Position numbers and translations under genes: made by a program. Of a DNA stretch of 42,018 bases, positions 1 through 42,018 are shown one piece after another; within the stretch, counting starts at the first letter, position 1; each line of letters begins with the position of its first letter. The notes beneath the pieces are model-generated. The model did not search any database. It saw only the letters and a list, made by a program, of their open reading frames with translations, and was not told where the DNA came from. Source of the stretch: Chloroflexaceae bacterium (lineage in GTDB: Bacteria; Chloroflexota; Chloroflexia; Chloroflexales; Chloroflexaceae); assembly GCA_025057155.1 (NCBI GenBank), contig JANWYD010000029.1:1-42018 (forward strand), read 5' to 3'.

Positions 1-35
1 AGGTCAGGGTCTACCTGCCGCTGGCGCAGCGCTGA
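1..35 (+). CDS. C-terminal tail of a truncated gene (unknown product)
   Basis: A reading frame open from the left edge encodes VRVYLPLAQR and stops with TGA at 33-35. Only eleven codons are visible, so no function can be given. The call rests mainly on the strong intrinsic terminator 26 bases downstream, which is what one expects just after a real gene end. Confidence 0.5.
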   Translation, partial: VRVYLPLAQR

Positions 36-61
36 GCGCCGGTTCGGATAGCGGTTCTGCG

Positions 62-98
62 GGGTCCGGGAGCGTTGTATGCTCCCGGACCCTCTTTT
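62..98 (+). terminator. Strong rho-independent terminator
   Basis: A perfect 12-bp stem (GGGTCCGGGAGC at 62-73 paired with 81-92) closes a 7-base loop and is followed by TCTTTT. It sits 26 bases after the stop codon at 35 and would end that transcript. Confidence 0.88.
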
Positions 99-206
99 CC
101 TACCATCCGCCTGTCGCCGCGCGGCGCACAGGCGGTTCTGCAGGAGCGTGTCGCGATGCCGAATACTGCGGCGGGGCGGGTTCTGCCTCCGGGGGCCGGC
201 GGAGAA

Positions 207-336
207 CGCCGCGGGCGAAAGCCCTGGCTGAGCGCTTGCAAGCCCCTGCGGGACTTCCGCGTCCTGAGCTGCGCGCCGCGGGCGAAAGCCCTGGCTGAGC
301 GCTTGCAAGCCCCTGCGGGGCTTCCGCGTCCTAAGC
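207..336. repeat. Two-copy 63-bp tandem direct repeat, 67-bp period
   Basis: Positions 207-269 and 274-336 are identical except for two bases. Each copy carries small internal palindromes (for example GCGCTTGCAAGC). The stretch 99-448 around it shows no convincing gene: the reading frames across it have low-complexity Arg/Ala/Pro-rich translations that follow from the GC content. It is treated as noncoding. Confidence 0.8.
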
Positions 337-448
337 CCGCACCGCCACTGCAAGGATCAGACTGGCATACCGGATTCGCTTCATAATCTGCATATGAAAG
401 CACTGGAGGCGGGCCAGCGGCTCTTTTCACCGCAGGGGCGGTTCCCCC

Positions 449-1588
449 TCAAAGCGCCTGAACCAGCCGATCGAGGCCCGCAGCAAAGGTCGCCGGTTCG
501 GTCAGCGCGGAGAGCAGCAGATGGGCGCCGGGAACGTCGCCGTAGAAGTAGCCGGGATGGACCAGGACGCCCTGATCGAGGAGGCGCAGCGCCAGGGCCT
601 CTTCATCGTCACAGCCGCTGACGGCCGGGAAGAGGTAGTAGCCGCCGTCGGGCGGGCGGACGCGCAGGCGGGGATGGCCGGCCAGGCGTTGCAGGGCCAG
701 GTCGAGGTTGGCCCGCACCCGCGCGGTCATCCGGGCGACGAAGGGCATGCCGTGGACGAAGAGGGCCGGCAGGAGATGCTGGCTCAGGCTGTTGGCGCCC
801 AGGAACGTGTCGTTGAGCAATTCGAGGCGCGGGCCAAAGGGACGCGCGGCGGCATTGAGGGCGATCCAGCCCAGCTTCAGGTCGGGGAGGGCGAAGAGCT
901 TGGAGATGCCGTTGAGGGTAAAAACGGGCAGATCGGGATGCAGGGCGGCGAGGGGCGGCACGTGGGGCACGGCGTAGGTGAAGGCGGCGAACACCTCGTC
1001 GCAGATCACCGGCAGGCCCATGCGGCTGAGGGCCGCGAGGGGGGCCGAGACCACGGCCCCGGTGGGGTTATGGGGCGAGACGATCAGCACGGCGCGGGTG
1101 CGGGCGTCGGCAGCGGCGTGGAGGGCGCGCTCATCAATCGCCCAGCCCTCCTCCTCCCGCAGCGGATAGGAGCGCAGTTCCAGACCGCGGAGGGCGGCCA
1201 GGTATTCGAAGAGCGGGTAGGTGACATTGGGCGCCAGCAGGTTGTCGCCCGGATCGGCCAGGAGGGCGAAGAGCAGGCTGTAGGCTTCGCTGGTGCTGGC
1301 GGTGAGGAACACGTCGTCGGGTTCCAGGGGCAAGGGAGGCGCGCGCCCGGCGTAGTAGGCGACAACAGCGGCGCGGGCCGCCGCGCCGCCCCGCGGGTCG
1401 GGCTGGTAGCGCCGGGTCTCCCAGAAGCTCTCGGCAGCGGCGCGCAGGATGGCCGGAGGGAAGAGGAGGCCCTGGAGGGTCGGGTTGCTGCTGGTCAGGT
1501 CGAGGTAGCCGCCAGCGGCAAGGCGCCGCTGGCGGGCGAGTTCGAGGGGATTGGGGCTGAGATCCAGGTCGCTGAAGACGCCAGGCAT
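449..1588 (-). CDS. PLP-dependent aminotransferase, class I/II
   Basis: This 379-residue protein has the fold-type I aminotransferase layout: the N-terminal SSNPT segment, the SPHNPTG motif, CDEVF for the cofactor-binding aspartate, and GISKLFALPDLKLGW with the Schiff-base lysine in SK. It should transfer an amino group between an amino acid and a 2-oxo acid; the substrate cannot be told from sequence. The start at 1588 (MPGVFSDL) is preferred because the 31 residues upstream in frame are only translated intergenic repeat (AIQNPK units). No clear Shine-Dalgarno precedes it. It is downstream of the LLM oxidoreductase on the same strand, but two hairpins in the 224-bp gap suggest separate transcription. 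Confidence 0.85.
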   Translation of the reverse strand: MPGVFSDLDLSPNPLELARQRRLAAGGYLDLTSSNPTLQGLLFPPAILRAAAESFWETRRYQPDPRGGAAARAAVVAYYAGRAPPLPLEPDDVFLTASTSEAYSLLFALLADPGDNLLAPNVTYPLFEYLAALRGLELRSYPLREEEGWAIDERALHAAADARTRAVLIVSPHNPTGAVVSAPLAALSRMGLPVICDEVFAAFTYAVPHVPPLAALHPDLPVFTLNGISKLFALPDLKLGWIALNAAARPFGPRLELLNDTFLGANSLSQHLLPALFVHGMPFVARMTARVRANLDLALQRLAGHPRLRVRPPDGGYYLFPAVSGCDDEEALALRLLDQGVLVHPGYFYGDVPGAHLLLSALTEPATFAAGLDRLVQAL

Positions 1589-1680
1589 AGGATTTTGGAT
1601 TGCGGATTTTGGATTGCCAAGTGCTGAAGGCGCCAGGCGTAGGGGTTTTGGATTTTGGATTGCCGTATATGGTGACGCCA
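1571..1680. repeat. Duplicated gene start plus GGATTTT-type intergenic repeat
   Basis: The first 20 bases around the aminotransferase start (1571-1590) recur at 1623-1642 with two changes. Each copy is followed by short GGATTTTGGATTG units. The second ends in GGATTGCCGTATATGG (1657-1672), which recurs exactly, inverted, at 7862-7877 and in degenerate form at 36931-36946. Confidence 0.8.
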
Positions 1681-1730
1681 TTCAATGGTCTGTAACGTAA
1701 GTTTTCTGGCATTTCCGCGCCTCTCCCAGA

Positions 1731-1777
1731 CTCCCCCGTTGGGGGAGGAGCCGGACTCCCTCCCCCGGCGGGGGAGG
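1731..1777 (-). terminator. Twin GC-rich hairpins after the LLM oxidoreductase gene
   Basis: CTCCCCC-GTT-GGGGGAG (1731-1747) and CCTCCCCC-GGC-GGGGGAGG (1759-1777) are two perfect hairpins downstream of the minus-strand gene ending at 1813. Neither has a T run, so termination is a guess; they may be repeats. Confidence 0.45.
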
Positions 1778-1812
1778 TTCGGGGAGGGGGCAGAGTTACC
1801 GAAGGCTTTTCT

Positions 1813-2835
1813 CTACCCGCTGACGTCGCGCACCAGGCGGCGCCAGAACTCGTCCATCTGGCCGGGGACGAAGGGCATGTACAGGCTGATGCGGTCGAGC
1901 AGGCCGTCGTAGCGCTGGCGCAGGGCCGCGCCCAGCTCGCCGGGGGAGGCTTCGACGGCGAAGGTCGCCAGCATCTCATCACTCACCAGGCCGGGCATAT
2001 CGGCCCAGCGCTGCTGGGCGGCCAGTTGCGACAGGCGCTCGCCGACCTCGCCCCAGCCGTGGCAGTCGAGCACGGGCCGGTAGGTGGGGGTGGAGCCGTA
2101 GAAGGCGATCTGCTGCCGCACAAAGGCGCGCATGCGCTCGGTGCTCTCACGGTCGAGACCGGTGATAACCAGGGGGCTGCCGGCCAGGGCGCACGCCGCG
2201 GGATCGCGCCCGGCCCTGCGGGCGCCCTCGGCGATCTGGGGGCGCAGATGCTCGCGCAGGTACTTCGCGCTGTTAAGCGGGTGGGCGTGAAACCCGTCGC
2301 AGAGTTCGCCGGCCAGTTGCGCCAGGCGCTCGTTGACCCCGGCGATGTAAATCGGAATATTGGGATGGTCAATTTTGCCGGGGTTGAAGAATGGCAGCAT
2401 CAGCGTATGCTGGTAGAACTTTCCCCGGTAATTCAGGCGGCCATTGCCCTGAAAGCTCTGCCAGATGGCCCGCAGGGCCAGCACGTAATCGCGCAGCCGT
2501 TCGACCGGCTGATCGAAGCTGGCGCTGAAGCGACGCTCGATGTGGGCGCGCACCTGGGTGCCCAGGCCCAGGATGAAGCGGCCCCGGGAGAATGCCGCCA
2601 GATCCCAGGCGATCTGGGCGGTCACCATCGGGCTGCGGGGAAAGGCGATGGCGACCGCGGTGCCGAGGCCGAGGCGGCTGGTATGTTCGGCGGCGATGGT
2701 CAGGGGCAGGAAGGGATTGTGAGCGGTTTCGGGAGCCCAGAGGGCGGCGAAGCCCAGAGCCTCGGCGGAGCGGGCCACTTCGGCGGCGACCGGCAGGGGG
2801 TTGGCATCCACCATGAACCCGACATCGAGCAGCAT
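1813..2835 (-). CDS. LLM-class (F420-dependent-like) flavin oxidoreductase
   Basis: The 340-residue product is a luciferase-like monooxygenase-fold protein. Typical segments are the N-terminal DVGFMVDANP strand, LGFAALWAPETAHNPFLPLTIAAEHT, LGLGTAVAIAFPRSPMVTAQIAWDLAAFSRGRF, GLGTQVRAHIERRF and PIYIAGVNERLAQLAGE. The pattern is closest to the F420-dependent MSMEG_2256-type family, but F420 versus FMN use cannot be settled from sequence. The start at 2835 is chosen for the GAGGAGG ribosome-binding site 6 bases upstream; a longer in-frame extension is only an antisense-like translation of the neighbour. It begins 13 bp after the HAS-barrel gene, so it is probably cotranscribed with nurA, though no functional link is known. 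Confidence 0.88.
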   Translation of the reverse strand: MLLDVGFMVDANPLPVAAEVARSAEALGFAALWAPETAHNPFLPLTIAAEHTSRLGLGTAVAIAFPRSPMVTAQIAWDLAAFSRGRFILGLGTQVRAHIERRFSASFDQPVERLRDYVLALRAIWQSFQGNGRLNYRGKFYQHTLMLPFFNPGKIDHPNIPIYIAGVNERLAQLAGELCDGFHAHPLNSAKYLREHLRPQIAEGARRAGRDPAACALAGSPLVITGLDRESTERMRAFVRQQIAFYGSTPTYRPVLDCHGWGEVGERLSQLAAQQRWADMPGLVSDEMLATFAVEASPGELGAALRQRYDGLLDRISLYMPFVPGQMDEFWRRLVRDVSG

Positions 2836-2848
2836 AGGTTCCTCCTCA

Positions 2849-3457
2849 TCAGGGCCGGATGCGCCGCAGCAGAGCCACGAGCCGGTCGTGCTCGTCTTTG
2901 AGCAGGCCGGCGAGATCGCGCCCGGCGCGCACCAGGTAGTCGTGGCGATCGGGGCGCGCCCGCGCCACGGCGCGGATGGCGGCGGCGAGCAGTTCGTCGC
3001 CGGGGACGGGGGTGGCGAAGAGCACGGCGCGGAAGAAGTCGTTCCGCGCGGAGAAGCGCAGCAGTTCGTCGGCGTCGCAGGCGTAGACCGAGTAATGCAC
3101 CGGCGGCGGCTGGGGCGGGAGGTACTGGTAGATCGTCTCACCTTCGGCAAAACCTACGATGAGGGCCGAGAACTCGGTTTGCAGCACCTCGGCCAGGTCG
3201 GGGTTCTCGGCATAGATCTCTTCATCGTACAACTCGCGCCCGCTGTAGGTGCGCCCGCGGACCACAGCGCGGCCCCCCGGCTCGCGGCTGCCGGTGCGGA
3301 TCTCGTACACCAGGCCATAAACGGCCAGGCCCTCGCTGCGGGTGGCCGCCCGCACCAGGGCGCCGAAGGGCGGGGCGGCCAGCAGTTCGTAGGCGCCCGC
3401 CGTGAAGCGGGTGGTGGATGACTCGATGATCTCGCCGATGCGCCGGGTGGTTATCAC
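2849..3457 (-). CDS. HAS-barrel domain protein linked to NurA
   Basis: This 202-residue protein opens with IGEIIESSTTRFTAGAYELL...GALVRA...YGLVYEI. That is the small beta-barrel found at the N terminus of HerA-type DNA translocases and ATP synthase beta subunits (HAS barrel). The rest is helical with no Walker motifs, so it is not HerA itself. The GTG start at 3457 overlaps the nurA stop as GTGA, which implies translational coupling; the longer in-frame start at 3628 lies inside nurA and is rejected. By family knowledge, HAS-barrel proteins beside NurA are thought to act with a HerA/NurA end-resection machine. A role as barrel subunit or adaptor here is inference. Confidence 0.75.
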   Translation of the reverse strand: MITTRRIGEIIESSTTRFTAGAYELLAAPPFGALVRAATRSEGLAVYGLVYEIRTGSREPGGRAVVRGRTYSGRELYDEEIYAENPDLAEVLQTEFSALIVGFAEGETIYQYLPPQPPPVHYSVYACDADELLRFSARNDFFRAVLFATPVPGDELLAAAIRAVARARPDRHDYLVRAGRDLAGLLKDEHDRLVALLRRIRP

Positions 3458-4662
3458 AGCCGGGTGAACTCCTTGCTCTCGCGTTTGGCGGAAATGGCGC
3501 CGTCGGCTTCGGCGCGGGCAAGGCTGCTTTCGAGCATACGCTCGAAGGCCCGCCGGTCCGCCGCGCGGATCACCGCCTGCTCGTGAGCGCGGGCGAGGGC
3601 CACGGGGTAGCCTCCCCCGCGAAGGCACTGATCATACACCAGGCTATGCACCAGGTCAACCTGTTCGGGCGCGGAGGCCACCCACTGCGGGATCTCGACC
3701 CGGCACACCTCCCGCCCGACGCGCAGGTGAAAGAAGTGGATGCAGTGGGGGCCGTAGCGCTCGATGTTGATGGTGCTCATCGAGACGAACAACGGCCCGC
3801 GCTGGCCCTCGGCAAGGCGGGGGCCGAGCACATCGGCGTCAACCAGGCCCTGGCAGAGAGCGCACGACGGCTCGCGCCCGACGCGGACGTCGCTGCACTC
3901 GGCGCAACGGGCGCCGCGGCTGGCGGCCACGTCCACATCCGGGCAGAACATCAGCCGGATGGCGCCGACCACCTCGGGGGAGCGGGGACGGCTGATGTAC
4001 GACGCGGTCGGGATGCCGCGGGCGCGCATGCGCTCCAGATAGCCCAGGTACTGCCCCAGAAAGCGCTCCTGGACGAAGCGCTCGGCCCCGGCGAGCGCCC
4101 AGCGCACAAGGGTGCCATCTTGCAGCGCCAGGGCGGGCAGGGCGCCGTCGAGGAACGTCTCGGCCAGATCGGCCAGGGCCAGACCCTCTTCAACATCACG
4201 GCGGGCGCTCAGGTAGTTGCCCTCGATGAGCACGCGGCGGGCGCCATCGCTGAGGTAGAGGTCCTCCTCGCGGTAGTAGAGGGCGGGCCGCGAGCCAAGG
4301 CGCGCGGCGGGGCGCTGGCCGTAGCGGATGAAGACGTGGCCGATATTGATCAGGTAGCAGGCCACGCTGCCGTGGCGATCCAGATCGATCTGCGAGCCAT
4401 CGGTGGCGACCACGGCATAGGCTGGCGGGCAGGCGGGCAAGTCGCGCACGGTGTCGAGGCGCTCGACGGGCCGGGCAAGCAACCAGTTTGCCGTGTCGCG
4501 GCTCAGATCTACCGCCCGCGTCCAGCGCCCCTCCTCACCGGCGGCGGCCAGATAGCGCTCGCGGGCCCGGGCGGCGCGCTGCGCCGCGCTGGCGGCGGTG
4601 CGCACCGCGGCGCCGCTCAACTCGCGGACTTGCCGGCTTAAGGCCGCCAGATCCAGCCCCAT
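3454..4662 (-). CDS. nurA: NurA-domain nuclease
   Basis: The 402-residue protein carries NurA motifs: VVATDGSQIDLDRH (Asp88, expected metal ligand), LALQDGTLVRW (Asp182) and the C-terminal HFFHLRVGREVCRVEIPQWV block ending near a conserved His in DLVHSLVYDQC. NurA is a 5'-3' exonuclease and endonuclease that works with the HerA helicase in DNA end resection. A cluster CAEC...CALC (about residues 285-305) looks like a four-cysteine zinc site inserted in the domain. The start at 4662 has AAGGAG 7-8 bases upstream; the ORF extends further, but those residues do not fit the family. It leads an apparent operon with the HAS-barrel and LLM genes. No HerA ATPase gene is in the window. Confidence 0.88.
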   Translation of the reverse strand: MGLDLAALSRQVRELSGAAVRTAASAAQRAARARERYLAAAGEEGRWTRAVDLSRDTANWLLARPVERLDTVRDLPACPPAYAVVATDGSQIDLDRHGSVACYLINIGHVFIRYGQRPAARLGSRPALYYREEDLYLSDGARRVLIEGNYLSARRDVEEGLALADLAETFLDGALPALALQDGTLVRWALAGAERFVQERFLGQYLGYLERMRARGIPTASYISRPRSPEVVGAIRLMFCPDVDVAASRGARCAECSDVRVGREPSCALCQGLVDADVLGPRLAEGQRGPLFVSMSTINIERYGPHCIHFFHLRVGREVCRVEIPQWVASAPEQVDLVHSLVYDQCLRGGGYPVALARAHEQAVIRAADRRAFERMLESSLARAEADGAISAKRESKEFTRL

Positions 4663-4815
4663 CCGCGGCTCCTTTCCGGTCATCCAGGGGGCTTCGCCGC
4701 ACATCAACGGAATGATCCATGTCTGCCCAAGCATAGGACATTTGTTTCGAGTTGTCAATTGGTCTGGACGAGAGTGATGCACAAACTGGCAACTCAGGCT
4801 GCCCTGTCTGTGGCC

Positions 4816-4846
4816 TGTGGGAGCAACTCTGAGGGCTGCTCCCACA
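4816..4846. repeat. Perfect 10-bp hairpin between nurA and the META lipoprotein gene
   Basis: TGTGGGAGCA (4816-4825) pairs exactly with TGCTCCCACA (4837-4846) around an 11-base loop. It lies between two divergent genes, so it is not a terminator for either. It could be a repeat unit or an operator. Confidence 0.6.
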
Positions 4847-4965
4847 AGGAAAACCAGATCTCTCTGCTGCTGGCGGAACTTTCCAGCCCGCTGGCGCGTC
4901 TTGAGGTCGTATATTATGGTACTGGCCGGGCCGGTCCGGTGACCGGCTCACAAGGAGCAAGGCAA

Positions 4966-5784
4966 ATGGCATCACGGATGGTCGCAGTTATCCTGGCGAT
5001 GGCAACGGCTCTCGCCCTGACAGCATGCGGGGTGGGAACAATGACAACAACGGCGACAGAATCTCCCCTTGGCGGCACGAGCTGGCTGCTAGAGAGCCTG
5101 AACGGCGCGCCGCCGCTTCCCGACACGCAGGTGACCTTGAACTTCGAGGCGGACGGCTTCGCTGGCACTGATGGATGCAACCAGTACCGGGGATCGTACC
5201 AGGTGAATGGCGAGCGCATCACCATCAAGGACTCGATCGCCAGCACGATGATGGCCTGCCCGGAGCCGATCATGCAGCAGGCGACGGCCTACTACGAAGC
5301 GCTGAAACAGGCGGCCAGCTTCAAGGTTGATGGCCAGCAACTGACGCTGCTGAGCGAGAGCGGCGAGGTTACGGCGACCTTCGTTGCCCAGAGCCGCGCG
5401 TTGAGCGGCACAAGCTGGACAGTAACCGGCTATAACAACGGCAAGCAGGCTGTAGTGAGCGTGCTGAACGGTTCGACGCTCACGCTGGTCTTCGGCGCGG
5501 ATGGCCAGCTCAGCGGCTCGGCCGGGTGCAACAACTACACCGGGTCCTATGAGGTCGCGGATCAGAGCCTGCGGATCGGCCCGCTAGCGAGCACGAAGAG
5601 GCTCTGCAACGAGCCGGAGGGGGTGATGGAGCAGGAGACGCAGTTCCTGGAGGCCCTGGGTACGGCGGTGACGTACCGCATTGACGGCGACCGGCTGGAG
5701 CTGCGCACCGGCGACGGGGCCATGGCAGTGACGGCTGTGCGCGCCGCCCCCGCTGCCGCGACGCCCGCCGGCGCCCGCGGGTGA
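4966..5784 (+). CDS. Secreted lipoprotein with two META (HslJ-like) domains
   Basis: The 272-residue protein starts with a lipoprotein signal ending in LTAC (lipobox, Cys about residue 22). Two META/DUF306 domains follow. The first is GTSWLLESLNG...FEADGFAGTDGCNQYRGSYQV...STMMACPEP. The second is GTSWTVTGYNN...FGADGQLSGSAGCNNYTGSYEV...STKRLCNEP. The family includes the heat-shock protein HslJ, and its biochemical role is poorly known. The two copies share the G-CN-Y-G-Y core and a later Cys, which suggests one disulphide per domain. The start at 4966 has AAGGAG 8 bases upstream. A TATTAT sequence at 4912-4917 may be the -10 element, but no good -35 goes with it. Confidence 0.92.
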   Translation: MASRMVAVILAMATALALTACGVGTMTTTATESPLGGTSWLLESLNGAPPLPDTQVTLNFEADGFAGTDGCNQYRGSYQVNGERITIKDSIASTMMACPEPIMQQATAYYEALKQAASFKVDGQQLTLLSESGEVTATFVAQSRALSGTSWTVTGYNNGKQAVVSVLNGSTLTLVFGADGQLSGSAGCNNYTGSYEVADQSLRIGPLASTKRLCNEPEGVMEQETQFLEALGTAVTYRIDGDRLELRTGDGAMAVTAVRAAPAAATPAGARG

Positions 5785-5881
5785 TCGTCAGACAGCAGAC
5801 CAGGAGGAGGGAAGGGGCCAACTCTTCCAGGTTCTTGAAACGCTCGGGAGAGGGGTTGCGCTCGGCGAGCGGCTGTCATAC

Positions 5882-6244
5882 GTGTGGTTCAACGACGCAC
5901 GTTGTGGAGAAGGCAAAGGAAATCTGCCCATTCTTACTACCGGGGCCGGCGTTGACACCCGTGACGTCTACACGCTCGCGGTGAGCCCGGGCGAGAGTGG
6001 GGCTGCTGGAAGCAAATTCACCTTCGCAAGCAACATCTTTGCCGGCAACGAGCCGGTTTCGGCGTGGTACAATCTGCCTGATGCTTCGGTCCGCGCGGTT
6101 GGCGACTTTCGGGCCGACGCCGATGGGAAGTTAAGCGTCACATTCACCGCTCCTGGTACGCTTGCCCCCGGCACTTACTCGATGGTGTTGTACGGCCAGC
6201 GTACCGAGCTCACGGCGGTCGCGCGCTTTACGATTACACGCTGA
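5882..6244 (+). CDS. Possible remnant of a secreted repeat-domain protein
   Basis: The reading frame ends in a beta-rich segment (SKFTFASNIFAGNEPVSAW, then AVGDFRADADGKLSVTFTAP, then GTYSMVLYGQ and AVARFTITR). This looks like one Ig-like repeat unit of a larger exported protein. The frame is open upstream to the previous gene stop, and the region GERLSYVWFNDA could be a decayed earlier unit. There is no signal peptide, no good ribosome-binding site before the GTG at 5882, and no other domain. I read it as a fragment left by deletion, although a small real gene is possible. Confidence 0.4.
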   Translation: MWFNDARCGEGKGNLPILTTGAGVDTRDVYTLAVSPGESGAAGSKFTFASNIFAGNEPVSAWYNLPDASVRAVGDFRADADGKLSVTFTAPGTLAPGTYSMVLYGQRTELTAVARFTITR

Positions 6245-6289
6245 CCGTCTTTCCATCCCGTGTGGGCCGAGGGCGTTTGTTGCGGATCA

Positions 6290-6374
6290 GGGGCGCGGAG
6301 AGGCGGCGTCCTCTCTCAGGGAGAGGTATGGGCTAGAAAACCCTCCCTGCGAGGATGGCGCCTCTCCGCGCCCC
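6290..6374. repeat. 85-bp near-perfect inverted repeat with a nested hairpin
   Basis: GGGGCGCGGAGAGGCG (6290-6305) is exactly complementary to 6359-6374. The next eight bases pair with three mismatches, and an inner CAGGGAG/CTCCCTG pair (6317-6323, 6343-6349) closes the loop. A similar CCGCGCCTCTCCGCGCCC string occurs at about 12370-12387. It looks like a small palindromic repetitive element between genes. Confidence 0.7.
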
Positions 6375-6449
6375 TCTCGCTGCCCGCGGCGGTGTCTGAC
6401 AGGCGCGAGCCACGGGCCGGCAGAGCCGGCTGTCCTGCTTCTGGCCAGC

Positions 6450-7019
6450 ATGATGAGCGACACACAACCCACACCTGTGCGCCGCGTGGTCTTCTTCGGC
6501 GACTCGCGGGCCGACTGGTGGCTGCCCCCGCAGGCGCCGGGGTTTATGTTCATTAACACTGGAGTCCCCGGCGCCGGGGCGGGCTACCTGGCGCGGCGCT
6601 TCACAGCGATGGTCGCGCCGCTGCGCCCGGCGATCGTCGTGCTACAACTGGGGGTCAACGACCTGGCCGCCAGGTGGCCGGACCCGGCGACCCAGGAGGC
6701 GGTGGTCGAGGCGATTACGGCAGTGGTGGCCGAGGCGCGCGCGCTAGGGACGGAGGTAATCTTGACGACGATCTTCCCCCTGGCCCGCGGCCTCTGGGCC
6801 GATCCGGCGACTCAGGAGGCCATCGCTGCCGTCAACGAGCGGCTCGGCGCGTTAGCCGGCGCCGGGGTGCGGGTGCTCGACAGCGCCGCCATCCTCTGCG
6901 GGCCCGATGGCTACGTTCTCGACCGCTATGCCGATGACGAGTTGCACCTGAGCGCGGCGGGGTACGCGGCCCTGAACGCCGCGCTGCTGCCGTTGCTCGG
7001 CGGGGCAGCCGTTGGGTGA
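6450..7019 (+). CDS. SGNH/GDSL-type hydrolase
   Basis: The 189-residue protein has the SGNH blocks: FFGDSRADWW (nucleophile Ser19 in GDS), a Gly in block II (GVPGAGAGYL), LQLGVNDLAAR (block III Asn), and DDELHLSAAGYAALN with the Asp-x-x-His pair. Such enzymes hydrolyse esters of lipids, acyl chains or carbohydrates; the substrate is unknown. No signal peptide is visible at the chosen start, so it would act in the cytoplasm. The start at 6450 (or the adjacent ATG at 6453) is where family similarity begins. The ORF extends 96 codons upstream through repeat DNA, which I reject. No clear Shine-Dalgarno is present. Confidence 0.88.
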   Translation: MMSDTQPTPVRRVVFFGDSRADWWLPPQAPGFMFINTGVPGAGAGYLARRFTAMVAPLRPAIVVLQLGVNDLAARWPDPATQEAVVEAITAVVAEARALGTEVILTTIFPLARGLWADPATQEAIAAVNERLGALAGAGVRVLDSAAILCGPDGYVLDRYADDELHLSAAGYAALNAALLPLLGGAAVG

Positions 7020-7320
7020 GTGGCGAGTTGACTGATCATATTCTCCTGCGAGACAATCTGCGGGAGCGTCGTGCCGTGGGCATTACCCTGTTCGACTATT
7101 CAATGCAATGATAAGGGCGCACTTGATGCGCTCGGCAAGCTCACGCTGAGCCACCCGGCGCCAACAAGAACGTTCGCGACGTGGGGCGCGCGCCGCCCCG
7201 CCGCCCCCGGACGGGATGCCGCTGCCGCGGGGTGCGGTGGCGCCCCATATCGGCCGGGCGACCTCCGGGTGGGGGCGTGGGGCGACCCGCCCCGATGGGG
7301 ACGGCCCGCCCCGATGGGCG

Positions 7321-7357
7321 TGGCGTAGAGACGGCCCGCCGGGCCGTCTCTACGCCA
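7321..7357. repeat. 37-bp perfect palindrome
   Basis: TGGCGTAGAGACGGCCCG (7321-7338) and its exact complement (7340-7357) flank one central C. As RNA or cruciform it would give an 18-bp stem. It looks like a REP-type element rather than a terminator, because no T run follows and the nearest upstream gene ends 300 bp away. Confidence 0.85.
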
Positions 7358-7475
7358 CCGATGGGGGAATGGCCTTCACGGAAGGGCGCGGCCGTTCCGG
7401 GGGGCCGTGGGCGGGCGACCCCGGGTGGCCGCCGCGCGGGGCAGGGTCCCAAACCCGCCCCTCGGCAGGGCATGG

Positions 7476-7490
7476 GGAAACCAGGTTTCC
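7476..7490. repeat. REP-like palindrome GGAAACC-A-GGTTTCC
   Basis: A perfect 7+1+7 palindrome. Related elements occur at 28245-28261 (8+1+8) and in variant form at 15075-15093, each embedded in similar G/C-rich flanks between genes. Confidence 0.6.
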
Positions 7491-7550
7491 TGACCCTCCA
7501 CCAGGCGGATGTGATATCGTTTTGTGATAATCTCTCGGACTAAGATAAGG

Positions 7551-7694
7551 ATGCCGACCCTGCTGCGTCGCCTCTCATTGGCGGCCCTGATCGCCGTCTT
7601 GCTGCTGACCTGCGGTCCGGTGTTTGCCGAACATGAGGAGCAAAGCTCCGGGGCAAGCCCCAAACCGCACCGCTGGAGACAGAGTTTGTATTAG
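7551..7694 (+). CDS. Orphan signal-peptide ORF (47 residues), probably a truncated gene
   Basis: ATG at 7551 opens a 47-residue frame. It encodes a textbook signal peptide: basic MPTLLRR, a hydrophobic core to about residue 20, and a VFA cleavage site before EHEEQ. Then come about twenty unstructured residues ending in RWRQSLY and a TAG at 7692. An extended -10-like TGtGATAAT lies 20 bases upstream. No mature domain follows. It is either the 5' stump of a lost secreted protein or a small exported peptide; I favour the stump because the downstream sequence is repeat-rich. Confidence 0.45.
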   Translation: MPTLLRRLSLAALIAVLLLTCGPVFAEHEEQSSGASPKPHRWRQSLY

Positions 7695-7861
7695 CTCTGC
7701 ATGCAATACCGATCGCGCCGACGTCCGATTCCTGGGTGATGGGAGCAGTAAGGAGGCCGGCGTGAGCGGATTCCAGGTCACCTACTCCCAGAGCTGGCAC
7801 AGGTCCGGCGAGCGTTCGCGCTCGTTCTCACCTGCGCATCATCCCAGGTCGCATTGGGACG

Positions 7862-7877
7862 CCATATACGGCAATCC
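7862..7877 (-). repeat. Copy of the GGATTGCCGTATATGG dispersed repeat
   Basis: On the minus strand this reads GGATTGCCGTATATGG, an exact match to 1657-1672. It continues with CGTCCC as does the degenerate copy at 36931-36952. It lies 16 bp from the esterase stop. Confidence 0.7.
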
Positions 7878-7892
7878 ACAATTCACAATCGA

Positions 7893-8854
7893 TCACTCCT
7901 GGGGAAAGAAGAAATCAACGATAATACGGGTGGCGTCAAGGTTGCCGCTGGCCGCGCCCCCGGCGGCGACCCGAGGCTGGCGCGGGGGCCAGGCATGCCC
8001 CCCGCCTCTGACGATGTAAAGTTGCACCTCCGCTCCGCTTGCGCAGCGCGGGTAGACCCAATGCTCGACGCTGGTCCCGTCGTCTACCACCGGCGGCAGC
8101 GCCGTGACTCGTGGCCAGGCGGCGCAGCCGTTCGCGGCGGCGAAGCGCCTGACCGACTCGGCCGTGCTGAGCACAAAGCCCTTCTCGCAGACGCGCCGCA
8201 TCCCAGCGCAGACCTCGCCGCCTTCAAAGGGAATGAAGGGATCCGCGTCGCCGTTGATGCTCAGAAGGTTGATTGTCGCCAGCGGCGTACAAGCCGCCGC
8301 CAGAGGCTGGGGGATGTTGGCGATGACCGGCGCCAGCCCGGCGAACACGCCGCGGGTTTCGCAGCCGAGCTGGCAGGTCATCATGCCGCCATTAGAAGCG
8401 CCCGTGACGTAGACCCGCGTCCGGTCCAGGGGGGCGCGCGCGGCGACCTCGTCAATCAGGGCCACCAGAAAGGCTACATCGTCAACCCCGCCCGCGAGGG
8501 GTCGAGGGCGCCCCGGCCGTCGTTCCAGCGCATGCCATTGAAGGCGTTCGGGTAGACGACGCGGAAGCCGCGCGCGTCGGCGTAGCGGTCAAAGCCGAGG
8601 GCGAGTTGCATGGTGCGGCCGCTGCCGTAGCCCCCGTGGAGCACGACGAGGAGCGGCAGAGGCTGCCCCGCGCGGGCCTGGGGTGGCACGTGCAGGATCG
8701 CGCTGCGGTCGCGGCCATCAACCCGCAGCGCGAGGGTGTGGTTGCCGGGCCACAGCGCGGCGCCGGGAGCGGCGGTCACCAGAGTAGTCAGTGCCAACCC
8801 GGTCAGCAGTGTCAGGGCGAGGAAGAATGCGGCAGGACGCAGAAGCTGGCGCAT
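7893..8854 (-). pseudogene. PHB-depolymerase/LpqC-like esterase split by a frameshift
   Basis: The first frame (8854-8474) encodes a signal peptide, then SAILHVPPQARAGQPLPLLV and the oxyanion segment VLHGGYGSGRTMQ, and ends prematurely. The second frame (to 7893) resumes with VDDVAFLVALIDEVAA, the nucleophile elbow TGASNGGMM, NGDADPFIPF (acid) and GGGHAWP (His). All catalytic residues are present. Restoring one G in the C4/G4 run at 8486-8489 rejoins the frames into about 320 residues, the usual length for secreted polyhydroxybutyrate depolymerase or feruloyl-esterase-like enzymes. AAGGAG precedes the ATG at 8854. It may be a recent mutation, a slippery site or a sequencing error. Confidence 0.8.
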
Positions 8855-9067
8855 CGTGAACTCCTTGGATTATGCCGGGCTGGAGGATACTCGCAGGCCA
8901 GGTATAGCACCGGGTTGTGAACGCACCGTGAAGGTCCGGTGAAATCAAATCAGGCGTTGCCAACGGCGCCGGATACCTCCGTGTCGCCCGCATTGGCCGT
9001 GGAGGGCAGGTCTTATGGAGATTAAGAATTAAATCCGGTATAGCTCGCGCAGGCGGGTTTCGCATCG

Positions 9068-9096
9068 GTAGCCCGCGGCTTCAGTCGCCGGGCTAC
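9068..9096. repeat. GTAGCCCG...CGGGCTAC hairpin
   Basis: The 8-bp arms GTAGCCCG (9068-9075) and CGGGCTAC (9089-9096) enclose CGGCTTCAGTCGC. The hairpin lies 24 bp beyond the minus-strand DUF3253 gene stop, so it may help end that transcript. It lacks a T tract and resembles a common intergenic repeat. Confidence 0.55.
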
Positions 9097-9119
9097 AGGG
9101 CAAATGCCGGTTGATACGC

Positions 9120-9407
9120 TTAAACTTCATCAGACAGTCCCAGGGCCGCGCGCCCGGCCGGGGTCAGCGCCACCCGGATCGGGCCGCGATACCCCGTGCA
9201 ACCCACGGCGACTCCGCGCTGGGTGATGCGCAACAGGCCCCGTTCGCAGAGAGCGGCGCACACGGCGCGCATCCAGGCCATACGTTCGGGCGTGGGAACC
9301 GCGGGCCGCAGCGCGCGGCTGACAGCGCCCGGGCACGCCGTCGCTCCCGGCTGCAGGCGTGCCAGCGCCTGCAGCACGGCGTATTCGTCTGGAGAGAAGG
9401 ACTGCAT
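9120..9407 (-). CDS. DUF3253-family small protein
   Basis: The 95-residue product matches the DUF3253 pattern: an N-terminal helix (EYAVLQALARL), TACPGAVSRAL, a middle WMRAVCAALCERGLLRITQRG helix-strand unit, and the hallmark RGPIRVALTP near the C terminus. The layout suggests a winged-helix-like fold, but the function of the family is not established. The ATG at 9407 has only a weak GAAAAG upstream. It stands alone, facing the decayed island on the other strand. Confidence 0.68.
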   Translation of the reverse strand: MQSFSPDEYAVLQALARLQPGATACPGAVSRALRPAVPTPERMAWMRAVCAALCERGLLRITQRGVAVGCTGYRGPIRVALTPAGRAALGLSDEV

Positions 9408-9542
9408 CTTTTCATTGATTATAGCATTCGGAACATGCCCGTGGCTCTGAGCTACCGCGCCCGTATCTCCATACCGGGTTCGCCAGCCTTCGCCATCCGG
9501 TCACCTGACCTGCTCCCCACTCGACCCGCAACCGGCGGGCCC

Positions 9543-9653
9543 GGCAATGATCAAAACGTCATCGAGTTCACTACTATCGAGGATGACGCCCTCGGCGAAG
9601 AGCTTCAGGTGATCTGGGAACTCGAGCCCGGCGCCCGCGAGGTCGCCAACTAG
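9543..9653 (+). pseudogene. Fragment resembling the N terminus of a DrmD-type SNF2 helicase
   Basis: The frame contains VIEFTTIEDDALGEELQVIW followed by ELEPGA. I associate this string with the N-terminal region of large SNF2-family helicases such as DrmD of DISARM defence systems; this is from memory and was not searched. The frame stops at 9651-9653 and runs directly, in the same phase, into the recombinase fragment. Nothing of the helicase core is present. Its left boundary is uncertain, since codons back to about 9435 are also open. Confidence 0.4.
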
Positions 9654-10091
9654 CTCGGCTGCCAGGCGCGCCGCGCCGTCGAGTTGCTCGTGCAGGCCCT
9701 CGATCTGGCTGACCAGAATGAGGGCAGCCGTCTGGAAGCGCTCTACACAGTTGCTCCGGGCCTGGGTCTGCGCGAGGGAGAGGCGCCCGGGTTACACTGG
9801 CGTGACATCAGCCTGGAGCAGCACACACTGTGCGTCGCACAGACCGTGCAGCGGATCACGGGCAGGCTGGCGCTCGAGCCGCCGAAGACCGAGCGCAGCG
9901 CTCGCTTGTTGCCATTGCCCCTCTTCGTCGAGCGAGCGCTGATGCGCCACGCCGAGCGCCAGGCGCTGGAGCGGCGCGTGGCTGGTGATGCCTGGGCGGT
10001 ACAGACGACCATAGCCATCAGGTTGGACGCGGTGGCGCCTCCCTCCGCGTCCGCCCCCATACGCTGCCGGCCGCCGAGTTTGGCTACATGA
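9654..10091 (+). pseudogene. Truncated tyrosine recombinase (phage-type integrase)
   Basis: The frame encodes the first half of a catalytic domain: SRLEALYTVAPGLGLREGEAPGLHW with the box I Arg, a W-R-DISLEQHTL strand, and PKTERSARLLPLP with the beta-hairpin Lys. Similarity ends after ERRVAGDAW. The HxxR motif, the second His/Trp and the Tyr nucleophile are absent, and so is the N-terminal DNA-binding domain. The gene is therefore dead. It lies 67 bp from the 3' end of tRNA-Asn, the classic integration target, and marks one end of a former genomic island. Confidence 0.75.
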
Positions 10092-10158
10092 TTGGCTACA
10101 TGGCCCAAACCAAAGCGCCCGGCGGTTGTCGCCGAGCGCTTCCTGATGCGTTATTATG

Positions 10159-10233
10159 TGGCTCCCCGACCTGGATTCGAACCAGGAACCTACTGATTAA
10201 CAGTCAGCCGCTCTACCGTTGAGCTATCGGGGA
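10159..10233 (-). tRNA. tRNA-Asn (GTT)
   Basis: On the minus strand, acceptor TCCCCGA pairs with TCGGGGA and is followed by G and an encoded CCA. The anticodon stem GCTGA/TCAGT holds loop CTGTTAA, giving anticodon GTT. The T arm GGTTCGAATCC is canonical. The length is 75 nt including CCA. Confidence 0.96.
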
Positions 10234-10336
10234 ACGTATTCTTATGCACCGCCGCATAGTATACCATAGGCGGCCTGGAGATGCAAATCAATGAAAGGTG
10301 ATACGTGTTCACTTTTGAGGTAATGGTATCTTGGTT

Positions 10337-10492
10337 CTACTTTGTCACGTTGCCCCTGGCGGGGGCCTGTGGCGCCGAAGATCTCCCCTTCCTGGCGCGG
10401 CGAAGCCATGCCGCACCAGGAAGGGAAATCCTGGAGAGGTGCAACCCCTCCGAACCTCCTCCCAGCGGAAGCCGCGGCAAGTGACAAAGTAG
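10337..10492. repeat. 156-bp inverted-repeat element (MITE-like)
   Basis: CTACTTTGTCAC at 10337-10348 is exactly repeated in inverse at 10481-10492. The pairing extends inward to GTTGCC/GGCAA with one bulge. Inside are further hairpins, including CTTCCTGG...CCAGGAAG. No coding sequence lies between. The 503-bp gap 10234-10736 otherwise holds only the hairpin before the alcohol dehydrogenase stop. Confidence 0.6.
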
Positions 10493-10648
10493 AGTTGGGA
10501 GGACGACGGGGCTCATGCAACTGGGGCGAGCCCCGAACGTCGCACGATTTACTGGTTCTGGCGGTATAGTCGCCGCCGGACCCCGCCGCCGGGGGCGGAC
10601 GGTGCATCAACCCTCAGGTAGCGAGAGCATCCACATTACGCTGCCGGC

Positions 10649-10710
10649 GTTGACGTAAGCGGGAGAGGCGCAAAGCCGCGACCTCAAAACCACCGGCGCT
10701 TTGCGTCAAC
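10649..10710 (-). terminator. Bulged hairpin downstream of the alcohol dehydrogenase gene
   Basis: GTTGACGTAAGCG (10649-10661) is complementary to CGCTTTGCGTCAAC (10697-10710) with one bulge. It begins 27 bp beyond the stop codon at 10737. No strong T tract follows on the minus strand, so terminator function is tentative. Confidence 0.4.
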
Positions 10711-10736
10711 CGAGGAACGCCGAATGCCTGCCACGG

Positions 10737-11891
10737 TCACAACGCGGCGTGCAGAATCGCCGTCAGTTCCTCGTCGGTCAGGGTGATGGGGTTGCCCTGC
10801 ATGCTGCTCGCCCGGCTGGCACGGGCCACAATCGCGGGGAAGTCGCCCGCGGTGATGCCATAGGCGGCCAGACGCGGGATGCCCAGCTCGTCGGCGAGGG
10901 CGGCGGCCCACGCCGCGCCCTGCTCCGGCGTAGCCGCGGCTTCGCCGGTCAACAGGCGGGCCGCCTCGGTGTAGCGCGCCAGCGCAGGCGACTGCGGGGC
11001 GCGCTGCCGCAGCGCGGCGATGTTGCTCGCCATCACCGGGCCGAGCAGCCGCGCGCAGATCGCCCCGTGCGGAGCCGCGTACATGCCCCCCAGCGCCGCG
11101 GCAAATCCGTGGACCGCACCCAGTCGCGCGTTGGCCAGCGCCAGGCCGCCGCAGAGACTGGCAATGGCCATATCTTCGCGCGCCTGCCGGTCCCCGGGTT
11201 CGCGACAGGCGCGGCGCAGGCTGCGCGCCGCCCGCGCCAGCCCCTCGCGGCACGGCCCGTCGGTAAGCGGGGTGGCCGCCGGACTGACAAACGGCTCCAG
11301 GCACTGGGTCAGGGCGTCCATGCCCGTGCTGGCCGTCAGCGCCGCGGGCAGGCCATAGGTCAACTCCGGGTCCACCAGCGCCACCCGCGGCAGCATCAGC
11401 GGGCTGCGCAGACTGACCTTGACCCGCTCCGCGGGTACGCCCAGCACGGCGTTGCGCGTCACTTCCGAACCCGTGCCGGCAGTGGTCGGGATGGCGATAC
11501 AGGGCAGCGGCGGCGCCGCCAGCGGTTGCCCGCGCCCCACTACCTCCAGATAGTCGAGCGGGTCACCCGGGTTAGCGGCGAGCGCGGCGATGGCTTTGCC
11601 GGCGTCGAGGGCGCTGCCGCCGCCCATCGCCACGACCAGATCGCAGCCCTCGGCGCGGGCCAGGGCCGCGCCCGCCGTCGCCGTCTCCACCGTCGGCTCG
11701 CCGGCGACCGCAAAAGTGGTCGTAGCGACCCCCGCGGCGCGTAGCGTCTCCAGCAGCGGCACCAGGCGCTCCGGCGAGCGGCTGCCTACCACCAGCGCCC
11801 GGCGGCCCAGGGCCGCGGCGAGTGTTCCCGCCTCGCGCGCCGCTCCCGCGCCGAAGATGATGCGCCCTGCGGTAGCGAACTCGAACCTCAT
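10737..11891 (-). CDS. Iron-containing alcohol dehydrogenase
   Basis: The 384-residue protein has the group III (Fe-ADH) features. These are an N-terminal Rossmann-like [22 protein letters not shown] and [11 protein letters not shown] for NAD(P) and phosphate binding, and metal ligands in GMDALTQ (Asp), [12 protein letters not shown] (His) and APHGAI (His). It should interconvert an alcohol and an aldehyde or ketone with NAD(P)H; maleylacetate-reductase-like chemistry is another family possibility. The start at 11891 (MRFEFATAG) overlaps the stop of the upstream monooxygenase-fold gene as ATGA. That fixes the start and implies translational coupling. The pairing points to a shared catabolic step on a small oxygenated compound. 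Confidence 0.9.
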
Positions 11892-12205
11892 CGCGGCAAC
11901 TCCCACGCGGCAGGTTCGGGGAACACCGCGCGGTAGCGCACACTGCTGCGCGGCTCGGCCATCATTTCGGCCACCGTGTCGCGCCAGACGGCATAGTGCG
12001 CCGTGGCCTTGTGGGCCGCCGGGGCCTCGTCATCGCGGTAGATCTCGACCAGGATAAAACGAGTCGGATCATCCTCTTGCTGGATGACATCGAACCGCAC
12101 CACGCCCGGCTCCTGCACACTGTTGCGCGCGTTCTCAAGCGTCGCCGCGCGAAACGCCTCGACGTATTCGGGCTTTACGTGGACATGCACGTGCACGATC
12201 TGCAT
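11888..12205 (-). CDS. LsrG-like / antibiotic biosynthesis monooxygenase-fold protein
   Basis: The 105-residue protein is a dimeric alpha-beta barrel (ABM) family member. [41 protein letters not shown] and [21 protein letters not shown] closely follow LsrG, which processes phosphorylated autoinducer-2, and YgiN-type quinol monooxygenases. The conserved His in HK-T-HY is present. GGGAGGTG lies 6 bases before the ATG at 12205. It heads a two-gene operon with the iron alcohol dehydrogenase. No lsr transport or kinase genes are nearby, so an AI-2 role is only a possibility. Confidence 0.82.
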
Positions 12206-12458
12206 GGCGCCACCTCCCTGAGGTTGTTATCGTACCCGATTGTACGGTCAGGTCGCCATAGACGCAAGCCCGGATCGCAGGGCGTCTCTTGTCGCCACAG
12301 GGCATCTGTGGGATTGGGTCTGCTACGATTTACCGTGGAGGGCATCGAAGACGGGCTATTTGAAACCTCCGCGCCTCTCCGCGCCCTCGGCGGTGAGTTC
12401 GTGTGCGGTTTCGACCCGTGCTATACTGGTTCGGACATTCGCCAGGAAAGCGCCGTCT

Positions 12459-15029
12459 ATGACCGACCTGCTTGGCCAGCTTGTGGGCAACTACCAGCTC
12501 GAAGCGCTTCTCGCCATCGGCCCCACAGGACCAACCTATTCCGCCCGTCACGTGCAACTGCGGCGGCTCTGCACGGTCAAGGTGTTTGACCCGGGGCTGA
12601 CCGCCGACCCTGCGGTGCGCGCGCGGCTGCTGGAGAGCCTGCAGCGCGTCGCGGGGCTCCGTCACCCCAATCTGCTCACGGTGTATGACCTGGGCGAGGT
12701 GCAGGGGCGAGTCTTCGTCGCCAGCGAGGCGCCCGCAGGCGGAACCCTGCGCAGCCTGCTCCAGCAGTTGCGCGGCACGCGCGCCCGTCTGACCATTGCC
12801 CGCGCCCTGGACCTGGCCCGCCAGTGCGCAGAGGGATTGGACCATGCCCATCGCGCCGGCATCGTTCACGGCGCGCTGCGCCCCGAGGCGCTGCGGTTGA
12901 GCAGCGTCGGCGAAGAGGCGACGCTCAAGGTGGGCGACCTGGGCATCGCCCCGGTGTTGCCAGTCGAGGCCACCGCCATGCCTGCCTACCTGACCCCCGA
13001 ACAGGCCCGGAGCGGCCCGCCCGACGCCCGCAGCGACGTATACGGTCTGGGGACGCTGTTGTACGAATTGCTGATCGGGGTTCCCCCCTTCAACCTGAGC
13101 GACCTGGATCGGGCTACAGAGAAACACCTGCGCGCCCGCCCCGTGCCACCGCGTGTGGTGCGCCCGGAGATCCCCGCTGCACTCGAAACGATAGTGCTGC
13201 GTTGTCTGGCCAAGGCGCCCGAAGAGCGGTTCGCTCATGCTGGCGATCTGGCCGAGGCCCTGCGCCAGGTAGCGGGCGCCCCGGCGTCCACGGCGCCACC
13301 GCCGCCCGCGCCGGAACCGCTCCTTAGCAGCTTGCTAGAGACCCCGCCGCCTCCGCCTTCCGTTCCCGCCGGGCCGCTCGTCAGCCTGACCCCCGAACGC
13401 GAACGTATCGAACTGACCCCCGGGCGGCCCACGGTCGTCGCGGCGCAGATCCACCATCGCGGCCCCGGCGTCGAGCGCTTCAGCCTGAGCCTGGAGGGCG
13501 TGCCCGCCGAGTGGATCAGCGCCGTCGATCCGCCGGTTGAACTCGGCCCCGACGCCCGGGCGCGCCTGACGCTGCTCATCACCGCGCCCACCGACCACCG
13601 CCACGCTGCCGGCGAGTACCCGGCGCTGCTCCGCGCCCGCGCGGCGACCGCGCCGGAGCGTGAGGCCACGGCGCGCATCGTCTGCTCGGTGCGGCCCTTC
13701 GTCGCCCCGCATATCGTCATTACCCCCGAACGGGCCAGCGGGCGCATGGAGGGCGAGTACAGCCTGACCATCCGCAACGACGGGAACACCGAGGCGACGT
13801 TTGCGCTGAGCGCCGACGATCCCCGGCGCCTGCTGGCCTATGAGTTCGTGCAGGAGAGCGTGCGCCTGGCCCCCGGCCAGAGCGCCAGGGTGCCGCTTAC
13901 CGTCCTGGCCCCGCGGCGGCTCTTCGGCGGCCCCGAAACCCTGCGTTTCAGCGTCTTCGCCGAGAGCGAGGAGGCCAGCCCGGTGGAGGCGCGGGCCGAG
14001 TTCACCCGCGTGCCGTTGCTGCCCCTCTGGGCGCCACTGGCCGCTGCCGGCCTGATCGCCCTGGCCCTGCTTGCGGGCCTGCTGCTCAACAACCCGCCCG
14101 GCGGCAACCCGCCCCCGCCCGCCACGGCCACCATTGCTCCCTCGCCGCAACCCGGCGCCCCGCAGATCGCCTATTTCACCGTCAAACCGGAGGTGGTAGC
14201 GCCAGGCGAGCCGGTAACCGTCGCCTGGGACGTGCGCGGGGCCGAGCGGGTGCAGATTGACCAGTTCGGCGACGTTCCCCCGCTCGGCGAACGCTCCTTC
14301 CGCCCCGAGCGCACCACCGACTTCCGCCTCGTCGCCCGCGCTGGCGACAAAGAGACCGTCGCCATCGTCCGCGTCCTGGTGGCCGAGGCCACCCCTACGC
14401 CCGAACCGACGGCCATCCCCACAGAGGCGCCATCTCCTGCTCCGGCGCCTTCGCCTACGCTTGCCGCGACGGCTACCCCGGTCGGAACGGCCACCCCGGC
14501 GGCCCCGACGCCCACCCTGGCCCCCGCGCCCGGCTCCATCGCGCTGCTCGACCTTGCCCCCGCCGCCCGCTGGACGACCAGCGCCGGCCCCATCACCTTC
14601 GGCGCGCCGCAGGGCAACCCCGAAGCGGGCGGCTGGGCCGACATCGCCAGGGTGATCCGCCTCGAAGACGGCAGCCTGGCCCCCGCCGCGCTGCTGACCT
14701 TCCCGCCGCTGGCGCCGGAGGCCGCGGGCGACGGCAGGACCTTTATCGAGGCGCGCTTCGACCTGCCGCAGATCCAGGCAGGCCAGTTCTTCCTCGCCGT
14801 CATCGGCTTCTCCAGGGAGGCCCGCGGGCCGGCGCTGGACGTGCTGGTCACCTTTAACAACGAGCTCCTCTACGAGGGGAGCGTGCTGCCCGACGGCGCC
14901 CTGACGGCCATCAGCGCCGACATGGCGCCCTTCGTGGGCCAGGAGGGGGACCTGGTGCTGCGCGTCAGCGCCGAGCAGGGCGCGGCGCAGGCCCTCTACT
15001 GGGTGAAGCCGCGCATTGATCGGCCGTGA
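12459..15029 (+). CDS. Membrane Ser/Thr-kinase-like pseudokinase with extracytoplasmic domains
   Basis: The 856-residue protein starts with a Pkn-type kinase fold (residues 1-275). Lys41 in CTVKVF, the DLG segment (Asp160), YLTPEQARSGPPDARSDVYGLG and the C-lobe are kept. The catalytic loop reads HGALRPEALRL (His137-Gly-Ala) where HRDLKPENILL is expected, so the catalytic Asp and the Asn are gone. The glycine loop is also degenerate (GPTGPTYSARH). It is probably a signalling scaffold rather than an active kinase. Two beta-sandwich domains (about 300-515), one membrane helix (about 521-543), a further beta domain, a Pro/Thr-rich linker and a C-terminal beta domain follow. AGGAAAG precedes the ATG at 12459, and the topology of the beta domains before the helix implies a cytoplasmic location. 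Confidence 0.88.
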   Translation: MTDLLGQLVGNYQLEALLAIGPTGPTYSARHVQLRRLCTVKVFDPGLTADPAVRARLLESLQRVAGLRHPNLLTVYDLGEVQGRVFVASEAPAGGTLRSLLQQLRGTRARLTIARALDLARQCAEGLDHAHRAGIVHGALRPEALRLSSVGEEATLKVGDLGIAPVLPVEATAMPAYLTPEQARSGPPDARSDVYGLGTLLYELLIGVPPFNLSDLDRATEKHLRARPVPPRVVRPEIPAALETIVLRCLAKAPEERFAHAGDLAEALRQVAGAPASTAPPPPAPEPLLSSLLETPPPPPSVPAGPLVSLTPERERIELTPGRPTVVAAQIHHRGPGVERFSLSLEGVPAEWISAVDPPVELGPDARARLTLLITAPTDHRHAAGEYPALLRARAATAPEREATARIVCSVRPFVAPHIVITPERASGRMEGEYSLTIRNDGNTEATFALSADDPRRLLAYEFVQESVRLAPGQSARVPLTVLAPRRLFGGPETLRFSVFAESEEASPVEARAEFTRVPLLPLWAPLAAAGLIALALLAGLLLNNPPGGNPPPPATATIAPSPQPGAPQIAYFTVKPEVVAPGEPVTVAWDVRGAERVQIDQFGDVPPLGERSFRPERTTDFRLVARAGDKETVAIVRVLVAEATPTPEPTAIPTEAPSPAPAPSPTLAATATPVGTATPAAPTPTLAPAPGSIALLDLAPAARWTTSAGPITFGAPQGNPEAGGWADIARVIRLEDGSLAPAALLTFPPLAPEAAGDGRTFIEARFDLPQIQAGQFFLAVIGFSREARGPALDVLVTFNNELLYEGSVLPDGALTAISADMAPFVGQEGDLVLRVSAEQGAAQALYWVKPRIDRP

Positions 15030-15037
15030 GAAGACCA

Positions 15038-15056
15038 GGGAGGGCATAGCCCTCCC
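15038..15056 (+). terminator. Hairpin just after the pseudokinase gene
   Basis: GGGAGGGC-ATA-GCCCTCCC forms a perfect 8-bp stem 9 bases after the stop at 15029. There is no T run, so it may be weak or rho-assisted. Confidence 0.6.
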
Positions 15057-15525
15057 GGACACTTCCATTGGGCAGGGGAAACCTGGCTTCCCCACTTCTC
15101 AGGTGTAGGGTTTCCCGGCGCATGCTCGTGTCGCATGCGCCATCCGGGGCATTGGGACGCCTAACCCCCCTCTACCGCTCGCGGGAGAGGCGGGCGGGGG
15201 GGGGGTGAGGACCGTAAGCGCATTGGAATGCCAAAAACCTCTGCTCGCCAAAAAACCTGAGAGGGCTTCCCCAACCCCCTCTGGCTTCGCGAAGTTAAAA
15301 AAAGATTCACCCCCAGAGACACCAATTTGTCATCCCGTCATCCGACGAGTCTTAACATTCCCCTGCTACCATCGAAGGCGCAGTCCCGACGGAACAAGCG
15401 ATGCGTGCGCCCTCTCCCGACAGGGTGAGCGCAAGCTGGCCACGTCGCTCGCTCACGACGCCCGGCGTTCGCCAGGGCTACGTACCGGGTGCTACGCGTA
15501 TCGGTTCAGGGGAGAAAGGGAAGTT
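15057..15525. other. Intergenic region with palindromes and a G10 run
   Basis: No gene is seen. Contents are a near-palindrome GGGGAAACCTGGCTTCCCC (15075-15093), a 9-bp-stem hairpin GGCGCATGC...GCATGCGCC (15117-15141) and a run of ten G (15196-15205). A less GC-rich stretch at about 15290-15375 follows, which probably holds the nuclease gene promoter (TTAACA at about 15353). The nuclease ORF stays open through here, but its translation is not protein-like. Confidence 0.55.
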
Positions 15526-18500
15526 ATGGCATCGTCGCACCCCCGTTGGCGCGCCGTCGCGCGCCTGGCGAGCATCAACGTCTTGCTGCTCGCCGTACTC
15601 GTCTCCTTCGTCGGACCCATTCCGCAACTCGCTCGCGCCACCGCCACCATTACCCGATGGACCTTCGACAACGACACCCTGACGCCCGCGGTTGGCTCGG
15701 GAACGGCCACTCTGGTGGGCGGGACCACGGCGTCCTTCGCTACCGGGCGCGTCGGCCCGCGCCCGCCTGACTCGGGCTGGAACACGACCACGTATCCCGC
15801 CCAGGGCGCTAACAACCGCACCGCCGGGGCACAGTTCGCCGTGAGCACGGTAGGCTACGAGAACATCGTCTTCAGTTGGGACCACCGGCACAGCAATACC
15901 GCCGCCAATACGGCCGTGCTGCTGTACTCCACCGACGGCGGCGCGACCTTTGCCGAGGCCAGCGTCTATACCGCCAACGCGGGCGACGCCTGGTTCAGCC
16001 GCAGTTTCGACTTCAGCGCCATTCCGGCAGTAAACAACAACCCCAATGTTATCTTCCGCATCGTTTCGTCATTCGCGGCCGGCGGCTCGACCTATGTGGC
16101 CTCGAACCCCGGCTCGAACTATGCTACCACTGGCACCTGGCGCTTCGATAATGTCACCGTCATCGGTACAGCCCTGGGCAGCGACGCGGCTCCGACGGTG
16201 ACCAGCACCGCCCCGGCCAATGGCGCGGCCAATGTGCCTCTGGCCAGCGATGTTACCGTGACCTTCAGCGAGCCGGTGGCCGTCAGCGGCGACTGGTTCA
16301 CCCTGGCCTGCGCCTCCAGTGGAACGCGCGCTCCCTCGGCAGCCAATGTCGCCGTCTCCGGCGGGCCGACCACGTTCACCATCAATCCCGCCGCTGATTT
16401 CGCCTTTAGCGAAACCTGCACCCTGACCGTGATCGCCGCCCTGGTGACCGATCTGGACGCAAGCGATCCGCCCGACACGATGGCGGCCGATTTCGTGGCC
16501 ACCTTCAGCACTGTGGCTGCGCCCAGCGTCGCCACGCGCATCCGCGACATCCAGGGCGCCGCGCATGTCTCGCCGCTGGTGCCGGTTATCGCCGATAATG
16601 CCATCTCCTTCGGCAGCCGGGTCGAGAACGTGCCGGGCATCGTCACCGTCGTGCGTCCCAACGGGTTCTATCTCCAGGACCCCGAGCCTGACGCCAGTGA
16701 TGCCACCTCCGAGGGCATCTTCGTCTTCACCGGCAGCGGCCAGGCGGTGATCACCCAGGGCGGCAGCGGCCCGGTGCAGGTCGGCGACCGCCTGGAGGTC
16801 AGCGGGCGCCCGGTGGAGATCCGCCCGGGCTGCACCAGCGCCGCCTGTGTCTCCGGCAGCAGCGCCTGGAATAACCTGACCATCACCAACCTCAACGCGA
16901 CCACGTCTGCCGCCGATAACCGGGTGATCCGCCTGATCTCCCGCAACAACCCTCTGCCCGATCCGGTGGTGATCGGCCAGGGCGGGCGGACGCCCCCGGC
17001 CACGGCGACCGTCTTCGGCAGCCCCGGCGCCGCGCCGACCAACACGGTCGAGACAGCCAGCTACGTCTTCAACCCCGCCGCCAACGGCATTGATTTCTTC
17101 GAGAGCCTGGAGGGGATGCGCGTCCAGGTCAACGACGCGGTGGTCGTCGGGCCGACCAATAACTTCGGCGAGATCGTGGTCCTGGCCGACAACGGCACGG
17201 GTTATGGCCTGCGCACCCCCCGTGGCGGCCTGGTGATCACTCCCACGGACCTCAACCCCGAGCGCATTATCCTGGATGACGCCATTCTGCCCACGCCTCA
17301 GGTGAACGTCGGCGACCGCTTCCCCGGCGTCGGCGCGGTGGTGGGCGTGATGGACTACAGCTTCGCCAACTTCAAGCTGCTGATCACCCAGCCGCTGCCC
17401 CCCGCTGTGCCGGGCAGCCTCACGCAGGAGGTGACGAACCTCACCGGCGCGGTTGACCGCCTGACCATCGGCGCCTTCAACATCGAGAACTTCGCCGCCG
17501 ACACCGTGACCCCCCAGCGGCGCGATGCTATCGCCCGGATCATCGTCAACAACATGGGCGCGCCCGACATTGTGGCCCTGCAAGAAGTGCAGGACAATAA
17601 CGGCGCAACCGGCGGCACGGCGGACACGAACGTTGACGCCTCGCGCACCTTCGAGACCCTGATCAACGCCATCGTAGCCGTGGGCGGCCCGACCTATTCC
17701 TACCGCCAGATTGACCCCGTGGCCAATCAGGACGGCGGCGAGCCGGGCGGGAACATCCGTGTGGCCTTCCTCTTCCGCACCGATCGCGGTCTGAGCTTCG
17801 TGGATCGGCCTGGCGGCGCCTCAACCACGGCGGTGAGCGTGGTCAACAACGGCGGGCGGCCTGAGCTGAGCTTCAGCCCCGGGCGCATTGACCCCACCAA
17901 TCCGGCCTTCAACAACAGCCGCAAGCCGCTGGTGGGCGAGTTCCGCTACAACGGGCAAACGCTCTTCGTCATCAACAACCACTTCAACTCGAAAGGCGGC
18001 GACCAGCCGCTGTCGGGCCGCTTTCAGCCCCCGACGCGCTCTACCGAGGTACAGCGGCACCAGCAGGCCCAGATCGTCAACGATTTCGTTGACAGCGTGC
18101 TGGCGATTGACCCCAACGCCAACATCGTCGTCCTGGGCGATCTGAACGACTTCCAGTTCTCGGAGACGCTCAACATCGTCAAGGGCACGCCGGGCGGCGT
18201 GGGCGCACCGGTGCTGTTTGATCTGAAGCTGAACCAGCCGGCCAACGAGCAGTACACCTACATCTTCGAGGGCAACTCGCAGGTGCTGGACAGCATCCTC
18301 ATCAGCCGCAACCTGCGCGACAGCGGCGCGCAGTACGACACGGTCCACGTGAATGCCGAGTTCAGCGCCGCGAGCAATGCCAGCGACCACGACCCCAGCG
18401 TGCTGAGGTTGTACTTTCGCCCCCGCGCAACTCCGCCAGCGCTGGTGGCTGCCGGTAGTTATGACACCGGCCTGGGCGGCAACGGCGCCGAGATCATCAG

Positions 18501-20802
18501 CGTGCGCGGCGACCGCGGGGTGCTCACCAACGCTGGCGACGGCAGTATTGACGTGCTCGACACCAGCGATCTCTTCAATATCCAGCGCATCCGGCGCATC
18601 ACCGGCGTGCCCAATCTGACCTCGGCGGCCGTCCACCCCACGAAGGACCTCTTCGTCGCCGTGGCCGGCGCGTCGTCGCCGCGCAGCGGCCAGTTGCTGG
18701 TGTACCGTCTCTCTGACGGGGCATTGCTGGCGACGGCGAACATCGGGCGCCAGCCCGACTCGGTGGAGATCAGCCCCGACGGGCGCTTCGCCGTGGTGGC
18801 GATCGAGGCCGAGCAGGTGAACGCCGCCGACGACGGCGGCGCGGGCGCGATTGGCGTGGCCGACCTCAGCGCCTTCGACCCGGCCAGTTCGACGAGCGTG
18901 CCCTTCAGCATCGTCGAACTGCCCGACCTGAGCAGCCTGCCCGGCATCGCCGCCAACCGGCGCTACGATGTGCCCGGCAACCCGCTCGTGTCGAATGCTC
19001 CCGGCGGGCTGGAGCCTGAAGGGATCGCCTTTACGCCTGACAGCAGCGCGGTGTACGTGACGCTCCAGGAGAACAATGCGATCGTGCGCCTGGACCTGAA
19101 TGCGCCATTGCCCGCCGTGCTGCCGGCGAGCAACGCCTTCGGCCTCGGCCTCACCGACCACCCCGCCGACCTGATCAACGACGGGCGCTACAACCCATCG
19201 CAGCAACTGGCCGCCTTCCGCGAGCCGGACGGCGTCCGCGCCGTGGTCATCGGCGGTGTCACCTACCTGGTGACGGCCGACGAGGGTGACACCCGCCCCA
19301 ACCCCCGCGGCGGTCGCACCCTGAGCATCTTTAACGCCGCCACCGGGGCGCCAGTGTCCGACGCCGGGGCGCAACTCGACGACCTGGCGGCCAGCTTCGG
19401 CGTTTACCCCGACAGTCGCAGCCCGAACGGCGGCAGCGAGCCGGAGATGCTCGACGTGGCCACGTTCGCCGGGCGGGTGATTGCCGCAGTGGGCCTCGAG
19501 CGCGCCAATGCGGTGGCCTTCGTGGACATCAGCGACCCCGCTGCGCCCCGCGCCTTCAGCCTGGTGCGCACCGGCGCGGCTCCCGAGGGCGTGAAACTGG
19601 TCGAACGGGGCGGTCAACTCTACGCCCTGACGGCCAACGAGGGCGACGGCACCGTGACCGTCACGACGGTTCCGGTGGTCCCGCTGAGCGTGTCGCAGCG
19701 CTTCGTCGAGGACGCGCCCGCCGTGCCGCTGGTTGACCTGCGCGGCATTGACCCCGACGCAGGCGACAGCTTCACGCTGAACCTGACCCTCAGCCCGGCC
19801 AGCGCGGGCACGCTCAACGCGACCTCGGCCAGCGGTTCGCTGGCGGACATCAATACCACCCTGGCAAATCTGGTCTTCACGCCGGCCCCCAACTTCAACG
19901 GCGCGGCGACAGTGACGGCCACCCTCAGCGACGGCGTCTTCCCCGCCGTGAGCGGCAGCATCACCCTCACCGGCGCGCCCGTGCCGCCGGTGACCACGGC
20001 GAGCATGTCGGGGGCGACGCGCGTGTGCTGTAACGCCACCGTGTACGACCCGAGCGCCACGCTGACGCTGACCACCGACGAACCCGTACTGCGCACGCAG
20101 TACCGGGTGAATGGCGGGCCGCTGCAAACCTACACCGGCCCGGTCGTCTTCAACGCGCCCGGCGCCTACGTCGTCGAGTACTTCTCAACCGACCTGTTTT
20201 CGCCTGAGGTGAGCGAAGCGCCGCGGACCATCGCCTTCAACGTGAGCGACTACCCGCGCACCGCGCTACTCGACACCTTCGACCGGCGCGACGGCCGGTT
20301 AGGTTCAAACTGGGCCGGCGGCGAAGGGCTGGGCGGCTACTCCATCCGCGCCAATCAGGTGGAGGTCTTCGGCGGCGGGCCGATCTACTGGCGCACGCGC
20401 TTCGGCAGCAACCAGGAAGCCTACGTCAAACTCACGCGGCTCAACGCCACGGCGCGGCACCAGGGCCTGCTGCTGAAGGTCCGCAATGGCAACTGGCGCA
20501 ACGGGGCGATTTCGGTCTCCTACAACGCCACGGCGCAAGCAGTGGTGGTCGAGACCTACAACCGCTTCAGCCGGAGCTGGACGACGATTGGCACGTACCC
20601 GATCACCCTGCGCGACGGGGATCAACTCGGGGCGCGCGCCCTCTCCAACGGGACGGTGCGCGTGTACGTCAACTGCGTGCTGATCGGCCAGGCCAGCGCG
20701 GGCACGGCCTTCGACGACGAGGACGGGCAGATCGGCCTCTGGTTCATTGACGCGCCGGGGGCCATCTTCGACGACTTCGGGGGCGGCACGCCCGCGCAGT
20801 AG
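15526..20802 (+). CDS. Large secreted ExeM/NucH-type extracellular nuclease
   Basis: The 1758-residue protein begins with a signal peptide (cleavage near ARA, residue about 40). In order follow a beta-sandwich domain, a Big_5 Ig-like domain (about 222-335), an OB-fold region typical of ExeM (TRIRDIQGAAHVSPL onward), and an endonuclease/exonuclease/phosphatase domain. Its active-site residues are visible: Asn652 (FNIENF), Glu687 (LQEVQD), His819 (NNHFNS), Asp872/Asn874 (GDLND) and Asp954-His955 (SDHDP). Then come a beta-propeller-like choice-of-anchor I domain (about 975-1385), an Ig-like repeat and a C-terminal concanavalin-like domain. It should degrade extracellular DNA with divalent metal, perhaps for nutrient phosphate. 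GGAGAAAGGGAAG precedes the ATG at 15526. No sorting signal or membrane anchor is visible at the C terminus. Confidence 0.9.
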   Translation: MASSHPRWRAVARLASINVLLLAVLVSFVGPIPQLARATATITRWTFDNDTLTPAVGSGTATLVGGTTASFATGRVGPRPPDSGWNTTTYPAQGANNRTAGAQFAVSTVGYENIVFSWDHRHSNTAANTAVLLYSTDGGATFAEASVYTANAGDAWFSRSFDFSAIPAVNNNPNVIFRIVSSFAAGGSTYVASNPGSNYATTGTWRFDNVTVIGTALGSDAAPTVTSTAPANGAANVPLASDVTVTFSEPVAVSGDWFTLACASSGTRAPSAANVAVSGGPTTFTINPAADFAFSETCTLTVIAALVTDLDASDPPDTMAADFVATFSTVAAPSVATRIRDIQGAAHVSPLVPVIADNAISFGSRVENVPGIVTVVRPNGFYLQDPEPDASDATSEGIFVFTGSGQAVITQGGSGPVQVGDRLEVSGRPVEIRPGCTSAACVSGSSAWNNLTITNLNATTSAADNRVIRLISRNNPLPDPVVIGQGGRTPPATATVFGSPGAAPTNTVETASYVFNPAANGIDFFESLEGMRVQVNDAVVVGPTNNFGEIVVLADNGTGYGLRTPRGGLVITPTDLNPERIILDDAILPTPQVNVGDRFPGVGAVVGVMDYSFANFKLLITQPLPPAVPGSLTQEVTNLTGAVDRLTIGAFNIENFAADTVTPQRRDAIARIIVNNMGAPDIVALQEVQDNNGATGGTADTNVDASRTFETLINAIVAVGGPTYSYRQIDPVANQDGGEPGGNIRVAFLFRTDRGLSFVDRPGGASTTAVSVVNNGGRPELSFSPGRIDPTNPAFNNSRKPLVGEFRYNGQTLFVINNHFNSKGGDQPLSGRFQPPTRSTEVQRHQQAQIVNDFVDSVLAIDPNANIVVLGDLNDFQFSETLNIVKGTPGGVGAPVLFDLKLNQPANEQYTYIFEGNSQVLDSILISRNLRDSGAQYDTVHVNAEFSAASNASDHDPSVLRLYFRPRATPPALVAAGSYDTGLGGNGAEIISVRGDRGVLTNAGDGSIDVLDTSDLFNIQRIRRITGVPNLTSAAVHPTKDLFVAVAGASSPRSGQLLVYRLSDGALLATANIGRQPDSVEISPDGRFAVVAIEAEQVNAADDGGAGAIGVADLSAFDPASSTSVPFSIVELPDLSSLPGIAANRRYDVPGNPLVSNAPGGLEPEGIAFTPDSSAVYVTLQENNAIVRLDLNAPLPAVLPASNAFGLGLTDHPADLINDGRYNPSQQLAAFREPDGVRAVVIGGVTYLVTADEGDTRPNPRGGRTLSIFNAATGAPVSDAGAQLDDLAASFGVYPDSRSPNGGSEPEMLDVATFAGRVIAAVGLERANAVAFVDISDPAAPRAFSLVRTGAAPEGVKLVERGGQLYALTANEGDGTVTVTTVPVVPLSVSQRFVEDAPAVPLVDLRGIDPDAGDSFTLNLTLSPASAGTLNATSASGSLADINTTLANLVFTPAPNFNGAATVTATLSDGVFPAVSGSITLTGAPVPPVTTASMSGATRVCCNATVYDPSATLTLTTDEPVLRTQYRVNGGPLQTYTGPVVFNAPGAYVVEYFSTDLFSPEVSEAPRTIAFNVSDYPRTALLDTFDRRDGRLGSNWAGGEGLGGYSIRANQVEVFGGGPIYWRTRFGSNQEAYVKLTRLNATARHQGLLLKVRNGNWRNGAISVSYNATAQAVVVETYNRFSRSWTTIGTYPITLRDGDQLGARALSNGTVRVYVNCVLIGQASAGTAFDDEDGQIGLWFIDAPGAIFDDFGGGTPAQ

Positions 20803-20835
20803 GCCCGTTGCGGGAGGCAGCGCAGCCCTGCGGAA

Positions 20836-20870
20836 AGGGGGAGAGGGAAACGTGATTTCCCTCTCCCCCT
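20836..20870. terminator. 15-bp perfect hairpin between convergent genes
   Basis: AGGGGGAGAGGGAAA (20836-20850) pairs fully with 20856-20870 around CGTGA. It lies between the nuclease gene and the convergent UDP-glucose pyrophosphorylase gene and could stop both. No T tract is adjacent. Confidence 0.65.
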
Positions 20871-21016
20871 CTCTCCCTCGAACCTGGCAGGCAAAAATCT
20901 GCGCAGACAGTCAGAGATGACCGTCTGGTCGCCCCTGCTCTGTAACGATAGCGGCAAGAGCGTCGCGAACCACGCGGCTCAGTGTCCTCAATGGATCACG
21001 CGTTCCGGTCAGCGCT

Positions 21017-22420
21017 CTAAACTTCGCGCTCCTCGTTCTCCAGCGTAACAGGCGGCAGGCGACGCTGAACCTTGCTGCGGTTGATCACCTTCACATTGCC
21101 GCAGAAGGTTGACCCTGGCTCGAAGAAGACATCTCCCTCCACCGTCAGCGAGTTGCATGCCCGCAGGGACGGCGGGGCGGGAAACCGCGCCTCGAAGTCA
21201 TCAATCAGGGTGTAGTACTTCTTGTCGAGGGTGACCACGGGATTGACGGCCAGGGCCTCGGGGTGGCGGCGGAGCCGGGCATTGGCGTCGAGCGTATAGA
21301 TATCGGAGCGCAGCACCAGCAGGTCGGCGCAGGTCTTCACCGGCACGAAGCGGCTGCGGGGCACGCGCACGGCCTGGGCATCGGGAAACACCTCAATCGC
21401 CGCACCCATCGCCGTTTCGAGTTGATAGACCGGCGGCGAGTCGGGATCGCGGGGATCGAGGGTCTTGCGATTGCGGATCAGGGGCAGCTTGATCACATTA
21501 TGGCCCTCTTCCAGCAGCGCTTTCAAGCGGTGCAGGTTCACCCAGATGTTGTTGGTGTTGAAGTAGCGATGGCGCGCGATGTCCTGGAAGTAGATCAGGT
21601 CTTCCTCCGGGCACTGGGCCACCTCGCGCAGCATGAACCGTCCATCGGTGCGCCGGGCCAGATGACCGCCCTTGCGGTCGGCCTTGGTGCGGCTGGCAAC
21701 CTCCATCAGGAAGGGGATCTGCTGCTGAGCCATGTAACCGAGCAGGGCCAGGTCAAGGGTGGCGCCCAGATTGTCGGCGTTCGAGATAAACAGATACTCG
21801 TAGCCGTACCGCAGCAGTTGCTCCAGCACCCCCGAAGTCGCCAGGGCGACGTACACTTCGCCGTGGCCGGGCGGGCACCACTCCAGCTCCGGTTCGGCGG
21901 GCCAGACGGCAGGCTGTAAAGTCTCCTGCAACACCTTGGGCACCTTGTGTTGCAGCATAGTCCGGGGCACGTCGCAGGCCAGTTCAGGGTAGCGCGCCAG
22001 GACCTCGCGGGTATCCGCGTCGGTATTGAAGCTGTTCATGAAGATCAGCGGGATGGTCCGCCCGTAGAGGGCGCGATCGGCCAGGTTCTGGCGGGCGATA
22101 ATGTCGAGGAACGTCAGGCCCTCGCGGGCGATGAGCACCGACTTGGCCCGCTCCAGCCCCATGCTGGTGCCCAGGCCGCCATTGAGCTTGAGCACCGCCA
22201 CGCGGGCCAGAGAGGCCCGTCCCGCTTCCTCGTAGGCCCCCAGGTGCTCCAGGTTCGGCAGCGCGCTCACCGGCCGAATCTCGCTCTCGGGCACGAGGCC
22301 GGTGTCGCCATTGACCAGGGCGGTGTAGTAATGGCGGAAATTGTCAATGACAATCTCTTCAAGACCTTCGCGACGCATTTTCATTTCAAAGGGCGCGAAG
22401 TTAACCGGCTGTGCAGTCAT
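21017..22420 (-). CDS. UDP-glucose pyrophosphorylase (eukaryotic-type UDPGP family)
   Basis: The 467-residue protein has the UDPGP signature VAVLKLNGGLGTSMG with the basic KS segment after it, PLIFMNSFNTDADT, CPPGHGEVYVAL, the nucleotide-binding FISNADNLGA and NTNNIWVNL. A C-terminal left-handed helix region follows (SLTVEGDVFFEPGSTFCGNV). It makes UDP-glucose from UTP and glucose-1-phosphate in the cytoplasm. This family is distinct from bacterial GalU. AAGGGGAA precedes the ATG at 22420. It may feed the UDP-glucose dehydrogenase encoded at 41.7 kb. It is transcribed alone or after the nucleotidyltransferase gene 214 bp upstream. Confidence 0.92.
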   Translation of the reverse strand: MTAQPVNFAPFEMKMRREGLEEIVIDNFRHYYTALVNGDTGLVPESEIRPVSALPNLEHLGAYEEAGRASLARVAVLKLNGGLGTSMGLERAKSVLIAREGLTFLDIIARQNLADRALYGRTIPLIFMNSFNTDADTREVLARYPELACDVPRTMLQHKVPKVLQETLQPAVWPAEPELEWCPPGHGEVYVALATSGVLEQLLRYGYEYLFISNADNLGATLDLALLGYMAQQQIPFLMEVASRTKADRKGGHLARRTDGRFMLREVAQCPEEDLIYFQDIARHRYFNTNNIWVNLHRLKALLEEGHNVIKLPLIRNRKTLDPRDPDSPPVYQLETAMGAAIEVFPDAQAVRVPRSRFVPVKTCADLLVLRSDIYTLDANARLRRHPEALAVNPVVTLDKKYYTLIDDFEARFPAPPSLRACNSLTVEGDVFFEPGSTFCGNVKVINRSKVQRRLPPVTLENEEREV

Positions 22421-22634
22421 AGTGTTCCCCTTGTTTGCTCCGAGCGACCGGAATGGTTACGCCGAAGATTGTCGCCCTTGACAGCCTGGCGCAATAGTGA
22501 AACCCCGCTTGATTTCCCGGTTTTCAGATCTCAACCATTATACGGTCATGAGTTTCTTTGTCCATCCACCCGCCAGCGTACTGCACGGAACTGAACGCCC
22601 ATAGAGTGTCGTGACGCCTGCGATGAGAAGATTG

Positions 22635-23288
22635 TTACCTGTCTGTAGCGCCACCCGCCGAGTTGCGCCGGGGTGACCTGGGTTCCTCGCTTCCGCAGGC
22701 ACGCAGTTCGGTGGAGGAGATATCGGCCCGGAAGAGGGTCTCCGGGATAGGGGCAAACAGGTCGGCGCAACCGGCTGGAATGGGAAGATCGGCCAGGGTG
22801 TGAAACCGCCCCTCTACCAGCCGCCCGGCGACGAGAAAGGAACAGCCCGCGGCGCGGATCGCTTCCAGCGCGGCGATCATCGCCGCTTCGCCGCCATAGT
22901 AGCGCGGGGCGATGAGCCGGGCGGCCGTATCGTAACCTACTACGAAGCGCCGCCCGGGGTAGAGGGCGGCCTTCTCCACAAACAATGGCGCCCGCGAGAG
23001 CACCAGCGTGTAACGCCCGGCAAACTGGGCGGCGCGACGGGCGATTTCCTCGGGCGCAAGCACCCCCTTGTCGGCATTGACCACGGCCAGTTCAAAGGCC
23101 ACCGGCAGCCCGGTGATCCGCGCTGCCGCCGCCGCCATCCCCTCATGCCCGGCGTGCAGCGGATTGAACGCCCCGGACAGGATCAACCCTTGCGGGGGAT
23201 CGTCGGCCCGCAGCGTCCCTTCGGGCGCGATCGTCAGTGTCGCGATGCGTCCGCTGAGCAGATCGTTGATGGCAGTACGTTCGTGCAT
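22635..23288 (-). CDS. NadD-like nucleotidyltransferase (HxGH family)
   Basis: The 217-residue protein has the nucleotidyltransferase motif SGAFNPLHAGHEGM (HxGH for the triphosphate) and the C-terminal ISSTELR motif of adenylyl/cytidylyl transferases. Between them lie VVNADKG and VVGYDTAARLI segments similar to NadD-like proteins. It should attach a nucleotide to a phosphorylated substrate. The exact substrate is unknown, and the protein is not a close match to the usual NadD. The final twenty residues (SPRRNSAGGATDR) look disordered. No strong ribosome-binding site is seen before the ATG at 23288. Confidence 0.82.
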   Translation of the reverse strand: MHERTAINDLLSGRIATLTIAPEGTLRADDPPQGLILSGAFNPLHAGHEGMAAAAARITGLPVAFELAVVNADKGVLAPEEIARRAAQFAGRYTLVLSRAPLFVEKAALYPGRRFVVGYDTAARLIAPRYYGGEAAMIAALEAIRAAGCSFLVAGRLVEGRFHTLADLPIPAGCADLFAPIPETLFRADISSTELRACGSEEPRSPRRNSAGGATDR

Positions 23289-23587
23289 GGTCAGTCGCCT
23301 GATGTGATGCCGGTACAGGCAGTGAGCCTTGCAGTGAACACCCGCCCCTCCGTGAACTTCTCCTCCGGGGGAAGGCCAGGAGCCGGGCAGAAATGCATGG
23401 AAGACTCGAAGACATTCTACACCCTTGCCGTAACCGGTGGCCCGTTCACTCGAACAGCAGGATCATCACGGGAGGTCAACGCCTGCCTTGCCGATACATC
23501 CGGCCTGATGTAGCATGGCGGGACACAGTAGGCCGGTAGCGCAATGCTCCGGGTTACGCCACCCGCATCCTAGCGAAAGGAACCCCC

Positions 23588-24286
23588 GTGCGGATTGCCG
23601 GAAACTACACCTTTGCAGCGACCCGCGAAGCGGTCTGGAGCACGCTGAACGACCCCGAAGCGCTGGCGCGCGCCATTCCAGGGTGCCAGCGCCTCGAGAT
23701 GGTAGGCGAGAACGAGCAGAAGAGCATCCTGGAGATCACAGTGCAGGCCGCGCGAGGCGCCTACACCGGTCGCGTCAGAATTGATAACGTCGTGTCGCTC
23801 GAGTCGTATGATATTCACGTGGAAGGCACGGGCAGCAACGGCTTTTTCACGGGCGCCGGCGCCGTAAAGCTGCGGACGGACGGCGCGCAGACGATTCTCG
23901 ACTACGGCGGCGAGGCGATGATTGGCGGCCCTATCGCCGATGTTGGCCAACAGTTGCTCGATAGTGCGGCGCGGTCGTTGATCAGCCAGAGCCTCAGGGG
24001 GCTCGCGGCGGAGATCGAAGCCCGCCAGCGTCGCCAACAGGCGCGCCTGAGCGAGGCGCCGGCGGTCGAGGAGGCTCCGCAGCCCTCCCCCTGGACGCCG
24101 GAGTCCATTCAGATGTCCTCGGCAACCGCCGCCCAACGCGCGACTGGCACTGTCGAGGGCCAGGATCTCAGCGAAGCTGCCGCTGCACACCCCGCGGTCG
24201 AAGACTTCTTCGCCCGGCGGCCGTGGTTGCCCTGGATCCTGGTCGCCTTTTTGCTCGGCTATCTTCTTGGCCGCCGCAGGGCGTAA
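23588..24286 (+). CDS. CoxG-like SRPBCC protein with C-terminal membrane anchor
   Basis: The 232-residue protein begins with an SRPBCC fold of the CoxG (carbon monoxide dehydrogenase subunit G) type: NYTFAATREAVWSTLNDPEALARAIPGCQ, the ITVQAARGAYTGRVRI strand, and TILDYGGEAMIGGPIADVGQQLL. A Pro/Ala/Ser-rich linker (about 150-205) leads to a C-terminal membrane segment (WLPWILVAFLLGYLLG) ending in RRRA, so the domain faces the cytoplasm. CoxG recruits Mo-CO dehydrogenase to the membrane in Oligotropha. No cox genes are nearby, so the partner is unknown. The GTG start at 23588 follows AAAGGA. Confidence 0.87.
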   Translation: MRIAGNYTFAATREAVWSTLNDPEALARAIPGCQRLEMVGENEQKSILEITVQAARGAYTGRVRIDNVVSLESYDIHVEGTGSNGFFTGAGAVKLRTDGAQTILDYGGEAMIGGPIADVGQQLLDSAARSLISQSLRGLAAEIEARQRRQQARLSEAPAVEEAPQPSPWTPESIQMSSATAAQRATGTVEGQDLSEAAAAHPAVEDFFARRPWLPWILVAFLLGYLLGRRRA

Positions 24287-24443
24287 TTGTGCAGATGGCA
24301 GATCCTGGCGTGCGGGTCAAGGCTCGCGAGCCGGTTAGCGATCGCGCCCTCGGCAGCACTTTCTTTACCCTATGCTCGCCACCACCCTCACGCGAGAATG
24401 TAGCTGATTGCACCACGCAGGGCAGATGCTGGATATACGATCC

Positions 24444-24492
24444 TTGACAGTTTATTATTCATTCTCTAATAAATTAACAACAAAAAGTTAAT
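24444..24492 (+). promoter_or_regulatory. Probable sigma70 promoter and operator-like inverted repeat
   Basis: A consensus -35 TTGACA (24444-24449) is followed by TCTAAT (24465-24470, 15-bp spacer) or TAATAA (24467-24472, 17-bp spacer). Just downstream, ATTAAC (24473-24478) and GTTAAT (24487-24492) form an inverted repeat that could bind a regulator. The stretch 24440-24535 is strikingly AT-rich for this genome. Confidence 0.68.
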
Positions 24493-24565
24493 CACTCTAT
24501 TCTACAATCTAAATCTGGGAAGACAAACTTTTTTGCGCATGGTGATGCCAACCGGAGATTCGCTC

Positions 24566-26176
24566 ATGGCGTCGTGGGACCCGCAACCCTTCGCGCCGAA
24601 CAAACTGACTCCACCATTGCTGCACTCCGGTCTTGTCTGGCGCAAGTCGCTTCTTGAGCGCCTCAATTGCTCTCCTACGCGCCCCCTTACCCTTGTGACC
24701 GGCCCTGCCGGCTCCGGCAAATCAACACTGGCTGCCCAGTGGCTTTTGAGCGCCTTTCGTGCCACCGAACACTTAGCGGCGCCTGGTTCGTTGCACCAGC
24801 CCGGGGCCTCACGCAGCCCGGTCGCCTGGCTGAACCTTGATGAGCGTGATCAGGATCCGCTGAACTTCTTACGCTGGGTAACGGTTGCCATCGATCAGGT
24901 TGCACCCGGCCTGTTGGCAACCAGTAATCGCCTGCTCCTTGCGTCCGATCCGCCCTCACTCGACGCAGCCGTGGAGTTCCTGCTCCTTGAGCTCCACAAT
25001 ACCACGGCGGCGCTTACCCTTGTCCTCGACGACTACCATTCCATAACCGCAGGGGCGGTTCATCCCCTGTTGACCTACGTCATTCACCACCTCCCCGCTC
25101 ACTGCCGGATGGTGATACTTAGCCGAAGCGACCCGCCACTGGCCGTTTCCCGCCTTCGGGCCCAATGGCAGGTGACCGAACTTCGCGCCGACGATCTGCG
25201 CTTCAGCGAGGCCGAAACGGCCGCCCTGCTGGTCACGCTTACCGGCAGGACTCCACCCGGCGAACTGGTGGCGACGCTACAGCAGGAGAGCGATGGGTGG
25301 ATCAGCGGGCTTCGTCTGCTGGCGCTGGCGCACCACGCAACACCGGGACGCCTCAACCAGGCCAGGCATCAGATCAAGGTCTATCTAAGTCGGGAGGTGT
25401 TCAACCGGCAATTGCGGGAGATCCAGCGGGCCCTGCTGGCCCTTGCCCTGCCCTGGCGGGTGTGCTCGGACCTGGGGGCGGCGCTTCTTGGCCGTCCCAA
25501 CGAAACGGTGTATGTCGAGGATCTCCTCGAACGGTTCGAACGCAACAACCTCTTCATGATCCCCCTTGACCCGGACGGGCAGTGGCACCGCTTCCACAGA
25601 CCATTTCGCGAGGTGCTCCTGCATCGCCTCCACCACTCGTCCGATCACGGTCTGAACGTGCAACAACTGCACAGGCGGGCCGCACAGTGGTTCGCTGCTG
25701 CGGGGTTGCTAGAAGAGGCTACGTTTCACGCGGCGTTGAGCGCCGATGAAGAACCGATCTACACCCTGACTGTGCAGCGGCGCTATGCCGCAAGCAACGC
25801 CAGAGCCGAACCGCCGCGCGCGCCCGCATGCGACGATTCGGCCCTATATGCGGCTCAGAACCAGCCTCTACCGTATTACCAGCACGAATGCACTCCGACG
25901 GCCACCTCGATCTACACCCCCCCGCCGGTCACTCGTCGCACATTGACAGAAGGCAATCCGGGCTCAGCGCAGTATGAGCCTCTAACGCGGCGTGAATCAG
26001 AGATTCTGGCGCTGCTCGCTCTTCGCTGGTCCGACAAAGAGATCGCCGAGCAACTGATTATCTCCCCGAAGACTGTCCGCCGGCACACCAGCACGATCTA
26101 TTCCAAGCTTGGCGTACACGGCCGCCGCGAGGCGGTGGCGGTGGCGCGCCAGCTCGGGCTCCTTCCCGCGACATAA
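24566..26176 (+). CDS. MalT-type STAND ATPase with C-terminal LuxR HTH
   Basis: The 536-residue regulator has a Walker A motif (TGPAGSGKSTLA), Walker B (LTLVLDDYH), the sensor-like LSRSDPPLAVSRLRAQ and GWISGLRLLAL of the MalT/STAND NTPase module. Its C-terminal LuxR helix-turn-helix reads LTRRESEILALLALRWSDKEIAEQL, then ISPKTVRRHTS. Family members bind an inducer and ATP, oligomerise and activate transcription. The usual long TPR-like sensor between NTPase and HTH is cut to a short, poorly conserved linker, so the protein is compact beside about 900-residue MalT. The start at 24566 is chosen for CGGAGA 9 bases upstream; ATGs at 24539 and 24545 are alternatives. It converges on pstB with only 13 bp between stops. 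Confidence 0.85.
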   Translation: MASWDPQPFAPNKLTPPLLHSGLVWRKSLLERLNCSPTRPLTLVTGPAGSGKSTLAAQWLLSAFRATEHLAAPGSLHQPGASRSPVAWLNLDERDQDPLNFLRWVTVAIDQVAPGLLATSNRLLLASDPPSLDAAVEFLLLELHNTTAALTLVLDDYHSITAGAVHPLLTYVIHHLPAHCRMVILSRSDPPLAVSRLRAQWQVTELRADDLRFSEAETAALLVTLTGRTPPGELVATLQQESDGWISGLRLLALAHHATPGRLNQARHQIKVYLSREVFNRQLREIQRALLALALPWRVCSDLGAALLGRPNETVYVEDLLERFERNNLFMIPLDPDGQWHRFHRPFREVLLHRLHHSSDHGLNVQQLHRRAAQWFAAAGLLEEATFHAALSADEEPIYTLTVQRRYAASNARAEPPRAPACDDSALYAAQNQPLPYYQHECTPTATSIYTPPPVTRRTLTEGNPGSAQYEPLTRRESEILALLALRWSDKEIAEQLIISPKTVRRHTSTIYSKLGVHGRREAVAVARQLGLLPAT

Positions 26177-26189
26177 GACTCGCCGACCT

Positions 26190-27035
26190 TTATCCAAACT
26201 TACCCGAGATGTAGGCCTCGGTTCGCGGGTCGTCCGGGTTACTGAAGATTTTCTTGGTCGGGCCAAACTCGATCAACTGACCGGCGCGAGTCTCCGGCTT
26301 CATGTTCATGAAGGCTGTATAGTCAGCGACACGCGCCGCCTGTTGCATATTGTGGGTGACAATCACGATTGTGATGCTCTTTTCAAGCGCGAGCATCAAT
26401 TCTTCGACTTTGAGGGTCGAAATCGGATCGAGGGCCGCGCACGGCTCGTCCATTAGCAGAACCTTGGGTTCGACGGCGATGGCCCGGGCGATGCAGAGCC
26501 GTTGCTGCTGCCCGCCAGAGAGCGCCAGTCCCGACTTCTTGAGGTTATCTTTCACTTCGTCCCACAGGGCGGCGCCGCGCAGCGCCTGCTCTACCCGCCC
26601 TTCGATCTCCGACTTCGAGTATTTCTGGCTTTCGAGGCGCAGGCCGTAGGCCACATTGTCAAAAATCGACATCGGGAAGGCCGTCGAGCGCTGAAAGATC
26701 ATCCCGATCCGTTTGCGCAGATCAACGAGATCCTCCCACGTAAGAATATTGCGTCCTTCGAAGCGAATCTCGCCTTCTCCGCGGGCGCCGATGGTATTGT
26801 CGTGCATCCGGTTGAGGGCCCGCAGCAGGGTTGATTTACCACAGCCCGATGGACCGATAAGGGCCGTAATGTTGTGCTTCGGGATGGTCAGCGAAATCGA
26901 TTCGAGGGCCTGAAACGAGCCGTAGTAAAAATCGAAGTTGCACACCTCGATCTCGGGCATAGCGCCATCTTCGAACAGCGTCACGTCACGAACCCTCAGC
27001 CGCCTGGCGCTCTGGGGATTCGGCTGTGCCATCAT
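26190..27035 (-). CDS. pstB: Phosphate ABC transporter ATP-binding protein (second PstB)
   Basis: The 281-residue ATPase has Walker A (GPSGCGKST), signature LSGGQQQRL, Walker B ([13 protein letters not shown]) and the switch His in [10 protein letters not shown]. These match the PstB family, including YISGKFG at the C terminus. It powers phosphate uptake with PstA, PstC and PstS. The Q-loop reads [10 protein letters not shown] where the other copy has [10 protein letters not shown], so the two ATPases have diverged. An N-terminal extension of about 25 residues precedes the core. The start at 27035 follows GGGAGGG; the frame runs back to 27182 without merit. It is the last gene of the minus-strand pst cluster, and no phoU follows. 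Confidence 0.93.
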
Positions 27036-27248
27036 AAATGTCCCTCCCTGGTGAGATTGCGGATGGTAGAACTCCGCTTGCAGCCTGGACGCGGCCAGTC
27101 TGGACGAGATCCCGCTCGGCCGAAGCTCCAGCAGGTCGTCTATAACTGCTTTCGCGCTTATCTGGATACCCGGGGTATCCACTTTCTTTCTGGAAGGACG
27201 CGGGCCTACCGGACCCTCTTCGCGGGCAGGGTTTCCTCGGACATACGC

Positions 27249-28067
27249 TTAGCCGAACTGCCCGGAGATGTATTCCTCCGTCTGCGGGTTCTGCGGATTG
27301 GTAAAGATCTGGTCCGTGGGGCCGAATTCGACCACAATTCCAGCCCTGTCCATCGGATCAACGTTCATCATGAAGCAGTAGTCGCTGGCGCGGGCCGCCT
27401 GCTGCATATTGTGGGTAACGATAATGATGGTGTAGTAGCGCTTCAAACCCAGCATCAACTCCTCGACCTGTTGCGTCGCGATCGGGTCGAGCGCCGAGGC
27501 CGGCTCGTCCATCAGCAGCACCTCGGGATGGGTCGCAATTGCCCGCGCGATGCAGAGACGCTGCTGCTGCCCGCCAGACAGGCTTTGCCCCGACTTGTGG
27601 AGCTTGTCCTTGACCTCGTTCCACAGCCCGGCCTCGGTAAGCGCCCACTCGACAATCTCGTCGAGTTCGCTCTTCGGGAGCCGTTCGTACAGGCGCACGC
27701 CGAAGGCCACGTTGTCGTAGATGCTCATCGGGAACGGGTTGGGACGCTGGAAGACCATGCCCACCCGCTGGCGCAGGGCGACCGGATCAACGGACTCTCC
27801 GTAGATATCTACGTCGCCCACCAGGATCTTGCCCTCCACCCGGAAGACGGGCACGCGGTCATTGATGCGGTTGATCGAGCGTAGCACGGTAGATTTGCCG
27901 CAACCCGAAGGACCGATCACCGAGGTGATCGCCCGTGGCGGGATGTTCAGATTAATATCCTTTACCGCGCGATACGTGCCATAGTAGAGATGGACGTTTT
28001 GAAGACGCACGGCTGCCGCCGCCTGGGAACCCGCGGCGACGCCCTTGACCGAGGCAGTTGCCGTCAT
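27249..28067 (-). CDS. pstB: Phosphate ABC transporter ATP-binding protein (first PstB)
   Basis: The 272-residue protein is a canonical Pst[83 protein letters not shown] and the YISGQFG tail. It provides ATP hydrolysis for high-affinity phosphate import at the inner face of the membrane. GGGGAG lies about 12 bases before the ATG. It follows pstA by 258 bp, a gap filled by palindromic repeat DNA, so the cluster may yield processed or internally started transcripts. Confidence 0.95.
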
Positions 28068-28101
28068 ATGTTGATTTCTCCCCTTCTGACCGCTGGTTAG
28101 T

Positions 28102-28261
28102 ACGACAACGAGACTTCGTCTCTGCCGGAGCTGCGGGGGCCTGCGGCCTCCGCAGAATCGCCCATTCCGGTGCGGCGCTTTCGGAGGGGCTTCGCCCCTC
28201 CGAGCCTCCCCTACAAGGAGAAGTTTCGTTGTAGTATGAGGGTCGGAAAACCAGGTTTTCC
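28102..28261. repeat. Palindromic intergenic element plus GGAAAACC-A-GGTTTTCC
   Basis: Imperfect arms of 21 bp (28102-28122 and 28215-28235, about 16 matches) enclose hairpins such as CGGAGGGGC-TTC-GCCCCTCCG (28182-28202). A perfect 17-bp palindrome of the REP-like family follows at 28245-28261. The organisation recalls the element at 10337-10492. Confidence 0.55.
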
Positions 28262-28325
28262 CACGCCCCTGCCTGATGGAAGGGGTTCACCCTCCCAGAA
28301 CGCCATCGCGGATCCGGACAGGCTC

Positions 28326-29267
28326 TTAGCGCAGCCCGCGCAGGCGCTGATTCAAGTTCCGCGTCAGCAGGGCGCCCGCCAGGCTCAGGATCAGCACGAT
28401 AATGATCAGCAGCGCGGCCGCCCCGGCAGCCACCGCATTTGCGTCCTTCAGGCCAGGCACGCCGATGATCTTCAACACCCAGATGCGTACCGCCAGCGTC
28501 TCTCCGGGAAGGAACGGGTTGAGACTGAACTGGGCATTGGGGGAAATCGAGGTGCCCATGGTGAGAATGAGCGGCGCCGTTTCACCGATCACGCGCCCGG
28601 CAGTGAGCACAATGGCAGTAATGATGCCCGGCAGGGCCGTGGGCAACACCAGTTTGCCCAGCGTCTCCCACGGCCTCGCGGCGAGAGCCTGGCTGGCCTC
28701 ACGGTATTCCTTCGGCACCGTCCGGATGGCTTCCTGGCTTACCCGCACCATCAGCGGCAGGTTCAGGATCGTCAAGGTCAGCGCACCGGCAATCAGACTG
28801 TACCCCAGGCCGAAGGTGACCAGGAATACCGCCGCGCCAAAGGTGCCGAACACTACCGATGGCACAGTAGAGAGGGCCTCGACGCAGAAGCGCACCGCGT
28901 TGGTAAAGCGGTTGGGCCAGGCAAACTCCTCGAGGTAGATGGCCGCGCCAACGCCGAGCGGCACAGTAAACAGCAGCGTGAGCACCAGCAAGTACATGGT
29001 GCACCACAACTGCGGCCCGATGCCGCCGCCGGGCTGGGTCAGCGAACTGGCTGTGGTTAGAAACTGCCAGCTCAACTGGGGCACCCCGAGGATGAGGATA
29101 CGGCCAATAATCAACACCAGGAGCGCCACCAGAATCCCCACCGCGGCGAACAACACCCCCGTGCCGATCCGGTCATAGAGCTTCGCGCGCTGCTGGGCCG
29201 CCGTTCGCGCTTCGCTGCGCGCCGCGTGGCGCGCAGCGAGCACATCAATCTGCGCCTCCGAACTCAT
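28326..29267 (-). CDS. pstA: Phosphate ABC transporter permease PstA
   Basis: The 313-residue protein has about six membrane helices and the PstA loop EALSTVPSVVFGTFGAAVFLV. The coupling-helix EAA-like region EAIRTVPKEYREASQALAARPWETLGKLVLPTALPGI lies in the cytoplasm, and GRVIGETAPLILTMG is also typical. It forms the membrane channel with PstC. The start at 29267 (MSSEAQID) follows GGGAGAAG; the 32 upstream in-frame residues are rejected. It begins 105 bp after pstC. Confidence 0.93.
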   Translation of the reverse strand: MSSEAQIDVLAARHAARSEARTAAQQRAKLYDRIGTGVLFAAVGILVALLVLIIGRILILGVPQLSWQFLTTASSLTQPGGGIGPQLWCTMYLLVLTLLFTVPLGVGAAIYLEEFAWPNRFTNAVRFCVEALSTVPSVVFGTFGAAVFLVTFGLGYSLIAGALTLTILNLPLMVRVSQEAIRTVPKEYREASQALAARPWETLGKLVLPTALPGIITAIVLTAGRVIGETAPLILTMGTSISPNAQFSLNPFLPGETLAVRIWVLKIIGVPGLKDANAVAAGAAALLIIIVLILSLAGALLTRNLNQRLRGLR

Positions 29268-29372
29268 AGCTCTTCTCCCTGAGCCTTCCTCTTGAAGACG
29301 GCTTCCTTCGGATGAGGAAATGGTCCTTCCCCTCGCCTCGGCCCAACGCACCCTCAGAGACAAGGTTGCAGG

Positions 29373-30227
29373 TTACGCGCGTCTGGCTGAGAACCGCCGC
29401 ACTAGCACAATCAACCCGAAGGTGATACATAGGAGCAAAAACGCGACCATAATAAGCGCGTAGCGCTGCGTCGGCAGAGCCGCTTCGGGCAACTGTGTAA
29501 CGATCGCTGCGGGCATCGTGGTAGCGCCGGTAACGAGGTTGGGAGGGATGCGCGAGGTAATGTTCCCGATTACCATCTGCACCGCCATCGTTTCGCCAAT
29601 GGCGCGGCCCATCCCCAGAATCACCGCTGTGAGCAATCCGGATCGCGCTGCTGGCAGCAGTACCCGCATAATCATCTGCAGCCGCGTGGCCCCCAGGGCC
29701 TCGGCGCCCTCGCGGAGCGAGTTTGGCACCGAGCGCAGCGCGTCCGAAGCAATGCTGATAATCGTTGGCTGAACCATTAGCACGAGGATGAGCGCAGCCG
29801 GCAATATGCCCTGACCTAGCGGGGCGTTGAAGGTTTCCCGAACCCAAGGCACCAAAACCGCCAGGGCGATCAGTCCGAAGATTACCGAAGGCACCGCCGC
29901 AAACATATCAACGACCACTCCCAGCGGCTCCCGAATGCGCTCTGGGGCGATTTCAGCAAGATAAATCGCCGCTCCAAGAGCGATCGGGGTGCTGATTACC
30001 ATAGCAATTAATGTGGTCATTACGGTGCCGTAGAGCAGCGGCACTACTCCGAACACCTGCGCAGTCTTGTCCCAGGTTGTGCCGAAGAAAAATTCGATTG
30101 GACTGGTGAAGGTAAAGATCCGTAGTCCATACAGTCCAAGAAAGCCGATCAGTGCGGCAACGGCAAGCACGATGATCGCGGCGCAGGCAAAGAAGATCGT
30201 TTGGGCGCGTATCAATGGCTGGGTCAT
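29373..30227 (-). CDS. pstC: Phosphate ABC transporter permease PstC
   Basis: The 284-residue permease has an N-terminal hydrophobic helix, the Pst-type FFFGTTWDKTAQVFGVVPLLYGT segment, DMFAAVPSVIFGLIAL, and the coupling motif DALRSVPNSLREGAEALGATRLQMIMRVLLPAARSGL. GRAIGETMAVQMVIGN follows. It pairs with PstA in the inner membrane. AAGGTG precedes the ATG. Base composition of the coding DNA is slightly lower in GC than that of its neighbours, probably because of the hydrophobic codons. Confidence 0.94.
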   Translation of the reverse strand: MTQPLIRAQTIFFACAAIIVLAVAALIGFLGLYGLRIFTFTSPIEFFFGTTWDKTAQVFGVVPLLYGTVMTTLIAMVISTPIALGAAIYLAEIAPERIREPLGVVVDMFAAVPSVIFGLIALAVLVPWVRETFNAPLGQGILPAALILVLMVQPTIISIASDALRSVPNSLREGAEALGATRLQMIMRVLLPAARSGLLTAVILGMGRAIGETMAVQMVIGNITSRIPPNLVTGATTMPAAIVTQLPEAALPTQRYALIMVAFLLLCITFGLIVLVRRFSARRA

Positions 30228-30425
30228 ATTGCACCTTGCCTGAGACTGATTCCGCTCCGAGGCCTACTACATACATACAAGTTCGGGAGGCGAGGAGGAC
30301 GGCGACCTCCAGGATCCCTATCTGACACGTTAAAGCCTGGTTTTGAGGGAGGGTTGGCCCATCCCAGGGCTCACACAACGTCCGCCTCCAGGTGGGGCTA
30401 AAGCGGCGGAGCCGCCCGTCCAGTC

Positions 30426-30460
30426 GGTTGGTTTTGGCGGCCTGGCCGCCAAAACCAACC
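30426..30460. repeat. 35-bp perfect palindrome between pstS and pstC
   Basis: GGTTGGTTTTGGCGGCC (30426-30442) and its exact complement (30444-30460) surround one T. It lies 50 bp downstream of the pstS stop on the minus strand. It would form a very stable hairpin in the mRNA and could cause partial termination or protect pstS mRNA from decay, which would raise binding protein over permease. Confidence 0.85.
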
Positions 30461-30509
30461 CAGAACCCAGGGAGTGGGTGAAGCCCCTGAGACTTGAGCA
30501 TAGCCCGCA

Positions 30510-31409
30510 TTAGCGTGAACCGGCCGCTTTCAGTGCTGGCGAGACGAAGCCAAGATTCTGCCAGATGGGGTCGTTGGCGAATTCCGCGCTGGTTATGAAG
30601 TTCAGGAACGCCTGCTCGAGTTCGCTGGGCGGGCCTTTGGTAATTCCAAAGCCGGGGCCGCCGATGGGCCATTTGCCGGCCGCGATGTTGGCTTCGGACA
30701 ACTCGACAACCTGGCCAGCATCGTCCAGTACATTGAAGGCGACTATCCCCGCATCACCGAGGAAGGCAAAGCCGAGGTAGGAGATCGCGCCGGGCGTCTG
30801 GCGAATGTTGTTGACCACCGTCTGGTTGGCATCCACCTCGGCGGCGCCGGTGGCAAACTGGGAGTCGTCGCCATTGAAAAGATAGTTCGCCATCTGAGCG
30901 CGGGTTCCTGAACCAGCCGCGCGGTTAATCACGACGATCCGCTGGTCGGTCCCGCCGACTTCCGACCAGTTGGTGATCTTCCCGCTGAAGATGCCTACCA
31001 GTTGTTCGCGACTCAGCGCCTTCACGTCTCCGGGACCCTGCGGGTTCGCCGCCGCGCCAAAGGCCTGAACGGCCACGACCGTCTCCACTGCATCGGCGCA
31101 GTTGAGACTCTGCTTTTCCTCTTCTGAGAGGGGCACATCGCTAGTGCCGATGTCAATAGTGCCCTTGCACACATTGGCGCGCCCGGCACCTGAGCCGCCA
31201 GCGGAAACGGTGATCCGTACAGCGGCATTCTCCCTCTGAAAGACCTGGGCTGCCTGATCCACCAGGGGTTGCAGCGCCGACGACCCGGCGATCGTCATGT
31301 TGCCCCGCAATCCATCGCCGCCTGTAGTGCCACCCTGACCACAGGCCACTGGCAGCAGGCTCAGCCCAACCAGGGCGATCAGGACGATAGGCATTCCTTT
31401 CCTGAGCAT
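30510..31409 (-). CDS. pstS: Phosphate-binding lipoprotein PstS
   Basis: The 299-residue substrate-binding protein has a lipoprotein-like signal ending LLPVAC, with Cys about residue 23. Phosphate-site segments follow: TIAGSSALQPLV, SAGGSGAG, DIGTSDVPLS and NRAAGSGTRAQM. TPGAISYLGFA is also typical. It captures phosphate outside the membrane for PstCAB. The start at 31409 has GGAGGAG close upstream; an alternative ATG lies at 31421. It leads the pst cluster. The AT-rich stretch 31480-31535 probably contains its promoter, but I cannot identify a convincing Pho box. Confidence 0.94.
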   Translation of the reverse strand: MLRKGMPIVLIALVGLSLLPVACGQGGTTGGDGLRGNMTIAGSSALQPLVDQAAQVFQRENAAVRITVSAGGSGAGRANVCKGTIDIGTSDVPLSEEEKQSLNCADAVETVVAVQAFGAAANPQGPGDVKALSREQLVGIFSGKITNWSEVGGTDQRIVVINRAAGSGTRAQMANYLFNGDDSQFATGAAEVDANQTVVNNIRQTPGAISYLGFAFLGDAGIVAFNVLDDAGQVVELSEANIAAGKWPIGGPGFGITKGPPSELEQAFLNFITSAEFANDPIWQNLGFVSPALKAAGSR

Positions 31410-31569
31410 ACGCTCCTCCATACGCGTAGGACGCTACTCGGCATCGCTAGCTTAGCAAGCCTGGCGCGGAGACGTATTACTCAAAATGCCCCAATTCTTG
31501 TTTCCTTGAATACTCCTTTTTGTATGACCATCTCGTCATGAGAGCCTATCAGGACACCTCCTTCGGGGA

Positions 31570-31639
31570 GGGTGGGGAACCCGGGGCGCCCCGCGCCCCG
31601 GCCCGCGGGGAAGACTCGGAGGGTGGGAACCCGGGGCGC
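31570..31639. repeat. GC-rich direct repeat GGGTGGG(G)AACCCGGGGCGC
   Basis: Two copies (31570-31589 and 31621-31639) differ by one G and are embedded in C/G palindromes such as GGGGCGCCCC. Together with the adjacent hairpin they fill most of the 340-bp gap between pstS and prs. No gene is seen there. Confidence 0.6.
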
Positions 31640-31663
31640 GGGGCGCCCCGGCCTGAGGAAAGC

Positions 31664-31690
31664 GACTGGGAGAGCGAAGCCCTCCCAGTC
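31664..31690 (-). terminator. Hairpin downstream of prs
   Basis: GACTGGGAG (31664-31672) pairs exactly with CTCCCAGTC (31682-31690) about 60 bp past the prs stop. On the minus strand CGCTTTCCTC follows, which is a weak T-rich tail. Confidence 0.5.
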
Positions 31691-31749
31691 CCTCCCGTTG
31701 AGCTGCGGTGTGGGGGAAAGCGGGGTTCTCCGCGCTCCTGGAACTGCGT

Positions 31750-32748
31750 TCACCCCAGCGCCGGATGCTTGCGATGGGTAAAAATTGCATCCACGGAAAT
31801 GCCGCTATGGATGCGCTGGATCACCTCACCCAGCAGCGTGCTGACGCTCAGCACGGTCAACCCTGGCCAGTGTTGTTCGGGCGACAGGGGAAGCGTATCG
31901 GTGACCACCACCTCGCGCAGCCCGCACTGCTGCAGGCGCTGCGCCGCCTCGCTGACGAACACCGCATGCACACAGCAGGCGTAAAGTTCACGGGCGCCCT
32001 CGCGTTCGAGCAGGCGCGCGACCTCCAGGATCGAGCCGCCAGTGGCGATCTCATCGTCAACGATCAGGCAGCGTTTGCCGGTTACATCGCCGATCAGATT
32101 CAGCGCCTCGGTTGAAGTCAACGGCCCATCGCGGCGCCCCAACTGCTGAGTGCGGCGCTTCTCGACGATCGCCAGCGGCGCGCCAATGGCCTCGGCGAAG
32201 TTTCGTCCGCGTTTGGCAAAGCCGACATCGGGCGCCACGACGATCAGATCATCCCAGCCCTTGTCGGCCCAGTAGCGCACCAGCAGGGGCATGGCCGTCA
32301 ACTCGTCCATCGGAATGCTGAAGAAGCCCTGGATCTGCCCGGCATGCAGATCAATCGTGAGGACCTGATGCGCGCCAGCGGCCTGGATCATGTCGGCCAG
32401 CAGCCGGGCCGTAATCGGAACGCGCGGCTGGTCCTTCTTGTCGGTGCGACCATAGGCGTAGTAGGGGATCACCGCGGTGATGCGCCCGGCCGAGGCGCGC
32501 TTGCACGCATCGAGCAGGATCAATAACTCCATGATCCGGTCGCTCAGGTTGGGAGTCGAAAGTGATTGGACGACGAATACGTCCTTTTCCCGGACGCTTT
32601 CGTTGAGTTTGACAAAAATGTTCTCATTCGCAAACTTGACAATCGTCGCATCTCCCAACGGTACGCCAACCCGCTCACAGATCGCCTGAGCAAGGGGGAT
32701 ATTTCCATTGCCCGAGAAGATCCGCATCTCATCAAAGCGACTGCCCAT
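31750..32748 (-). CDS. prs: Ribose-phosphate pyrophosphokinase
   Basis: The 332-residue enzyme makes PRPP from ribose-5-phosphate and ATP for nucleotide, His and Trp synthesis. It shows FANENIFVKLNESVREKDVFVVQS, IPYYAYGRTDKK (ATP-binding flexible-loop region), ITIDLHAGQIQGFF-type metal loop (LTIDLHAGQIQGFF) and the PRPP-binding motif CLIVDDEIATGGSI. The DEIATGG form differs slightly from the common DIIDTAG, as in several divergent Prs proteins. The start at 32748 has GGGAGG 6 bases upstream. It is a single-gene unit facing away from the small membrane protein gene. Confidence 0.93.
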   Translation of the reverse strand: MGSRFDEMRIFSGNGNIPLAQAICERVGVPLGDATIVKFANENIFVKLNESVREKDVFVVQSLSTPNLSDRIMELLILLDACKRASAGRITAVIPYYAYGRTDKKDQPRVPITARLLADMIQAAGAHQVLTIDLHAGQIQGFFSIPMDELTAMPLLVRYWADKGWDDLIVVAPDVGFAKRGRNFAEAIGAPLAIVEKRRTQQLGRRDGPLTSTEALNLIGDVTGKRCLIVDDEIATGGSILEVARLLEREGARELYACCVHAVFVSEAAQRLQQCGLREVVVTDTLPLSPEQHWPGLTVLSVSTLLGEVIQRIHSGISVDAIFTHRKHPALG

Positions 32749-32908
32749 GGCGCCTCCCTGCACGCTTGCAAGCTCCGCTGACAGCTCGTCGGAGGATGGA
32801 GAAACGTTGGTTCCCCATGACCCCGCCAGAATTGTAGCATCCTCACCGAGAGTTCCTGCCGGTTGCCCGGAGCGCCGAAATCGTGAAGAAAAACTCCCGA
32901 AATTGGTA

Positions 32909-32937
32909 TGGACGTGGTGCGATCTTTTCGCTATACT
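32909..32937 (+). promoter_or_regulatory. Candidate sigma70 promoter for the small membrane protein gene
   Basis: TGGACG (32909-32914) and TATACT (32932-32937) are separated by exactly 17 bp. Transcription would start near 32944 and leave about 155 nt of leader before the ATG at 33100. The rest of the 351-bp gap 32749-33099 shows no gene. Confidence 0.5.
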
Positions 32938-33099
32938 ACCCTATACAAGATAACGACGCATGCCGACCATGGCGGCGCGAAGTCCGTAGCGGCCTGATGA
33001 ACGATGGCGGTGAGCTGGTTCTCGTTAGAGCGGCCTCCCTCCAGTCCCAATCCGTTCAGATGAACGTTTCAGGCCAGTAGGTCGAAAGGAACCCCTGCT

Positions 33100-33234
33100 A
33101 TGAGCGCACTCGTTTTCCTTGCTATCGCCATCGTTCTCGCCCTGGTCTCCGTTGCGGCGCTGCGCGAAGTCCAGCACGCGCCCGCGCGCGTCGTTATCGA
33201 GCCAGATACGCTGCTGCGCCGGCGTCGTCGCTAG
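33100..33234 (+). CDS. Small single-span membrane protein (44 residues)
   Basis: ATG at 33100, preceded by AAAGGA at a good distance, opens a 44-residue frame. It has a strongly hydrophobic N-terminal helix (MSALVFLAIAIVLALVSVAA) followed by a short polar tail and a basic end (LLRRRRR). The hydrophobic pattern, ribosome-binding site and upstream promoter candidate support a real gene, although no family is recognised. The tail, being basic, would be expected in the cytoplasm. Confidence 0.6.
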   Translation: MSALVFLAIAIVLALVSVAALREVQHAPARVVIEPDTLLRRRRR

Positions 33235-33417
33235 GGCGGCTCCTCCGGGCGCTCCGTACCGGCATCACCGTGAGGTTTCCTGCGTCTACACCCAGCTACT
33301 CGGAATCGAACTGGCATCCGACGTTTTCCCGGACTTCTCCCCTTCACTCGTGCGCCTGGCGTTCACAGGCCAGGCAGTGGGCTCGCTGTAGACCTGGATG
33401 GCGATTCTCTATACCGC

Positions 33418-33448
33418 AAGGCGGCCGTGGAACTTCCACCGCCGCCTT
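33418..33448 (+). terminator. GC-rich hairpin before the 799-residue membrane protein gene
   Basis: AAGGCGGC (33418-33425) pairs with GCCGCCTT (33441-33448), with an inner TGGAA/TTCCA pair. It lies in the 308-bp gap 33235-33542, where I see no other gene, and may end the small-protein transcript. Confidence 0.5.
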
Positions 33449-33542
33449 CTCGTCTGTATAGCAGGCCTGTATCTCTGCGCCGGCAGGTCAACCTTCTTGA
33501 GTAATGCTCGAACGGTAGCGTGTCTCGCGAGGAGCGCCGGTT

Positions 33543-35942
33543 GTGTCCCGATCCTTCCGTCGTTTGCTCCCCATTCTACTGATTGCACCGATCTTGACTG
33601 CCACCCTGGCACAGACGGGCCGCGCCGCACCCGTCGCCGCAGAGACGATCAGCCTCACTGCCCGGCCCGCCTATGAGGGGCTGTTTCGCCCCAACCACTG
33701 GATGCCGATCATTGTTGAACTGGCCAACGAGGGCCCTGGCCGGATCGTAGAGGTGCGCGTCAGCAGCCGCGAGGGCGCCCGCTACACGACCGTCGTCGAG
33801 TTGCCGAACCGCGGGCGTAAAGCAGTTCCCATTTATGTCTACCTGACTCCCGCTTCGCGGCGGCTGCGGGTGCAGGCGCTCGACGCGGGCCAGGAACTCG
33901 CCGCCACGAACCTGCAACTCCCCCCGCTCAATCCTCGGGCCCGTTACGTCGCCATCGTCGGTCCAAACGACGCGCCGGTGAACCTGGCCGCGCGTCTGTC
34001 CGGCGGGGACGTGCTCGTCCCGGTTACGCTGCGTCCCGGAAACTTCCCTGAGCACGGCCTCGGCCTCAGTGTGTTTGAGACGATCATTCTGGAAGATGCG
34101 TCTACTGAGAAGTTGAACGACCGGCAGCGCGTAGCGCTTAGCGAGTGGGTGCTCCGGGGCGGCCAGTTGATCCTCGGCGGCGGAGATGGACTGCAACGCA
34201 CCCTGGCCGGCCTGCCTGAGACTCTGCGAACAGTAACGGTGACCGCAGTCGAGCCGGTGGCCGCCACGTCGCTGTTCGGCGCCGCTGCCGGAGCCGGCTC
34301 GGTGCCGCTGGCCCGCCTGAAACCTCTGCAACGGGCTGGCGCCCCTTCTCCCTATGCCGTACCGCTCGTCCCCGGCGCGAATGTGAGCGCCCTGGAGCAG
34401 AGCCTGGGGCGCGGCGCGATCACCGTGACCCCATGGCCGCTGGTCCATCCGGCGGTCCGGGCGTGGGTCGAGGCCCCGGAGGCGTGGGAGGTGTTGCTGC
34501 GCCCTCTCGTGCCGCCGCCGCCGGGCTTCGAGGCTCAGGCCACGCACCCCGACAGCTTCCTCGAAAGCAGTCTGGCCGCCAGTCTCACCAGCCTGCCGGT
34601 CCTGGAGTTTCCCCCCCTCGGGTTGCTGGCCGGACTGGTGCTGGCCTACATTATCCTGGTAGGTCCGGTCACCTATCTGGTACTGCGCCGCTTCGACCGG
34701 CAGGCCTGGGGCTGGATCGCGGTTCCGGCGGTTACCCTCGTCTTTGCCGGGTTGACCTATGGCGTCGGCTACGCCCGGCGCGGCGGCGACGTGCTGCTGG
34801 CCTCGGTCAACCTGGTCGAGACATTCGACGGCGATGCGGCCCGTTTGCGTTCCTTCATCGGGCTGTTCTCCCCCGAACGGCGGATGTACAGTCTGCGCGT
34901 CGCGGCAGCGAACGACGCCGCTCCACTGCTGCGCCCGGTCTCCATCCAGGGGCCGTGGGATCCGTCCACGGCCGGCGGCGGCGTGTTTCTCCAGGAAGGC
35001 GGCGCGGGCGCGCAAGCGCACTCCTTCGAGGTGGCCCAGTGGTCCATGCGCGCGGTGACGACCGATGTGATTACCAGCTCGATGGGCCTCGCCGCCCAGC
35101 TCACCATTGCAGGCGACGAGCTGCGCGGCGAGGTCGAGAACCAGGGCGATCAGGCGCTGCTGGATGTAGCCCTGGTGCAGGGCGACCGGGTGGCGCGCCT
35201 GGGCGATCTGGCGCCAGGCGAGCGCCGCAGCGCCGTGCTTCGACGCCAGCGCCTGGGCCAGCCTGGTCTGCTCGGGCCGGTCTTCCCGCTGGGGTACCTG
35301 ATCTACCACGAAGAGATCGACCAACAGGGTCAGTCTGGCGTCCAGCCGATCCCTGCCTATGTGCAGCAGCGCATCCGCATTCTCGACGCGTACTACAGCT
35401 ATGGCCTGTCGCTTCGGAACGGTCAGCCTCTGGTCATTGCCTGGCAGCGCGCGCCAGCTCTGGCGGCGAACCTCGACGCGACGCGAACCACCGCCCAGCA
35501 CACGACGCTCATCACTGCTACGCCGCAGATACGGTTTGTCGGCAATACGGTGACGCTGGGGCGAGGGTGGCTGGCGACCCGCTTCGAGAGCGCCGCCACC
35601 GTCACCTGCACGGGCGGCCAGGGTCTGGGCCTGCTGGTGCGCTCCGAGCCGGCGGTGATGAGCCTGGTGCTGCCCCGCGACCTGTACGGCTTGCGTCCGG
35701 AGGCGCTGACCCTGGAAACCGGCGCCGATGGTCCCTGGCAAAACACCACCGTGATTGAACTGTACAACTGGGACGCGGGCGTCTGGGAAGCGCAAACGCT
35801 GACGCACCGTTCGCAGCCCATCGAGGCCCCGGAGCGCTTCCTGAGCAGCAACGGGGTTATTCGCGTGCGATTAAGCAACCCTCTGGGCAATGCTGGCGGA
35901 TGTATCTACGTAGATGCCACACTGAAGGGAAGCCTGCCATGA
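33543..35942 (+). CDS. Large exported membrane protein of an ABC transporter operon
   Basis: The 799-residue protein has a signal peptide (to about residue 29, AAPVAAE). A beta-rich N-terminal ectodomain (ISLTARPAYEGLFRPNHWMPIIVEL...) leads to a Rossmann-like segment with FETIILEDASTEKLNDRQRVALSEWVLRGGQLILGGGD. Two membrane helices (about 359-382 and 389-411) are joined by a short basic loop, and a second ectodomain of nearly 390 residues follows. I do not recognise a named family. The middle region recalls GldG/DUF4350-like domains that accompany ABC-2 exporters. The GTG start at 33543 follows GAGGAG. Its stop overlaps the start of the ATPase gene as ATGA, so it is coupled to that transporter. 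Confidence 0.82.
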   Translation: MSRSFRRLLPILLIAPILTATLAQTGRAAPVAAETISLTARPAYEGLFRPNHWMPIIVELANEGPGRIVEVRVSSREGARYTTVVELPNRGRKAVPIYVYLTPASRRLRVQALDAGQELAATNLQLPPLNPRARYVAIVGPNDAPVNLAARLSGGDVLVPVTLRPGNFPEHGLGLSVFETIILEDASTEKLNDRQRVALSEWVLRGGQLILGGGDGLQRTLAGLPETLRTVTVTAVEPVAATSLFGAAAGAGSVPLARLKPLQRAGAPSPYAVPLVPGANVSALEQSLGRGAITVTPWPLVHPAVRAWVEAPEAWEVLLRPLVPPPPGFEAQATHPDSFLESSLAASLTSLPVLEFPPLGLLAGLVLAYIILVGPVTYLVLRRFDRQAWGWIAVPAVTLVFAGLTYGVGYARRGGDVLLASVNLVETFDGDAARLRSFIGLFSPERRMYSLRVAAANDAAPLLRPVSIQGPWDPSTAGGGVFLQEGGAGAQAHSFEVAQWSMRAVTTDVITSSMGLAAQLTIAGDELRGEVENQGDQALLDVALVQGDRVARLGDLAPGERRSAVLRRQRLGQPGLLGPVFPLGYLIYHEEIDQQGQSGVQPIPAYVQQRIRILDAYYSYGLSLRNGQPLVIAWQRAPALAANLDATRTTAQHTTLITATPQIRFVGNTVTLGRGWLATRFESAATVTCTGGQGLGLLVRSEPAVMSLVLPRDLYGLRPEALTLETGADGPWQNTTVIELYNWDAGVWEAQTLTHRSQPIEAPERFLSSNGVIRVRLSNPLGNAGGCIYVDATLKGSLP

Positions 35943-36898
35943 CCCCGGCGATCGAAACGGTCAATCTCACCCGGCGCTACGGCCGCACGTTGGCTCTCGA
36001 CCATCTAAACCTGACGGTGGCACGGGGGAGCATTTACGGCTTTATCGGCCCCAACGGCGCCGGCAAGACCACTACCCTGCGCCTGCTCGCCGGGCTGATT
36101 GAGCCGACCTCCGGGGAAGTGCGGCTCATGGGCCAGCGGCTCATCCCCGGCGGCGGCCAGCGCCTGGTGGGCTACATGCCCGACTTCTTTGGCGTCTACG
36201 ACGATCTGCGGGTCTGGGAATACCTCGATTTCTTCGCCCGCTGCTACGGACTGGACGCGGCGCGCCGCCGCCGGACGGTGGACGAACTGCTCAGTCTGGT
36301 GGATCTCGCCGATCGGCGCAACGCCTATGTGCAGAGCCTGTCGCGGGGCATGCAGCAACGGCTCTGCCTGGCCCACGCCCTGGTGCACGATCCGCCCGTG
36401 TTGCTGCTCGACGAACCGGCGAGCGGTCTGGACCCGCGGGCGCGCGTGGAGCTGCGGGAATTGCTGCGCACCCTGCGGGACATGGGCAAGACGGTGGTAG
36501 TTAGTTCGCACATTTTGAGCGAGCTGGCCGAGGTGTGCAACGAGATCGGGATCATTGACAGCGGGAAGATGGTGGTCAGCGGGCCGGTGGAGACGGTGCG
36601 CCGGCAGTTGGAAGGAAGCGCCCGGCTGCGCATCCGCGTGCTGCGGGGCCTGGAGACAGCGCAGACCCTGCTACAGCAACTGGCGGCCGCGCCAGAGGAG
36701 GGCCTGCCGCGGCTGCGGGGCGTGCGGGCCGATCCCTCCGACGCGGCAGTAGTGCTGGTTGAGGTGGAGGAAAGCGACGAAGAGCGGCAGGCGGCGCTGC
36801 TGACGCGCCTGGTGCAGGCGGGGGTGGTGGTAAGCGAGTTTCGAGCGCAGGCGGAGAACCTGGAGGAGCTGTTCCTGCGCCTGACAGCGGCGGAGTAG
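35939..36898 (+). CDS. ABC transporter ATP-binding protein (ABC-2 export type)
   Basis: The 319-residue ATPase has Walker A (GPNGAGKTTTLRLLAG), the Q-loop region VGYMPDFFGVYDDLRVWEYLDFF, signature LSRGMQQRL, Walker B (VLLLDEPASGLDP) and the switch His in SSHILSELAEVC. The DrrA/CcmA-like C-terminal extension (about residues 220-319) is typical of ABC-2 exporters. It should energise the permease encoded next. The ATG at 35939 overlaps the preceding stop as ATGA. The first in-frame codon at 35900 lies inside that gene and is not used. Confidence 0.93.
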   Translation: MTPAIETVNLTRRYGRTLALDHLNLTVARGSIYGFIGPNGAGKTTTLRLLAGLIEPTSGEVRLMGQRLIPGGGQRLVGYMPDFFGVYDDLRVWEYLDFFARCYGLDAARRRRTVDELLSLVDLADRRNAYVQSLSRGMQQRLCLAHALVHDPPVLLLDEPASGLDPRARVELRELLRTLRDMGKTVVVSSHILSELAEVCNEIGIIDSGKMVVSGPVETVRRQLEGSARLRIRVLRGLETAQTLLQQLAAAPEEGLPRLRGVRADPSDAAVVLVEVEESDEERQAALLTRLVQAGVVVSEFRAQAENLEELFLRLTAAE

Positions 36899-36909
36899 TA
36901 TCATTTCGG

Positions 36910-36952
36910 ATTGGGGATTTTGGATTTCGGATTGCTGAATATGGCGTCCCGA
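36910..36952. repeat. GGATTTTGGATT-type repeat, third copy
   Basis: The sequence runs GGATTGGGGATTTTGGATTT, then GGATTGCTGAATATGGCGTCCC (36931-36952). It matches the repeats at 1591-1672 and 7862-7877 in both the GGATT iterations and the following ATATGG core. It sits in the 105-bp gap inside the ABC operon. Confidence 0.7.
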
Positions 36953-37003
36953 TCAAACCTGGCGCTGACGCGCCTACACGCTGTGTAGCAGGAAGTTGGA
37001 AGT

Positions 37004-38032
37004 ATGCAGGGAATACGCCTCCAGAGACCACAACTGAACCCGATCATCGTGCGCGAGGCGCGCACACGCATGCGGGGCGCGCGGCCCTATGTGGTTCTGA
37101 CCGTATTTCTCACGCTACTGGCCCTGACCGGAGCGGGGATCTTTCAATTGATGGCGCAACAGGCGCGCTTCGGCGGCGTGCTCCTGAGCGCCCAGGTGGG
37201 TCAGGGATTATTCAAGGGCCTGGCCTTTGTGGAGTTGCTGCTCGTCGTATTTCTGGCCCCGGCGATGACCAGCGGAGCCATCAGCAGTGAGCGGGAAGGA
37301 TTGACCTACGATATGCTCATAGCCACGCCCCTGCGGCCTGAGCAGATATTATGGGGCAAACTGGTGGCGGCGCTGGGTTACCTGTTCATGCTGATCTTTG
37401 CCGCCGTGCCGGTGTTCAGCGTTGTCTTTGTGTTTGGCGGCGTCGAGCCTCTGGCCCTGTTGAAGGCGCTGGCGCTTCTGGTCATGACAACGATCTTCTT
37501 CGGGACGCTGGGCCTGTTTTGTTCGGCCCTGCTGCAGCGGACCACGCTGGCAACGGTGGTGGCCTACGCCCTGGTGTTGCTGCTGCTGGCCGTGCCGCTG
37601 CTGCTCGCGACCGTCTGGGAGCGATTTACGATGCCGCCGGGGCAGGCGCCGCCGCCGGCGCTGGTGTACCTGCAACCCTTCAGCGCGCTGACAGCGATCA
37701 CCACGTTCACACCATCGGATGACCAGGCGATGAACTTCTTCGGCTACGGCGATCCCCTGAGCGGCCTGCCGTTTTTGACCATGTTGTGGCCCGGGGTCAT
37801 CCTCTCCGGGCCGGGAGGCCCGATGGTAGCGCCGATCTACCGGGCAACACTGATCTTCTACGCCATGCTGACGGTGCTACTCGGCTGGATGACGACGCAC
37901 CTGATAGTGCCGGGGCGGCGCTGGCGCCCGCGCGGGAGCGATCTGGGGTTTGCGCTGCTGCTGCTGGCGATGGGGCTGGCAGCCTACGTCTGGCGCGACT
38001 GGTGGCACGTGACTCCGCCGCGTGCGGGGTGA
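37004..38032 (+). CDS. ABC-2 type transporter permease
   Basis: The 342-residue integral membrane protein has an amphipathic N-terminal region (NPIIVREARTRMRG) and six or so hydrophobic spans. Between the second and third spans is the ABC-2 cytoplasmic motif TSGAISSEREGLTYDMLIATPLRPEQILWGKLVA. The substrate is unknown. It follows the ATPase by 105 bp. GGAAG lies about 9 bases before the ATG. With the exported 799-residue protein it completes a three-gene cassette probably acting at the cell surface. Confidence 0.9.
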   Translation: MQGIRLQRPQLNPIIVREARTRMRGARPYVVLTVFLTLLALTGAGIFQLMAQQARFGGVLLSAQVGQGLFKGLAFVELLLVVFLAPAMTSGAISSEREGLTYDMLIATPLRPEQILWGKLVAALGYLFMLIFAAVPVFSVVFVFGGVEPLALLKALALLVMTTIFFGTLGLFCSALLQRTTLATVVAYALVLLLLAVPLLLATVWERFTMPPGQAPPPALVYLQPFSALTAITTFTPSDDQAMNFFGYGDPLSGLPFLTMLWPGVILSGPGGPMVAPIYRATLIFYAMLTVLLGWMTTHLIVPGRRWRPRGSDLGFALLLLAMGLAAYVWRDWWHVTPPRAG

Positions 38033-38052
38033 GCGATTTCACGCAGGAACAC

Positions 38053-38162
38053 CTCAGGATTGAGGGCAGGAGAATCCGGCTTTCCCGCGATGCCAGCGGC
38101 GGCCTCAGTCGCGCTGAAGGCCGCGGCTCAGGATTGAGGGCGGGAGAATCCGGCTTTCCCGC
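38053..38162. repeat. 36-bp direct repeat flanking a palindrome
   Basis: CTCAGGATTGAGGGC...CTTTCCCGC occurs at 38053-38088 and 38127-38162 with one difference. Between the copies is an imperfect palindrome GCGGCCTCAG...CTGAAGGCCGC. This fills the gap between the permease and lexA stops. Confidence 0.75.
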
Positions 38163-38191
38163 CCTCTACCAGCCACCGGGAAGAGAAACCT

Positions 38192-38854
38192 TCAGAGCAG
38201 GCTGCGCAGCACTCCTACGACGCGCCCCTGGATGCGCACGTTCTCAGGGGAGGTATAAATTGGTTCCATGGTGCTGTTGGCCGGCTGAAGACGAACCCGG
38301 TTGCCCTCCAGGTAAAACTTCTTGAGGGTCACCGCGTTTTCATCAATCAGCCACGCGGCGACCATCTGGCCGTTCTCGGCCTTCTCCTGGTGGCGCAGGA
38401 GCACAATGTCACCATCGTCAATCAGCGCGTCAATCATAGACTGGCCGCGCACCCGCAGGGCGAACACGTTGGCGAGCTTTTCCGGGGGAATGATCTCGGC
38501 AGGCACTTCGATCTTCTCGGCCGCCTCTGTATCCACCTCTTGCGGGTCGGGGAGCGGAGAACCGGCGGTGATCACCCCTAGCAGCGGCACGAGACCGGCT
38601 CTGCCACTCAGCCTGACGGGCGCAGCGTCACCGCGCGACGTTAGCCGGATCCCGCGCGACACCTTGCCGTTACGACTGAGCAGGCCCTTGTCCCTCAGGG
38701 CGTTGAGGTTGTAGGCCACCACCGACGTCGAGCTGATCTTGAGTCCGCGCTGAATATCGCGAATTGCCGGCGGGTAGCCGTTCTCACGTACAAAGTCCTC
38801 GATGAAGTCAAGGATCTCTTTTTGACGATCCGAAGGCTCATCGCTTCGACGCAT
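38192..38854 (-). CDS. lexA: SOS repressor LexA
   Basis: The 220-residue protein has the N-terminal winged helix (SDRQKEILDFIEDFVRENGYPPAIRDIQ...ISSTSVVAYNLNALRDKGLL), the Ala-Gly cleavage site in VITAGSPLP, the catalytic Ser139 in RGQSMIDA and Lys178 in AVTLKKFY. It represses DNA-repair genes and self-cleaves when RecA is activated. The recognition helix region (SSTSVVAYNLNAL) differs from the E. coli form, as expected for a lineage-specific operator. The start at 38854 has AAAGGA about 9 bases upstream; the ATG at 38863 is too close to that site. It is divergent from the ROK kinase gene. Confidence 0.95.
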   Translation of the reverse strand: MRRSDEPSDRQKEILDFIEDFVRENGYPPAIRDIQRGLKISSTSVVAYNLNALRDKGLLSRNGKVSRGIRLTSRGDAAPVRLSGRAGLVPLLGVITAGSPLPDPQEVDTEAAEKIEVPAEIIPPEKLANVFALRVRGQSMIDALIDDGDIVLLRHQEKAENGQMVAAWLIDENAVTLKKFYLEGNRVRLQPANSTMEPIYTSPENVRIQGRVVGVLRSLL

Positions 38855-38993
38855 GTTCCCCATCCTTTCTCTGGCCGCAGCCCGGATGGGGCCAACGGCG
38901 AACGTTCAACAAGGCGTGTGCGCTGTGCGAACCGCTCTGGCTGCGCGCGTCGCATGGCGCAGCCAGAGGCGCCGGAGTAGAACTTTTGTAGCA

Positions 38994-39023
38994 AGTATAG
39001 CAAAGAAAACACTTGTGCGTCAA
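38994..39023 (-). promoter_or_regulatory. lexA promoter
   Basis: On the minus strand TTGACG (39023-39018) and TATACT (38999-38994) are 18 bp apart. Just downstream GAAC-TTTT-GTAG (38980-38991) resembles half of a Gram-positive LexA box (GAAC-N4-GTTC), which could allow autoregulation. That part is weak. Confidence 0.65.
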
Positions 39024-39137
39024 GAGGGCGGGAAGAGGGATGAGGAAAGCGGGTTTGCCTATCCTTCTCCCCCTGGCAAAGACGGTGTATCAGCAACGTC
39101 TGGCGGCAGGGCGCCGCTCCTGGCCCTCCCGGCGGCG

Positions 39138-39146
39138 TGCTATAAT
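39138..39146 (+). promoter_or_regulatory. Extended -10 promoter 7 bp before the ROK kinase start
   Basis: TGcTATAAT ends at 39146 and the ATG lies at 39154. Transcription would begin at or next to the A of the start codon, which implies a leaderless mRNA. No good -35 is seen, in line with an extended -10. Confidence 0.65.
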
Positions 39147-39153
39147 CGCGGGT

Positions 39154-40089
39154 ATGGAGTATGTCATCACCGTAGATCTGGGGGGCACCTTCTTGCGCGC
39201 TGCGCTGGTGACGGCGCGCGGGGAAATCCTTGCCCACGAGCGCATTCCCACCGAGGTCGAAGCCGGCCCTGCGGCCGTCATCGGGCGGATAGTGGGGTTG
39301 ATCGAGCGGATGCACGCCAGGCTGCCGGAGGGCGCCGCCATGCTCGGCGTGGGAATTGGCGCGCCCGGCCCTCTCGATCCGGCCACGGGGACGGTGTATT
39401 CGCCGCCGAATATGCCCGGCTGGCACACGGTGCCCTTGCGTTCGATGATCGCCGAGGCCACCGGGCTGCCAGTAGAACTGGGCAACGACGCCAATGTCGC
39501 CGCGCTGGGCGAGTGGCGTTTCGGCGGCGGCCAGGGCTGCCGCGATCTGGTCTACGTCACAGTAAGCACCGGCATCGGCGGCGGGGTGATCAGCGATGGG
39601 CGCCTGTTGCTGGGACGCATGGGCGCGGGCGCCGAGCTGGGGTTCATGATCCTCGATGCCGAAGGGGGCACAGTCTGGGAGGATCTGGCTTCGGGCACGG
39701 CTCTGGGGCGCGCCGCCGCCGCGGCAATGCCTGCGCGCCCCGAGAGCCTCTTGCACCAGCGGGCCACGCCGGCTACGGTGACCGGCGCCGATGTGGCCGC
39801 CGCCGCGGCTGCGGGCGATGCGCTGGCCGCCGAATTGATGGACCGCGAAGCGCGGCTGCTCGGCCTGGGATTCGCCTCGATCCTGCACATTTTCAGCCCG
39901 GAGATCGTGATCGCTGGCGGCGGAGTGATCTTGAACAATCCGGGCTTGCTTGAACGAGCCCGAGCAATCGCCTACGCCCACGTAAAGGTGGCCCTCTATC
40001 GCGACGTGCCGATCATCGCCGCCACCCTGGGCGATAATGCCGGTCTGCTCGGAGCAGCCGCGCTGGTGCTGGCCGCCCGGGAGCGGTAG
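39154..40089 (+). CDS. ROK-family sugar kinase (glucokinase-like)
   Basis: The 311-residue kinase has the phosphate-binding VDLGGTFLRAALV, the sugar-binding GAPGPLDPATGTV and PNMPGW segments, the catalytic Asp in ELGNDANVAALGEWRFGGG and STGIGGGVI. It should phosphorylate glucose or a related sugar with ATP. The usual ROK zinc motif (CxCGxxGCxE) is absent: GAELGFMILDAEGGTVWEDLASGTALG has no Cys, and the GEIGH His is Phe. The start at 39154 is set by family length and by the TATAAT 7 bp upstream; the longer frame from 39013 is rejected. It is followed after 7 bp by the FecR-like gene. Confidence 0.88.
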   Translation: MEYVITVDLGGTFLRAALVTARGEILAHERIPTEVEAGPAAVIGRIVGLIERMHARLPEGAAMLGVGIGAPGPLDPATGTVYSPPNMPGWHTVPLRSMIAEATGLPVELGNDANVAALGEWRFGGGQGCRDLVYVTVSTGIGGGVISDGRLLLGRMGAGAELGFMILDAEGGTVWEDLASGTALGRAAAAAMPARPESLLHQRATPATVTGADVAAAAAAGDALAAELMDREARLLGLGFASILHIFSPEIVIAGGGVILNNPGLLERARAIAYAHVKVALYRDVPIIAATLGDNAGLLGAAALVLAARER

Positions 40090-40096
40090 CGCGTCT

Positions 40097-41512
40097 ATGG
40101 ACTACGCCGAACCATCGCCAGTTCTGCGGAGCGCCGCCCGCCAGCGCACCCTGCTGCTGGCCTGGCTGACGCTCCTGTTCTTTTTTGCTCTGTTTGCCGG
40201 GATGGTCGCCTGGGCCCTGTGGACCGCGCGCCAGGTCTACCGCACCACTACCGAGCCGCGCGAGGCGGTGCTGATCCTGCGCGGTCCCGCCGAGGCGATC
40301 GCCTGGCGACCGGCCAATCGCACGGTGTATCAAGGCTCGCGCGACCAGCAGCCGCTGGCCGAGGGCGACTCGGTGCGGATCGTGGCTTCCGCCGGCTATG
40401 GGCAGATGGCCAGTGTGCGCCTGTTCGAGAACAGCCAGCTCGATCTGTGGGCCGGCGCCGAAATGACGATGGAGACGCTACGCACCAGTCGCTGGCACAG
40501 CGGCACCCTCGAGATTGCCATCCGCCAGCGGGCCGGTTATGTCCGCTACGACATCAAGCCCGACCAGCGCTACGAGCAGGCTCGCTACACGGTGCGGGTG
40601 GCCGACGCGCTGATTGAGCTGGGAGTTGGCGGCAGTTACAGCATCGAGTTGCTTCCACCCGAGCGCGCGGTGCTGCGACCCGATGGCGGCAATGCCCTCT
40701 TCGCCGACGTAGCGGTGCGCAGCGGCGTGGCAGTGGTGCGCGGAGCCGACGGGCGCAGCGTCGAGGTGCGGCCCCGCGAACGCCTCGTGCTCGACCCGGC
40801 CGGCGTGCCCGGCGTGGTCGTGCCTGCCCGCTGGGAGCTGATCCGCGATGGCGGCTTCAGCCAGTTCAGCGAGGAGGAATACAATAACACAACCCGCCAG
40901 GACGACCCGACCCTGCCTCGATCCACGACCTGGCGGGTCTACTCCGGCCCGGCATTGCCGCTGGAACAACGGGGCTTCTTTCGCCTCTCGCCGATCTGCC
41001 GCCCCCAGCTCCCCGAGGGAAGCTGCGGCCCGGAGGACCGGCGCGTGGCCGCCTGGTTCTACCGGCCCGGCAACCAGGTCAGCGGCTTTACCACGGGAAT
41101 CAAGCAGGATCTGGGGCCACGCGGCGAAGGGGTTGACATCTCGGAGTACCGCTCGCTACGCTTTTCCCTCTGGGCGCGCATTCTCTACCAGTCGCTCAAC
41201 GATGTGGGCGACCGCGGCACAGAGTGTCCGGTGATGATCCGCCTGGTAGCTAAGCGCAGCTCACCCGCCGATCCGGAGGAGGAGCGCGTCGTCTGCGTCT
41301 ACAGCGACAATGATGATCAGCCCCCACGGGTGACCCAGCCCGGCGTTACGTATATTCCTATTGAACGGGCCGCCTGGGCCAATATCAGCTTCGATCTGCG
41401 CGACGAAGGCTGGCTCCCTGACTATCGCCTGTTGCGCAGCATTGAGATCTATGCCAATGGACACGACTACGACTCGCGGGTCACCGAGGTGTCGCTGATT
41501 GGCGAGCAGTGA
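40097..41512 (+). CDS. FecR-like domain membrane protein
   Basis: The 471-residue protein has a cytoplasmic start, one membrane helix (about 18-43) and a periplasmic/extracellular part. The region about 85-255 follows the FecR pattern: VRIVASAGYGQMASVRLFENSQLDL...GTLEIAIRQRAGYVRYDI...YTVRVADALIELGVGGSYSI...VAVRSGVAVVRGADGRSVEVRPRERLVL. A larger beta-rich C-terminal domain (about 265-471) with four Cys is not recognised and may be carbohydrate-binding-like. No ECF sigma factor is adjacent, so classic FecR signalling is not supported. It is probably cotranscribed with the ROK kinase (7-bp gap). It has no clear Shine-Dalgarno. Confidence 0.78.
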   Translation: MDYAEPSPVLRSAARQRTLLLAWLTLLFFFALFAGMVAWALWTARQVYRTTTEPREAVLILRGPAEAIAWRPANRTVYQGSRDQQPLAEGDSVRIVASAGYGQMASVRLFENSQLDLWAGAEMTMETLRTSRWHSGTLEIAIRQRAGYVRYDIKPDQRYEQARYTVRVADALIELGVGGSYSIELLPPERAVLRPDGGNALFADVAVRSGVAVVRGADGRSVEVRPRERLVLDPAGVPGVVVPARWELIRDGGFSQFSEEEYNNTTRQDDPTLPRSTTWRVYSGPALPLEQRGFFRLSPICRPQLPEGSCGPEDRRVAAWFYRPGNQVSGFTTGIKQDLGPRGEGVDISEYRSLRFSLWARILYQSLNDVGDRGTECPVMIRLVAKRSSPADPEEERVVCVYSDNDDQPPRVTQPGVTYIPIERAAWANISFDLRDEGWLPDYRLLRSIEIYANGHDYDSRVTEVSLIGEQ

Positions 41513-41551
41513 GGACCAGAAGGGATCTGCCTGACGATCGCGCCTTCACCA

Positions 41552-41627
41552 TGGAGGTGGGGAGGCGGGAGGTGGAGCGCCTGCGGATCGGTTCTCATCT
41601 CCACATCTCTACAGCTCCCCACCTCCA
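41552..41627 (+). terminator. Long-loop hairpin after the FecR-like gene
   Basis: TGGAGGTGGGGAG (41552-41564) is complementary to CTCCCCACCTCCA (41615-41627), with a 50-nt loop. It lies 40 bp past the stop at 41512 and lacks a T run, so terminator function is uncertain. Confidence 0.4.
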
Positions 41628-41722
41628 CAGACCGGCCAGGAGGGAGGGTGAAGCAACGGTTAAGCTGGAACGACCAGATCTGAAATATGCCTTGAATAGA
41701 ACGAGCAGGGGGCTGAGGCTTC

Positions 41723-42018
41723 ATGAAAACGATATGCGTTGTCGGCGCCGGTTATGTGGGCCTTGCCACAGCAGTCTGTTTTGCCGACCTGGGCAACCGG
41801 GTCACCGGCGTAGAGATCGATCCGCACAAGCTGGATCTGCTGCGAAGCGGGAAGACGCCGATCTACGAGCCGGGTTTGCAGGAGTTGCTGGACCGGAACA
41901 TGCGCGCCGGGCGGCTGAGTTTTACCGATGACTACGCCGCGGCCCTCGACGGGGCCGAACTGGTCTTCATCACCGTCGGCACTCCCATGGGCCCCGACGG
42001 CGCCGCCGACCTCAGCCA
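41723..42018 (+). CDS. UDP-glucose/GDP-mannose dehydrogenase, N-terminal part (runs off window)
   Basis: The visible 98 codons start with the Rossmann motif MKTICVVGAGYVGLATAVCF, then GVEIDPHKLDLLRSG, IYEPGLQELL and VFITVGTPMG. These are all standard for the UDP-glucose 6-dehydrogenase (Ugd/TuaD) family, which oxidises UDP-glucose to UDP-glucuronate with two NAD. The UDP-glucose may come from the pyrophosphorylase encoded at 21.0-22.4 kb. The catalytic Cys lies beyond the window, and a GDP-mannose dehydrogenase cannot be wholly excluded, although IYEPGL favours UDP-glucose. TGAGG lies about 8 bases before the ATG. Confidence 0.92.
   Translation, partial: MKTICVVGAGYVGLATAVCFADLGNRVTGVEIDPHKLDLLRSGKTPIYEPGLQELLDRNMRAGRLSFTDDYAAALDGAELVFITVGTPMGPDGAADLS

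Follow-up and report, generated by a model that had tools for sequence, protein, structure and literature searches.

A transmembrane pseudokinase lineage of Chloroflexales that most likely acts by binding rather than by phosphorylation

What does a protein kinase fold do in a membrane protein when the HRD motif of its catalytic loop has been changed to HGA? The question is raised by a gene in a stretch of 42,018 nucleotides (the window), positions 1 to 42,018 of contig JANWYD010000029.1 from a Chloroflexaceae bacterium (assembly GCA_025057155.1; genome G000 here). The frame of this gene is open back to a TTG at 12240, and the start with MTDLLGQ at 12459 is the one kept in orthologues. The product matches Pfam Pkinase at residues 13-259 (E value 5.2e-22; 78.9 bits against a curated cut-off of 31.7), and PknB chains head its relatives in the PDB (best E value 6.3e-37), which places homology to kinases far beyond chance. 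The features of the gene and of its downstream neighbour are as follows.

12459-15029, forward strand: whole gene, an intact open reading frame of 856 codons plus stop for a transmembrane pseudokinase
12480-13283, forward strand: pseudokinase domain, residues 8-275 (Pfam Pkinase; PknB in the PDB)
12510-12539, forward strand: degenerate glycine loop LAIGPTGPTY (alignment)
12579-12581, forward strand: beta3 lysine K41, present (alignment)
12636-12638, forward strand: Ser60 at the position of the alpha-C Glu (alignment)
12867-12899, forward strand: HGALRPEALRL in place of HRDxKPxN, residues 137-147 (alignment)
12936-13001, forward strand: activation segment DLG...TPE of 22 residues, with Met174 for the Thr of GTPAY
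13284-13373, forward strand: Pro-rich linker, in relatives of other genera the site of an FHA-bearing insert (after residue 285) that is absent in the window's genus and in G016
13374-13694, forward strand: NEW3-like Ig domain, residues 306-412 (NPCBM_assoc in the G002 orthologue; alignment)
13731-14003, forward strand: FixG_C Ig-like domain, residues 425-515 (Pfam)
14025-14090, forward strand: transmembrane helix, about residues 523-544 (hydropathy)
14154-14384, forward strand: ectodomain Ig, residues 566-642 (alignment with relatives)
14385-14528, forward strand: Pro/Thr-rich linker, residues 643-690 (orthologue comparison)
14529-15026, forward strand: C-terminal ectodomain, residues 691-856 (matches of relatives; low-confidence model)
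15205-20802, forward strand: surface protein of 1865 residues, 175 bases downstream, with an ExeM/NucH-type nuclease region (below the NCBIfam cut-off)

Up to an E value of 0.01, Pfam matches in the window protein comprise Pkinase, PK_Tyr_Ser-Thr and FixG_C only; for the NEW3 domain, the Pfam call comes from the G002 orthologue rather than from the window protein. Hydropathy reveals one strong hydrophobic segment, whose best 19-residue window starts at residue 525. A preliminary description had drawn a kinase joined through beta domains and one helix to Pro/Thr-linked extracytoplasmic domains, and the FixG_C domain, the single hydrophobic segment and the Pro/Thr-rich stretch agree with that layout. 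The order of the parts suggests on which side of the membrane each would lie. AlphaFold2 modelling of the whole protein from a three-sequence alignment gave a mean pLDDT of 35.5; for the C-terminal domain the mean was 50.9, most of residues 76-159 (of 176) exceeded 50 in a strand-rich stretch, and this domain is probably beta-rich.

In the catalytic loop, the change from HRDxKPxN to HGALRPEA replaces the catalytic Asp by Ala139, the loop Asn by Ala, the HRD Arg by Gly138 and the loop Lys by Arg. The DLG at residues 160-162, including D160, and TPEQ at 179-182 are retained. Seven activation-loop residues are missing, and the Thr of GTPAY in the active relatives is lost as well; another loop Thr is present at residue 172. 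The preliminary description had listed the beta3 Lys, the DLG Asp and PEQ as kept, together with HGALRPEALRL and a poor glycine loop, and all of these are seen in the sequence and in the alignment; the alpha-C Glu, the HRD Arg, the GTPAY Thr and the full length of the activation segment are lost as well. Thus, among the residues expected of an active Hanks-type kinase, the beta3 Lys and the DFG Asp are present (K41 and D160), and the HRD Asp, the loop Asn and the alpha-C Glu are absent.

These losses are shared by relatives. A search for orthologues took in the window's genome and 60 relatives, 61 genomes in total, with 15 candidates scored in each, and full orthologues were found in three of the four other genomes of the same genus (G003, 91% identical; G002, 87%; G004, 78%), all three with the HGA motif. 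An isolated mutation or a sequencing error is rejected, the motif being shared by orthologues in other assemblies. In the fourth genome, G001 (97% complete, 460 contigs), no orthologue was found, so that the gene may be dispensable. In a search with the ectodomain through 82 genomes of the order (up to 29 candidates scored per genome), matches occurred in 15 genomes, and all were on dead kinases except one partial match. This exception, G069:C550, is an HRD kinase that keeps the Asp and matches only the Ig half of the ectodomain before its contig ends; it is counted as active. Among 301 genomes of the phylum (eight candidates scored per genome), no protein outside the order matched both halves of the ectodomain together; single halves were matched in other proteins there. 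Relatives of the C-terminal ectodomain (35-37% identical) also end small lipoprotein-like proteins of family f13 of the phylum (L105, L106 and L107).

The kinase domains of 15 ectodomain-type proteins from 14 genomes, the window protein included, were compared with those of 11 active relatives of like architecture; linkage of the kinase and C-terminal parts is inferred in G016 and G032, where they lie on separate contigs. The fifteenth genome, G020, has the HGA motif and was left uncounted, its kinase part being split over two frames. The G020 copy (L050 4767-7871; G020:C126) lies in three pieces in different frames, owing to a frameshift or an assembly error. The catalytic Asp is absent from all 15 dead domains, which is the pattern by which bacterial pseudokinases are generally recognized (at least one of the beta3 Lys, HRD Asp and DFG Asp absent, and conserved as such in a lineage). 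The HRD Arg is likewise missing from every one, with Gly in its place, and the alpha-C Glu occurs in 0/15 dead and 11/11 active domains. The loop Asn (position 144) is absent from 12 and present in three, the Thr of GTPAY persists in two, and the activation segment has 22 residues in 13 of the 15 dead domains versus 28-30 in all 11 active ones. Orthologues with a normal HRD motif were sought, and none occurs among the three of the same genus or the 15 ectodomain-type domains, which supports the earlier claim of a pseudokinase.

K41 and D160 of the window protein raise the question of an atypical but active enzyme, in which these residues would bind ATP for weak phosphorylation or for another transfer such as the AMPylation of SelO. 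Precedents exist in SelO, a kinase fold that lacks the usual catalytic Asp, and in SidJ, as described in the parts of a 2025 review that treat them (PMC12599244). However, neither residue is fixed in the dead relatives, in which the beta3 Lys is found in 12 of 15 and the DFG Asp in eight of 15; the alpha-C Glu is gone throughout and the glycine loop is degraded. Within residues 137-144, only H137, G138 and P142 are invariant across the 15, and the SelO motif given in the review, Hgvmntdn (PMC12599244), is not present in the window protein. We therefore regard such an enzyme as unlikely. The presence of K41 and D160 makes nucleotide binding or odd chemistry possible for the window protein itself; since the Lys or the Asp is lost in several relatives, ATP binding would not be a family trait.

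Is the domain then a decaying, functionless remnant of a former kinase, or even an isolated or assembly error? Its distribution is patchy, the FHA domain has been lost, no copy was found in G001 and the G020 copy is split over frames. Against this, the frame is open in four genomes of the same genus at 78-91% identity, several genera have the same motif, and dN/dS of the kinase domain, by simple Nei-Gojobori counts over six pairs of the four same-genus sequences, is 0.16-0.21, which indicates that the gene is maintained. For the same four sequences, dN/dS is 0.21-0.27 over the whole protein and up to 0.52 in the NEW3 domain. These values point to purifying selection on the gene, and decay or error is very improbable.

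What has been maintained was assessed at sites invariant in the 11 active relatives, a site being scored as kept if at least 14 of the 15 dead domains retain it. In the active site and activation loop 5/27 such positions are kept, versus 18/33 in the C-lobe from APE on (Fisher p 0.007, for regions drawn after the alignment had been seen). The first part of the C-lobe keeps 5/11 and the N-lobe outside the active site 8/27; given this drift of the N-lobe, the contrast does not concern the active site alone. By these counts, the C-lobe appears best preserved and the catalytic face let go.

Better retention of C-lobe than of active-site positions would also suit an allosteric partner, that is, a dead domain that dimerises with an active PknB-like kinase of the genome and switches it on or off. 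The window's genome has 21 Pfam kinase-domain matches, 19 of which keep the Asp by alignment; among the latter, the alignment of L067 and L069 is rough, and both look degenerate in other motifs. In two other genomes, an HGA pseudokinase (L042 and L043) has an array of three active kinases nearby, the closest of which is about 8 kb away. Nevertheless, the window's contig holds no other Pfam match to a kinase, nor one to FHA, and nothing in the genome resembles the Ig and ectodomain part, with the exception of one weak match (38% over 91 residues, E 0.004). An allosteric partnership is therefore possible but doubtful. As to phosphatases, a scan of 26 of the 115 ORFs listed for the window named none of signalling type.

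The genome holds 12 FHA matches, and other kinase-like proteins in it are of interest in their own right. In the alignment, L067 154-2091 (G000:C4:45889) keeps HRD but has the beta3 Lys replaced by His and DFG by NLS, and is perhaps another pseudokinase. L062 900-3815 (G000:C35) has two kinase domains within one open frame of 972 residues.

On one side of the pseudokinase gene lie an iron alcohol dehydrogenase gene and an ABM-domain gene on the opposite strand. The downstream nuclease-like protein, which also has Big_5 and choice-of-anchor I stretches, is a neighbour in G000, G003 and G004; it was not found at the rest of the 12 loci searched, the G002 stretch among them, and for this reason is rejected as a fixed partner. 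Beyond it lies a UDP-glucose pyrophosphorylase gene, which recurs in G004 and G016.

The relatives also vary in the FHA domain between the kinase and Ig domains. Pfam finds it in six of the eight dead relatives scanned (G029, G015, two proteins of G017, G045, and G033 with a match just under the cut-off); the other two, from G002 and G004, have no Pfam match to FHA, and neither has the window protein. In the alignment, the window protein and those of G002, G003, G004 and G016 have no insert at this site. A simple residue pattern (GR, SxxH, NG) matched eight of 14 dead proteins; its misses include two proteins with FHA by Pfam (G017a and L042) and two without the insert (G004 and G016). As G016 groups with the window's genus in the tree (100/99), FHA was most likely lost once in their common lineage. 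One bacterial order thus offers a natural series, from active proteins with kinase and FHA through dead ones of the same make-up to dead ones that lack FHA, by which the role of a bacterial pseudokinase becomes testable by comparison.

Trees leave the origin of the dead catalytic loop less certain. For the first two, 17 of the 62 rows were set aside, namely the broken copy of G020 and divergent kinases of the window's own genome. When every column is used, a single branch (93/95) separates the 17 non-HRD rows from the others; without the motif columns, an HGA clade of 11 rows stands (96/91) and the whole dead set needs three changes. In a third set, without the motif columns and the activation loop, a clade of the 15 ectodomain-type rows is marginally rejected (AU p 0.039), because the dead L028 and L042/L043, the injection-linked HGA pair, group within them, and a single clade of all 18 dead rows is not rejected (p 0.37). 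A single origin of all dead kinases is set aside as an established result, trees with and without the motif columns being different; one loss of the Asp for all of them is possible.

The active relatives lead to an unexpected setting. The nearest ones are found in G042, G051 and G056, each with three kinase genes arrayed next to Baseplate_J and Tail_P2_I genes, and in G051 also Phage_base_V, so that by gene content these loci are of contractile-injection type. The arrays are located as follows.

L041, 4872-13175 (G042): active-kinase array
L043, 9746-17982 (G056): active-kinase array
L044, 3085-11582 (G051): active-kinase array

Two active relatives that were scanned have a kinase domain, FHA and a FixG_C-like stretch about at the Pfam cut-off. 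Like the window protein, the active proteins show the order kinase, (FHA), NEW3/FixG_C-like, two long ones share a stretch aligned to its transmembrane helix, and the three of G042 are 40-41% identical to it in the kinase domain. Unlike it, they have HRD, Glu, Asn, DFG and a full activation loop, FHA is present in the two scanned, identity in the ectodomain is 12-23%, and they start 2-9 kb from Baseplate_J or Tail_P2_I genes. In the ectodomain Ig, identity to the window protein is 60-62% for four dead relatives of other genera and 39% for that of G045, and 12 and 23% for two active relatives and 27% for the dead L042 protein. Kinase matches of the window protein also start 1-21 kb from such injection genes in G025, G030, G006, G045 (C3) and G015 (C103). 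An FHA domain is fused to a Tail_P2_I protein at L044:13232-14293 (G051). At L041 13226-20000 in G042, two large FHA-plus-Ig proteins lie between the active array and the HGA pseudokinase; they may serve this module as phospho-readers. Kinase-FHA control of type VI secretion is known, and the arrays at Chloroflexales injection loci recall it; such a module at these loci was not found described in the literature searched. This link of the active relatives to injection-system loci, which points to a kinase-FHA module there, is the more surprising by-product of the analysis.

For the window protein itself, an injection-system role is not favoured, as ectodomain-type pseudokinases and injection genes share no contig. 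None of 15 such pseudokinases (G020 included, G069 not) has Baseplate_J or Tail_P2_I on its contig, even when weak matches, for example in G002 and G003, are taken into account, although four of these contigs are shorter than 10 kb, which makes the absence weak there. G017 has two ectodomain-type pseudokinases and no Baseplate_J or Tail_P2_I match; in the window's genome, Baseplate_J matches lie on contig C4 and none on C29, the window's contig, and Tail_P2_I has no match genome-wide. The two marks of the injection-linked kinase-FHA group, an FHA domain and nearby injection genes, are both lacking in the window protein. Counter to this, the dead HGA kinases of L042 (G042) and L043 (G056), which have no window-type ectodomain, do stand near injection genes, at 17-18 kb; L042, the one scanned, has FHA. 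A speculative and distinctly unlikely scenario would make the HGA pseudokinases a regulatory offshoot of the injection-system kinase-FHA module, in which the dead kinases would read phosphothreonine through FHA and would gate the machine or tether it at the membrane; the window's lineage would then be a membrane receptor without phosphothreonine reading, turned to another envelope task.

Because the catalytic residues are missing in close relatives too, the most likely mode of action of the window protein is to bind other proteins, not to phosphorylate them. We favour, with moderate confidence, a single-pass membrane pseudokinase that would act as a scaffold or signal transmitter. Without its catalytic residues, the kinase fold would carry out no phosphotransfer; its C-lobe and the cytoplasmic Ig domains would be docking sites for partner proteins, and on the other side of the membrane the conserved ectodomain would sense, or anchor the protein to, something in the envelope. 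In FHA-bearing relatives, FHA would read phosphothreonine made by another kinase, whereas the window's lineage, having dropped it, would rely on the remaining domains. The loss of the Asp and Glu in all 15 dead domains and of the Asn in 12, the short activation segment, C-lobe retention, dN/dS, the distribution of the ectodomain and the frequency of FHA among the dead relatives scanned speak for the scaffold or transmitter; retention of K41 and D160, N-lobe drift, G001 without an orthologue and the Ig match of G069:C550 speak against it, and the scaffold role is itself drawn by analogy with EssB/YukC.

Bacterial kinase-like sequences without the Asp were tabulated already in the portion of an earlier paper that concerns them (PMC1262709), and the 2025 review, in the sections drawn on here, recognizes 42 bacterial kinase families, of which five consist entirely of pseudokinases and two contain many (PMC12599244). 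The preliminary description had called a protein that binds rather than phosphorylates unusual among bacterial Pkn proteins; this was overstated, because of the pseudokinase families listed in those sections (PMC12599244) and because the window's own genome has a second Asp-less protein. The latter, at L068 1353-2753 (G000:C15:129563), is kinase-like with HPPISSSN at the catalytic loop. The text of PMC12599244 does not contain "Chloroflex", and searches of the pseudokinase literature for Chloroflexi and Chloroflexota found no paper on a family of the window type; the Chloroflexales dead-kinase lineage thus appears undescribed. Dead bacterial kinases are already known, and what is new here is a lineage with its own motif, architecture and FHA loss.

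Among known systems, the PknB/Stk1 PASTA kinases resemble the window protein in having the nearest kinase domain of known structure, an N-terminal kinase and one transmembrane helix. They differ in that the window protein is without catalytic residues, and it scores 178.4 bits with the NCBIfam PASTA-kinase model, versus a cut-off of 450 bits. ActPs1-3, GLW, DLHK, CP1 and DYD are, as the review presents them, conserved lineages of dead bacterial Ser/Thr kinases like the present one, and GLW also has a transmembrane region behind the kinase (PMC12599244). By the motif patterns described there, the combination of a kept Lys, HGA and DLG fits none of ActPs1, ActPs2, ActPs3, GLW and DLHK. ActPs1 has all three catalytic residues substituted, whereas K41 and D160 are kept here; ActPs2 has Arg for the beta3 Lys, Asn for the HRD Asp and a DFG deletion, as opposed to K41, A139 and DLG; ActPs3 (MviN) has VALT, Lsidhps(r) and no DFG, as opposed to TVKV, HGALRPEA and DLG. 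GLW has LLLL/W for the beta3 Lys, where the window protein has CTVKVF, and DLHK keeps the HRD Asp and has no transmembrane segment, unlike a protein with A139 and one such segment. EssB/YukC of type VIIb secretion is, in the account of the same review, a membrane pseudokinase with a degraded glycine loop and a reduced activation loop, as is the window protein, and is described as recruiting the secretion machine (PMC12599244). EssB is degraded in all three motifs, whereas the window protein keeps the Lys and the DLG Asp, and up to an E value of 0.01 the latter has no Pfam match to the EssB/YukC family; by analogy of membrane placement and lost catalytic features, EssB/YukC would be its nearest functional parallel.
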